This document shows positions 1-64,000 of a stretch of DNA of 64,000 nucleotides, in pieces. The stretch covers positions 239,501 to 303,500 of the forward strand of contig OY735225.1 of the NCBI GenBank assembly GCA_963457665.1, read 5' to 3'. Numbering within the stretch: position 1 is the first letter of the stretch; each line of letters opens with the position of its first letter. The DNA is from Thysanoteuthis rhombus (taxonomy: Eukaryota; Mollusca; Cephalopoda; Oegopsida; Thysanoteuthidae). A program made the translations under genes and the position numbers. The notes beneath the pieces were generated by a model that worked only from the letters and a program-made list of their open reading frames with translations, searched no databases and had not been told where the DNA came from.

Positions 1-960
1 TACAAGCAGTAACTTTTATAATTTGTTTAAAACAATTGAAGTCGATATAATGGATAAATTCAAAGCTATACTTGATTAACGTTTTTTCTTATTAAAGAAA
101 CTAATTCTTTGATAATCATATTTTTTTATTGAGGGGTCTGGGGCAATCGCCCCTTTTACCTCCTTGTAAATCCGGTCTTGGCCCTAACACTTAGTTCTAA
201 CTGTCTCCTTGGAAGTAGCACCTTTCTCATGTATTCAGCGATCTCGTAAAGAGTGCTTCTCTCAAAGGAGCAAATTCATCTGTTAGGTGATGCTTAATGT
301 ATACGTATACAACTTCTAACTTCCTCGGGAGAAGTACTTGGCATGAAAATGTTGAGCAAAGCATGTGAAACATTGACGACTCCCAGACTTGCCAAAGTTT
401 GGAAATTCTCATGAGAGAGATTTCCTCAAAAATACCCCTCCCCAAGATTGTGAGGAGGGAGCTAAGGAAATTTTCAATTCTAGAAACTCTAAAGCAGCTA
501 TTCCAGTGTATTGAAAACCTGTCTGAGCATGATTTTAAGCCGCGATATGCGGTAGATTTTGTATGTCTGCGAATAGGAGTGCATTTTTTTTCGTACGAAT
601 TCATGACTCGGGGTTGAAGACGCGAAACGTGGGGGACTTGGCAGGTCTGGACCCTCGATATCTAATGAGAAACGTGGAAATATTCGAGAAGTAAAATGAT
701 AAAGACAGAACAATGAATGATAATCGTATAGGCGGGCAGATATGTAGACAACAAACCAGACATAATCCTAATTGACAAAATAAAATGAAATAATCCGAAC
801 ATGAAAAGAGAAAAAAAATCCTAACAATGATACATCTTCTTCTTCTTTCAGTGCTGAAGGCAGAATAAGGGAATGGATTCATTTTATATGCACCAACACG
901 AACGAATGTTACAGCCGAAAATTCAAAGAAAAGCTTGACTATTAACAGTAAATGCTGTCA
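1..960. other. Non-coding, nothing recognised
   Basis: I see no exon, RNA gene or known repeat here. Open frames on both strands (longest 125 codons) show no family resemblance and no convincing splice sites. If the secreted-protein gene to the right continues, its next exon lies here or beyond the left edge, but I could not identify it. Confidence 0.4.
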
Positions 961-966
961 CCGCCA

Positions 967-1345
967 TCATCATCATCATGATTATCGGTTGCAGCGGCTC
1001 TTCTGCGTCCGTCGTTGAACATAGACCTTCCCCAAGATTCGCCAGACCTTTAAATCTAAGGTGTCACCTAGCCAGTACTTTCTGAACTTCTTTAGTTCGT
1101 CACACGATCTCATTTTTTGCCGGACACAGTTTTGCATATGATCTCTGGGGGAATCAAGTTGTGAGTAGTAAGGTCCAACGGTCGTGTGACATGCTTAGAA
1201 CATAATCAGTCCATTTCCATTTGAGTTTTCTGATAGATTCTATGATATCTCTGTTCTATTCTCTAATTTACCGTACTGTTTTGTGATATCTCTGTGTAAT
1301 GTTGAGCATGGCTCTCTCATGTGCACACAGCAGTACTCTCTGACC
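967..1345 (-). repeat. RTE retrotransposon 3' fragment
   Basis: Read on the minus strand this matches the 3' end of the RTE copy at 38163..40325 and stops in a (GAT)n-like tail, seen on the plus strand as catcatcatcatcatg. It includes the block that on the plus strand begins cgttgaacatagacc. It is heavily diverged, with no intact reading frame. Confidence 0.75.
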
Positions 1346-1389
1346 ATACCGTTTTGTCTACAGACAAAATTGGCAGCAGCGTTCCAAGA

Positions 1390-2285
1390 CCCCTTCTAAA
1401 AACTTATCTTTTTTTTAAAGCTATTTTCCACCTTTTTGGTACCTTATTCTAATGGGTTAATAAATAACCTCTAGATTCTCTTGAATCTAGATAATACTAG
1501 ATGTTTTACTCTATTTCAGATGTTTTCCACTGGAAAACGCCAGTGACGTCATAAATAGAATTTATTTAGACCGTATTCATTCTTCGATTGTTTCTTTTTT
1601 GTTTGTTTTTTTTGCATGACCTCAAATATTTACGGTGATGGCGATTATATAATAGCTGGTAAACTTAGTAGTATTTAGCGAATTAATTGATTTAAAAATG
1701 ATATTTTCATGACAGTTTGTCGGCTTAAATTACAAAATCACAGAACTTTTCATTTATTTATTTATTGGCTTATTCTCTTTATCTTTCACTTGTACTCGAG
1801 GTGCCATGAGAAGGTAAAGACGACAGTCGTAATATTTCATCCTTTGTTTACATTCTCCTTTATTCTACCTGACCAATTTATTATAATCAACTTCTGGCTC
1901 ACTAGTCCCGTCAAATCTTCACCAAATCACCGTTATTATTACCTTTTATCATGACATACAATTGACAAGATATCTATCTAGGTTCGTAGTCATGGAACAG
2001 AGTGCAGAAATTCATGTTTTTCCCAAGGACACAAATGCAAAGTGAACAGTTTCGGCCAGTATTTGAAGTTGGTTTATCGATTCCGTTTCCGTGCTGATAA
2101 CGCCAAACCGCTTAGGAATAGTAACAGCAATAAATATAAATACGAAAATAAATATATCCAGAAATGATCGCAGCTGTTGAATAAAAGATGAAGGAAATGA
2201 TGGTTATGCCAGTAGTCAATGGAGCACTTCTTTTCCACACTTTTTTTTATTTTTTCCTAATCAAATTTTCCATTTTTAGAAAATC
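1390..2285. other. Non-coding AT-rich spacer
   Basis: No gene or repeat family was recognised. The 81-codon plus frame at 1709..1954 is low in complexity and lacks splice or start support. Confidence 0.4.
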
Positions 2286-2289
2286 ATGT

Positions 2290-2712
2290 GGAGCTGAAAC
2301 ATGGAACTTAACCAATAGATTGACCCGGTAAGTGATAAAGTGAAAAGCATGCAACGTGCACATGAAAGAATCATGCTCAACATCACATGGAGAAATCACG
2401 AGACAGTGTAATACGTTAGGGAGAAAACAGGAGTCTGAGACATCATAGAAGCCATTAAAAAACTCAAATAGCAATGGGCTGGTCATGTTGTGAGAATGAC
2501 AGACAACCGATGGCAGACAATGGCAGACAATGGCAGACCACCGACTCACAATATGGATCCCCAGAGATCGAATGTGAAACCGAGGCTGGCATAATACACG
2601 ATACAGTGATGAACTAGACAATTTCAGAAAGTATTGACACTGCAACAACCATGATAGAGAGATCTGGCGAATCTTGGAGCACATATATGTCCAACGACGG
2701 ACGATAAAAGAC

Positions 2713-2744
<32 letters not shown>

Positions 2745-2760
2745 GTGATCATCATCATTT
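2290..2760 (+). repeat. RTE retrotransposon 3' fragment with (GAT)n tail
   Basis: Begins at the block encoding the remnant of the AETWNLTKR segment (gctgaaacatggaac) and runs through the 3' end into about 10 GAT units at 2712..2745. Microsatellite tails of this kind are usual for RTE-clade elements. The internal short duplication of tggcagacaa at 2512..2540 is local. Confidence 0.8.
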
Positions 2761-2792
2761 AATCGAATGCGCCTCCAATTGCATGAGGCTAA

Positions 2793-3215
2793 TAATTAAA
2801 ATCCGTCAACCAAAAATTGTAACTAACACTGTCAGCATAGGTTTCTTCAGTTTTTACGTTGGTCTGTCTGTCTGTCTGGCTATGTGTATATATATGTGTC
2901 ACGTGTATAGATCACCTTAATGGAGTTGTAGAGCCGAAATTTACTCCTTACTATTTCAAAAATCCCCGTTCCTAATAGCTTTTCAGGGGGGGGGGTAATT
3001 TGCAATGAAAGTTTTTGCTAAATCGTTCCCTTTGTTAGTGTCCAGCAACATTCACTCTTTTTCAAAAGATCCAGACTTTATTTTAGTGATCACTGTCCAA
3101 CAAAAGACGAGAGATGTAACTTATTCATTGACCATCCCTTTTCTCAATTTTTTTAATTGATCACCACCACCCCTAACATGGCATGCTGCCAGTCACGTGA
3201 CGTTTGAGCAACCCC
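2793..3215 (+). mobile_element. Family A element (about 420 bp), near full length
   Basis: This family defines a recurrent non-autonomous element in the window. In order it carries a left end near AAACCGTCAACCAAAA, the block ggtttcttcagtttt, a GGCTGGCTGGCTATGTATG block, a G-rich stretch followed by aatttgcaatg, the block tagtgatcactg, paired GATCA boxes, and the right end GTCACGTGACG leading to GGTTTCTATTGAGTGACTAACCAGACCTG-like sequence. The outer AGAAACCGTC and GACGGTTTCT in better copies form an imperfect terminal inverted repeat. There is no coding potential. A MITE or a non-autonomous foldback is the best guess, and a SINE is not excluded. Confidence 0.7.
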
Positions 3216-3305
3216 AAGGGAAAACATGATAAGGAGTTAATATTTGAATTTTCAGCCAACTAGCTCCGTTGGTTGGGCCAGTATGCCTGATACATTCACT
3301 AATAA
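3216..3305 (-). mobile_element. Family A fragment, inverted to its neighbour
   Basis: The string cataataaggagt-like, then ttttcagccaactagctcc, then a diverged gtatgcctgataca, matches the left third of family A on the minus strand. With the preceding copy it forms a tail-to-head inverted arrangement. Confidence 0.5.
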
Positions 3306-3486
3306 GACTGAGGCAACTTTGCCCTGGTTGGGTTATTTTTTCTCGTTGATCATAAATGGCTGCAAACTCTAAAAAAAAGCATGTATATATTAGAACATTT
3401 GAACTATTATTTTGTTGTCCCAGTCGTAACTCAATCGTCCACTTGAATTTCCAAAAGATAAAGAAAAAAATGTTTGACTTCCTTAC

Positions 3487-3640
3487 CATAGCATTCGGGT
3501 CTATCGGCCAGTTTTCTATTTTCTGGGTAAATGGTCACTCCTTGGCTAGCAGAGAAAAGACCAACACCATTTGATCTGGCCACACGAACGAAGATTGCGG
3601 ATGGCATGTGCTTTACCATGAGACGCACAATATCAGCGGC
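3487..3640 (-). CDS. Secreted protein gene, exon 4 (last one visible)
   Basis: The acceptor gcattctttctacccacag and the donor CTATG|GTAAGG bound 154 bases. The exon reads AADIVRLMVKHMPSAIFVRV, then ARSNGVGLFSASQGVTIYPE, then NRKLADRPECY, and stops one base into the next codon (phase 1). It has no stop codon, so at least one more exon must lie to the left. Codon use and the absence of repeats agree with a real exon. Confidence 0.8.
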
Positions 3641-6600
3641 CTGTGGGTAGAAAGAATGCATCAGAATTCATGGAGATTAATACAAAATAAGAATCCGGCA
3701 ACATATACAACGATGGTCAAAAATGATGCCCAGCCAAGGAGATCGGAGCTTTGGCCCTTCAATCGAAGCGATAATTTACCTAAGCCAGACATAACTTCTG
3801 GCTCCCGCTGTATGTTGGGAAATAAAATGTTTTTTCTGCAACAACTTCTGAACCTCTGCCATCGCCATTGTCAGGGGGTTGGATGGGATGAATAGCGCAT
3901 AGCTCCGTCCTCAAAATTCAATCAGATCTTCCACAGCCCGTTGGTCACCTTTTTAAAACATGTCATTGAAATTCTTTGAGAACTTTCAGAGATATCGAGC
4001 GGACGAACATGAAGTTTTGGTGATATTATGCTGTTTGTACATAAAACTACGACGTAGGATAGATAATTGTACAAGGGTCCGCTCTAAAATTAAATCAGTA
4101 CTTCCGTAGTTTATTGTCTATCGTTCCACAGAATTTCAAATAAATTCATTGAAAATTCACGGCAGCTCGATGTCCTTTTTTGGAAGCAGAGAGGCGTAAA
4201 GCAAACTCTCGCAAAGCGGGGTAACCTATAATCACGTATACTCACAGACACAGTTCAAAGCTATGGCGGCTCAGTGTCCTTCCTAGAAGCCAAGTCACAT
4301 GAAGCGAACTTTCGCAAAGTGGAGTAACCTGTGATTAGATATACTCACAAACATGGTTCAAAGCTATGGTGGCTCGATGTCCCTTTTGGAAGCGAAGAGG
4401 CGTAAAGCAAATTTTCGCAAAGTGAGATAACCTGTAATCACATATGCTCACGAATGCAGTTCAAAGCTATGTCCTTCGTAGAAGTAAAATCGCGTATAGC
4501 AAACTTTCGCAAAGCGGGCGATACCGGTAAGCAAAGGTACCCACAGACACAGTTCGAGGCTATGGCGACTCCAGTTCCTTCCTAGAAGGTAAGTAGCGTA
4601 AAACAAACTTTGTTAAAGGATGGGGGACCTTAAGCACAGATACTCTCAGACAAAAGTTCAAAGCTATAGCAGCTCAAGAACCTTCGTGAAAGCGAATTGT
4701 TGTTAAGCAAACTTTCGTAAAACGGGAGATATCTGTATGATAAGTTTTAAAACATGTATTCGATAATACAAGAGTTATTGACAGTCCTCTAGTAATTAAT
4801 GCCTTAGGCGACTTCCCGTCTTATCAGATGCTATGGTAGGTCCTGGTGAGAAGTATCTGTGAGTGGATAATGATTATAATGGGGTAAATTTGTTAATCTA
4901 TCCCTTGTAAATAAATTTTAATCTATAATAAGTATATAAGGTAATTTCTTTGTTTGCACAGTGATCTCATTGGTTAATTTATCTCCCTATTCTGACATAA
5001 CAATGAAGATTACGTCTCAAGGAACTCTCAAGACTTTATGTTTGATCGCACATTAAAACAGTGCAAATGAGATAAAGGTAAGGATTGAAAGAAAAGGATG
5101 GATTTTTATGGCCGAAGGATATTGTAAGAATGAATCGGTCACGAAAGGGTCTAGTAGAGAGTAAGATAGTCAAGAGAAGACCCAAAACTTCCTCCAGTCC
5201 TTTTGCTTAAAAATCAAATAAAACAAATAAAAACACCTTGAGTTGAGTTGGGACTTGGAAAAAAACTTGAAATTCGGATACTTGAATTATCAAGAATAAA
5301 TTACCTAATGAGATAACTTTGCAATCTTTAGTGCCGATCCGCACATGAATAACCCCGTCATTTCTGACGGGTGTATTCGAGTGTGCTTATATCTCACATA
5401 AAACGGCATAAAATCAAAATTGGTTTACCTTTCGATGGGCCTGTTCTGATACGGTATTAGTTCTGGCCACTAAAATGTAGGGCTCAGTCGGTCGAAAAGA
5501 GTACACTTTACCGGAATGTGTGACATATTTATATAAGAACGAGACTCTTTTGTCGAATTCCCTGTGGAAGAGAAAAATAGAGGTGATCGATTACCCTCAT
5601 CCAATCAATGGTTAGTAATGAAAACGATATGAAGGGAAAAGGATTTGTTTATAAACGCTATTTGATGATGATCATCATCATCATGTCTTTTAACGTCCGT
5701 CGTTTGACATAGACCTACCCCAGGATCCACCATATTTCTCTATCGTGGACGTCACGGAGCCAGTATTTCCTGAATTTGTACAGTACATCTCTCCATCATG
5801 TATTTTGTCGGCCTCGGTTTCGCATGTGGTGTCTTGATATCCATGTTGTGAGTTATGATGTCCATCGGTTGTCTTTTGCTCTCGCAACATAACCTGCCCA
5901 TTGCCGTTTGAGTTTTTTAATGGATTCTATGATGTCTCCGACCCCAGTATTGTGCTGTCTTGTGATCTCTTCATGTGAGGTTGAGCATGATTCTCTCATG
6001 TGCGCGTTGCATTCCTCTCAGTTTGTGGGCCTGTCTCTTGGTCAGGTTCCATGTTTCAGCTCCATTAGTGACTGTCGGGAAGATGCATTGGTTCTATACT
6101 CTTCTTTTTAGGATTATTGGGATTGTCTTGTTTTTGAAGGTTGGGCTTGCTCTGCTGAAAGCCTGTTTTAAATGTATGCTCTCTATAGTCACTTACGGGC
6201 TGAAATATGGAACCTGACCAAAAGATTGACCTTCAAACTGGGAACCATGCACCGTGCACAGAAGAGAACCATGTTCACGTGGAGAGATTAGAAAATAACA
6301 TAATATATTAGAGAAAAACTGGTAAGAGATACCATAGAATCAATAAGAAACTCAACTGGTAATGGGCTGGCTATGTTGCAATAATGTCAGACAACGCTGG
6401 GTACCACGACTCATCTGTGGCCGGTAAACTGTAAGATGGTATGACAAACTAGAGAAGTTCACGAAATATTGGCTTCGCGACACCCACGATAGAGAGGTCT
6501 GGCGAATCTTGGGGGAAGGTGTATAGCTGGCTCTCATGAATATATGCATCACACGCATAGGCCACACCAATGGAGATAGAATGCTGACAAATGTAAACAT

Positions 6601-9600
6601 TTACTCCTTCTCCTGTCAAATGTTTTTTCAAGGCATACCTCATTTTAAGAACACCTGCTTTATCATCATCCACCTTTCCAAACGTTAAAATAATTTTTTA
6701 AATTTCTTATGTTCTGTATATACTTTATTTCTTTCCTCATCGAAATAACTGTTTGCATGTTGTTCTATTTTATACATAATCTTTTCTACATCAGAACGTA
6801 ACCTTATCTAATGCATCGTTTTCTACGAATAACTATACCTCATTTTACGACATCCCACTATACGAACTATCATTAGGAACAAATCAGCCCGTAAAGACGA
6901 GGTATACCTGTACATAACCGGCCAGCCAGCCAGCCAGCCAGTCGGACTGGTTGATGGTTTCGATGACAGTTTTCGTTGATGCTTCCCGGTTGTTGGAAGG
7001 CGATCAACCAATTTTGATTTAACTGACACAAAGAAATAATTCTTGATGGAGATTTTTTAGCGATAAAAAAAAAACAATGAAGTAAAGCAATTATCTATGT
7101 AAATACATCAATACGACTAATGTTAAAAACAAGCATTCTTTTAACATAAAAATATCTATTTTTCGACATAATCTCTTTGTATGTCAATGCACTTAATTCC
7201 ATGCAGAAAATCAAATCACATAGTTCAAACATACTGTGAAGAAGTCTGATTAAAATTCTGCTAATAACTACATGCCAGGCAACGAATTATTGATCCACCT
7301 TCATAAATTTTTTCGAAAACATCGTTTATAAAACAATTTTAGGATAAAAAGAATGAAGATAACTTCCCAAAATATGCTTTCAAGTAATCAATATTTGATT
7401 AAAGAAGAAAGGTTGTGCAGAACTTTTGAAATAAGTCGACATTCACATAATTCCCAGAATTGATTATTGGTTAAATCCAAGTTATCTTTTGTAGTATGGG
7501 ATGTCTTCTTTGGTTGGATAAACGAACTGCGTGAAGGCGGTTGTTTGAGGGGAAGGAAGGATGCTGTATGAAGAGAATGGTTTGCACGCCAAGTATGAAG
7601 TTGGACGCGCATTGAAATAAAGAGGAATGAACACATACAAGTATTATGGCCAGACAAGAGACGTACGTTTAATACAAGAATGAAGATGAGGTACATGTAA
7701 GGATAACATAAATACGATCGATCGCGACAAGTAATGTTAGGAGAAGAAAAGAAGAGATGGCGAAAGGTGGGGGCTTTCTTGTCTTGACAGTGCTGGCGTC
7801 GGAGTTGGAGCGGAGTCGTGTGAACACGTGGATTCCGTATAGTTGGATAGCTCCAAGATAATGCGTGGAAACCGGGTTCAGTGTGCGAGCCTTTCAGCCA
7901 GGTAAGTGAGTTAACTCGGGGGCTATTCTCTGACGCTGTTAGACTCTCGACGAGCAGACCATGAAAGACAGAGAACATGGAGTTTTATCCATGCATGTTT
8001 CCCTTAAAGAAGTTTAGGAAAGATTATCGTGACTATTGGATAGTAAAGAGACTTTGCCATTTCGTTCACGAGAGTGAGGGGTGATACGTGTTTGTAGCAC
8101 GTGGTGAAGACACGGTGGGTTAAATGCAAGGCTGTGCGTATGTAAGAGGCTCGATATCGGCGAAGTGAAATGGGCAAAGTTAGCATAAAGACAGGTCACG
8201 GAGGTTGAATGGTTAAGACTGGATCGGCCAGCTGGTCGGCGAAACGATAACGTTCTAAGGGAGATGGGAAGAGAGAGAAAGAGTGGCCGACCGCAAAGGC
8301 CGGGGCCAGAAGCGTAGCCAGCTAGGAATACAGGCATTAATGATCATTGGACCATGTGCGCCCAGGATTTTTATGGGGGTCGTCGGAGTGACGTTTTTAA
8401 TATCTAGCTAAAAGAAGAGTTTCGTACTTAATTCCAGACTAAAAGTATAGAGGACACTACACTAGTATTCAATTTTCAGAAACTATAGTTTATCATACAA
8501 CAAATTCTGGGGTTGATTTTGTCTTCCTACTATAATAACAACAAGAATAATCCTCGCCAAAATGAGGGATGTAAACTGATATGTAAAAGCCATGTTACCT
8601 GCAGGCTAAATTGACAAGTCTTAGATATTGATGAAAATCCATCATACCGACATTCATTCTAATAAATGAATACATTTAAAAAAAAAAAATATGTATATGG
8701 ATGCTTATGATTTTTTACTTATTATGTGTACAATAAAGAAGTTACAGTAATAATCCTCAGTCGGAATGGAAGTTGGAGTAGAGTTTGACCCTGCAGCTGA
8801 CAGTCTTGTTTTTCTTATCAAGCATGTACAAGAAATATTTCAAGGTTTTCAATGATATTTTTTTTTGGGGGGGGGTTGATTTGTTATCGTAACGCGACAC
8901 ATTGAATATATTATGAGACAGTGAAAAAGTTGGACTTACGTCGTTTGATTCTGGATACCCACGGGGAAATCGAAGATTACCGGTGGTGCTAAAGCATTGA
9001 CCCCTGAAAAGAAATGAAACTGTGAAATACTTTTCTGAAAACTTCCACAAAAATGTAGGAAAATCATAGCAAATATATAAACCACACAATCGTGTAATAG
9101 TCAAATATAGAGACAGTAAAGAGTTAGTCACTCAATAGAAATTGTGGCCAAAGACTCTTGGCATCAGGCCTTGTTTGGGGTGATCAGTTACAAAATGGAA
9201 GAAGGGGTGATCAATGAATATTACTCCTTTTGCCTTTTGAAATTTTGAATAAATAAGCGCGAACTCTGACGGACTCAAACTAAGGAACCAATTTAGCATG
9301 GACACACATTGCAAATTTAACCCCACTAAAAACTTATTAAGGGGGAATTAGAAAATTGAATGTTTGAACTTTCAGCCCTCTAGCTCTATTGGTGCAGTCT
9401 GTAAGCGTGATAGATATATAGCCAGCTAGCCAGATCAACTTAAAAATCGAAAGAACCCATGTTGATAGACACAGTCATCCCAAACTGTCAACCTCGGTTT
9501 CTTTGGTTTTGAAGTTGGCTGGCTGGATACTTATGTATTTATTATCACGCATACAGTCATTTCTTATTATGTCCAGAAAAAGAAGTTTGTTTTTTTCTTA

Positions 9601-10153
9601 GAAAATATTCCCAAATAGTTTTTTTTAGTGGCAGGGGGTCCATTTGCAACGTAAATGTATGCTAAATTGATCACTAGTTCAGCAGCATTCACGCTTGTTT
9701 TTGAAAATTCTGTCATTTTTGTGATCACGGCCCATCAAAGAGCGAGAGAACTTATTCATTGATCGACCCGTTTTCCAATTTTTTATTAATCATCCCCAAC
9801 ACAGCATACTGCAAAATGACGGTAGTTGTTACGGTTTTTAATATAAAACATGTTCATCTCTCTGTAGGATAATGGTTAGTTGACCGTTACTACAGAGAAA
9901 TGGGTTCGATCTTCAATGGCTTCTCCGTACTTGTGGCCATGTGCAAAGTAAGCTAAACTAAGCTTAGTAAGTAATAATATTACAAAAACAGATATATTAA
10001 TATAATTGATTTTTTAATGACGTTCTTAGTTGTATGGTAATAAAGAGAATATATCTTTGTTTTTCTACTTCACTTTTTGAAAAATCAGTTTGAAAAAGTC
10101 GTTGATCAGCGAGGCCGAAATATCACCCATAAAAAATTGAAAAAAGTTGCCCG

Positions 10154-10228
<75 letters not shown>

Positions 10229-11451
10229 TTCTCATCAATATAACTGCTCTCCATACTCATTCATATTAGGTATTTACATCACGTGGTTATCACAGATTTT
10301 AGAAGTGCCCAATTGATCGCTTGAGAGAAAACCACATTTTACAGCTGTTAATACACCTGTTTGTTAGTAGCAGTTAAGGAAAGAAAATCTGTGCCGACAG
10401 TCTCCACCCTATCCACAGGCATTTAATCGAGGTAAATTAAAACAACAGTAAAGGTGCACTCTATAAGTACAATAGAGATGAATCCAGTAAACAATACATA
10501 ACGAACTACTTAAAATGTCTGCATACAACTCTGGTGACAATAATAATGATTATAAAGAAACTTAAACACACCTGGTTAACTCACCCAATAAAAACCGTCA
10601 CGCAATCAACGTCTTTTTGGCAGCAAGACACTTAGGGGTGATTAATTAATAGAATTGTTGTTTTTTTGTTGAGCATTGATCACTAAAAAAAGTGTGAATT
10701 TTCAAAAAACAAAAAACAAAACAAACGTAAATACCACCGGGCACAAAATAGGGACCAATTGAGCATAATTCGACACTGCACAGTGAACTCCTTTCTCTAT
10801 CAAAACATTTTCAAGTGGAGAATTTTCATAAAACAAAAACAAAACTTTTTTTTGGCATAATATCAAGTAAATGCTCAAATTTTCAGCCCTCTAACTCCAT
10901 TGGCAGAGCCTGTGCTCGTGAGAAATCTGCTGGGACGCATGTGTCCCAAAGAATGAAGTAAATTAGATTTTCTCAGCTTTTACAACCGCAGGCAAAGACG
11001 TCTTAGCAGAATGAAATCCACACAGATATTAGATCGCATTACATGACTGAACAGGAGAGACGTGTAGGCCAGGGGATCTGCTAATTCTTATTTTTCATAT
11101 GTCCTCAGATAAATACATAATGGGGTGAAATTATCCCATCATTATTTTAGTTCTTCGTAACATGCCTAATTTGTGGCCCGAAGAAACCTTTTGAATTGAA
11201 TATTACAGTGGACGTTGGTCTTAAGACGATTGAAACAAAACAAGACTTCATAGCAACAAAATCATTGACTTATATCCATTGTAATCCTTCATTTTGACAT
11301 GTGAGCTAATGTTTTCCGGTAACTGGACCTCTACCCTTGAAATGAACCAAGAATTTTTAGGTACCCGGATGCAAATATAAAATTTGAAACAAATATTCTT
11401 ACCGGCGGTAATGCAGGCCAGCAGTGAGATTGCGGTGATAGCTGCTACCAT
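3487..11451 (-). CDS. Secreted protein gene, four exons seen, 3' part off the window
   Basis: Four minus-strand exons (11451..11403, 9003..8940, 5561..5429, 3640..3487) are each bounded by good AG and GT sites. They join in one open frame of 133 codons plus one base, with intron phases 1, 2, 0 and a final phase 1. The product starts with a hydrophobic signal peptide (MVAAITAISLLACITAGVNA) and should enter the secretory pathway. The mature part contains SFRPTEPYILVARTN, then a helix-like AHRKAADIVRLMVKHMP, then GLFSASQGVTIYPENRKLAD. The pattern of a helix ending in MP, then a VGLF-type strand, then TIYPE reminds me of the segment before the zinc site in anthrax-lethal-factor-like (ATLF-like) peptidases of animals and fungi. 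That link is an inference from memory. No HExxH is present because the gene is cut by the window edge. The introns hold repeats and a 103-bp tandem array. Confidence 0.75.
3855..4150. repeat. Family C repeat, two diverged pieces
   Basis: The blocks ccattgtcagggggttgg, then ttgagaactttcagagatatcgagcggac, match family C at 47275..47610 and 48165..48310. The second piece from about 4070 repeats the order more loosely (cattgaaaattcacggcagctcg). No coding potential is seen. It lies in intron 3 of the secreted-protein gene. Confidence 0.5.
4150..4735. repeat. Tandem repeat, about 103-bp unit, 5 to 6 copies
   Basis: The marker GTTCAAAGCTAT (one copy reads GTTCGAGGCTAT) starts at 4253, 4356, 4459, 4552 and 4656, giving spacings of 103, 103, 93 and 104. 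Each unit also carries gcaaactttcgcaaagcggg and tactcacagacacag. The fourth spacing is short because about 10 bases (ggtggctcga) are missing. It is a minisatellite inside intron 3 of the secreted-protein gene. Confidence 0.9.
5429..5561 (-). CDS. Secreted protein gene, exon 3
   Basis: The acceptor ctatttttctcttccacag and the donor CGAAAG|GTAAACC bound 133 bases, which is one base completing exon 2's last codon plus 44 full codons. The product EFDKRVSFLYKYVTHSGKVY continues to SFRPTEPYILVARTNTVSEQ and AHRK. It ends in phase 0, exactly what exon 4 needs. Confidence 0.78.
5662..6162 (-). repeat. RTE retrotransposon 3' fragment
   Basis: It starts at the atcatcatcatcatg tail and continues on the minus strand to the AETW-region block near 6160. 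It is the left arm of an inverted pair with the next entry. Frames are broken. Confidence 0.8.
6178..6527 (+). repeat. RTE retrotransposon 3' fragment, inverted partner
   Basis: The plus-strand blocks tagtcacttacgggctgaaa, then gttcacgaaatattggcttc, then agagaggtctggcgaatctt match the 3' part of the RTE family. The copy stops before the (GAT)n tail, where a family A piece abuts. Confidence 0.75.
6528..6612 (+). mobile_element. Family A fragment
   Basis: The block atgcatcacacgcataggcc, then caccaatggagatag, then catttactcctt, matches the middle-left part of family A. Confidence 0.5.
6615..7480. other. Intron spacer with little structure
   Basis: AT-rich DNA within intron 2 of the secreted-protein gene. 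The only marked feature is a run of four to five CCAG/GCCA units at 6919..6941, which resembles the GGCTGG block of family A. Confidence 0.35.
7757..7901 (+). CDS. Possible plus-strand first exon inside an intron of the minus-strand gene
   Basis: The region 7480..8335 is visibly richer in G+C and CpG than its surroundings and is not a repeat I recognise. An ATG at 7757 opens a 34-codon frame (MAKGGGFLVLTVLAS...) that ends at 7861. A perfect donor (CCAG|GTAAGTGAG) follows at 7902. A second ATG at 7861 would be open up to that donor (MRGNRVQCASLSA). It could be the first exon of an antisense transcript, coding or not. I do not recognise any product. Confidence 0.25.
8940..9003 (-). CDS. Secreted protein gene, exon 2
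   Basis: This 64-base exon follows a clean polypyrimidine acceptor (catttcttttcag) and ends at a consensus donor (GAC|GTAAGT). In the phase dictated by exon 1 it reads GVNALAPPVIFDFPVGIQNQT without a stop, with two bases left over. It probably contains the signal-peptidase site after GVNA. The frame is decided by the phase join; another frame is also open across it. Confidence 0.72.
9126..9476 (-). mobile_element. Family A element, minus
   Basis: It carries gtcactcaatagaaattgtgg at its outer end, then the gggtgatca boxes, then caaatttaacccc, ctctagctctattgg and atagccagctagccag. It meets a plus copy at about 9477, forming an inverted pair joined by their left (GGCTGG) ends. Confidence 0.7.
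9478..9822 (+). mobile_element. Family A element, plus, partner of an inverted pair
   Basis: The order cggtttctttgg, ggctggctggatac, tatgctaaattgatcac, cattcacgcttg and ccccaacacagcatactgc matches family A. The two copies could fold into a long hairpin. Confidence 0.7.
10156..10231. repeat. (TA)n microsatellite
   Basis: About 38 TA units with one interruption (tacatata). It opens false frames of alternating Tyr and Ile on both strands. Confidence 0.97.
10570..10935 (-). mobile_element. Family A element, minus
   Basis: The outer end cctggttaactcacccaat, then aaccgtcacgcaatcaacg, the paired GATCA boxes and ccctctaactccattgg mark the family. The left terminal repeat is missing. Confidence 0.65.
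11403..11451 (-). CDS. Secreted protein gene, exon 1 (start and signal peptide)
   Basis: ATG at 11451 sits in a strong context (CCAAAATGG). It encodes MVAAITAISLLACITA plus one base before the donor G|GTAAGAATA at 11402. A phase-1 intron directly after a signal peptide is common in animal secreted-protein genes. A TATA-like box lies about 40 bases upstream. Confidence 0.75.
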
Positions 11452-11484
11452 TTTGGTGTTGATATCATAGAAAATGATGACCCA

Positions 11485-11494
11485 GTATATATAT
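11485..11494 (-). promoter_or_regulatory. TATA-like box for the secreted protein gene
   Basis: On the minus strand the string CATATATATACTGGG lies 34 to 43 bases before the ATG at 11451. If it acts as a TATA box, transcription would start near 11460 and leave a very short 5' leader. The surrounding DNA is AT-rich, so a chance match is possible. Confidence 0.4.
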
Positions 11495-11883
11495 GAGGAA
11501 GTTGAGAGAGTATTCAGTAAAAAAAAAAATGTCTGGGGAAAAGTCCCATACGGACGATAAGAAGAGAAGATGTTTACATGCCTACAAGCAGATACTTTAT
11601 CTGAGGGACAAGTGATAATATTTTATTCGGGCAGATAAGGTTGGCCTAATTTTAGGGACAACAGGCTTAATAAATGTCGCACGTGTCTCGGGCGGTGTTC
11701 AGCCCCAGGCAACAAGTTATCAGATTACGTCAGGGACATCTTTTAGATTGGATTGGATGATTATGAAATGCTTTGTGGATCACATTTTTGAACTATTTAA
11801 AACACGACTGCATACGATTACAGTGGCACATGTAGTGGAAATACAAACATCAGCGTTCTCGAATATATCTAAAGACAAATATG

Positions 11884-11885
<2 letters not shown>

Positions 11886-11973
<88 letters not shown>
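11886..11973. repeat. (TA)n followed by (GT)n
   Basis: About 32 TA units run directly into about 11 GT units, a common compound microsatellite here. Confidence 0.95.
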
Positions 11974-11974
<1 letters not shown>

Positions 11975-12138
11975 AGGTGAAATATATATCACAAGTCGTA
12001 CTTATCGTTCCGAAAAATCTTCATTCCAGCAGTGCTCAATACTTAGATTAGAGACAATATATCGATTAAATACATTTATTTTGTCCATGACAATCATATA
12101 CTCTCATTTCACTTTATTCAGTGAATATATGTTTTTAC

Positions 12139-12202
<64 letters not shown>
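12139..12202. repeat. (TA)n microsatellite
   Basis: About 31 TA units bordering the left arm of the foldback element that follows. A direct, diverged copy of that arm (12056..12130, cgattaaatacatttatttt) lies on its other side. Confidence 0.95.
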
Positions 12203-12206
<4 letters not shown>

Positions 12207-12522
12207 TAAACTGATAATTTTTTTCTATGACAATGGTATACCTTCGTTTCACTTTATTCAGCTCCTCAGATAGACAATGTTACTAGGCCTTACAGTTGTG
12301 TATATACTCAGAAGGTAACTTTCATTACGATGTTAACTGTGACGGTTAGAGTTGTAATTATTCACCTTACAAGCATTTAACCAACCATAACAAATCATAG
12401 TGGAAATTATATTCTGAGTATATATACAGCTATAAGGCCTAGTAACATTGTCTGAGGAGCTGAATAAAGCGAAACGAAGGTATACCATTGTCATAGAAAA
12501 AAAAATTATGAGTTTAATCGAT
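12201..12522. mobile_element. Foldback element with two hammerhead-like cores
   Basis: The left arm 12201..12313 and the right arm 12412..12522 are near-perfect inverted repeats of about 110 bases, with a loop of about 98 bases. The outer ends are atcgattaaact and agtttaatcgat, and (TA)n flanks it. On the plus strand the right arm contains CTGAGGA (12452), a GCT/AGC hairpin, GAAA (12471), then AC-GAAG-GTA. The left arm has the same on the minus strand with one stem base changed. Sequence to the right (cactttactcccgagtctg) resembles the 3' end of the Penelope-like fragment at 56.0 kb. Confidence 0.75.
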
Positions 12523-12599
12523 ATATAAAAATATAAGGATTGATAAACCTTACCTCTGAACACTTTACTCCCGAGTCTGTCTCACTCTTTACAGTTCAC

Positions 12600-12602
<3 letters not shown>

Positions 12603-12661
<59 letters not shown>
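12603..12661. repeat. (TA)n microsatellite
   Basis: About 29 TA units after gtctcactctttacagttcac, the same order as at 56.05..56.17 kb, where a (CT)n tract intervenes. Confidence 0.95.
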
Positions 12662-12665
<4 letters not shown>

Positions 12666-13111
12666 CGTAGAAGCGTGTGTATATATATAGAGAGAGAGGG
12701 GAACTATCCCTCTGTTGAAAGCTTTTATGAACAGAATAACAATAATTCTGTGTACTGTCGTAAAACACTCAATGAATTGTCTACCAAAACTCATCAGTTG
12801 AGCAAGAATTTAAATGACCCCACTAAATACAATATGTATTATTGTGTAGCCTTCCTACACACACTTTCCAGATAAGTTCGTCGTTTGTATTCAAAGTTGA
12901 GAAAAAACGACAAAGACAAACCAGAAAACATTTACCGGTAAATACTGCGACGTATGCTTGCCTGTGTGTCTTTGGGTACGGACAAAAAGGAAAACAAATG
13001 ATAATGTCAAAGAGAAATGGACAAAATGCACATTTCTACGAGTAGGATTTTATATACATTTATGTACAAAACCAATGAGGGAGAGGTCTTTAAAGAAGAC
13101 GTTTTACTTAC

Positions 13112-13142
13112 CTGCTGATGATAGAAAGGGAACCATATCCAT
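13112..13142 (-). other. Possible short coding start with strong splice donor
   Basis: On the minus strand ATG at 13142 reads MDMVPFLSSA and ends in phase 1 at a perfect donor (CAGCAG|GTAAGTAAAA). It could be the first exon of a gene or a 5' leader exon. I found no matching next exon with confidence. Confidence 0.2.
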
Positions 13143-13551
13143 TCACCTTTATTTTAATCGCTGCAAACAAGCTTCCTCTGTTGAATCTTCTACGTATAGA
13201 TCCTTAATCGGGCTTATCTTTGGTGATCTAGTACCTTAATTATCAACCAGATGATGAAACACATTCCCTATTCCCAACCTGCTGCCCAATTGAGTAAGCT
13301 CTGTTTGTTGAACATCACTTTTTTTTCTTTTTTTTTTTTTTCTTCAACTTTTTATTTTTAAAGCACCAGCAATTACTATACTAATATATGAATGGGATAC
13401 AAAAACAAATTTGCAATAGCTTCCTGGGAAGGGTGTTTTTGTCTAACTCCCACTGAGTTTTGATTCTGTTTTCCATACCTAACAACAATGACAATTTTAG
13501 ACTCCCGGTTGAGTCTAAATAGTGAAAAGTTTAAAATGATGTATACCGAGA

Positions 13552-13553
13552 GA

Positions 13554-13591
<38 letters not shown>

Positions 13592-13745
13592 CTATGCCTA
13601 CGTCGTCAGTCAACGAAAGGAAGAAAGAAAGAAAGAAGGAAAGAGATAAAAGAAAAGGAGAGAAAGAAAGAGGAAAAGAAAGAATGAGAAAACGAGATAG
13701 TGAAAGAGATAAAGAATAAGAAATAAAAAGAGAAAGAGAAAATAG
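13552..13745. repeat. Purine tract, (GA)n then GAAA/GGAA-rich
   Basis: The plus strand is almost all purine for about 190 bases, starting with about 15 GA units. Such tracts can form triplex DNA. Confidence 0.9.
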
Positions 13746-13749
13746 AAAG

Positions 13750-14815
13750 CTATGGACGCTAATTTTCAGTTATTATCTAAATTGCTCCCAAATATATCTA
13801 GAATTATCTAGATCTTTAAAATATCTAAATACTATTCTATTCAATCGGTCAAATTAAGTTGCGGGAAAAATGTTTTTACAGAAGTCAAAATACTTCAAAA
13901 AACTTTCTGTCAGAGTGGAGTCTGATTCTGAAGGCTTATTCTTATTTTTCTTACTGCACTTCAAAATAAATTGTTTATTTAATGACTGATAAATGGCATA
14001 TATGAATCATGATCAGATACCTTAAATAGAAGGCAATTAGTCCAATTAGTGATAAATTTGAAACTATAATCTCAGCCATTAGCATTGGTAGGTGAGTTGA
14101 GCAGACATGAGACTCGGTACACTGAACAGTTAGCGTGATCTCGACAGAAAACAAAATAGTCCCTAAAAATGCACGGAGTACAGAAATCGACAGATGATCG
14201 GACTAGCATGAAATAAAATTGCCAAGCGAATGAAGGACGATTGAGTCTAGCAACGACCCAAAGCCCCCGACCCATGGACCTTGTGCCACATTCAGATTGT
14301 ATATTTGTCCGCATTTTGTATTTTCTCTTTGAACAGATTTGTATTTATACATATTCTTTGTATTTTATCTTTTCTTATTCATCGTGAGTCTACTTCTGTA
14401 ATTTTGTGAAACTAACTGTACAATTTTTTTGGATAAATATACTCGACTGAAACCTGTCATATATCAAGCCAGTGTGCTGCAGGTTCAAACTCTGCTGCAA
14501 CTTCTATTTCGAAGATGATAAATGCAACTTTTGTATTTTATATAATACAAATTTGAAGAAAGAAGAAAAATGTATATCTTTACGATGGATTCTGTAAATA
14601 TGCAACACTTGTCAATTTAGCTCACTTTATATCGACGTACCAATTAGTTGGTTGTGATTTCAAATCACAGCATAGGAATGTAAATTTTAAGTTTCTGTGC
14701 GAGATCAAAAGGTCAAGAAATAAGGAAATTGCAATCTATATTCCCATGCTGTTTCCCTGGTTGTTGTAGGAGGTTGGTAAAAAGTAATTCAAGGTCGAGT
14801 TTAAAGGGTGGGGAT
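13750..14815. other. Non-coding spacer
   Basis: No exon or repeat family was identified. The 80-codon minus frame at 14072..14314 has no recognisable product. Confidence 0.35.
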
Positions 14816-14819
14816 CCTA

Positions 14820-16810
14820 CGCGTGTACATGCGAGCTAGAATGAAAATTACTGTGTTCTAGAGAGCTGCATCACGAAGGCGTCAGGTTGAGCCACAACCC
14901 TCTCCTTCCAATGTAATGGGGAGGTGCTGTCCCGATAAAAAACTGATAACCCTAAACTGGTCATTAGATACTTTTGAGGCTACTGTTTGTTTATTTGCCT
15001 TCCCATGGCGGCAAATATGGCATCAGGTCGGAACCCATGGTTGAGTTAAAGGTGGAGTCTCATAGGTGAAGATTTCCCTAGTCTCAACGACGGATGTCAC
15101 AAAGACATTAGGATGGGCTTGACAAGCTGAACTTGGGAGCCTGGGACGAGTCCCGGGCTGTGCTTATCTGAACTTCTAGGCCGTATGGCCTCGATGAACA
15201 TATACTACATACTGATGTTAGTTCAAGTTTATTTGTCCGAATCGTCATGACTGCAAATGTGACACAGGATCCAGACCCATGGTCGAGTTATAGGCATGGT
15301 CCAGCATGCGAACTTGGTTTCAGGGCGAAACCAGTGCAAGCTCCCAGGTTGAATCCTGAAAAAGGATCCTGGGATCGGAACCCATCCTAGGCAGTGTTCA
15401 TCGAACTTCTCAGCATGAGTGTTCCAGAGCACACATACTATACTTTGATCTTAGCCATACATGCGGGTGAAATTTTTTTTCTGTTTTCAAACAGTACAGG
15501 TATCATGTGGCAAAATCACAAAAATGCAAAATTTACATGTATACCGAGTAAGTGTAAAAAGTTTACAATTTCCAGAAAGTTACAAGTTGACTGATATTTT
15601 ACCAAGTAGAACAAATGAATTTTTTTACAGATGATTAATGATTACGTACAAATGAAAACAAATTCACCCGAGACGGAGGCAGATTATAAACGCGGCAATC
15701 TCATTCTTAATTGTTTTCTGGACACCTTGCTATAGAGAGCAACAGCTATCACGTGATGCAAAAATTGCCTCTCCAAAATCTCTTGATAGTGATTCCACCC
15801 AGACGCGCCGAAGCGAACTTCTGCAGGCTAATGACGGCCTCATTTATTTGCACTCCCACAGGAACGAAATGCGACACAAGGTCAAGCTTAACATGTGGAG
15901 TATCCCATAAAAATTGCCCTAGCCGATGCAACCGAGGTCACGAAAGCGTTAGGACGAGCCCGACCTGTCCCTCATTGTGCAATGAAATTGCGCCGCCTCA
16001 AGGCAAACTGCTTCTCCGCTGCTGGGCCGAGTAATAGTAAGAGAACCCAAGGACGTATTAAAAGGTTCCCAATGCGCAGCGTCAGTCTCTCCTCATTGGC
16101 ATTGCACCTACGTACCAGATCTCGGACACACCCGACCAGCCTCGGGCCCATTTGGATGACAAGTGTCAGTACCGACTCTACGGCCTAGGTCTCTACTTAT
16201 CCACTCTACCATCCGAGCAAAATGCTGGACAAGTTCAAGGCTTTACGTGGGGAAAAGTAGGAGCTAACCCACCGTAAATAGCTCCAGCCGACGCGACCGT
16301 GGTTATCAAAGCAACTGCAATCACGAAAGCATCAGGACGAGCCCGACCTGTCCCCTTTAGTGGGGCTCACGGCCTAGGTGCTATTTAATCACTGTCCCAC
16401 CACGGCAATATGTGACACAAGGTCAGGCTTCACGTGGGAAGATATAGGAGCACTCCTTCCAAAAATGGCTCCAGCCGACGCAGTTACCGTTGAAAAGCTC
16501 GTCGTAATGGCTAGACAACAACGTCACCCGCGAAAGCATCCACCAGGGGACCTGCTCCTTTAAGTGCAATGGAGCAGTGCTGCCCCGGGGAAACAGAGAC
16601 CCTGCAGCTAAGGACGAATGCAAAGGCTCCTCAAAGCGCTTAGCAAACACAGCCTCAGTTAAACCTCATTGGCTTACGCTTGCACCGGTGCACTCGGTCT
16701 TTGACACACACTACCTCTCCAGCCCATTCGACAGGCAAGTGTCAGTACTGACTCCTCGGTCTATGCCGTGGAACAGATACTACATTTTGATCCTGAAGAA
16801 CAGACTAGAA
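14820..16810 (+). repeat. Family D, GC-richer tandem-like repeat block
   Basis: Diverged units of roughly 180 to 220 bases follow one another from about 15840: each has gacacaaggtcaggctt, then cacgtgggaa, ttgctccagccgacgc, a cacgaaagcgtcaggacg block, gagcccgacctgtccc and gtgcaatgg. Clear units begin near 15840, 16200 and 16385, and looser ones lie at 14820..15200 and 15215..15400. The same unit recurs at 51690..52110. Frames of up to 107 codons here are not supported as genes. Confidence 0.7.
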
Positions 16811-16829
16811 AAAGGGTAATAAAAAAAAG

Positions 16830-17995
16830 ATCCATAGCTGATGAGCGTGATTTTACATAATATATATCTTGAATTATTGCGTTAGCTATTTTTCATACCT
16901 GTGTAATGTATATACAAGATGAATTAATTATATCTACAACTATCAAAGTTGAATTCATTGAAATACATATTATAGAACTATTTATATCATCCCTTAATGT
17001 ATTGTATTTCTTGAAATTTGATATAATTCAATATAATTCTGTTGTATATGCTCCATAGAGAACTAATGTTTTCAACTATATAACAAGGGACATAATTCTG
17101 TAAACGAATTTCCTTCACACTGCTCAGTAATAGTAGAAATAATGAACTATGAGATCGAGTGTAAGTAATATTCTATATCGATCAGACACAGGCCAATCGG
17201 TTAAAAAACGTTTTTAACCATTGAGTGATGGGTACAAATATCCTTTTTCTGCTATAATGCATTTATTGTTTGGTAGCAACTAGCTCTACACATTTTTACA
17301 AAAAAGCAATACGTGATAGAATACATCCAGAACTTTTATAAAGATTAATCTTATTGTAAGAAATTTTTATGCCATTCGTAAGAAGAATGAATAGGAAAAA
17401 ATCCTGATATTAAAAGAATTTTTTTTTTTTCAGTGTTTAAAACCAGAGATTTTTGTCTTTGGAAAAGTTGTTTACACTGCGCAAACAATTGGACTTTGCA
17501 TAAAGAACATTTATATCTGAAATACACCCAGATTTTGAAATTCTGCCAAAAATTAATCATTTATCAGATAATTATTGAATTTCCACAACTATTTCATTTA
17601 TGAATGTATTTACTCATTAGAAGAGTATTTTGTAAGAAAAAAATCTGGGATGATTTTTCCAAGTCAATCAACTGCTTCTTTTATTCAATTTTATCAAATT
17701 TCAATAAAATATCTGTGATTACTAAAAATATGCATATTTCTGTAGAGATAAGTTCCTGGAAGAATTAAATTCATTAAAATTAAATTCATTACAACAGTAA
17801 TTTTAATTGATCTAATTTTTGTGCGGATGTGGAAAACATGGTCTGAACAATGAAAAGAAAAAACACACGATAAAACTTTAATATTGTTCTTTTTGGAAAG
17901 GAATGGTATTTCATATCCATAAATGAATCACTGAATCATGTGAACCCCAGAACTAATTATTGAAAAAATTATTTAGATATATAACCATAAAAAAT
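16830..17995. other. AT-rich spacer
   Basis: No gene or repeat was recognised. Poly-A and poly-T runs are common. Confidence 0.4.
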
Positions 17996-17997
17996 TT

Positions 17998-18115
17998 CTC
18001 TTCTATCTAAAATCATCTAAAAAATAGTCTTTTTATCTAAAATCATCTAAAAAAAACCGACCTTCTATCTATAAATATCTATAGAAATAGATCTTTTATC
18101 TAAAATCATCTTTAA
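17998..18115. repeat. Short tandem repeat of TCTATCTAAAATCATCTAAA type
   Basis: About four imperfect units of 25 to 37 bases, each holding TTTTATCTAAAATCATCT or a close variant. Confidence 0.7.
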
Positions 18116-18437
18116 AAAAGAATATCATCACAAGATTTATGGATTGTTGATCCAAAATGAATATAGAGATTCCGAAAAGCTCTAGAAAAAAAAGAGTTCA
18201 TATATCTGTAATTTTCATTTACGAAGAATTTTTTTCTTTGATTTAAAATTCTAAATTTTGTAAAATTCCTGAATTTGATATATATTTCTACTGAACCCTT
18301 TTAACACCAAATTTTTTTGATTATAATAAGGATGGTATAGATTGTCCAGGGATATGGAGTAAAAAAAAGTGAAGAAGTGATTTCTTCAAACATTAGATTT
18401 TTTGTCATCTTTATGACTTTACACAAATGAATTTCTT

Positions 18438-18644
18438 CTACCAAAACTATCAATATAGCTTTCTTCAGTTTTTAAGTTGGTCTGGCTGGCTTGCTGACTG
18501 GCTGGGTGACACATGCATGCAGGCGAGAAAAGTAACTAATTCACTGATCATCACTCTTACCAATTTTTTAATTGATCATTCCCAACAGGTTGACAGAAAA
18601 CATGGGTCACATGAGGGTTTTTATTAAGGGACTAAACAGACCTG
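18438..18644 (+). mobile_element. Family A element with internal deletion
   Basis: The left part (ctttcttcagtttttaagtt, ggctggcttgctgac) is joined directly to the right part (taactaattcactgatca, ttaattgatcattccc, gggactaaacagacctg). About 200 central bases are missing. Confidence 0.7.
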
Positions 18645-19036
18645 TATTTCTTTTTTGGATAGGTATAAAATTAGAATTCTAGGTAAACCAATGATTTTTC
18701 TGAAAAACATTCATCAGTTTTGAAACCTTGAACAAAAATAGCCAAGATTAATGGCCATAAATTTCCTGAGAGCAGTTAAGCAATGAATGTCAACAAACAG
18801 AATTACAGCTGAATTTGTCCATCATTATCAAGGACAATGTTGTCAAACACTTTATTGAAGATGAATTTGGAATATTTTTTTTCAATGAAAATTAGATGTG
18901 ATAAAAAGCAATAAAAAAATTGATATGAAGGTAAATAGTGGCCTGAAAATTCATGATGTAAAGTAGTTTATAACAATGAATGACATAACATTTCTAACAA
19001 TGATCATAAAATTGTCCCAATTTCTATTTCTATTTC

Positions 19037-19092
19037 AATATTGTTATTATTATTATTATTATTATTAGAATTATTATTATATTAATAATAAT

Positions 19093-19165
<73 letters not shown>
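19037..19165. repeat. (ATT)n and (TA)n microsatellites
   Basis: About 8 ATT units and mixed AAT are followed by about 34 TA units. Confidence 0.93.
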
Positions 19166-19167
<2 letters not shown>

Positions 19168-19375
19168 TTACATCATTATATTATTATATTATTTGATTAA
19201 TGTTATCAGCAAGCTAAAGCCAGTGACCTCCAACAGCTTTTAACTCACTAAGAATTGTCAACACTCATAGCTTCTTAAATGTTGAATCTTCCTCAACTGT
19301 CAAGGGAGGTAATTTCTAACCATCTAAGGGAAGTAATCATCAAATTTCGCTTGATATTCTATTGGAATTAAATTA

Positions 19376-19490
19376 CATTAGATTAAGAGTAAAGCTTAGG
19401 TTTTAGGGTTGAGGTTCTCGTAAGGATGAAAGTTTAGGTTTAGGGATAAGATTAGGTTTAAGGTTAGGGTTAGGGTTATTCGTTCCAATA
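19376..19490 (+). repeat. Degenerate TTAGGG-like tract
   Basis: Repeats such as ttaggttt, ttagggttg, ggttagggttagggtta occur within 115 bases. Similar strings lie inside family B (24220..24250, 43375..43415, 43510..43535) and near 38040 and 41120, so this may be a piece of that family rather than an old telomere. Confidence 0.5.
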
Positions 19491-19785
19491 GATCATTGAT
19501 TCAAATTCGTCCCAATAAACTATTTTAAATTTTTTAATCTTGTTTGTTCTGATAATTTTAAAATTTGTTGGCCAAAATAAATTATTTTAGATTTTTTTAA
19601 AAATTTGTCAATTCTAATGCAATAACATTGAGTGACTGAAGGTGCAGAACTACACAATCCACAATCAGGATCACCATTTCTGCATTGTGCCAAGTTTAAT
19701 CAGTTCATTTTTGAAAAAACTTCTCAACTTTTATTCCAATTTTATCACTTATCTTGATAGTTAGGAAACAAACAAATTCAAGACA

Positions 19786-20033
19786 TCAAAAGTTATAATT
19801 ATCATTAAAACTCTGAGCAGGTGTATTGCAATCATGTGATAGTTTGCAACTACACGATGCCATTAAACATTCTTTACAGTAAAAATCCACATATCCAGGG
19901 TTGATGAGAATTAATTCCTTTTTAGGAATTATATGGACCTTTTGTGAATATTGTTCTATTTTTGTGACTTCTTCCTGTGAAGGTGGGTGATGGGGGAGGC
20001 ATACCACACTAAACCACAAACTCTGGATCAAAT
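19786..20033 (-). CDS. Possible terminal exon, unrecognised
   Basis: A 99-codon minus frame ends at 19786. A possible acceptor within it (atttgatccag at about 20034) would leave 82 codons, and another (caccttcacag at about 19976) would leave 62. The product has a cysteine cluster (FYCKECLMASCSC) and ends NDNYNF. It could be a last exon, but the phase does not fit the exon at 23446..23622 and no family is recognised. The flanking 20090..20240 may itself be a repeat. Confidence 0.2.
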
Positions 20034-20329
20034 AAGGGAGTGAATTTGATGCGATATGGCCAACATACAGCCTAAGTTCCCACAAAGGTCTATAGAGGCC
20101 ATGTTAAAACACTAACCCAAATTTAGGTCTACATTGAATTTTAACACAACAGATAAATTCTACCATTGTATGGTCCTCAGCAAAGCTAGTTGGACTACAA
20201 TCAACCAATAAAGAATGAAGTTATAACCAATGGGGAGTTTCTTTCCAAACATCCTGTACATACAATGTCCATCTATCTATCTATCTATCTATCTGTGATA
20301 TACATATATATATATATGTATACATATTC

Positions 20330-20560
20330 ATAAGAAATGGATATATAATCAAACAGGAATAATTATACATTGCATTATATCATATTGGAACTCTATGTGA
20401 AACAATTCCCTGTTATTACACAGTGAATGTATCACTTGGCCTATACAACATAAATAAAATAAACAGCTAAAGAGAATGGGGCTGCTGCTGCTAGCACATG
20501 TGACTGGTAGAGTAGCCACTAACATAAACATAACATTTAACATAACAGAACATTAACATA
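20330..20560. repeat. Degraded foldback-family fragment
   Basis: Blocks caggaataattatacattgc, tgttattacacagtgaatg, tatcacttggcctatac and gaatggggctgctgctg match the foldbacks at 31838..32062 and 54985..55190. It lies between (TATC)n/(TA)n tracts. Confidence 0.6.
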
Positions 20561-20643
20561 ACATTTAACATAATGTAACATTGCTCTTAACATTGAGCTA
20601 AACAACTGCTGGTAATGCAAAGGCAAAAATAATTGCTTCAACT

Positions 20644-20880
<237 letters not shown>

Positions 20881-21212
20881 GTGGGTGTGGATGTGGGAAC
20901 AATTCAACATTACAACAATAAATAGGCAAATGATAATTTTTACATACACAATACTAGTTATCAGAAAGAAAAAAAATACTAATCAATAAATTTTGCCATA
21001 AAGTATATAGACTTTTTTTTTTCTAATGAAAAGTGTTTAACAAGTTGTGTGACTTTAGCATCTGCAAATAAGATATGCATCTGATTGTATATCTAAGCAT
21101 AAAGAAACATATTGAGAGACAGAACTTACATTTCCTCTTCCATATTGGGAGTTCACAGCAGACATTACAAGATAAAAATGTTTACTTTGAGGACACTTTT
21201 TTTTTTCTTTAA

Positions 21213-21671
21213 TATTGGAAACTATCAACTAGAACTGTTATCAAAATTGTCAAGATGGGTTTCTTCAATTTCCAGTTGGTCCATCTGGCTGGCTGGCTAG
21301 CTATATATGTATCACACATGCAAGCTCTACCAATGGAGCTAGAGGGCTGAAAATTTCATTTTTTACTCTGTACTATGTCTGGTAAAAAAACTGCTTTTTT
21401 TGTTTTTTGAAAAAACTTCTAAGTAAGTGTTTGTGGGGATTTGCAATGTAGATTTTACCTAAATTGATTCCTGAGTTAGTGTCTGACAGTATTCACTGTT
21501 ATTTTTAGAAAGTTCAATTTTTTTTTGTAAATGATCACAGCCCAACAAAAGGTGAGAGAAGTAACTGATCCATTGATTTTCAAATTTTGCTGATTGATCA
21601 TCCCAAACATGGCCTGCTGCCAAAATACATAGGTCACATGACAGTTTCTATTGTGTGACTAACCAGACCTG
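21213..21671 (+). mobile_element. Family A element, near full length
   Basis: It runs from ggaaactatcaactagaact through ggctggctggctagc, accaatggagctagagggct, gtaaatgatcacagccc and catggcctgctgcc to gacagtttctattgtgtgac and taaccagacctg. It is one of the most complete copies and shows the AGAAACTGTC / GACAGTTTCT ends. Confidence 0.8.
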
Positions 21672-22347
21672 TTTTGTATTTGATAAATTTTGAGGAAGAT
21701 GTACCAATAACTGAATATAGACAACAAATATACGAACAAATTTAAAGAGAAAGTAAGGAGACTGTTTGTAAAGAAGGTTTACAATGACCTTTTTAGGGAT
21801 TTATGGAATTACTGAGGAAATCATCTATCATTATCAAGGATGATGTTATAAAACAATTCCTGCTGTTGTAATCAGTCAGTCTGAAACACCTTTTTAAAAA
21901 TGAAGTGAAAATCTTTACGAAATACAAAAATTTAATTAATTAAATTTCATATCAATTTTCCTAAAGTTGTTTATACCAATGAATTTTATAACTGATCTTA
22001 AAAGCACCAACTTCTGATCTACATTTACTCATACGGGAACACAATCAATTCAGTAAAATATGGAAAAAAAACGTTCATTGGTCTTTAATCAAACTGGTTA
22101 TTAGTTAGAATTACTACCTAAATATTTATTTGGTGGGAAAATCGCGTTGAATTTCATGAGGTGTTCAAACCAGGGGAAGTAATTCAAGTTATTCTCCTTT
22201 CATTGAGGTAAACACGAACAGTCAACAGATTTCCTTATTCTATGCATTTTCTCTTGTTGCTAAATTTATAAGAGAATTCACTGAGACTGGGGATAGAAAT
22301 CGTAAATGTTCAAACTTTTAAATTTTTTTTGTTATATATTTATTAAA

Positions 22348-22488
22348 ATGAAATGCAAACATCCGAAGATTTCAGAAGCCATCATACGTATTGTGTTCGT
22401 TTTACTCTTTTTTTGGAGCGTTCTTTACATTTTATTTAAGAAGTTAGCTGGAAATCAAAAATGGAAAGATCTACCCATTTTTAGCTAA
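22348..22488 (+). CDS. Small ORF with one membrane segment
   Basis: A 46-codon frame (MKCKHPKISEAIIRIVFVLL onward, ending DLPIFS) has a charged start and a strongly hydrophobic segment of about 20 residues (IIRIVFVLLFFWSVLYILF). No splice sites, partner exons or family are recognised. In AT-rich DNA such frames arise by chance. Confidence 0.15.
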   Translation: MKCKHPKISEAIIRIVFVLLFFWSVLYILFKKLAGNQKWKDLPIFS

Positions 22489-23445
22489 CAAGGGAGACAA
22501 CTACTTTTTTATCAGTCTCAGCAAATTTTACCAATTGATACTTTCTAAACGCTATGTCCCCTTACTTCCGAATAATAGTTCAAACCCAACCACGATCGTA
22601 TAGTAAATAATATTTGCCTTGGCAAACGATGTAGGGAAGGGGGATAACTCTTGTCCTTAATTTTGATTATAATTTTCGATAGTTTTTGTTCAAAACGAAC
22701 CCAAGTTTGTTCCTCAGAAATATTTTTGCAACGACCAATGTTTTTGAAATTTGTCAAGAGCTAGTCTCTTGGCTTACTCAAAACATGAAAATACTTTACC
22801 TGTCAGCATTAGAAAACAATCAACAGATTTATTAAACTGGGGCCCACTTTACACATTTGATTATGCATAATTAAATTATCAGAAACATATATATATGGCA
22901 TGATAAAAAATATCAAGATATACTTTCTCATTAAAAATTAATTAAATTTATTGATAGAATTACCTCAGTTTAGATGATTTACAATTTCTTTCTATTGTGA
23001 CTTTTTTTGAATTACTTTTCTTATTGATCATTTGAGGAATATTGTTTGAAAAAAATATCTTATGCTTTATGACATCTTTGCTGAAATCCCATATACGATG
23101 GAGTTTTTGTTAGAATCGAATTTTGAGTTTATTTAACTTGTATTTCATGTGAATGTTGCTATTTTCTAAACATAGCTTAGTATGGTACAAGGCCTAGAGT
23201 ATGCAACATCTAGTAATGATCGAACACACTACGCAGTATCATTGGTATGCTGCGCTAGCTCGCCAACTATCACCCTATGGCGAATCGCCCTTTGTCAAGT
23301 GAATATGACAGAATTCATAAATTGATAAAAAAGAGTAAACAGAAATAATTGAAGCCATTGTTTAGCATAAGAATCTTTATTCATAGATAGATATTGACAC
23401 TAGAATGGCCCAATTACTTTTTCTTTTTTCTAATATTTCGCTCAC

Positions 23446-23622
23446 CTTCAACGGGTAGCTTCGACAGAGTTTCTCTCAATTTTGATTTTTCTCGAAGCGT
23501 ATTTTTCTCGCCTTTACGTCGTTGAGGCTTTTCGATCTTGTTGTCAGCCTTCAGTTCGTAATTCCAACTTTCATTTTTGGGTTCTTTTCTTTCTCCATTC
23601 GAGAAAAATGCCCTCCGTCGGT
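23446..23622 (-). CDS. Orphan internal exon, lysine-rich product
   Basis: The acceptor gattttttaacag and the donor TTGAAG|GTGAGC bound 177 bases open in one frame, with phase 1 at both ends, so the exon could be skipped without a frame change. The product is charged and basic (RRRAFFSNGERKEPKNESWN, then ELKADNKIEKPQRRKGEKNT, then LREKSKLRETLSKLPVE). It is likely a nuclear, nucleolar or mitochondrial protein segment, but I do not recognise it. A weak following exon (acceptor near 22798, reading KVFSCFE then stop) fits the phase. A weak preceding exon near 24590..24720 also fits. Confidence 0.5.
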
Positions 23623-24063
23623 CTGTTAAAAAATCCACCGAAATCCTGGTCCAATCCTTCAGCCTCTACAAACCCACTCGCATGCACTAAATCTACAGAG
23701 ACTCACGTATCTTTCTGCTGTAAAATTTTCTTTCAACACTTGAAGAAGTGGCTGCCATCCAATCAAATCTCCCAAGATATTCTTTCGAATGCTGAGTAGC
23801 ATCCAAAGCTGACTCCCCTCCAACCTAAAAAAAACCTTTATCTATGTATTATTACGAAATTTAGAATTTTATCTCACATCTCGCTTTCCCTGTTTTACAG
23901 TTTCATCATTGAGCAAAACGTGTCGTACACGATAGGTATCAGTTTTTTGACTAGTATTACCGATTTCGTGACGGCCTGTGAGTTGCAATAGATTTATGAT
24001 CATTAGGATAAAGAAAGAAGAAAAAATAACAGTCGAAAAGGCGAGGATAATTGACAATGAAGT

Positions 24064-24480
24064 AAAGGTCTTTCACAAATTGGCAAACTAAAATATCAAA
24101 GGGAGGTAACAAATATCGCTGACGTATTAAGGAATAAATGAAAGCAGAAAACTTGACCATTGAAAACTGTATTTCATCAAACATTATCATAAAGGATATA
24201 GTTTAGTTTTAGCGTCAGGGGCCAGGGTTAGGATTAGTTTTAGGATTGGTGTTGCAAGTCATGACAAAAACGATTTTTTTTTCATAATTATAAAAACAAA
24301 AAAGATATGCACAAGCAACTGATAATAAAAAAATAATTCAATGACCCTGAAATTAACCCAAAAATCAAATATCTTTTAAGAATAGATTTGATAAAATATA
24401 GTTTTAAATGGACAAGCTCTTTGCTTTCATTTGTTCCTCGATACGTCAATAGCAGCAACAGCCTTTATTTGTTGGTTTCT
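24064..24480. mobile_element. Family B element, right end truncated
   Basis: The left end reads ggcaaactaaaatatcaaag followed by ggaggtaacaaat, as in the complete copy at 43229. The centre has the (gtta)ggg string and ttgcaagtcatgac. The right arm is partly present (gctttcatttgttcc, atagcagcaac). No coding potential is seen. Confidence 0.75.
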
Positions 24481-25637
24481 TCAGGTATTTTAGCTTGGGA
24501 ACCATCAAGAAATTTTTACCAACAATGCTCCATCGGAGAAATTAAAAAGATAACTTACCACTGATATTGCAGCTAATGTTATTTACGATTTATACGTGAT
24601 GGAAGTAGATTTTGTGATGTTTCATTGGTTAATCCAAAGACCTTGACCTTCTGCAGGACATCCATTCTCAAATCGAGCAGTGAAACATGTCTACTCGATA
24701 AGTGTCCAGCCATTCTGAATAATTCGAGAACTGGTTTCGATGTAATTCAGATCCAATCAGAAAGGACCTTACCACACATGTGTGAACAGGCATACTCCTG
24801 TGGCATTACCCAGCTGGCAGTGAAGTACGATTGAGTGAGCTTGTGTACTGTGTGACTGTTGCATTCGCAATGGCTGAGCCAAGCTATTCTTAACGTCTCT
24901 TGCAGGGCTTTTTTGAGAAAACATCGCACCATTTGGGTCTATAAGACCCCTCCCTCATCTCTATGGTCTGGATTTTACTCGCTGCGTCATATTGCAGTTG
25001 ATCACTAAAAAAGAGGATATTTTAGATCGTGGACGAGATTAGCTGGTGTTCACCTCAAATGAGGACTTTAAACACTTTGAAAGGTGCTATCGTCCTCGGC
25101 AGAATATTCTTTTTCGTTATTTTTGAATGGCTGGATACTTTCTAGACATATCTCGTATCTAACTCCTTGACATTACTATTAGTCATGACTCAAGCAACGT
25201 GTTTTTCTTTGAATAAAGCTTTTATCACTTATGATACGATAAAACAAAATGTATTCATGATTTGAAAGAAGATCTTTTCTGGGTGTTTGACTGGTCGTTT
25301 GCAGTTTAATGCTTATCTTAAGGCTAATTCTGATATTTACGGTTAGTGACTCACTTTTAGAAAATTTCCAAGACGTACTGTTGCAAGGAAATATATTGTA
25401 CTTATAGTGCCAGATTTATAAAAAGGCAAACGGGGAAAAGGAGGTGAAGGGGCAACTGGTCCGGATCCCTCTTTAGTCAAAAATATATTCTTTAATTAAA
25501 ATATCTTCAATCATAGTTTTAAAAAATGAATAAGAGTACTGCTTGTAAATCGGGTCCGCTGTAATTAGAGTACGGGTTATGAAAATTAATTTGTCTTTCT
25601 TTAAAAAATCTACTTATAATCATATAATCAAATAAAA

Positions 25638-25770
25638 ATAGAAAAATATTTTTCAAATTATTTATATAACTGACTAGTTTCGACTACCGTCGTTATCAAA
25701 GTTTTGAATTTAAAGAATAACAACAGTAGTTGAAACTAGTCAGTAGAATAGATTACTTGAAAAATATTTT
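25638..25770. mobile_element. Foldback element with hammerhead-like arms
   Basis: The arms 25638..25696 and 25712..25770 are inverted repeats of about 57 bases around a 15-base loop. Each arm holds an actagtttcgactac-type block. On the minus strand the left arm has a CGAC-GGTA-GTCG hairpin directly before AAAC-TA-GTC, similar to the second half of a hammerhead core, while the CTGATGA box is degenerate (TTGATAA). Confidence 0.7.
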
Positions 25771-26149
25771 CTCGTTTTTTAATTTATGCATATTTGTCAG
25801 ATATCATATCCACATCCTAATGATATGTATACACGTATTTACTTCAGGTATATAACTTATTTAAACTTTCTATGTATTTATAACTTGTCAGTTCTAATTG
25901 CATGCAATAAACAGACTTTGATGAGTAAATTATGTGATTTGCAGTGTATTTTAGTTTCTGTGCACGAGGAGTCCTCAAACCTGGAGAGCCCCAGGTCCCA
26001 CAAGGTCTGAATCCAGTCCCTGGGTGCGGGAAATCGTTTTGTATGAATGGAGATTTTGAATGATCCACGGTGGCTCAGTATAAGCATAAATATCACAGAA
26101 AAACGTCAAGAAAAATGCCTTCATAATGAGATGAAAATGAATATGAACA

Positions 26150-26550
26150 GGGCTGGTTAGTCACCCAATAGAAACCGTCACGTGACCAACGCCTTTAGGA
26201 TGCATGTTGTGTTGAGGGTGATCAATGATTAGAATACTTCTCTTGTCTTGTGTTGGTCAGTGATCACTGGAAAAAAGTCTGAATTTTCAAATAACAAGCT
26301 TGACCGCTGCCGGACATAAAAACTAGGGGATCAATTTAGGATAAACTTACATTGCAAATTGAACTCCCCCACTAAAAAGCTATTTGGGGGGATTTTTTAG
26401 ACCTAACAATAAGTAACTGTTTATATCCACAGCCCTCTAGCTCCGATGGTGCAGCCTGTAAGCGTGATAGATACAAAAACAGCCAGCCAGATAGACCAAT
26501 GTGAAACCTGAAGAAACCCATGTAGACAATTTTGGTCGACAGTTTCTAAT
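26150..26550 (-). mobile_element. Family A element, minus, near full length
   Basis: It runs from gggctggttagtcacccaat and agaaaccgtcacgtgacc to ttggtcgacagtttctaat. Both ends are present, so the terminal inverted repeat AATAGAAACCGTC / GACAGTTTCTAAT is visible here. Confidence 0.8.
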
Positions 26551-26999
26551 AAGGAAAAGAAAGCACGATTGCATTCATCTTCATCATCAGCAGCAGCAAG
26601 ATACACTGTGCTACCTCCATGTGATGTACGGTTGCTCTGTAGACAATCCGAATGTGTTGACCAAGTCCACGGAGTTTAGGAAAGATAATGATCAATTAAC
26701 CACAGGAAATAACCAATCGATTAGTTTTCTGAACTTGGATTATAACAAAAAGTCGGATACATATAATTTTTTTAATAAATGAATGAAAAAAATAGAAAAC
26801 AAGGAGGTACGAGATATGTAAAAAGAAACACTTTTAAATATAGATCTTTTTTATTATTGAATTTCTTTATGTACACACTTTTATCATCAGAAAATATACA
26901 GTTTATTTGAGCTTGAAAGGTATATTTATAAATTCGTTTATTCGTTACATTTATAAATTATATTTATTTGTTTTGAGGTCCATAACTTGACGCTGAGTT

Positions 27000-29095
27000 G
27001 AACAAAGTTTTAAACAGCCTCCAAGAACGTCCACCAGAGAAAACTTCCGAGTACATAACCATTTTATTTGAAAGTGTTAGTTATCTCCCTTGTTTGTCCA
27101 TGACAGCACAAGATTTAACGTGATTATCGGGATGTGATTGAAATGGGGCGTATGCCGTTGCGTGATGGTTGTGTGCTAGTCTCACAAACCATTACGACTG
27201 TGATCAATCCGATTATTACTGGATATTTCAGTTTCGTGGATACTCTTAGGTGCCTAATTTTCATACCCCCTGCTTATTAATTTGGGAAAAAATCCAACAC
27301 CCTGCTTTTATTAAGCCCCCTCCGCTAATTAATTTTCGAGAATCCATCTTTACTCTCTCCTCTCGAATAGTTGAAGGAGGGGGGGGGGAGGAACAACAAA
27401 TTTTCACATCAAAGGACAACTAGTAAAAACAATGCAGGGGGCGGGGGCTTGCTTAAACTAATAAACAAAAGAATTTTCAAGTTCTTGTCAATACTATACG
27501 TTTTTGGTTCCCATGTGACTACCCCATCCTTATCATGAATCTTTCTGAAATGACGTTCTCCAACTGAATTGTGTCGATTGCCATAATTATCCCCCCCCTT
27601 CTCGCTTTTTAAAATGTGATAGCTTTTCCAACCCCATTGTAATTTAGCAGTTAAGAATATGCATCATACTAAGCTATGCTTAGTAAGAAAAGGTGCCTCG
27701 TCTGTAGCAACGGTTAGAAAGCTAGTCTCATAGACTCTTACACTCGATCATCATAAGGTGAACCACACTTGTGACCTTGTGCCAAACTGCCAATATTAGT
27801 AAATATCAAAACTTCGGTTGAATTCAGAGTACTTGAACTCGACAGGACTTCTACCATAACAAGATGGTTAGATAGTTGGTCTGCCAGATCATTTGCTAAT
27901 GCAGTGAATTTGATCCTTACTGAGTGCCCACTACTGTTGAGTTGTACCCAACTGAGCTGTGTTTTCTGAATAATTTGAGATAGCAACATCCTGGTCAATA
28001 AATACCTGTCCTTTATAAAGGTGTAAGTCGAAACATAGGCGTCTGCTACCGGGGGGAGCCAAAGGAGATATTTCCACGGGTGAGGGCAAAAGGGTATATT
28101 CGTAATATATCTTGTTGTCAATCCTGTTCCTTGCAAATAATTATACAATCGTTTTGTATAGGAAGATCAGATTGGGGTTACATAAAACAATTGTACTTGC
28201 ACCATTATCCAACTTTCAAAACCCTTCCCTCTCGCAAGGCCTGATTCAGTGAGCGGGGTCAAGTTTGCCCCCCTCCATCCCAACCCAGTCGACGCCATAT
28301 TGCTCGAAATCAACCAGTTCTTATAATAGTCTCTAGTGATCATGTCCATAAGAAGAGTAAAATCCAACGCTAAACAATTTTCCATTTCTTTTTCCATAAT
28401 CCTTTTTATCGTCATTGAGTATCGAACTCGGAATATTCCATCCACATGTGTTGTGAATGCATCATAGTGAGTGCCTCATCAATGAAGGTTCAAGTTTTGA
28501 ATTTGGGGGGTTTGATTCATTGATCGAAGAATCGAAAGATGAAATATGGAATGTTTCCTCTGAATTCCCAATTGTGTCGTATCTCAGACACAGGCCGAGT
28601 AATTCCCATGGAGAGCGAGAAATGAAACAAAAGAATTAGTCTCCATTTCTCGAACGATCCATGAAAACCTATTTGTTTTTTGTTGCAATTGTGGGTTTTT
28701 ACGGGGTTGGTGTGCTGATCCGAAGCTCAAGATAAAGTGCTTGACAGTGCTCCAAGTGCCCAGCTATTTACCCGTAATTCATGCCTTCCCAAAGGGGATT
28801 AGTACGAAGTGAACTCAAACTATCATCGGAGTTTGAACATGATTTGCCGTTTCTGTGTCGTTAAACATAAGGCCGCCTGTGACCCCAATTTTGTCGTATG
28901 GTATGAAATGGATCTTTCAATTTTATTTTGTGTTTTGTGCATAAAAAGTGAAATCAACTCCAAAATCTTTTTTCCCCTTTTCCTTCACATTTTTATTTTT
29001 AATCTTTAAATATTTTTTTCTTCGAATAATAAACTTTTTAGCAGACAACATGAGTGAGAATAATGGAATTAGGGACCTATTGATATAATCAGAAG
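27000..29095. other. Non-coding, with two unsupported minus frames
   Basis: The mollusc-type motif agttatctcccttg lies at 27080. Minus frames at 27738..28148 (136 codons) and 28167..28445 (92 codons) and a plus frame at 28457..28639 have no recognised product or consistent splice sites. A G-rich run (ggaggggggggggag) sits at 27376. Confidence 0.35.
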
Positions 29096-29307
29096 TTGCA
29101 ATGTGCATTCGATCGTTCAGATTCGGTCATCGTACAACGTCTCTTTCAGTCTCTTGTTTCCTCTGTTGATAAAGGAATCACTCTTTTGGTAAAACAAAAC
29201 AAGGAACGAATGTTTGCAGACGCATCCAGGCACTCCAGGGACATATTCATATTGTATCCTATGCACTCATATGTATTTATACATATTAAATCGTGCACAC
29301 ACGCGTG

Positions 29308-29310
<3 letters not shown>

Positions 29311-29402
<92 letters not shown>

Positions 29403-29420
29403 GTATATATATATATACAC
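29311..29420. repeat. Long (TA)n microsatellite
   Basis: About 52 TA units, one of the longest in the window, followed by a short CA block. Confidence 0.97.
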
Positions 29421-29499
29421 ACACAATATATGTGGTACAAATCAGGCTAGCAGTATAACATAATATAATAATATAAAGCCACTTCTCAAATGTAATGTA

Positions 29500-29501
29500 T
29501 T

Positions 29502-29565
<64 letters not shown>

Positions 29566-29640
29566 CTCACACGGACAAAATGATTTCAAACATTCACGTG
29601 GATCAATGTATACGAATAATTTGCATGTATTTATGACTCA

Positions 29641-29727
<87 letters not shown>
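29500..29727. repeat. (TA)n, spacer, (CT)n then (TA)n
   Basis: TA units at 29505..29561, then after an 80-base spacer about 15 CT units (29643..29671) run directly into about 27 TA units. Confidence 0.95.
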
Positions 29728-29731
<4 letters not shown>

Positions 29732-30048
29732 ATGAATATAAGGAAAACCATGTGTGTTGAATACTGTTGGTTGTATAGTAAGACCTGTGTGATATGTATT
29801 CAGCCCCAAAGGAATATCAGCTTCTAGGTTTGAACGGGCATTCTTCTAACTGGTGCCTTTAGATGGCATTGACTGTGTATGAAGATTACTTAGAATTTGA
29901 GTAACGGGTGATCGAGTCCAGAAGGAGGATTCAGAGGTCATATCTAAATACATGACCACGTCTACAATTATCAAAGCAAGTACACATATACATACATATA
30001 TATAATAAAACATGTTCACAAATATATAATTCAGAACACACGCACTCA

Positions 30049-30052
<4 letters not shown>

Positions 30053-30097
<45 letters not shown>

Positions 30098-30180
30098 CAT
30101 ACCAATCTGCGTTTATGACCTATTGAAAGATCAATTGAAGTAAAAGTAAGCCAGTAATCACACACTCATGCCAACCACTA

Positions 30181-30262
<82 letters not shown>
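30053..30262. repeat. Two (TA)n microsatellites
   Basis: TA tracts at 30053..30094 and 30180..30261 are separated by about 85 bases of unique sequence. Confidence 0.95.
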
Positions 30263-30263
<1 letters not shown>

Positions 30264-30924
30264 CTACATTTATGGATATGTTTATCTATTGATTATGAAC
30301 CTACACGTACAAAATGACTTTGAAACATTTACAAGCATCAATATGTATGAACCATTTGCATATGTATTTCTGCCTGTACAACTATCGTGCGTATATATAC
30401 ATCCATATAAATATGCATTGATATATACTACCAGTTAGTCTGCGTGTATAATTTGTGAATATATGCATGAATATACGCACCATTATACTGACAGAGCTTA
30501 TATATGGGAAATGTACAAATATATGAATGTGACATCACTTTCAAACATATGTATATTTTTTCACGTTTTGAATGTTTTTATACATATATATATATAGAGA
30601 GAGATTAGGCATAGCTTAGTCTGGGCGATGATCTGAATTATATAACTTGACTTGCTCGACTTGCAATTGTCTATAAGACCAACTTGCCAACTATCATTCT
30701 ATGGTAAATGACCACAATATGCATATGTGTATATCTTTATAAGTTTAGTTTCGTTGGACAAAGTATGAAAATAGAAGACCAAACAATGAGAATCAAATTT
30801 ACTCGACTTGTGAATAGGTAGTGATACTTCGACGCTCCCTTGGGCACACATGTACACACGCACACACAGAAATACATACATAAATGTGTGTGATCAATAT
30901 ATTAGTTTGGATTATGGCTAATCT

Positions 30925-31060
30925 GACAATATGAGAATGAAATGACCACATCGAAAGGCTTCTGAGACAAGTAACTTTTTATTTCGACGTTTCGAAACAT
31001 TGAAATAAAGAATCATTTGTCTCAGCAAGCCTTCTGATATTGTCATTTCATTCTCTCTTT
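30925..31060. mobile_element. Foldback element
   Basis: The left arm (gagaatgaaatgac, aaggcttctgagacaa, tttatttcgacgtttcg) pairs with the right arm, whose reverse complement reads gagaatgaaatgac, aaggcttgctgagacaa, ctttatttcaatg. A related diverged string occurs at 51495..51550. It lies before (CT)n and (TA)n. Confidence 0.7.
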
Positions 31061-31073
31061 CTCTCTCACATAC

Positions 31074-31075
31074 AA

Positions 31076-31122
<47 letters not shown>

Positions 31123-31264
31123 AATTTGTAGAATATATGTGGTCATATATGAATATTTGAATATTCATGCCTACGATTACAGAGTAGAGAAACGAAGAAT
31201 TTAAGTGCATTATCGCGGACTCCTGCCTTTCAGCAGTGTCGTTAACTTAGTTTGTAGAGCAGAG

Positions 31265-31343
<79 letters not shown>
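31074..31343. repeat. Two (TA)n microsatellites
   Basis: TA tracts at 31078..31120 and 31266..31343, with unique sequence between them. Confidence 0.95.
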
Positions 31344-31350
<7 letters not shown>

Positions 31351-31729
31351 TTACATATGCGTATATATGTACATATATACATAAATGCACGCAGATTCAA
31401 GTGATGTAACAGATAACAGCACGGGATTGGTAATTCAATACAAACCCAAACTGAGGCTACTTACGTTCACTTTTCACTAATACCCTTGAGGGATACATGA
31501 ATCTATCTTTTCTCTCTCTAGCAATGGATAACTTGGTAAAGCAGACTGGACTCTCAAGACTTGGGAGGCAACCAGTTTTGGAAAAGAATAACTATGAATT
31601 CAAAACCAATCACTGGCGTCCCTAAGGCAGTACAGTCTTGTCTTCAGCCCCGTTCTAGAAACTGCAGTGACAACGCTTGGTGCAGTTCCATAGTCTCACG
31701 AGACTGACAGATGACACCGACACACTCAC

Positions 31730-31732
<3 letters not shown>

Positions 31733-31801
<69 letters not shown>

Positions 31802-31812
31802 GTATATATATA
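31733..31812. repeat. (TA)n microsatellite
   Basis: About 38 TA units with two tgta interruptions, directly abutting a foldback element. Confidence 0.95.
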
Positions 31813-31837
31813 TTAAGAAATGGATGTATACGATCCG

Positions 31838-32062
31838 ACAGAATGAATATAAATTGCGTTGTATTACATAGAAACTTATTTGAAATGATGTCCCGTCATT
31901 ATACGATCAATGCATCACTTGATCTAGAAAACATCAATAGAATAATTTTCTCTAATTGTTTTTCTATTTATGTTTTCTAGGCTAAGCGATACATTTACCG
32001 AGTAATGACGGGAGATCATTTCAAATAAGAGTTCCAATTGACGCAATTTATAATCGTATATA
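31838..32062. mobile_element. Foldback element, about 100-bp arms
   Basis: The arm from about 31849 to 31944 (cttatttgaaatgatgtccc, gtcattatacgatcaatgc, tctagaaaacat) is inverted at about 31965..32062. The loop is about 20 bases. Related copies are at 20330 and 54985. It shares the gatcatttcaaataa block and the habit of sitting in (TA)n. Confidence 0.8.
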
Positions 32063-32097
32063 TATTGAGACTCGCAACAATCTACCAAACTGTTTCA

Positions 32098-32142
32098 ATG
32101 CTTCCACATCTTTTAGAGTGCTGGGAAAGATGTGAAAGCATT
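32098..32142. repeat. Hairpin, 16-bp arms
   Basis: aatgcttccacatctttt is followed after 11 bases by its imperfect reverse complement aaagatgtgaaagcatt. It may be the remnant of a further foldback. Confidence 0.6.
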
Positions 32143-32187
32143 ATAAATATTAAAAATGATGAGCCCTATTTCATTTATTTATTCACA

Positions 32188-32270
<83 letters not shown>
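32188..32270. repeat. (TA)n then (GA)n
   Basis: About 19 TA units followed by about 20 GA units. It lies about 290 to 370 bases downstream of the FAM167 stop, so it may fall in the 3' untranslated region. Confidence 0.95.
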
Positions 32271-32272
<2 letters not shown>

Positions 32273-32554
32273 GAAAGGGGTACCATGAAGACGTATGTAA
32301 AGTGATTTGAAACGTCTAAATCATTTTTCCGCCTGACACAAAAAACACGCACATACACACACATACATTCATAAATTTAACTATCGCACAGGTTTCAATG
32401 AATCAAAGTGTTCATTCATTTTAATCTCTATCTCCAATCAAGTACGATTAGAACTCTTTCAACACCTTCAATCTTTTAGGAAAGTCAATCGAACGAGAAC
32501 CCTTCCAAAATCTTCGATCTTGCAAAAAAGCTACTCAACCAAATATCTTGAAAC

Positions 32555-32809
32555 TCAACACATGGAGAATCGTCGACTGGAGATGTTCATGCGAGTGACG
32601 CCCAAGTGCTTGAGGGGATTGTCGTCGGCCATATCGTATGGTATGTCGCAGACAGCCGACAATGTCTCTCTCTCAGACAACTCATCTTTGACATCATCCA
32701 ATAAGTCTTGGTGATTCTCACAGCTGCGCTCCAATTTCAGTCGGTGGATGTCATTGCGTAAAGTGAGCAGTTGCGTTGCTAGATTGTGATCTACCGTGCG
32801 CATTTGACC
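32555..32809 (-). CDS. FAM167: FAM167 last exon (conserved C-terminus)
   Basis: 84 codons and a TGA stop follow the acceptor ttgttgtctctctttcag. The exon encodes GQMRTVDHNLATQLLTLRND and ends HLGVTRMNISSRRFSMC, the family's signature ending (human NINSRRFSLC). It aligns with the human protein across the exon junction without a gap. Family A and a (TA)n tract lie in the intron just upstream. Confidence 0.92.
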   Translation of the reverse strand, partial: GQMRTVDHNLATQLLTLRNDIHRLKLERSCENHQDLLDDVKDELSERETLSAVCDIPYDMADDNPLKHLGVTRMNISSRRFSMC

Positions 32810-33922
32810 CTGAAAGAGAGACAACAAAAAAAATTGTAACATTTTTTATTCGTAAAAAGAAAAAAGAGTACCATTAAAATGATTTAAAGCAAAAATACAG
32901 AGGTAAAGACAGGTCTAGTTAGTCACTCAATAGAAAGTGTCATGTGACCGATTTCTTTTGGCACCATGCTGTGTTGGGGTTAATCTATCCAAAAAGATCG
33001 AAAGAAAGGGTGATTAATGGATAAGTTACTACTCTTGCCTTTAGTTGGGCAATAATCCCTAGAAAAAATCAAACGTGATTATCGCTAGACACGAACTAAG
33101 TGATCAATTTAGCATAAACTTACATAGCAAATTCAACCCCTTGCTCAAAATCTATCTAAGGGGAATTTACCTCCCCCCCCCCTAAAAATCCGCTTAATGT
33201 AGACATAATAAGGAGTAAATGTTGAATATTTTAGTTCTCTAGATCCATTGGTCTAGCCTGTACGCATGATGTGCTAAACACGATTCCGACAGCCAGCAAG
33301 CAAGCAAGCCGGATCAATTTGAAACCTATGTTGACAATATTGGTAGACAGTTTCTAATGAAATACAATATGAATGTGACACAAGGCCATAAAAGAGGGAC
33401 TGCTAATGGAAGTAGTTGCGATCTTATCCAACTCTCGATTAATAACATTCCTGACAATTTATATTTGATCAAGAGAACTTGTCCATCGGTTTTTATACTT
33501 CACACAATCGTTCAAGGAGACCACTCTTCCAAATGCAATATATAAAGCTGAGATACATTTCATTTTTATTCTTGAATTCTGTCAGATGAAGTATCACAAA
33601 TCATTGTTATACAAAAAATGTTCTCCAACTTTTTACGTTCAATTTAACTTTATTTGTTGTTCTTTTTTATCACATTTTTTGCTCAGGCTGATTACCCTCC
33701 ATTGTAAATATCAAACTACGACGTTAAAAGAGGAAGATTATGTTAAGAAATAAATGCTATTTTCGTGCTAAGGCTTTTAACTCAATCTAGAATATAAGAG
33801 AGATAACTCTCTTGTCTTATAAAAGTGAATGATATGGTCAAGTAACCGCCTATTTTGAAAAATAGAACATCGAATTCGTGGTGTAAATGGAACATCAAAC
33901 TCATTGTAAGTTTGAATATGAT

Positions 33923-33993
<71 letters not shown>

Positions 33994-36966
33994 AGAGAGA
34001 GGGGGCAGAGATGCCATCACTCTTGGCATATTATTATAGTTACGTACATCATACTTTTGACGCAAAAGATATAGTGACCCCCTACCCCCCCCCAAAAACA
34101 ACGACCAAAATGATGTAAACAGTTTCTTTGAGGTTTTCATTTTGAATTCAACCACAACAAATGACCTAAGTTAGCCTAAAAAAAGAAAAAGATATTTTTG
34201 TACTTTTAAAACACATTTTGGGCTGTTTAGAAAAAGTCAATTTTTGATCGATTTTGCAATTTCACAGGCGTTAACACTGTTGACAAACCAATTTGTAATT
34301 TGTTATCAAATTTCTTTCAAAAATGAAATTGTCGTCAATTAGATAATTTTGTAGGAAAATCATTTATTTTAACGATTTACTTATCCGAATTTTGAGAGAA
34401 AATCACCTAATTTTTTCCTTAAAACATACTGAAAAATAAATTTGCTCACATCAGAGTCATTCAATTACGGAAAGAGTTATCAAAACAGAATTACAGCTCC
34501 AGATTATGGCGCCTTTTAAGTGCATATGGCTGATCATAAGTGATGTGAAAACTGGAAGAGTTGAATTATCTTTACTGTTAAAAATATATTTTCGTCATAT
34601 TTCAAGCAAAATATTTCACGTACTATATATGGACAAAACTATTTTTCTTTTTTCACGAAATAGGTAATAAAACTTGGAAAAATGATGTCTTAACCGGTCT
34701 CCCATAATTACTAAATACCTCAAGTATGTACATAATGAAAAAATTGAAATAATGTTATCGAATATCTCACGAACATTACATTTTTTAAACCTTACATTTT
34801 TCGATTAATAAAACACAGTTTCTTTTAATAACAACTTTTCATGATTTTCCACTAAAATCTAAAAAAAAAAACATTTGTCTATAAAATCAGCTTTTGAAAG
34901 GGATTTAATTTTTTTTCTTATTATCAACAAATATTGACTTTTTGTTTGCACAATACTAAAGTCTACAATATTTTCTTTTAAAGAATCAATTACTCACTTC
35001 CCAAACCCCCCAAAATGTTTTAGTTTTATTTAATTCAACTTCTTTGGATTAAGGTCATAATTTCTATATCTCCGGAGAAGGTTTCAAATATAATTTCAAC
35101 TGATTTAATTTCACCAGAAACTTCATAGATTTTAGAGATATTTTTATTCACCACAATACATTTTATTGAGAATTTCATTAAATCAAATGAAGAAGCTGGT
35201 TGATTAACTTTTTAAAAAATTCCTCTAATTTTTTATTAAAGTGCCCTTTCCATTAATAAATGCATTCAAAATTGGATAAGTTCCACAAATCTTATCGAAA
35301 TACAAAAATTTAATTGGTGGTAGAATTTCAAAATCTGGGCGTATTTGCATACACATTTTCTATACGCTAATGATAACGTACAACTTTTTCAAAGTTTCAA
35401 ACTCTGAAAACAAATAATCTTTACATAATAATTCGCTATTCATTCTTCTAGAGATTTATTTTTACATAAGCTTTGGGCGTTCTTTCCCGTCACTTATTTT
35501 TTCTTCTTCAAGAAGTTTGAGAAGTATCTAATTACAGTAGATTGTTTTTGTCACTCATTACGTACCAGTTCGTTTTTTATCCACCCTAGGGCGCTGTTGA
35601 TCCTGTCTTTTCGTTCTTCGGTCAGTTTCTCGTCTGCTCGATCTTCTGGACTCAGATCAGGGAACCGAGGCACACCGCTAGACCCGATATAGCGATCACG
35701 CCATTGTTGATAGCTTGGACGACGGGTGGCTAAGTTCAAACGATTCGCCATGGCCTTGACTCCTTCCAGGCCGGGAGACTCGCTTCCCTCGTTAAAGTGA
35801 CTGTCATCGAAGCTCTCAAGCCTATAGAGGCTAGAAAAGCTTTCATCAAGTCGGTTATCATTACTACATTCATTTGTAAATTCCGTACGTCTATCGTAAC
35901 AGTCGCCATATTGATATGTGATGCCCCTGAGGTTGTAGTCACCGTTACCATCATCATCGTAATCACTGATGACCACTTGGAAATGATTACTTTTGTTGTT
36001 ATTATTATTGTCATTGGTGTTGTTGTTATTATTATTGTTATCATTATTAAATTTAATGTTGTTATTACAATTGTTGGAACTTTGGTTTCCGTTACTGTCA
36101 TGGTTACCATTCGAGATAACTGATGAAGTTGGCAGTTTAGGCCCTTTAAGCGTTTCCGGATTGTCCTGTTTATCGTTTGTCGAATTGGCGTCTGTTTCGC
36201 CGAAGGTTGACGATTCATCGTCAATGCTTTCATTTTCGTTAATAACAGACAAGGTATTCAGTGGATGCAGAGAGCGCATGCTCTCTGGGGTACTTACTTT
36301 GACAGGTCCATCGCGTAACGGTGATAGGGACAGCGGCCTGAGGGGTAAAGGTAAAGAGAGTGACAGGGGCAGTGAAAGGGGACGGGATGTAGGAACAACG
36401 TTCTTCGTCCGCGTGGTCATCGTGCACGTTTCGCTGGACATTGTCCTTTTCTGTTGATCTTGGTTTTCGCCTTTTTTTCGATTTTTTTTCTTTTTTCTCT
36501 TCCTTTTTTTGCGCGGGTGATTTTGCGGTTGATCACCCTGTTCGTGTTGTCTGTCTCCTTCCACTTCTTGCTCGACTCTGTCGTTCAGTATTTTCTCTTC
36601 TTTGTCTCCAACCTGCCCTATTTCTCCAACAGGTCCCAGAGTCTTTGGTTTTTCTTCCTCCAAATTTGTGTCACGTGATGACGTTAACTTGTCGTTTGCC
36701 ATCTGGTTGCCATCATTGTCATCGTCTCCGTCGTCGTCACTCGAAGAGTCGACTTGTTTTTGCATCGTGGATAGACTTTTTGATTTGATGTTGAGGAAGA
36801 TGTCCAGAGGCAAATATGGTTCGGATAAATCAGTGGGACATTTCGATCGAAAAGTCTGATAGTCCCCATAATTCACCTGATCTGCATCTGTCGTCTGTAT
36901 TCTGCAAACCTCAGCCGTGTTTATACCGTTATTGGATTCTTCACCGGGAATTGACTGAGGCACCAC
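32555..36966 (-). CDS. FAM167: FAM167 family protein (FAM167A/B homologue), two coding exons
   Basis: The exons 36965..35566 and 32809..32555 join in phase 0 (GAACTG|GTACGT and ctctctttcag|GGT). The C-terminal half follows human FAM167A closely: LATRRPSYQQWRDRY, then the DRINSALGWIKNEL helix, then a coiled-coil-like stretch (LATQLLTLRNDIHRLKLERS), a KDELSERETL block and the ending LGVTRMNISSRRFSMC. Vertebrate FAM167 proteins have about 160 to 215 residues. This one has at least 484, because a long disordered N-terminal region precedes the domain. That region is rich in Asp/Ser, then Lys/Arg (about residues 85..99 from Met at 36765), Leu/Ser/Pro and Asn. Human FAM167A is tied to autoimmune risk and reported to act in non-canonical NF-kB signalling; a role here is unknown. 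Confidence 0.9.
32909..33360 (-). mobile_element. Family A element in the FAM167 intron
   Basis: It runs from caggtctagttagtcactca to ttggtagacagtttctaat with both ends present. It sits about 100 bases upstream of the last FAM167 exon, in the same orientation as the gene's minus strand. Confidence 0.8.
33925..33991. repeat. (TA)n microsatellite in the FAM167 intron
   Basis: About 33 TA units followed by a short GA block. Confidence 0.95.
33995..35540. other. FAM167 intron, AT-rich, no repeat recognised
   Basis: Simple AT-rich intron sequence. Poly-T and poly-A runs are frequent. I see no exon in it. Confidence 0.5.
35566..36965 (-). CDS. FAM167: FAM167 large 5' coding exon, start uncertain
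   Basis: The frame is open from 36993 down to the donor at 35565, but it has no ATG until 36765 (ACGATGC, A at -3). From there 400 codons are encoded. The 66 codons before it look coding (for example SEPYLPLDIFLNIKSKS), so a spliced upstream exon with the true start is possible. TTTAG|TGG at 36966 would serve as acceptor in phase 1. Asn-rich (about 28 residues) and Leu/Ser/Pro-rich tracts suggest slippage-driven length variation. The plus-strand Val/Ile-rich frames across it are shadows. Confidence 0.85.
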
Positions 36967-36996
36967 TAAAGTGATATTTAGTTCAGGCTCTTGTCA

Positions 36997-37185
36997 GCTT
37001 TCTTTTATCGATTCAATATCCATATCTTTCCAGACTGTTTTCTTCTGTGAAAAGATATACTTTATTAAAAGCATTTGTCTATCGAGAAATGGCGTAATAA
37101 ATGTGTTTTGTTTTTTTTTGCTCCAAGCTCTTCTAAGATTTAAAGTGCTGATTCTCCGCAAAGACGTGAATTGTTCGAAGTAAAC
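36997..37185 (-). other. Possible 5' leader exon of FAM167
   Basis: A good acceptor (ttttttctactttcag|GTTTAC) lies at 37186, and no stop occurs in the FAM167 frame from there until a TGA at 36996..36994. If the exon starts here, that in-frame TGA makes this part untranslated and Met at 36765 the start. If the acceptor at 36966 is used, this stretch is intron. Confidence 0.35.
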
Positions 37186-37189
37186 CTGA

Positions 37190-38160
37190 AAGTAGAAAAA
37201 ATAGCTGTAGTTAAACGTATACAAAAAATGATAAAGAGAGATATAATTGAAATAGTATATAAATGAAAAAAATGCAATACATAAACATTAGTTTTTCCTT
37301 CTTCCGCACACTTTTCTTTACATAACGTTCTTCTTGGGCTTAGCATTCATTACCTAAATACAGTCTTTAATTTTTCGTTCTGGTTTGATTAACGCCGACT
37401 AACAATTGTGGCCTGTAGCCACTACCTTCAATTTCTTGGTCCTGTAGACATAAACTCTAGTTAATCCGGTAACTCTTTTAATCCGACGAACCCCTTTAAA
37501 GGACAAAGAAGGAAACGAATTAATTCAGGTTTTATAATGAACCACTTCCACGATTCACTATTTTGGAGACGATTGCTGTTTCTTTTTAATGTCTCATGTA
37601 ATCGTCGTGATTGTTCTTGAAATTATTGACTGTTTTTGTTTGTAGTTTATTTCGATGGTGCACAAGTAGTGAGTTCTAGTAGTTTATAATTAGTTGAGAG
37701 TTTTTTTTGTTTTTTTTTTGTAGAGTTTGTTTTGGGGGGTTGGGGGGGTTGCAGTGTCCTTCACATGATTTTTGTTATTTCTTCTATTCACAATGAAGAT
37801 ATTTTTTAAGTCGAGGATAATATAAACAATGGAGGGTAATCCTTTGAAATATGTGCATTAAAACGTTGTAGTCAATATTTTGTAAGGGAAATGATATAGT
37901 ACATACATGATTAGCGTGGCCATTCTGAATGGTCGAAAAGGGGCTAGATTTTTCCCGTTGATCAAATAATGTTTTTTTTTGTTTTTGTTTTTTTTTTTGG
38001 ACAAAAGGACTTTTTACTTCAAAGCCAATACGGCATATAATTAGGGTTAGCATTAAGGTTTGTACACAATTTGGGGATTAGGGTTAGTTGGTAGGTATGA
38101 GGTTAGTGTTTCTAATTTTCTAATTATCATCGGTGCTATTTGGTTTCATGGAAATTAAAT
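37190..38160. other. Spacer upstream of FAM167
   Basis: AT-rich with T- and G-runs (ggggggttgggggggttg at about 37734). Two short (gtta)ggg strings at 38043..38110 resemble the interior of family B. No promoter element can be named with confidence. Confidence 0.35.
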
Positions 38161-38463
38161 CTACCTTCATCATCATCATCATCATCATCATCAATCTTTC
38201 AACGTCCGTTTTTGGACATAGACCCTCCCCAGGATTAGCAATACTTCTCTATCATGGGCGTCACGGAGCCAGTACTTTCTGAATTTGTCTAGCTCGTCTC
38301 TCCATGTAATATTCTGCCAGCCTCGGTTGCGCATATGATCTCAGGGAATCCATGTCGTGAGTCGCAATGTCCATTGGTTGTCTGCCGTTCTTGCAGCATG
38401 GCCAGCTCACTGCCATTTGAGATTTTTAGTGGATTCTATGATGCCCCTGACTCTTGTCTTTTC

Positions 38464-39078
38464 TCAGATGTACTGTGCTGCCTTATGGTCTCTCGATGTG
38501 AGACCCAGCATAATTTTTTTATGTGCACGTTGCGTGGTTCTCAATTTTCGGATTTGTCTCTTGGTTAGGTTCCATGTTTCAGCTGCATAAGTGACTATTG
38601 GAAGGATGCATTGGTTGTACACCCTTCTTTTTAAGATTAATGGGATCTTCTTATTTTTGAAAGTTGAACTTGCTCTGCAAAAGACTTGCCATCGTAGTGT
38701 GATTCTTCGCTTAATTTCTTCTTCTTTTGAGGGTCTCATGGAGATTCGTTGTCCTAGGTAGATGTAGTGATCTACTTCCTCCAGTTCTGTGTCTTCGATT
38801 TTGATCTCAGTGTTTTTATCTCCGATGTGGTTGTTGCACATGATCTTCGTCTTGCTGAAGTTCATAAGTAGGCCGACTTTCATGCTTTCTTCATTTAGTT
38901 CATCTATCATTAGTTGGAGGTCGTGTAGGTTCTCTGCGAAAAGCACAATGTCGTCTACAAATCTGATGTTGCTCAGATATTCGCCGTCTATTTCAATCCC
39001 TTTACCCCCCCCCCTCAATCTAGTCTTCTGAAGATCATCTCGAGTCAGGTCGTGAAGAGTTTGATGAGCTAGTATCAC
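38464..39078 (-). pseudogene. RTE reverse transcriptase, C-terminal part
   Basis: The frame resumes with KGIEIDGEYLSNIRFVDDIV, keeping the motif C Asp pair (FVDD), then the thumb and the ITLRWQVFCRASSTFKNKK and YAAETWNLTKRQIRKLRTTQ blocks, and stops after DHKAAQYI. The first 20 or so codons in this frame are not RT sequence, which shows where the shift lies. A 10-C run at 39005 is next to the break. Confidence 0.9.
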
Positions 39079-39979
39079 CTTGTCTTACTACTTTCTGGAG
39101 CTGAAAGGGGTCTGAGTCTTTATGTAACCTGATAAAGGAGCCGCTGTGATTGTATATATGTTTCAGCACTTCAACATATGCTGTATCTACACCTTGTCGA
39201 GTGATGGCCTCCATGACCTTAGGGATTTCCACAGAGTCGAACGCCTTTTTGAAGTTGATAAATGCTACGGCGAGTGGTAGTTTATATTCAGCTGCTTTTT
39301 CTTTCAGCTGATTTATCGAATGCAGGTGGTCCATAATCGAGTTGCTTCTTCTAAAGCCAGCTTGTTCACGTGGCTGGTTTTCATCAAATGTTTTCGTAAT
39401 TCGGTTGGTGATGATCTTTCTGAAAAGTTTGTAGACACAGCTGAGTAGGCTTATAGGCCTGTAGTTGTTGAGGTCTTTCAGGTTTCCTTTTTTATATAAG
39501 AGCATTATAATTGCAGTGTTCCAACCGTCTGGGACTTTACTGTGTTTTAGACACAAGTTGAAGAGGACAGCCAGTTTCCTACTGATGATTTTACCTGCTT
39601 TTCGGAGTAGGTCGATGGTGATGTTGTCTGGTCCAGGGGCCGTTCCTTTCTTCGTTTGTTTAATGGCTTGTTTCAACTCCCACGGGGTTACTTTTGGGAA
39701 GTCCCCGAGTTGATTGCTCACGTCTTGCGAATCCCGCTCATTGTTTTGTAGTCCTTGTTTGAACGAATGAAGTTTTTGGTAGAATTCTTTGGCACGTTCG
39801 ACAATCCTTTCTCTGTCTGTTGTTAGGTTCCCATTTTCCTCGAGTATGCTAATTATTTGCCTTCTTCCTGACCTTGGGCCTTTGTGTATAGCTTTTGAGC
39901 CCCGACCTCTTTCAAGAGTCGATTCAATGACTGCCGTCGTGTATCTCCTTCTGTCTTCCCTTTGTTTTTTCTTGATCAA
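39035..39979 (-). pseudogene. RTE reverse transcriptase, N-terminal part
   Basis: 314 codons carry fingers and palm motifs: NYRPISLLSCVYKLF, EQAGFRRSNSIMDHL, motif A as AFINFKKAFDSVE and the RQGD motif. In motif A the catalytic Asp is Asn (FIN for FID), which should kill the enzyme. After RQGDT the frame is lost. It was once needed for target-primed reverse transcription. Confidence 0.9.
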
Positions 39980-39998
39980 TTTATTTAGTTCAGACTCT

Positions 39999-40322
39999 TC
40001 AATTCCTATGTTCTTTGTTGGAGTTTACTTGTATTTTACATCGTACCATTCTGTGGTCGCTGGCTACATTGACTTGATTCAGGACTTGGACGTCCTTGAC
40101 GATATTGTTTTTGTCCGTTAGGATGTAGTCTATTTTGTTCTTTGTTTCGTGATTGGGGCTCTTCCAAGTCCATTTCCTATAGGGTCCCTTCTTGAAGAAG
40201 GTGTTCATGATTTTGAATCCATTAGCTGTTGCAAAGTTTACAAGATCTTCTCCTCTCTCGTTCCGTACTTTGTATCCGAATTTGCCGACGCAATCTTCAT
40301 TTCCTACCTGTGCGTTGATGAT
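39999..40322 (-). pseudogene. RTE endonuclease domain, C-terminal remnant
   Basis: The reading runs from INAQVGNE through NERGEDLVNFATANG to MNTFFKKGPYRKWTWKSPN and ASDHRMVRCKIQ. The SDH motif is the last conserved element of the AP-endonuclease fold. The N-terminal half is lost at the 5' truncation. Confidence 0.85.
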
Positions 40323-40325
40323 AAC

Positions 40326-43228
40326 ATTAGTCGTTTAAAAACAAATCTAGATACTTTTGGTCATGCAAAATGGCCATGCAACAACAGTCAATCATGTATA
40401 ACATGTGTTCGAGTTGTCATCCTTGCAAAATAAGTACATAACCTTTATTTGCCACTATTCCAAAAGATTGCTGATACTTTTTGCTAGATATAGTATAAAC
40501 ATGATAAAGTTAACGCAGTGTGGATCCTCGGATCGTAAAAAGCATATAAAATTATTCCATAAAACAATTATAGATCGATTGGAGGAACGGGACGAGATCT
40601 TGGAAACATAAGATCTCAGAAAGACACGGAGAGACGAGATGAACGTGGGAAAGACTAGGAAATATTGAGAAGGACCGATGGATGCTTCAGACTTACAAAC
40701 CATGTTTCTGTAAATTCATTGTGACTTCTATGAAAGTGAATCGAAGCCCCACGATTGATGGAGCGGGTCGAGTAAAGAATCATCGACGAATAATAATAGA
40801 GATTTGGAACCAGAAAAGAAACAGACTAATCATTAGGAATTCTGACGGATAGAAAACGGTGATTGTTACTTCTTCCGCGTTAAATTCACAACATTTCTGC
40901 GTTAGATTTTGCAGCATTATGTTTGTCTGGGACCTCAGAACGGTAATTTTGAAATTTTCTCAGATCTAAAAAAAAAAAATCCTTATCTGTGAATTTATTC
41001 TCTCAAAAATTTAATTTTCAAACAAGAAGAGAAAATTCTACGATTTAAAAGTCTATTTTATTAAATTCAATAAGAAAGATAGGTTTAATGTTTAAAGTTA
41101 GTTTCAGAGCAAAGTATTTGATTTAGGGTTAAGGTTTAGGATTGAGTCAGTATTAAGGTTAGTATTTGGGGTTCACATTAGGGTTATTGTTTAGAGTTAA
41201 GTATATAAATCAATTACGAAACAAATGAAAGCAGCAAACTTATTATCACGATGGTAATGTAGGGTGGTAGTTTTGGGGAAAATAGTTTTCACCGTCTAGA
41301 TGTTTAGAATTTAACGCTGAAATGGTAACTATCGCCCAGAAAACAGCTATAACTGTGAGCAATACCCCAAGATTCTTAGTACAGAAAGAAAAATACACCA
41401 TACAGGAAGTATTGTAGATCGTCGTTATCGTAAAATATATAACAAATCATCCCTTGACACGAATCATTGTGGATCAATAAATGTTACCGAAAATACCTCT
41501 TCTATTCGAGAATCTACAGTATATTTTGCCCACTTGACAGAGGCTATAATCGTCTATCGCTTGTGAAGAAGCCCGTTACAATGTTACGACATGTTAGAAA
41601 CTTGATTTGAAATCATGGTGGCGTTCAACACTAGACGCTTCGCTAAAAAAAGTTTATATTTTGGTTGTCGTTGACTTCGACATCAAGCAAAAGGAATAAA
41701 AGCGCTTTATGTCACGTACATGTTGTTTAATGTCAAATGTTATATTTTTGTCAAACCCCTACTATTTGAGTTTTGACTTATTTTCATAAGTCACACCAAA
41801 AACCAGTGACGTCTCGTACGCAAAAACTGATGACGAATTCGCTCTCCCAGTAGAGGTCTACTTGTTTTACCAAAGTTTGCAAATACCATTAACAAGAACT
41901 ACTAATGAAGTAGTTGATATGACATTCGTAGTTATGGGAAATATTGTACGGAGAAATTAATTCTGTTTTGTTTACCTTCCGGATTTTAATAAAGCCATCG
42001 ACTTTAACCCTAGCGCAGCCTCCTTGTCTCATTTTTTCCCCAATGCTGACATTTTTTTTAGTTTGGGAGAGGTATTCTGATCTAGGGGCATTACTTATAG
42101 TTCAGCATTCTCTCATTTAATTAAAAAGTATTTGTAAAAATTTTCTTCAAAGTCAAATTGTTGATAAGGAGTGAGGAAGTAGGAAATGGTTATGAAAGAG
42201 TAGAACAGAGGAAAATCAGAAAAAGTATAAAATACAGATTTATACTTGAATTTGAATTTAAATCTAGGATTGAATTTGATTTAATTTGATATTAGATTCA
42301 AGTTTAAATCGTGATAGGCTAAGCAGATCAATCTTAATTTTTTTTGTAAGATTATTCCAATTTGAAACGCATTGGTGATCGAATTTAATCCACATCTAGT
42401 TGTTATGCAGCATAGAGGTATCCCAAATTGGAGCCTTTTGTACTTAATGAATGAATATCTGTCACTCGTCTAAAATACTCTTGAAGACAAAGTTGGTATA
42501 CCTTAATGAATCATTTACAAACAAACAATTTCGAGTTTTAGGATGTAGAGATTAGCTTATATAGGGTTACAACGTCAGAAAAAATATCTTGTTGAATTAA
42601 GATGACAATAAGCTAAGAACGAAAGGAAAGAAAACCCGATGATATCGTAACAAATATCAAAGCAATAGTCAAAACGGCAAGTCAGCCTGAAGAGACTTCT
42701 TAAAAGTTATCTTCGGGCCAAGGCCACATTTATAAAATACTAAGTGAGGAGCGAACCCTCAAGCTATGTGCTACGAGATTAGGCACAGCTACTGATTAGA
42801 CACAGACACAAGAACGGCTGCTTTCAAATGACTTTTGGGATTCTTTCGAACCGTCTTGTTATAAACAAATTGAACATTTCCCTACGCGACGTAGCAGTAT
42901 TCTTCCGATCTATTTTTGAAAATTTCGATGATTCATGAAATTGTTCAAGTGCCACGTTGCAGTCAGATAAGATAGTCATATCTTATAATACGTACTCTCT
43001 TAGTGACCGATTAAATTATTATTCTGGGTAAACATAAAGTCTGTACCCGCAGCCTTTATCATCTATGATCATACCTAAAAAAAAAAAAAAAAAACTATGC
43101 AAGATAGAAATGTGAATGTTGTGGCATTACGAACACTAGTTGAGAGGTTCATTTCTGTACTGATGGAGTTGTAATTATCAGTATCGAAATAGCGACTATA
43201 CGTTTGAATACTTTATGCTTATCCCGTA
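40326..43228. other. Non-coding spacer
   Basis: No exon or complete repeat was identified. (gtta)ggg strings and aaatgaaagcagcaaac at 41110..41245 resemble a family B remnant. An 18-A run lies at 43079. Confidence 0.4.
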
Positions 43229-43711
43229 AAGGTTTGTTACTGGTTCGCAAACTAAAATATCAAAGGAAGATAACAAATGACGCTGACTTATGTGGCTTAC
43301 CATTTGAAAATGTATTTCAATAAATTCAATTATAATGGATATGATTTAATTCCATGGTGGATTTTAGAAGTTAGGTTAGTTTTGGGGTTCGTGTTTGTTA
43401 TAGGGTTATTCAATTAATTTCTATTATTAGTTGGCAGTGTATATTCTTCTCAATTTTATAATTATGAAAGAGATGTTTAATTGTCTTTCGCTGTTACTTG
43501 TAGCATCAACTTAACCCTAACTCTAACCCAGACCTTAAAAACCAAATTATATCCTTTATAATTGAATTTTATAAAATTCAATTTTAAATTATCATTTTTC
43601 TGCTTTCATTAATTCCTTATCACGTTAGTAGTAGCAACCACCCAAATCAACGTCACTTGTTATTTCCCTTTGATATTTTATATTGCGAACCGGTAACAAA
43701 CATTTACCTGA
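43229..43711. mobile_element. Family B element, complete, long terminal inverted repeats
   Basis: The left end (tttgttactggttcgcaaac, taaaatatcaaaggaagataac) is inverted at the right end, whose reverse complement reads tttgttaccggttcgcaata, taaaatatcaaagggaaataac. The arms continue inward for 150 bases or more (attataaaggatat, gttagggtt). There is no coding potential. It is best called a MITE or foldback element. It carries the GGGAGATAAC-type motif common in mollusc genomes. Confidence 0.85.
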
Positions 43712-43904
43712 TCATCCTGCCTAACAAAATTGGCATGCCTGCTTGCTGGTTAAGATAGTAGTGTATTTCCCACCGGTGTCAATAGTGGCCATTGTGAACG
43801 TTCCCGTTTCAGAATGGCCACCACATCAGCTGTAGAGTGATTTTCTTAGTTGATTTTCTTGTTGCTAATACAACGCTGTCACTCGTTAAAAGGTGCTCTG
43901 TAAG

Positions 43905-44760
43905 TGGTATAGAATCTACAGAAGACTAGACTGGGGTGGGGTAAAGGGATTGAAATAGACGGCAAGTATCTGAGCAACCTCAGATTTGCAAACGACATTG
44001 CCTTTTTCGCAGAGAACCTACACGACCTCCAACTAATAATAGATGAACTAAATGAAGAAAGCGAGAAAGTCGGCCTACTTATGAACTTCAGCAAGATGAA
44101 GATCATGTGCAACAACCACATTGGAGATAAAAACAAAAAAAAATCAAAATCGAGGACACAGGACTGGAGGAAGTAGATCATTACATCTACCTAGGACAAC
44201 GAATCTCCATGAGACCCTCAAAAGAAGAAGAAATCAAGCGAAGAATCACACTACGATGGCAAGCCTTTGGCAGAGCAAGTTCAACTTTCAAAAATAAGAA
44301 GATCCCATTAATCTTAAAAAGAAGGGTGTACAACCAATGCATCCTCTCAATAGTCACTTATGCAGCTGAAACATGGAACCTAACCAAGAGACAAATCCGA
44401 AAATTGAGAACCACACAACGTGCACATAAAAAAATTATGCTGGGTCTCACATCGAGAGACCATAAGGCAGCACAGTACATCTGAGAAAAGACAAGAGTCA
44501 GAGACATCATAGAATCCACTAAAAATCTCAAATAGTAGTGGGCTGACCATGCTGCAAGAATGGCGGACAACCGATGGACATTGCGACTCACGACATGGAT
44601 TCCCCCGAGATCATATGTGCAACCGAGGCTGGCAGAGTATTAGATGGAGAGACGAGCTAGACAAATTCAGAAAGTACTGGCTCCGCGACGCCCATGAAAG
44701 AGAAGTGTTGCTAATCCTGGGGAAGGTCTATGTCCAACGACGGACGTTGAAAGACTGATA
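43905..44760 (+). mobile_element. RTE retrotransposon, 3' copy of about 0.85 kb
   Basis: It starts at the RT block before KGIEIDGKYLSNLRF and runs to gacggacgttgaaagactga. It has no long GAT tail. The catalytic FADD/FVDD motif reads FAND, so an Asp is lost, and the frame shifts near 44145 in an A-run. Over the shared part it is nearly identical to the minus copy at 38.2..39.0 kb, so both are young and form an inverted pair 5 kb apart. Confidence 0.9.
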
Positions 44761-44764
44761 ATGA

Positions 44765-45139
44765 AGTGGTATGGATTATGATACAAATATGATCAAAGGA
44801 TACGTATTGACTACCATCTTCCAGCTTTTGGGGTCCCAAGAAATGAAGCAGAATAGACTTAGATGAATGAGGTGTTATTCATATTGATTAAGAGTGTTAA
44901 AAATTGATTTTCTACCAGTAATCTGATATCTTTTTGTATATCTATATATAAGATAAATATCAATTACACCCGAATATGTTGCCGGTAAGAAAAGAACAAA
45001 ACCTCACGAGGTATCGAATAAAGTGAAACAGAGCCACATTACATGATTATTTTCCAACTACGTTCTTTTTATTCGATAACTTTGTAAGAAACTGACGAGA
45101 CCATGTTTTTTTAAGTTTTTTTTTGTTGTTTTTTTATGT
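44765..45139. other. Non-coding spacer
   Basis: Nothing recognised. Confidence 0.35.
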
Positions 45140-45300
45140 GTGGACCCGTCACAACTCAACATGAATCCCCAGAGATCACATGCAAAATCAGAACCAGCAA
45201 AATATAAGATGGCGTGACGAACTGGACAAGTTCAGAATGTGCTGGCTCCATGACGCCCGCTATAGAGGGGTCTGGCAAAACTTGTGAAAGGTATTTCCTC
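45140..45300 (+). repeat. RTE retrotransposon 3' fragment
   Basis: tccccagagatcacatgcaa, then agatggcgtgacgaactgg, then tagaggggtctggcaaaact match the RTE 3' region. Confidence 0.75.
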
Positions 45301-45304
45301 TTAA

Positions 45305-47035
45305 ACATAGAGTTAGTTTAAACATTCAAATGATTCGATCGTCCACACAAATACTATTGTAGAGAACTGATAATTGAACAAGCACAAGTTTCGTCGGTAA
45401 AAATTTTTGATTCAATGGAGGAGTGTATTTTTGTGGGAAAATGTTGTTTTTTTTTCCATCGTATTTTGACCTGTTGTGAATGAATATAACCTTCAGTTCT
45501 TCATGAATGTTTCATTTTTGAAAATCTTATCAGTTAGGCAATGGATGGTGGTGGTGGGGCTGGACGTCAGGTCACATTTTTTTTAGTTTTGCTTAGGGAA
45601 TAAAGCAGCTTTAATCTGGCCTTAGTATTATGAGACAATCACTGATCTAGAGTAAGATAGAAAAATACAAATCAATGAACAATGGATTTTCTCTAAAAAT
45701 GGTATAACAGCCGGGTGACGTAACACCTGCCAAAACCAAACCAATACAGAACTATTTCATGGAGTTGAATCTCACGATCATGAAACAGAATATCTCTAAC
45801 ACGAATACAAAGAGTTAATGGACAACAATGGGTGACGCGATAGGTTTTATCGCTAAAGTTTCGACCTGTGGAAAACAAAAGTGATATGACTAGATATCAC
45901 AAGGTAGGGATAAAAATAACAAATCTGCTTTATCAGAGACGTCATAAAAGTAAGTCACTTCCATGGTTCACAAAGAGCCATTAGTCCAACGATGTGTCCA
46001 CCAGCCGTCGTCGTGGTGGCAGAAAGAGGGAGAGAAAGAAGAGGTAGCAGTCTTTTTTTATTTCAATTGATTGCGATAAGGAAATATTCTGCATGTATCA
46101 TTTTCAATAAAAATCGTAAATGGCCATTGTTGGTGGTTTTTTGTTTTTTTGTACAAAAATGACATTCTATTATAACACCATTGGCCGTTGGTAAAAAAAT
46201 GAACGGAATAATTGCTCTTTAAATGACAACATATCCCTTAATGACATCACACCTCTTTCACCCTTCCCTCCTTTCTATCTATGTTGTTTAACATAGCTGG
46301 GACCGACCGACAGGCCAACCAACTGACCGTTCGAAAAGCGTCTTCTCTGAGATATGTGGATACATCTGACAACCTTTATTCAACATTAGGTGGTCTGCAG
46401 AATTAGCTTGCTAAAGCATCACTCTACGGTAGGATCCCATTGTACGTTGCTCTTACTGTAAATTGAATAATAGTGAGTATTTCTTCATTAAATGCTAAAT
46501 CTAAGCATTATAATGGTGTCTTTTTACGTATGCTACGTTTATGTATACATTCGATTGAAATAGTACTTGCCGTTATGCAATATTGAGCTAAAGTTGGTAA
46601 CAATGTTTTTTTATTATATGGAAAGAAAGTTTAAATACAAGCGTTATTTGATGGGTCAGTGTTTTGTGGTTGCAGCAGAATATTGCACTGACTTATGAGA
46701 CGCTGGTCAATAAGCTACCACTTACAGAAAGGAGAGCTATTATACTGAGTATTGTGAACTGTTTGACCAACTTCCGGTTGATGGATCATGAAGTCCAACG
46801 CCGAACAGTCAAACAAAGATAAATATCTTTTAGTGCAATCCTGTGTAGCAACAAAGGTTCTTTGGTCAATTGTTTTTTTTTTTCAATTAAAGGAATATTA
46901 TTTCGTACAACCACAATACTGCACATTTGTCTGGTCTTAAATTGTTTTCTTTGTCAGAATTCTTGGACTTTTAAATAAGAATCGAGAAATATTTTGATTT
47001 CTAAATTGATCTCTAAACTCTTTGTTTGCTACGTT
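45305..47035. other. Non-coding spacer
   Basis: No exon or known repeat was recognised. Minus frame 45693..45878 is unsupported. Confidence 0.35.
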
Positions 47036-47039
47036 TAAA

Positions 47040-47250
47040 ATGTAAAAAAAGATTTATTACTGGTTCGAAAACTTAAATATCAAAGGGAGATAACAAATAA
47101 TGCTGTGCCACGTCTTAAGAAATAAGTAGTTCCAGGGTTGGAGTTGCAAGCAACAACAAAAAATGATCGAATATTTTTTTCATAATTATATAATTCAAAA
47201 GAATATACACTAGCAACTAAAAAATAGAACAATATCATTCATATAATGTA
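47040..47250 (+). mobile_element. Family B element, left part only
   Basis: ttattactggttcgaaaact, then caaagggagataacaaat, then ggagttgcaagcaac, then tttcataattata follow the order of the 24064 copy. The (gtta)ggg part is deleted and the right arm is absent. Confidence 0.7.
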
Positions 47251-47274
47251 AATTATATATTATATCTTATCAAC

Positions 47275-47610
47275 CAGAAAGCATCGTCAGGGGAAGTAAT
47301 TGTACATAGATCCACCAAAAAAATTTGATAAGTTATTTCGTAACCAATTTTCCATCATTCAACGGTACTTCATTAAAATTCATAGAGAACTTGCGTAGAT
47401 ATCCTGTTGGCAGACACGATATTTTGTGTGGTTTACAAAACACTTATGAAGTGCATACATCTGCCAACGCCATTATCAGGGGGAGGTAATTGTGCATAAA
47501 TCCGCCCCCAAATTTGATCATCTGTAGTCTATTGTCCATCCCTCAACAAAATCTAATTGAAATCCATTGAGAACTTTTGGGCATATTGTATGGACAGACA
47601 TGAGCGTAAA
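47275..47610. repeat. Family C repeat, two tandem copies
   Basis: The order gtcaggggaagtaattgtac, aatttgataagttat, ttgagaacttgcg, acagacacg is repeated once (from about 47465: tcagggggaggtaattgtgc, aatttgatcatctg, ttgagaacttttgg, acagacatgagcg). No coding potential is seen. Confidence 0.7.
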
Positions 47611-47659
47611 CATATATGTATTGTGGAAAAACGACTAATATTTCCAGAAACAAAAACAA

Positions 47660-47660
<1 letters not shown>

Positions 47661-47712
<52 letters not shown>
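47661..47712. repeat. (TA)n microsatellite
   Basis: About 26 TA units. Confidence 0.95.
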
Positions 47713-47714
<2 letters not shown>

Positions 47715-47889
47715 ACTTCGTTCACACAGAAAAAGAAAATTATTTATGTTCATTTATGCTTTCTAATTGGATGTATCAAGTTTAATTCATACGATTCAGG
47801 AAAAAAATAACAAATACACGTTTAATGTTATGCTAAATGAACATCGAAAATGATATGATATTTTGGCGATAACATGTGGTTTGGGAAGC

Positions 47890-47990
47890 GCTCACAATTT
47901 CGCATATGATCTCTGGAGATCCACACGTGAGGTCCAACAGTTGTCTGATATTCTTGCAACATGACCAGCCAATCACTTCGAGAGTTTGAC
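47890..47990 (-). repeat. RTE retrotransposon fragment
   Basis: tcgcatatgatctctggaga, then ttgtctgatattcttgcaac, then atgaccagcca match the minus strand of the RTE 3' region. Confidence 0.65.
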
Positions 47991-48164
47991 ACATTTGATT
48001 CAACGACTCGGTTTATCAACCGCTAAATTGAAGTTCAAACCACGGTTTGAAACTGGATCGAATGTTCGAGACAGATCTCCAAAACAAGCCGGACCATGAT
48101 ATTTGCGAGATCACAGCGTGCCGGATCAGAGCGGTACAACCTATGGTATGCGACTGTAAAATAT

Positions 48165-48310
48165 CTCTCAATCAAGAAGAAAAAAATCCCCAAATCTACT
48201 CCTGAACCTATTGCCCGCCCATACTCAAAAATCCATTAAAATCTAGTTCGGAGATATCGAGCGGACAGACTGACTGACAGACTAAAGGGCAGACGGAAAG
48301 ACGTTGGCAT
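48165..48310. repeat. Family C repeat, partial
   Basis: ctactcctgaacctattgcc, then cggagatatcgagcggacag and actgactgacagac match the distal part of family C (compare 3995). Confidence 0.45.
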
Positions 48311-48639
48311 ATGTAATAACTTCCGCCCAAACGATGAATGAATTATGAACAGATTATTATTGTAGCCTGCCTCGTGGCTGAAATAGTTGCTTATTTCTCA
48401 TTGATGTCAGAGGTTGGTGCTCGGGTCATCAGGATTTCGGATACCAATTTCCTAGGCAGGTAGGTTCTTTTCACTTGGAAGATTGGCGGACACATTCTTC
48501 TAATTCCAATTAGGCCTTGCGTCTTACAAAGTTAGATTTGTAAATATCAAGTGCCTGGATAGAAAGTGAGTATTTTGAATGCTGATTTTTTTTGCCGATG
48601 GACTCTCTCCATTCGGAAGATCTCCGTACTCCCATTTGT

Positions 48640-49135
48640 CCGTACTTTATATGAAACCCTCAAAAGGAAAAGAAATCAAGCAAAGAATCACATTAGGTTG
48701 GCAATATTTCAATAGAGCAAGCACGACCTTCAAGAACAAGAAAAGCACTTTAGTCCTAAAAAGAAGGGTCCACAACCAGTGTATTCTCTCGATAGTCACC
48801 TATGGTGCTGAAACATGAAACCTAACCAAAAGATTGACCCACAAACTAAGAACTATGAAAAGCACACAGGAGAGAATCATGTTCATCATCACATGGAGAG
48901 ATCACAGGATAGCGCAGTATACAAGAGGAACACAATCTGAGATATCATAGGATCAATTAGAAAACTCAAATGGCAATGGGCTGGTTAGACAACTGGTGGG
49001 CATCACTACTCACAACGTTGATTCCCAGAGATCATATGCTAAATAGTAGTCGGTTAAATATAAGATGGCATGACGAACTAAAAAAGTTCAGAAAGTATTG
49101 GTTCCGGAACGTCCATGATAGGAAGCTTGCTATTG
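48640..49135 (+). repeat. RTE retrotransposon 3' fragment
   Basis: Starts at the MKPSKGKEIKQRITLGWQ block and follows the family through YGAET to ttcagaaagtattggttccg. Several stops and shifts. The RT region upstream is absent. Confidence 0.85.
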
Positions 49136-49669
49136 CTGATGAAACTAATCTTAGCAAATCACATGAACAGATTTTAACAGTCAGTGGTGTATCTCCCTAG
49201 GAGTTCGGGTGAGTGGGGTTCCCTTACTTAGTTTGTGAAGGGCAATGGCGCCCCTCACTATCTATATTCTACAAAAATTATCTATCTGTTTATCTGTTTG
49301 CACTCAGTCGGAAACGGTACAGTGTAACAATATTCACTGAATCGGTATATCACTTAAATGTGCCCCTCATTTAACCGCCTAGCTGTTGAGCATGTTCCGC
49401 ACAACGGTTCGCTACGCTTGCTTGAGCAGGCAGTTCCGTGTCCCTTAACTTCTTTTTTGGCATTAAACCACACATTACAGTCTCTCAGAGTTTTCCACTC
49501 CCTTGCATATTCCAAAGTTCATTGCTTTATGTCGCATTGACAGCTACATCAGGCTACATCACTCTTACAAAGTCTTTAGAATCTGCAGTAAAATAACGCA
49601 CGTTTCATGAAAGCGGAAAAAACAGACTTGTCCGCGAGAAAACTATTGTTCACTAATGCTATATTCAAT

Positions 49670-49825
49670 CCAGAACATTCACACACAAACACAAATACAT
49701 ACTCAAAAAGGCACCCAAACATACATGCACACTCGTGCGTGCACATACACACCCGTATGCACATCCATGCATTCACACGCGAACAGATACCGACGTACAC
49801 GCGTATCAATACACATCCATGCAAA
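49670..49825. repeat. CA-rich imperfect repeat
   Basis: Irregular ACAC-, CATA- and CACG-rich sequence. The open frames on both strands here reflect its composition. Confidence 0.7.
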
Positions 49826-49943
49826 TCACAAATAATACCCTTCGATTCCTTCCATTTTTGAATGACACTATAGTCGAGCATACCAGAAAGACAACGTGCA
49901 TTATACAATGGAAAACAAAGAATGGTTTCAGATCAGAAAGCAT

Positions 49944-50423
49944 ACCGGTCTGGTTAATCACTCAATAAAAACCGTCGCATGACGAACGTCCTTTGGCTGT
50001 GTCGGGTGATCTATTATAAAAAATTGGAAAAAAGGGGTGATTAATGGATAAGTTACTTCCCTTGCCTTTCGGTTGGTAGTGATCGGTAAAAAAAAAATAA
50101 TCTGATATTAAAAAAATGAAAAAAAAACCAAAAAAACGAACGTGAATGCTGCTGGACACAGCCTAAGCAATCGATTGAGCAAGAACACTGGAAATTGGAT
50201 CCCCACAAATAAAGGCCTATATGGGTAGGATGGGGGTCAACAAGCACCAAAAAAAAGTTTTTACTTGACATAATAAAGAGCGAATGTTGAAAATTCAAGA
50301 CTAACTCTATTGGTGCGACCGGAACGCGTGATACATACGTAGCCAACCAGCCGGCCGGGCAGCCAGACTAACTTGAAACCTGAAGAAACCTATTTTTGAC
50401 AGTTTTAGTCGATGGTTTCTAAT
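49944..50423 (-). mobile_element. Family A element, minus, near full length
   Basis: It runs from cggtctggttaatcactcaa to tagtcgatggtttctaat. Poly-A insertions have lengthened it (50090..50140). Confidence 0.78.
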
Positions 50424-50830
50424 ATCAACATAAAATATCATCTCACCTGTGTAATCAACAAAAAAAGGCAAAGAAAAAAATGTTATAGGTGACCGATTTT
50501 GTTTTTGTTTTTTAAAGTTGAGTCAGTTCTTATCTGATTTATGTTGGGCTGGGCTAAAAATGTCTCATCGTATGCATAATAGACTAGTAAGTGACACTGT
50601 TCCGTCGTAATCAGAAAATCAGTTTGAAATTGGCTTAGCAGGATTTGACCTGATGATAAATATAGCAAAATTTGATGTCCCTGACACCCTCTTATTTTGC
50701 GAACTGATATTTTTAGTCAGCTTTTCCATCATGATAGATATTCCTTGTATGAACGGGATTTTGACACCATACTTATGAAATATAGCACATAACTTGGAAC
50801 ATAATTCCAAATATCCATACATATGCAATG

Positions 50831-50876
<46 letters not shown>
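50831..50876. repeat. (TA)n microsatellite
   Basis: About 23 TA units. Confidence 0.95.
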
Positions 50877-50878
<2 letters not shown>

Positions 50879-51006
50879 TAAAGATCAAGTTAGCAATACA
50901 GAATAATATAAAGAAATGTCTGATGGATTTATTTCATAGAGTGCTCGATACATTCAACTTTATATTTGGAAAGTCAAATTGTTTTAGAGAAGAGCAGGAA
51001 ACGTGA

Positions 51007-51147
51007 TAGGATGTGGATTTGCTACACGAACAAGTTTATGTTCCTACCCTCTCCGGGCCTCATCAGTCAAATCTGATCGATCACCTGATGAGGCCCAGAG
51101 GGGGCAGAAACATAATCTTGTCAGTGTAGCGAATTCACTTCCTATAT
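51007..51147. mobile_element. Foldback element with hammerhead-like core
   Basis: The left arm (ggatgtggatttgctacacg, aacaagtttatgttcctacc, ctctccgggcctcatcag) is inverted after an 18-base loop at 51085..51144. The right arm on the plus strand reads CTGATGA (51085), a GCCC/GGGC hairpin, GAAA (51107), then AC-loop-GTC (51120). Position 11.1 is A instead of C, and helix I does not pair well, so it is at best a degenerate ribozyme. (TA)n follows at 51145. Confidence 0.75.
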
Positions 51148-51394
51148 ATATATATATACACACACATTTGTGTAATCCCTAGATTGCTGTTTCATTGTAT
51201 TACAACTGTTCTGTGTAGCTATACACTATCCAATATTCAATGTAGTACCACGAGGTAGGATCGAAACCTTCGCTTCAGACCCAGAGGCTCGCATTCCACC
51301 CCTACCCTACTGGACGGTCAGTAGGATCAAATTTAAGCGATATATTTACTTATTCACAATTCTTCATCCAACAGAGTGCTCCATTCCAGAGCTG

Positions 51395-51396
51395 AA

Positions 51397-51468
<72 letters not shown>
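51395..51468. repeat. (TA)n then (GT)n
   Basis: About 22 TA units followed by 14 GT units. Confidence 0.95.
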
Positions 51469-51470
<2 letters not shown>

Positions 51471-51689
51471 TGGTATAGACTTTGAGGTTAATCAGACAAT
51501 ATGAGAGTAAAATATCGGAAGCCTTTCAAGATGATTCTTTCAATGCTTGGCTCATACAGTCAAGAGAATAAGGTGTTACAATAAACTGGGTGATTTATAT
51601 TGTTGCTCAGTAAGTTGCAGAGTCAGGATACACATGAATACTTATCATTTATTCTCATCATATTTACATAGTGTGTATGTAACACTTTT

Positions 51690-52110
51690 TTTTTCATGAG
51701 CGGACAGATACACCACCGTCTTTACTCACTTCTCCGAGAGAGCAAGATGTGACACAAGATGGCAAGGTGTGGGGTTCCAGTTACGCAATAGAAGCAAAAA
51801 TTGCTCCAGTCCCTGCAACTACTGTCGTGAAGGCGTCAGTGCAAGCTCAGCCCATCCCTTTTGGTGCGATGGGTCAGTACTGCCTTTGGGCGTACTATGA
51901 CGCTTATATATAATCATTTTAATGATTTTGGATTTGAACGATAAGAAAAAATCAACCCATTCATGTGTCCAGTCAAATCAAAGAAAGAGGCTATATTATC
52001 AAAGATAATGATTATTGCCTTCATCAAATTGGCACTACACGGTATTTATTTGCCTTTCTGTGGGCGCAAATATGACACAAGGTCAGTTTGATGTAGAGCC
52101 GTAAAAAGTG
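51690..52110 (+). repeat. Family D repeat, one unit plus a partial
   Basis: gatgtgacacaagatggcaa, then aaaattgctccagtccctgc, then gtgaaggcgtcagtgcaagc, then ggtgcgatgggtcagtactg match the units at 14.8..16.8 kb. A second unit starts near 52045 (gggcgcaaatatgacacaag) and breaks off. Confidence 0.65.
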
Positions 52111-52210
52111 CTGCAGCTATGTATATCTGTTTACACATGCTCTATCCCTAATGTCGAGCACTCTTCACTTAGAGATAACACATCCCCCAAACAAATAAAT
52201 ACATGCGCGT

Positions 52211-52347
<137 letters not shown>

Positions 52348-52392
52348 GTTCATGTTATATCTTCAATTATAATTACTGGAACAAAACGCATT

Positions 52393-52440
52393 GACGGTTG
52401 CTGATGAGTGAATTAGGCACGAAATGTTAACATTCATAGG
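52393..52440 (+). ncRNA. Candidate hammerhead ribozyme core between (TA)n tracts
   Basis: CTGATGA at 52401 is followed by GTG-loop-CAC, then CGAAA at 52420, then an ATG-TTAA-CAT hairpin and TC. The G10.1/C11.1 pair is kept. Helix I would have only about two pairs (TG before the core with CA after the site), which is weak. The core consensus of hammerheads is known; the assignment here is by eye. (TA)n lies on both sides. Confidence 0.4.

Positions 52441-52442
<2 letters not shown>

Positions 52443-52494
<52 letters not shown>
52443..52494. repeat. (TA)n microsatellite
   Basis: About 26 TA units. Confidence 0.95.
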
Positions 52495-52497
<3 letters not shown>

Positions 52498-52792
52498 GCA
52501 TGTGTGTGTGTTTGTGTGTGTACAATACGAGCTCAAAATGAGACTGTATTTAATAATTCGCTTGTTTTTCTGAACATCCGTGACTCAGAACAACTATAAT
52601 ATAACTAATTCATATTTCGAATAATTTCAGCATTTCAACTGATATTTGAGACACTCTTAAGGAGAATAGCTGATATAACTTTCACCACCTGCTTTTTCCG
52701 CGGTGTTAGGTGAGAATAATGTTGACTAATCATTTCTCCACCCACTGCAGCTTTGGGTCAAATTGACATGAAATGAAATGTATATCTCACAA

Positions 52793-53170
52793 ATCTATCA
52801 GAAACCGTCAATAAAAACTGTCATTGAAACTAACAAAATAGGTTTCTTCAGTTTTCAAGTTAGTCCAGCTGGCTGACTATGTATGTATGTATGTATGTAT
52901 GTATGTATGTATGTATGTATGTATGTATGTATCACGTGTGCAGGTAGCAACGATGGATCAAGAGGACTGAAAATTTCAACATTTACTTCCTAGAAACTCA
53001 GAGTCACCATGAAGCACTGATTTGCTAGTGTATATCTATTTGTGTCTACCTGTTTTTTCTGAAGATTCACACATTTTTAGTGATCACTGCTCAACAAAAT
53101 GCAAGATGAGTAACTTATTCATTGATCACCCATTAAAGAGGATTCTATTGATTGCTGGTTGTTTCTAACA
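52793..53170 (+). mobile_element. Family A element with expanded (GTAT)n
   Basis: It starts atcagaaaccgtcaataaaa. The GGCTGACTATGTATG block has expanded to about 16 TATG units (52874..52932), a clear case of a microsatellite born inside a transposable element. The distal part ends near gattgctggttg. Confidence 0.75.
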
Positions 53171-53329
53171 AATGTTCTTAAACGTCTTTCAGTTCATATT
53201 TTCAACTTCCAGAACAGACCTGTAGGAGAGATATGTCTATTTAAAAATATACCCTGAGGGGCCCTCAATCTAGACGCCCACAGAAGTTTTATAAACAGTT
53301 GTTCGCCTACCTTAACGTTTTTCTTTTAA

Positions 53330-53558
53330 AAATCCTCCACGGTTTAGAATGTAAGTTTATGCTAGATTGATCTCCTAGTTTGTGTCCGTCTGTTTTTTTT
53401 AATTCACTCATTTTTAGCGATCACTGTCCAATAAAAGGTGAGAGAAGTAACTTATCCGTTGATCCCTACTTTTTCCAATCTTTTGAATTGATCACTTGCA
53501 ACATGATATGCTGCCAGAAGACGTTGGTCACATGATGATTTCTATTTAGTGACTAACC
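53330..53558 (+). mobile_element. Family A fragment (right half)
   Basis: gtaagtttatgctagattga, then ccaataaaaggtgagagaag, then gtcacatgatgatttctatt and tagtgactaacc follow the right half of family A. Its outer end fuses to a minus copy. Confidence 0.7.
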
Positions 53559-53965
53559 GACGTCTTTTGGCAGCATGCATTGGGGGGTGCTCAATTAGAA
53601 CATTAGATAGAAGGAGTGATCAATTAATAAGTTACTTCTCTCAACATTTGCTGTGCAGTCATCAGTAAAAAAAAATCTGAATTTTCAAAAAAACAAGCGT
53701 GAATGCTGCTGAACACAAAGTATATAGCCCTCCCTACCCGACGAAAAAAGGAGGATGGTTTAACATAAAGACATAAAAACGTTCTTCCTAGGCATAATAA
53801 GAGTGAAATATTCAAATGTCCAGCCCTCTAGCTCTATTGGTACGACCAGTATGCGTGATACATACATACATACATACATACATACATACATAGACAGCCA
53901 GATCAGCTTAAAAACTGAAGAAATCTGTATTGACAGTTCCAGTAACAGTTCTGGTTGACGGTTTC
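53559..53965 (-). mobile_element. Family A element, minus, tail-to-tail with the preceding copy
   Basis: gacgtcttttggcagcatgc at its outer end through ctctagctctattggtacg to agttctggttgacggtttct. It also carries an expanded (CATA)n at 53861..53890. Confidence 0.75.
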
Positions 53966-54907
53966 TATAATACAAAAGGTAATTAATTTTCAGATTTAAA
54001 TTCATTATTATTGCCTGGAACTAATCTCAATGATATTAATCGTAATAGTCGTTTGCTTCAAGTCGTGCATAGGATGCAACTTGATAAATACTTATGATAC
54101 ACAAGAAGTACTTCTAATAGAGAGAATTTGATTGTTGATGTAGAGGGAGGGGTCTATTTAGAAATGTCCCCCGGGGCACCCAATGGAGGGACACACAAAA
54201 ACCTTATAAACAGTTGTTCATGTACTGAAAAAAAAAGTCTTACGTAGGAAAACTTGAAAAATACTCTTATTTTGAACACGTAAATTTATCAGTTTATCTC
54301 AGAGTAATATTCATATTTTTTTATCTTGAATCTACTTCGAGACCAATTAATAAATTCAGATTAACTGTATCTTTTTCAACAAATTTGTCCAAAGATACAC
54401 TTTTTCCAATGTATTGACAATACACGAAACTCAGATTTAATTTTACTTATATAAATTGCACAAATGATAACTCTGCCATTGGGGTTATTTTCACCAATTA
54501 AGTGCATGACTATTTATCACAAATTATACCTTTTCATCAACTTTCACAAAACGTTACGGGCTGGAGGGCTCAAGGAACCCCAGACCACCAATCTCAAGCT
54601 ACAAGACTGGTACAGAAACAGAAGAAACATTAAAAACAAGTTACATGTGTTGCTGCCCCCCAAAAAGAACAGAGAAACAAGTTTTGATGTTTAAACGAAT
54701 CCTCATACTCATCATTTGAGGTTAATAAACATAACACCTTATTTAACATGTTTAACTCTTTACTTCCTGTGTTGTGCAATACAGTATATCGTTCTCAAGC
54801 ATTGTGCACTGGGTGCCCAACACTTGTAGCCTTGTGTTCATGAGTGGATAGAACTCATCAAAAAAAAATAGAAGTCTGTAACCAGACGTATGAATAAAGG
54901 ATTGCTG

Positions 54908-54972
<65 letters not shown>
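54908..54972. repeat. (CA)n and (TA)n microsatellite
   Basis: About 8 CA units and about 26 TA units. Confidence 0.95.
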
Positions 54973-54977
<5 letters not shown>

Positions 54978-54984
54978 CCTATCA

Positions 54985-55190
54985 TTACACGGGGTTAATA
55001 TATCAAATATATCACTCAATTTAGATGACGGAAATAGAAAAAAAAATCAAAGAAAATGGGGCTGCTACAGGAATTGTTTATTCTATTTACGTTGTCTAAA
55101 TTGAGTGATATGTAAACTGCGTGATGACGAGAGATCATTTCAAATAAATTTCTATATATTATAACGGAATTCATAATTAATTCTTTCAGA
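54985..55190. mobile_element. Foldback element, same family as 31838
   Basis: tatcactcaatttagatgac at 55010 is inverted at 55096 (gtctaaattgagtgatat). The loop has gaaaatggggctgctac, which also occurs at 20475. The right flank agagatcatttcaaataaat matches 32011. (TA)n lies on each side. Confidence 0.75.
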
Positions 55191-55202
55191 TCAAATATTT
55201 AC

Positions 55203-55205
<3 letters not shown>

Positions 55206-55261
<56 letters not shown>
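55206..55261. repeat. (TA)n microsatellite
   Basis: About 28 TA units, ending at the Penelope-like fragment. Confidence 0.95.
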
Positions 55262-55263
<2 letters not shown>

Positions 55264-55918
55264 CAGCCTACTTCCCGTAGTACTACACTTTCGCACAGCC
55301 AGCCACAATTTTGCCACGGATGCTGGTCTACTATCATTGAAAAAATAGAAAAAAAATACTCCTATTGACAAAACTAAAGTTCTTGAAAGACTCGAGGATA
55401 TGTGGATCAACAAACTCAAAACTGTTTCCCTTAATGGACTTAACACCAAACTTAGCAACCCTAATCACACAGATCTCTAATTCATAAACCTCCTACTAAC
55501 AATAACCTCACACCCACATCTAACCTCCTTTAGATACATCCAATAATGGGAACTTCAAAGTCACTCAGATCCATAGTAAACTCCACCTTAGGCAGTCATA
55601 TCACTTGTTCAAATTTTAGCCAACATATCTTTGATGATTTGTAAGGTTAAAACCTATGTAGTTCCTAAACCTCATCACCCTCTGTTTACACCATCCCTAA
55701 CATACCCGCAAAATCTAACACCACATCACTTACCCCCTACCCGGACACCTTTTGTCCTCTCCAAGATCCACTGCTGCTGCTAAACCATTGACTTCATCAC
55801 TGGCTGGACTTTCTCTCACACAACACGATGCCCCCAGCAGCCAGGATACCACTTTTTGCTCGCAAAGCAAAGCTTCTGACGATGGACTCATGTTCCACAT
55901 CAAAACTATAACCTCTAA

Positions 55919-55953
<35 letters not shown>

Positions 55954-56060
55954 GCACACACTACTGAAGATAGGAATACTTCCCGAAATATGTCTGGACC
56001 ATTAATAAAAACTTTTACAGATAAATAAACCTAACTTCCATACACTTTACTCCAGTGTCA
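55262..56060 (+). mobile_element. Penelope-like element, degraded 3' end
   Basis: The frame 55379..55480 reads VLERLEDMWINKLKTVSLNG then LNTKLSNPNHTDL and stops. The E-D-x-W-I-x-K-L-x-T...GLN ending is typical of the GIY-YIG endonuclease C-terminus of Penelope-like retroelements. A one-base shift in an A-run at about 55350 separates it from IEKIEK upstream. Downstream lies an untranslated region, (CA)n at 55922, and a hammerhead-like core at 55964..55994, as expected of the terminal repeats of these elements. Then comes tacactttactccagtgtcag. The rest of the element is missing. Confidence 0.6.
55964..55994 (+). ncRNA. Candidate hammerhead core in the Penelope-like 3' region
   Basis: CTGAAGA (55964), then GGAA-TAC-TTCC as stem II, then CGAAA (55984), then TAT-GTC with the would-be cleavage after 55994. 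Helix I has about three pairs (cta before, tgg after). Hammerheads are known in Penelope-like elements, so position and order fit. Activity is untested. Confidence 0.45.
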
Positions 56061-56066
56061 GTCTCA

Positions 56067-56565
<499 letters not shown>

Positions 56566-56589
56566 AATATTCCATACACACACCTATTC

Positions 56590-56803
56590 TAGCTTTGTTT
56601 GAATAGCTCGCATACACACACGCACACACATACACAAACACACATATGCACACATAAATTGGCACAGATACGGAGACACATAGAGAGACACACACAGACA
56701 CAGAGACAAACAGACACACACACACACATTGACACAGACACAGACACACAGACACACACAGACATACAGACAACAGACAGACACACACACACACACACAC
56801 ATA
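56590..56803. repeat. CA-rich imperfect microsatellite
   Basis: Mostly ACAC with ACAG, ACAT and GACA variants over 210 bases. Frames on both strands are artefacts. Confidence 0.92.
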
Positions 56804-57049
56804 CTTTTGTACATATGTCGGGGGTGTCTACCTGAAAGTTCCAGAATTGATCATGGAAGAAAATTACTCATCTAAACGTCTACTTTCCACCGTCTCTTTC
56901 GAAACAGTTCCCTTGTCTGCTGTTTGTGCGCTGGTTCACTAAAGCAAATAAAATCCTGCGAGACTAGTTTTCTTACTTTATGACGAGGTAACCTTCCGTC
57001 CACAGAATAATTCATTTGTTGAAAAACTGTTGAACAAAAGATGTTCCAA

Positions 57050-57496
57050 AAGCTACAAATCGTCACCAAACTGTTAACACAGGTTTCTCCAGTTTTTAAG
57101 CCGCTTTGACTAGCTGGCTTGTTATGTGTGTATGTGTGTATGTGTGTATCGCGCGAACAGGCTGCACAAATGGAGTTAGAAGGCTGAAAACTTAATCAAT
57201 CACTCCTTATTATGTTAAGAAAAACGTTTTTTACAAGCTGCCAATGTTTGTTTTTTATTGGGCGGGGGGGGGGTCAGTCTATCTTAATTTGGTCCCTAGT
57301 TTGTTTCTGGCAATATTCATGTTTGGTTTTTTCGTAGTTGAACATTCTGAATTTTCTCTAGGGATCACTGCCCAACAAAATGCGAGAAAAATGGTTTTTT
57401 CATTGATCACCTCTTTTTCCATTTTTTAAAATTTTTTCATGCTGTCAGAAGACGTTGGTCAAGTGAAGATTTGTATTGGTTGACTTCGCAGACCTG
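57050..57496 (+). mobile_element. Family A element, near full length
   Basis: From accaaactgttaacacaggt through agctggcttgttatgtgtg and tctagggatcactgcccaac to cagaagacgttggtcaag and gacttcgcagacctg. Confidence 0.75.
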
Positions 57497-57719
57497 TTAT
57501 CACTTGCTGTTAAAAAATAAAAACTCTCATTATAGTAAAACAACTTAATGGGAGTTGAACAACGTTTAAATATTTCTTTGGGGTCATGCCGTCTGGAGTT
57601 TCGAGAAGGAACATTTTTAATACTCCGATAATTCGGGTTATTACAGATGTTCACCACTTTTTAGAAGTTCGCTGTACGTCATATTTCGGCTTTTACAAAA
57701 AAAGACGTAAAGTGAATAT

Positions 57720-57880
57720 CGTCATCATCATCATCAGTCTTTAATCGTCTGTCATTGGTTATAAACCTTCCCCAGGATCCGACACATTTCTCAATCATGG
57801 GCGTTGCGAAGCCAGCATTCTCTGAGTTTGTCTTATTCATCTCTCCATCTTATATCCTGTTAGCCTAACATACCATCATT
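57720..57880 (-). repeat. RTE retrotransposon 3' tip with (GAT)n tail
   Basis: catcatcatcatcagtcttt, then aaccttccccaggatccgac, then tctccatcttatatcctgtt give the last 160 bases of the element on the minus strand. Confidence 0.85.
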
Positions 57881-57884
57881 ACCA

Positions 57885-58478
57885 TTTTAGAGGTTTTGGG
57901 ACGCTAAAAAAATTCCTATATAAATTTATGGCAATTGCTCCTTCGGTTTACACCATTTAGACCTACGAAAGTTTTCATAGTAACTCTCTACTTTTGGATA
58001 GTGGGAAAACCTGTATTCTCTTCTTATTTCTTTTTATCACATCGTCTTGTTTCTCAGCCTTCCTCAGATATATCCTGCATTCGATAATCCTTAATGTCGC
58101 ATATTAATCTTACAAAAATATTTTTTACCTATAAATCCGCTTTATTTTAATTTTCATCGGGCAAGGCAGCAGTTTACTTGATGCAGTATATTTCTGGAGA
58201 TGGTCAAAGAATATATTGACCATAATGCTGGAATAAAAATGACATAGATTATGACACTAATCTGAATAATCAGTGGAATAAATGCATTGTGGAAGTAGAG
58301 AGTCAATAATAAACCAGAAAACTTAAAAGTGCGCGCGTACTCTCGCGTATTGGTTGGTCCTGGCTCATGGTGCAGCGGGAAGCAAAAAGCTCGACCTTTA
58401 CCAAGTGTCCCATATATATATAATGGGGAAGATTACATAAGTGCGCACTTACACATACACATGCATCTATCTATCTAT
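57885..58478. other. Non-coding spacer
   Basis: No exon or repeat was recognised. Confidence 0.35.
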
Positions 58479-58830
58479 TTAATAGAAAACGTCAACCGAA
58501 AGTGTCACCCGCACTGTCAAAATAGGTTTCTTAAGTTTTTAATTTGGTCTGGCTGCCTGTCTGGCTAGTTGGCTATGTATGTATGCATATAAGCGTATAC
58601 TCCCTAACAATTTTTTTAGTGGCGGAGGGGGGCAGTGTGCTGAATTGATCCCTTAGTTTCCAAGCTTCTTCAGCAATTCAGAATTTTTAGTGATCAGTGC
58701 CCAACAAAATTGGAGAGAATTTCTTTATTCATCGGCCAGCTCTTTCTCTAATTTTTCAGTCGATCGTCCCCAAAACAGGATGCTTCCAAAAGACGTTGGT
58801 CATGTGTCTGTTTCTATTGGGAGACTAACC
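58479..58830 (+). mobile_element. Family A element
   Basis: The left end aatagaaaacgtcaaccgaa is intact, followed by ggtttcttaagtttttaatt, ggctatgtatgtatg and, at the right end, tgtttctattgggagactaac. Confidence 0.78.
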
Positions 58831-59109
58831 CGATCAGTATATCTATCTATACGATACGGATATTCATTTAGCTTAGCTTGGTCTGGTGCAGGGTTTTATA
58901 TTTGGTTGTTAGAAAGACTGTCTTGTCAAACAATCATTGTTTCTCATGGGCCATGAGAAAATGAATAAGTCTAAAATATTGAAGTTCTAAAGTGACGGCT
59001 AAAATATATAAGAATGGAAATAAAATCAAGTTCTCAAAAATAAAATAAAAAAACACCAGATAATAAATGATATCACTATGTATCAATTTGAGACGAAATG
59101 AATTGATTA

Positions 59110-59115
<6 letters not shown>

Positions 59116-59184
<69 letters not shown>
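59116..59184. repeat. (TA)n microsatellite
   Basis: About 34 TA units. Confidence 0.96.
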
Positions 59185-59187
<3 letters not shown>

Positions 59188-59507
59188 CTTTACTGCTGTA
59201 AAAACTAAAGATCATACTGTGTAAATCGAAGTTCACTTGGTTGTTTCTGCATTTACCCCAAAATTATGCCAACATGTTTTCTAAACAAAATAATACCTGC
59301 TTTGTCTGTAAGGATAGGAATGCAGAACATGAACTGAACTCTCTCTCTCTCTTACATGTATGCGTATGTGTGCGTGTGTACGCGCAGCGTTTGTGTTATT
59401 TGGATATAGAAATGAAATAGTATTAAAGTATTATGACACTTAGGAAAATTAACTAACATCTTTCCCTATTTAGGCTCGATCAGAAATGATTTTTTTTAGT
59501 TTTAAAA

Positions 59508-59565
59508 AATAGCGTTCAGTTTTGCATTCATGTCGTTATGGATAAACCAGATATTATTTTGTTCA

Positions 59566-59626
<61 letters not shown>

Positions 59627-59645
59627 AATGCTGAACGCTGTAACA
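59508..59645. repeat. (TA)n flanked by an inverted repeat
   Basis: agcgttcagttttgcattcat (59510) is the imperfect reverse complement of atgaatgctgaacgct (59624). About 25 TA units and 36 bases lie between. The (TA)n may have expanded inside a small foldback. Confidence 0.7.
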
Positions 59646-59754
59646 AATTTGAAAGAGAGAGAGAGGGGGTCATGAAATCGTTGACCATGAAGCAGCTGCA
59701 TTATTTGAACTTGAGACTTGACTGCGCCAAAGAAAGAAATGAAGGAATAGAAAG

Positions 59755-59790
59755 AAGAAGAAGAAGAAGAAGAAGAAGAAGAAGAAGAAA
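59755..59790. repeat. (GAA)n microsatellite
   Basis: About 12 GAA units. Confidence 0.95.
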
Positions 59791-59794
59791 TTCA

Positions 59795-60500
59795 TTACGT
59801 TAATCAAACCAGTTCCTGTTGCCAGTGACGGGTTATCTACAAGCCAGGCCCCTTGGCTAAACTTTAGTAAGGCTCCCCCTAACCTTGCCTCACTCCTGGT
59901 TGAATAGAATTAAATGACATTTAGTCACGTTAAATAATTTATATTGTTGTACTATGTATAATGTCCTAACAGGTATGGGCAACCTTTTATATCCATCGGG
60001 CCACATAAGACATTTTTAATTTTTATTTGGGTTACACATTCACTTCAAAAATGTAAATGATAATATTGAAAGTGGACTTGATTTCTATTTTAGACAGAAA
60101 ATAAAATTTAAAAAAATAATACAATTGTCTTTCTGAAAAAAGTTGGCCACAAAAATGTTGCCCAAATGTGATGTACTATGTACTGCAGTATGAAGTCCTA
60201 AAGGCATTACTTTCTATGTTTGGATCTCGATTCAGGAAATAAAAGAGTATTCGTAATATTCCAGATCTGGAACGATGAGCAAAAGTATTGGAATATCATC
60301 CCAAATTCTCACGTATACACACAATAAAACAATCCTTTTCTCCTTCAAGTCTAAAGCTTGAACTTACCCAATCTAATGTTTAATCTGCCACTGCCTATTG
60401 CTGTGTGACTCAGCAACCGTTTCAAATCTCGATCAGTTCTGTTTACAAATTCCACCCCCACAAAATCGACATAGTGTAAAAGTGAGGGTGTGTTGCGAAT
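59795..60500. other. Non-coding spacer
   Basis: Nothing recognised. The plus frame from 60398 runs into the foldback that follows. Confidence 0.35.
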
Positions 60501-60504
60501 TGCA

Positions 60505-60965
60505 GGTCGGTATCATTATCTTGAATCTGTTTATGCCACCGCCGATTTTGCTGCAATTCCTTTGGCTACCTAATCACTTAGCGTACTTCTCGTGTTACTG
60601 CTTTGCGAACTACCCGGAAAGAAAGGGAGTGAACTCCAGGGAATTTATTTCGATCTCAATAATTAAATCAAAAATAAAATGGTTTTCATTTTTATATCTG
60701 AATAGATTGCTTTAATTCTATAGTTTGTAAAAATAGGGTCGAATAAAAATAACACCATCACACTGATTATAGAAAAATAAAATGTCAACCGTAGTTTTGG
60801 GAAACACAAGGGATTAAAGAATCCCCTAAAATTTATTCCTTTCCATTCCAGGTTATTTGCAAAGCAGGAAAATAATGAGAACGCAAAATGATTTGGCAGC
60901 CAATAGAATAGCGGCAAATTCGGCGTCGGTATAAACAGATTTGGAATAATTAATACCTCTGTTGG
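60505..60965. mobile_element. Foldback element, about 155-bp diverged arms
   Basis: The plus string tggctacctaatcacttagc, then ctgctttgcgaactacccgg and agaaagggagtgaactcc (60568..60635) is matched by the reverse complement of 60810..60905 (tggctgccaaatcattttgc, ctgctttgcaaataacctgg, atggaaaggaataaattt). The outer ends gaatctgtttatgcc and aaatctgtttatacc also agree. Because the arms match, frames on the two strands give similar peptides (WLPNHLAYFS and WLPNHFAFSL); this is not evidence of coding. Confidence 0.7.
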
Positions 60966-61309
60966 CTTGGACAGCAGTAGCAAGCTTAATACAGTCGTTA
61001 GCATTTGGAACCGGGTATAACGCATTTTCCAAAATTCAAAGTACCTATTGGTTATGCCAAATACTAAGATAGGCCCTTTATAATCTCTAAAAAAACATAA
61101 TTTCAACAAACTTTCAGTGTCAAGTAAATAGATCACCGTGCAGTGAAAAGCATATTGTATTCTCAAGCATTGATAATGGGTTGGGTAGGATGTTCTTATA
61201 AAAAAAAACCTTCCGCAAGCTGAATTGGTGTAAACCGAATTTGCAAATATCATCAATCAATATGGGGAATTATTTTTTAGCGTCAAAAGAAGTTGGTTAA
61301 CTTTCGGTA

Positions 61310-61535
61310 GAGTAGGCTCAACCTTCAAGAACAAGGAAATCCCATCAGTTCAGAAAAGAATCAATATTTGTACAACCATTGTATCCACCCTATTGTCACC
61401 TGAAACATAGAACCTAACCAAAAGATCGACCCCAAAACTGAGAACTGCACAACGTACACTTGAGAGAATCATGCTCAACATCACATGGATAGATCATGAG
61501 ACAGCAAAGTATAGTAGATCAGATATATCATTGAG
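61310..61535 (+). repeat. RTE retrotransposon 3' fragment
   Basis: gtaggctcaaccttcaagaa, then attgtcacctgaaacataga, then cataaccaaaagatcgac-like and catgctcaacatcacatgga match the RTE 3' region. It is internally deleted. Confidence 0.75.
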
Positions 61536-61549
61536 GCCGTGAGAAAACT

Positions 61550-61927
61550 TGGTATGTATCACGCGAGCCGGTTGCATTAATGAACGACTGAAAATTAAAA
61601 ATGAAAAAAAGACCCCTCATTATGCAAAGAAAATCTTCCTTTTTTTCCCTTTTTTCAAAATTCGTAGTTTAAATAGGTTTTTAGTTGGAAGTTGAATTTG
61701 CAATGTAAGATTATTCTAAATTGGTCTCCTTTAGTTTATGTCCGACAGTATTCACTTTCATGTCTTTTTTGGATATTTTTAGTGATCACCTCCCACAAAA
61801 TTCGAGACAAGTAACTTATCCATTGGCAACCCCCTTTTCCATTCAAAAAAAAAAATCATCCCAACTCGGCATGCTGCCAAGAGACGTTGGTCACGGGATG
61901 GTTTCTATTGAGCAGCAAACCAAACAT
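61550..61927 (+). mobile_element. Family A element, left end missing
   Basis: Begins at tatgtatcacgcgagccgg, where it interrupts the RTE fragment, and ends gggatggtttctattgagca and gcaaaccaaacatg. Confidence 0.72.
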
Positions 61928-62257
61928 GCACGTTTTAGATTCTGATTGTTACAAAAATGTGCCACGGTGGAATTTAAAGTTTAGTTCGTTTTACTGTGTC
62001 GGTCAGAATTGAACAACAAATGGCTAAGAGAAAAAAAAAAGAAAGAACATACACCAAGCCCCAACCCAAACAGACAACTTGACCAACCTCGAAGATCGTA
62101 AGAGTCCTGAACGAATGGGGACGGTGTTAGGGTTATTGACTGAAGAGTGAAACTGTTTTTTTATGAATATTCAAGATGCGCACTTGAAGTAGTTAAGCAA
62201 ATATAGAGGAGGTCATAAATTTTGAACTACTCGGTAATTAAAATTCCGCTACCCCTT

Positions 62258-62261
<4 letters not shown>

Positions 62262-62308
<47 letters not shown>

Positions 62309-62332
62309 TGTGTGTATGTGTGTGTGTGTGTG

Positions 62333-62378
<46 letters not shown>
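62262..62378. repeat. (TA)n, (GT)n, (TA)n
   Basis: TA tracts of about 22 and 19 units flank a 30-base GT-rich block. Confidence 0.95.
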
Positions 62379-62379
<1 letters not shown>

Positions 62380-62392
62380 GAACATTATTCAT

Positions 62393-62788
62393 ACAGGTCT
62401 GGTAAGTCACTTAATAGAAACTGTCACAAGATTAACGTCTTTTGGCTGCATGTCGTGTTGGGGGTGATCAATTAGAATATTGGAAAGGGGATGATCAACG
62501 AATTGGTAACTCCTCAAGGATCATTAAAAAAGTTTGAATTAAAAAAACAAACAAAAAAAACAAGCGTAGAACCCCAAGGACCGATTTAGCATAATCTTAC
62601 ATTGCAACCTTTTCATGAGAAATGTTTTTCCCTTCGACATAATAAGGAGTAAAAGTATTAATTTCCAGCCCTCGAACTCCATTAGTACGCGTGATATATG
62701 CATACTTACAAACCTAGCTAGCCAAACCAACTTGAAAACTGAAAGAAAGCTATGTTTTGTTGACAGTTTTAGTTGAAGGTTCCTGATA
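62393..62788 (-). mobile_element. Family A element, minus, near full length
   Basis: caggtctggtaagtcactta, then gaaactgtcacaagattaac, to ttttagttgaaggttcctga. Confidence 0.75.
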
Positions 62789-62794
62789 CACACA

Positions 62795-62921
62795 TACATA
62801 CATACATACATACATACATACATACATTCATACATAGCCAGATAGCCAGACTAACTTGAAACCTAAAGAAACCTGTGTTGACAGTTCTGGTGACGGATTT
62901 GGCGTATGGTTTCTGATACAT
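62795..62921 (-). mobile_element. Family A left-end fragment with (CATA)n
   Basis: About 12 CATA units, then agccagatagccagactaac, aaacctaaagaaacctgtg and ggcgtatggtttctgata. It looks like a second, truncated copy that has the same end as its neighbour. Confidence 0.65.
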
Positions 62922-62924
62922 AAA

Positions 62925-63555
62925 AGCCATATGTTCGAATGCATGGCGATATTAAAAATATTGGCTTGTAGTTCTATAATGAATTTTTTCGTTGATAAGA
63001 AATGTGAAGATCCAAAAGCTGCACTGCTATTAAACTTTCAAATTGATCGACTCATAAAAGCAATGGCCACCTTAGCATGTAAAATACCCAAAACATGACG
63101 CCCAAGTTCACCTAGGGAAACACAGAAACAGGACGATGGATCACTTGATGCTTTGTCTTGGCCACATTTTTAATTTGATGAAAAGGATTATTTGAAAACC
63201 TTTATTTAATTCGACTGAACTGGAACATTATCAAACGATGGCTAAGGCTGACTCGTTATCATTTCGGTGTTACGGGATCCGAAAGAATGTGTTGCGTCAT
63301 GGCGGTTGGCTTGTCTATTGAGAAGATCAGCATTTGTTCACAGTCGAACGCTTTCTAGTGGAAGCAGGTGTGAATACGTTCTCGTTCACCAAGAACACGT
63401 TTTAAACCAGCAGACAAATATCTTCATCATCGGAGCATCGCAGATTTTACAGGTGTGTGAATGGACAGGCAAGGTGAGAAGAATGTGTGGTACTGATTAT
63501 TCTTAAAGATTAGACTTGCTGTCTTTGAAAATCAGCATTATACATCTCAATGTGT
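62925..63555. other. Non-coding, one possible plus splice donor
   Basis: The plus frame 63267..63506 includes a donor-like AGGCAAG|GTGAGAAG at 63475 but no recognised product or acceptor. Confidence 0.3.
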
Positions 63556-63559
63556 CTGG

Positions 63560-63770
63560 GTTTGATCACCTAGGGACCAATTCGGCATGCACCCACATTG
63601 CGGGTTGAATCCTTACTAAAACCAATTTGGACTAGAGTGATGGGATACAGAGTAAATGTTTAAATTTTCAGTCCTCTAGCTTCATTGGCACGGCTTGCAC
63701 GTGTGATACATAGTCAGCTGGCCAACCAGCTTGACCTATTTGAAAACTGAAGAAACTTATAATTTTTTTA
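63560..63770 (-). mobile_element. Family A left-half fragment
   Basis: ggaccaattcggcatgcacc, then gggttgaatccttac, then ttcagtcctctagcttcatt and gtgatacatagtcagctgg match the minus strand of the left half of family A. Confidence 0.7.
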
Positions 63771-63842
63771 AATTAAAGTGTTCATCTATTTGACAGTCCC
63801 ATGATTATTAACCTAACTTAGTCAAAGTCTCAAAACACATCT

Positions 63843-63890
63843 CTAGGAAGGCTTATGTCCAACAATGGATTTCAAAAGGCTGATAGAAAA
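63843..63890 (+). repeat. RTE retrotransposon 3' tip
   Basis: aggaaggcttatgtccaaca, then atggatttcaaaaggctgat corresponds to the last 45 bases of the RTE family before its tail. Confidence 0.55.
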
Positions 63891-64000
63891 ATCAATATTA
63901 TAGTTTAAAATACAAGGAGCTTAATGGTGGCAAATTTTTATTGAGCAATCAACGATCTCCCATTCACAAATCCAAATCGTATTGTTGTGTCCCTCATAAT

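Follow-up and report, generated by a model that had tools for sequence, protein, structure and literature searches.

Hammerhead ribozymes in described elements

Hammerhead ribozymes in Penelope-like elements (PLEs) were reportedly described by Cervera and de la Pena in 2014 and by Lunse et al. in 2017. According to one published account, the PLE hammerheads are usually minimal and lack helix III (PMC6155905), while in a review (PMC7761336) their role in these elements is given as unknown. For the Anolis PLE PAc, copying is described as starting inside the RNA, with a preference for AT-rich DNA and with cutting and extension of both strands; its ribozyme is placed where the ORF begins, which is upstream of the point at which reverse transcription sets in (PMC11167929). 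Another hammerhead-bearing class, the metazoan retrozymes of mussel, coral and axolotl, is described as tandem repeats of 150-450 bp with type I hammerheads in which the loops of helices II and III are closed (PMC7229834). For the giant-squid genome, 235 hammerhead-1 loci are reported (PMC6962438).

The window analyzed here is a stretch of 64,000 nucleotides from Thysanoteuthis rhombus (assembly GCA_963457665.1, contig OY735225.1, positions 239,501 to 303,500, forward strand), and window positions are counted from its first letter. The site under study very likely comprises three fragments, all of them decayed 3' ends from a single PLE family; near its own 3' end, the ancestral RNA of that family would have contained a complete type I hammerhead. 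Like the PLE hammerheads as these sources portray them, this ribozyme is associated with an EN+ element with a C-terminal GIY-YIG, has a type I core and lies near AT-rich targets, and it is located upstream of both the presumed reverse-transcription start and the 3' junction. The published PLE motifs, as summarized there, usually lack helix III and loop contacts, whereas the present family consensus, with six pairs in helix III and 8 bp in helix I, falls outside the minimal subtype (without helix III). We regard it as a variant of the PLE hammerhead because its helix III is longer, and it looks better formed than those usually described. The PAc ribozyme is reported to overlap the ORF start (PMC11167929), whereas no coding is seen around the present one. 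The type I hammerhead with closed loops on helices II and III is shared with the retrozymes as outlined in PMC7229834, but the present family is not organized as 150-450-bp tandem repeats and has PLE coding remains upstream. Our literature search returned no title or abstract on this PLE family; the original papers on PLE hammerheads lay outside its reach, and an extended helix III in a PLE has possibly been published.

Organization of the window site

The central feature of the site is a near-palindrome at 12203-12523 with two facing arms, in which 133 of 148 aligned letters are identical. Its RNA is predicted to form a hairpin of -182.8 kcal/mol (z -24). Judged from its sequence, this foldback is a pair of PLE 3' ends lying head to head, and a third fragment of the same kind is found next to the left arm (Table 1). 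Elsewhere in the genome, the left arm has matches of mostly 78-82% identity (lowest 71%).

Both arms contain the series CTGAGGA-GCUGAAUAAAG(U/C)-GAAA, on the minus strand in the left arm and on the plus strand in the right arm. A first-pass annotation, made from the letters of the window, had proposed a type I hammerhead core in the right arm, and CTGAGGA, the GCT/AGC hairpin and GAAA are indeed present at 12452-12474 (+), with the counterpart at 12247-12269 (-) reading CTGAGGAGCTGAATAAAGTGAAA. The same annotation described the left arm as a mirror copy with one stem change. The stem change is there (GUGAAA in the left arm, GCGAAA in the right arm), but the description missed that the right arm lacks the 4 nt before CTGAGGA.

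The minus copy keeps every core nucleotide together with 5 bp of helix I, next to the junction. In the plus copy 4 nt of helix I are deleted and four pairs are possible, two of which are G-U. The weak pairing of helix I that had been pointed out is therefore a property of the window copies, which keep only 5 and 4 bp, but not of the family consensus with its 8 bp. The minimum-energy fold of the minus copy is another structure and not the full hammerhead, while that of the plus copy has the hammerhead helices II and III with helix I paired otherwise. A transcript across both arms is predicted to bury each ribozyme in the long hairpin. We take the window copies to be fossils.

Table 1. Features of the window site, ordered by position (covariance model built without the window copies)
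Feature	Position	Strand	Description
(TA)n(TG)n	11887..11975	.	3' junction of the third fragment
Third PLE fragment	11976..12139	-	on the left-arm strand; long 3' form with TTCACC at its end, beside (TG)n/(TA)n; broken off within the ribozyme
Third hammerhead remnant	12073..12132	-	39.8 bits, covariance model; CTGANGA part gone
(TA)31.5	12140..12202	.	3' junction of the left-arm copy
PLE 3'-terminal fragment, left foldback arm	12203..12377	- (ribozyme strand)	short 3' form, ends ...TTTAATCGATATA into (TA)n
Hammerhead, best window copy (left arm)	12221..12277	-	89.4 bits, covariance model; copy spans 12213-12280
Helix I, minus copy	12277-12270 with 12228-12221	-	
CTGAGGA, minus copy	12269-12263	-	
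Helix II, minus copy	12262-12251	-	
GAA, minus copy	12250-12248	-	
Helix III, minus copy	12247-12230	-	
C17, minus copy	12229	-	predicted cut between 12229 and 12228
PLE 3'-terminal fragment, right foldback arm	12391..12523	+	faces the left arm head to head
Hammerhead, right-arm copy	12445..12510	+	69.5 bits, covariance model
CTGAGGA, plus copy	12452-12458	+	
Helix II, plus copy	12459-12470	+	
GAA, plus copy	12471-12473	+	
Helix III, plus copy	12474-12491	+	
C17, plus copy	12492	+	
(TA)30.5	12602..12662	.	past the right arm, not directly abutting

Fold of the family consensus

The first-pass reading assumed a minimal helix III and a cleavage site to match. This does not hold for the family: with the cut at GUC|AUAG, the consensus (drawn by eye from seven copies) folds into a type I hammerhead with a complete core, surrounded by three helices of which helix I is open. 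Helix I consists of UUGUCUAU/AUAGACAA (8 bp) and may be extended by UACA/UGUA across a bulge AAUUUA. Helix II is GCU/AGC (3 bp) with the loop GAAUAA, and helix III is A-C-G-A. G-G UAUA C-C. U-U-G-U, comprising six pairs and one mismatch, with C17 preceding the cut. The cleavage site that goes with the first-pass reading, GGUA|UACC, was dropped, as no helix I forms there (checked by eye). The hammerhead is the minimum-energy fold of the consensus, at -11.6 kcal/mol (RNAfold). Three further copies were folded singly: L014 adopts the same hammerhead, and so do L048 and L061 apart from slight shifts at the junction or in helix III. These copies have unexceptional fold energies, since 20, 11 and 9 of 200 shuffles fold at least as stably as L048, L061 and L014, respectively. 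Across the 57-nt block, L048 5047-5114 is identical to the majority of 53 copies, and it retains the core together with all helices. Given the complete helix III of the consensus, the family should be capable of cleaving as a monomer, and the role of PLE hammerheads therefore becomes testable in a simple transcript assay.

Strings of the form CTGANGA..GAAA are more frequent in the window than chance predicts (14, where 4.5 +/- 2.3 would be expected). Within the window, the full hammerhead descriptor that asks for a helix I of at least 4 bp matches only at the two foldback arms. The same descriptor gave 20 matches in 464 strand-Mb of dinucleotide-matched random sequence (about 0.006 per window), with helix III set to at least 3 bp in the random runs and at least 2 bp in the window, where both matches have 4. 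When helix I was required to have at least 8 bp, one match was left in 464 random strand-Mb. The 57-nt block, with up to three mismatches, is found at 11 places in the genome, and its reversed-pattern control at none. A covariance model built from 52 copies, with the window copies left out, recovers three copies in the window at E <= 10 and otherwise only matches at E 1.2 and 2.2. Further hammerhead-like strings had been listed in the first-pass annotation: those at 51085, 52401 and 55964 do contain CTGANGA..GAAA but fail both the descriptor and the covariance model (E <= 10), and those at 56513 and 25.66 kb lack CTGANGA and have no covariance-model match. In the aligned pairs, 89.4% of cells are paired, versus 32-53% after sliding by one to three columns; for helix III the value is 87.8%.

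Copies across the genome

The genome searched comprises 2.73 Gb in 514 contigs. A 322-bp query gave 82 matches (both arms counted) of 71-86% identity, apart from the self match of 100%; this count is a lower bound, as it comes from the best 40 of 897 genome candidates. With the covariance model we found 69 ribozyme copies, and all 58 family loci contain at least one. Of 68 distinct ribozyme rows, 53 were placed in alignment A1 and 52 in A2 (without the window row). The 15 rows left out have indels, truncations or a divergent 5' part and include the window copies at 12441 and 12073.

At all 12 fixed positions of the core (CUGANGA, GAAA, U16.1 and H17) the hammerhead letter is the majority letter among the 53 copies, although the majority letters represent a biased sample, because most copies were found with ribozyme-containing queries. 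The core is complete in 15 of the 53 copies, including the minus copy of the window, and core and helices are both complete in seven. Departures are more frequent at the freely variable N7 than in the 11 other core columns (14/53 versus 46/583, p = 0.00014), in a comparison that was picked after the data had been seen and in which G12 was set aside as part of a CpG. G12 is A in 18/53 copies, and N7 is the most variable of the remaining core columns. H17 is never G (0/53).

Covariation of the stems does not exceed that of shuffled alignments, as 130 to 240 of 500 shuffles match or exceed the observed values; the test has little power because the copies decay neutrally. Special conservation of the ribozyme block was sought across 19 loci and not found (0.79, versus 0.70 upstream and 0.78 downstream). 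The copies look like neutrally decaying, unselected repeats, and the functional evidence therefore rests on the consensus and not on selection among copies. The first-pass annotation had named the lack of a hammerhead model match and of stem covariation as grounds against a ribozyme. The outcome is mixed: there is no Rfam hammerhead match in the window or at 15 family loci and no covariation beyond shuffles, yet the consensus folds as a hammerhead and the copies resemble neutrally decayed derivatives of it.

Remains of a probable Penelope-like element upstream of the ribozyme

Homology extends upstream of the ribozyme for very different lengths, in L049 for less than 10 nt and at most for about 1.5 kb, which indicates 5'-truncated copies. 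The upstream consensus of 12 long copies encodes two peptide pieces, a linker (KKNIIWFTPPFNKQVITNVGK...) and a piece of 152 aa that matches the Pfam GIY-YIG domain PF01541 with 23.8 bits, just over the cut-off of 22.6. In tblastn searches of 85 records (overlapping records counted), 28 contained the EN piece, 18 the linker and eight an RT piece. In locus L065, RT fragments lie directly upstream of the linker, and RT, linker and EN follow one another in that order upstream of the ribozyme within this single copy. The related locus L084 has RT, linker and EN in that order, with the endonuclease C-terminal to the RT, and contains the RT-like motifs FDIMDFYPSI, MGSLDSAE and YRDD, which may be of the PLE type. 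Between the end of the EN frame and the ribozyme there is about 0.77 kb without detected coding. From this order of pieces, the upstream layout is that of an EN+ Penelope-like element, and the Penelope-like neighbourhood suggested by the first reading is supported.

Pfam detected neither RT nor endonuclease in single decayed copies (with X at stops), and L083 gave two sub-threshold matches, both to unrelated families. The 1.5-1.6 kb upstream of the ribozyme in three single copies contained no Pfam domain, though this stretch includes the decayed EN. A solved-structure search with the EN piece gave no match. The RT of L084 has only a weak match to an NCBIfam retron RT (22.6 bits versus a cut-off of 235) and none in Pfam. 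Among the copies recovered there is no intact autonomous element. Interpretation of the 5'-truncated copies as LINEs or SINEs was dropped after the linker and GIY-YIG pieces emerged. PLEs of the Naiad type have an N-terminal endonuclease; this assignment was dropped as well, because the endonuclease here is C-terminal to the RT. Elsewhere, G000:C17:48781997-48827517 contains seven matches to the PLE RT piece on one strand over about 46 kb, possibly a tandem PLE array.

3' ends, (TA)n tracts and head-to-head pairs

The copies terminate at either of two positions, roughly 29 nt or 113 nt beyond the predicted cut, and (TA)n/(CA)n is often found there. The long form (29/53 copies) ends near TTCACC, about 113 nt past the cut, and is followed by CA/TA repeats. 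Among the other 24 copies, 16 enter (TA)6+ soon after ...AATCGATA, about 29 nt past the cut. The split into 29 and 24 depends on a similarity threshold, and two of the 24 (L047 and L022) resemble shortened long forms by eye. The reported closeness of the copies to (TA)n is correct for 38/53 copies, which have (TA)6+ within 250 nt downstream (versus 12% of window 250-mers and 22/162 locus flanks), and can now be assigned to the 3' side. On the upstream side, 8/53 copies have a six-unit run of TA, CA or TG no farther than 250 nt away.

The annotation had further proposed a family of ribozyme-bearing foldbacks. The repeated unit is instead the PLE 3' end, which is single at 49 of 58 loci in the stretches examined. 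Two or more ribozyme copies are present at only nine loci, each of which includes a divergent pair with its 3' ends outward, and nine out of ten opposite-strand neighbour pairs are divergent (p = 0.011). The window arms rank each other 7 and 1 of 68 by similarity. Most partners in the remaining divergent pairs have low ranks for each other, and short arms limit the scores. When 13 same-locus pairs were compared for common origin, only the window pair and L042 1274/1488 reached first rank in at least one direction. The divergent pair L065 1651-1718 (-) and 3219-3286 (+) comprises the only two of 53 copies with T at G12, which hints at a common RNA source; the rank test does not single this pair out. 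As for the pseudo-LTR tandems of whole units that characterize EN+ PLEs, the short stretches examined show one same-strand pair of fragments, that of the window.

These observations can be arranged into a model. The element RNA would have cut itself at GUC|AUAG, thereby parting element units from read-through or tandem transcripts, with the predicted cut lying shortly before the region in which reverse transcription would start. New copies would have been primed at AT-rich DNA, here (TA)n, and reverse transcription would have started inside the element RNA, as in the Anolis element PAc. Insertion from both sides of (TA)n would then leave two 5'-truncated copies head to head, i.e., a foldback. 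Two such copies are possible because (TA)n has the same sequence on either strand and because PAc is able to cut and extend the two, and the 3'-end anatomy fits the PAc model with its internal reverse-transcription start, AT-rich targets and extension of both strands. We favour two-strand insertion from one RNA as the account of the foldback, although it is weakly supported in view of the low partner ranks in other divergent pairs. The anatomy of ribozyme, two 3' ends at TA/CA stretches and head-to-head pairs provides a concrete model of microsatellite targeting by PLEs. Its broadest form is conceivable but rather doubtful, namely that a monomer-competent PLE hammerhead, tens of nt upstream of a (TA)n-primed start, selects the RNA template and that two-strand (TA)n insertion explains such foldbacks generally.

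Alternative explanations

A type I hammerhead in A+T-rich, dispersed copies would also be expected of a metazoan retrozyme. Retrozymes are short, non-autonomous tandem repeats that spread via small circular RNAs and are described from mussels and other animals (PMC7229834). However, the long copies reach 1.3-1.5 kb upstream into linker/GIY-YIG and RT remains. The covariance model found one same-strand neighbour pair, that of the window, among the 58 loci, and 49/58 loci have a single copy in the stretch examined. We disfavour the retrozyme and consider it improbable. The single-copy loci also count against a foldback or MITE-like DNA element that multiplied within (TA)n in the form of an inverted repeat and carried the ribozyme as a passenger. 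Such an element is suggested by the near-palindrome of the window and by the divergent pairs at 9/58 loci, but the 5' ends vary by truncation, the 3' ends fall at two places and PLE coding remains are found upstream, so that this disfavoured reading seems very improbable indeed.

The PLE 3' sequence could also resemble a hammerhead by accident and never have cleaved itself, which would be in line with the lack of covariation, the little special conservation, the lack of Rfam matches at the family loci searched and the unexceptional fold energies. Such an accident is unlikely in our view, as random sequence yielded a single match with a helix I of at least 8 bp in 464 strand-Mb, the majority sequence has a complete core and N7 is the most variable non-CpG core position. 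In addition, the host element is of a kind already known for hammerheads in the accounts available (PMC6155905, PMC7761336).

Rfam searches and a second hammerhead family

The Rfam hammerhead models gave no match in the window at gathering score or E <= 10. They gave none at 15 family loci either, of which L001 (the window site) to L007 were searched at E <= 1 and L008-L010, L013-L016 and L018 at gathering score. Rfam-based counts of animal hammerheads may therefore miss such families. Other Rfam models gave matches below their cut-offs, i.e., the U11 spliceosomal RNA at 15718-15846 (-) with 32.2 bits (cut-off 39), and mir-297, mir-1277 and mir-3149 at 20646-20889, 62260-62384 and other (TA)n/(CA)n runs. 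The miRNA model matches on simple repeats are probably dinucleotide-repeat artefacts.

In the genome, RF00163 gave one match above its cut-off among the best 73 of 299,496 candidates, which is a lower bound. This match, L050 (35.6 bits versus a cut-off of 34), belongs to another repeat, family B (the best 40 of 1670 candidates scored). Family B, found at L050 1501-1544 (+) and in L074-L081, is a second hammerhead-bearing repeat in this genome. In the alignment of eight places, its hammerhead appears to be of the canonical type I, a palindromic AGCU loop closing a helix III of 2 bp, and the copies lead into (TA)n. In the nine family-B records (eight places) neither the covariance model of the PLE family nor the PLE peptide pieces found a match. 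Family B, as matched by RF00163 (Hammerhead_1), and the present PLE family have the same core order, and both lie beside (TA)n. They differ in that L050 has the 2-bp helix III with the AGCU loop and exceeds the Rfam cut-off, whereas in the PLE family (family A) helix III is longer and of another kind, and Rfam gave no match at the loci searched. Within the window, 52401-52430 (+) reads CTGATGA-GTG..CAC-GAAA-TGTTAACAT and adjoins (TA)n. It has a core and helix II without helix I, and may represent a decayed member of another ribozyme family.
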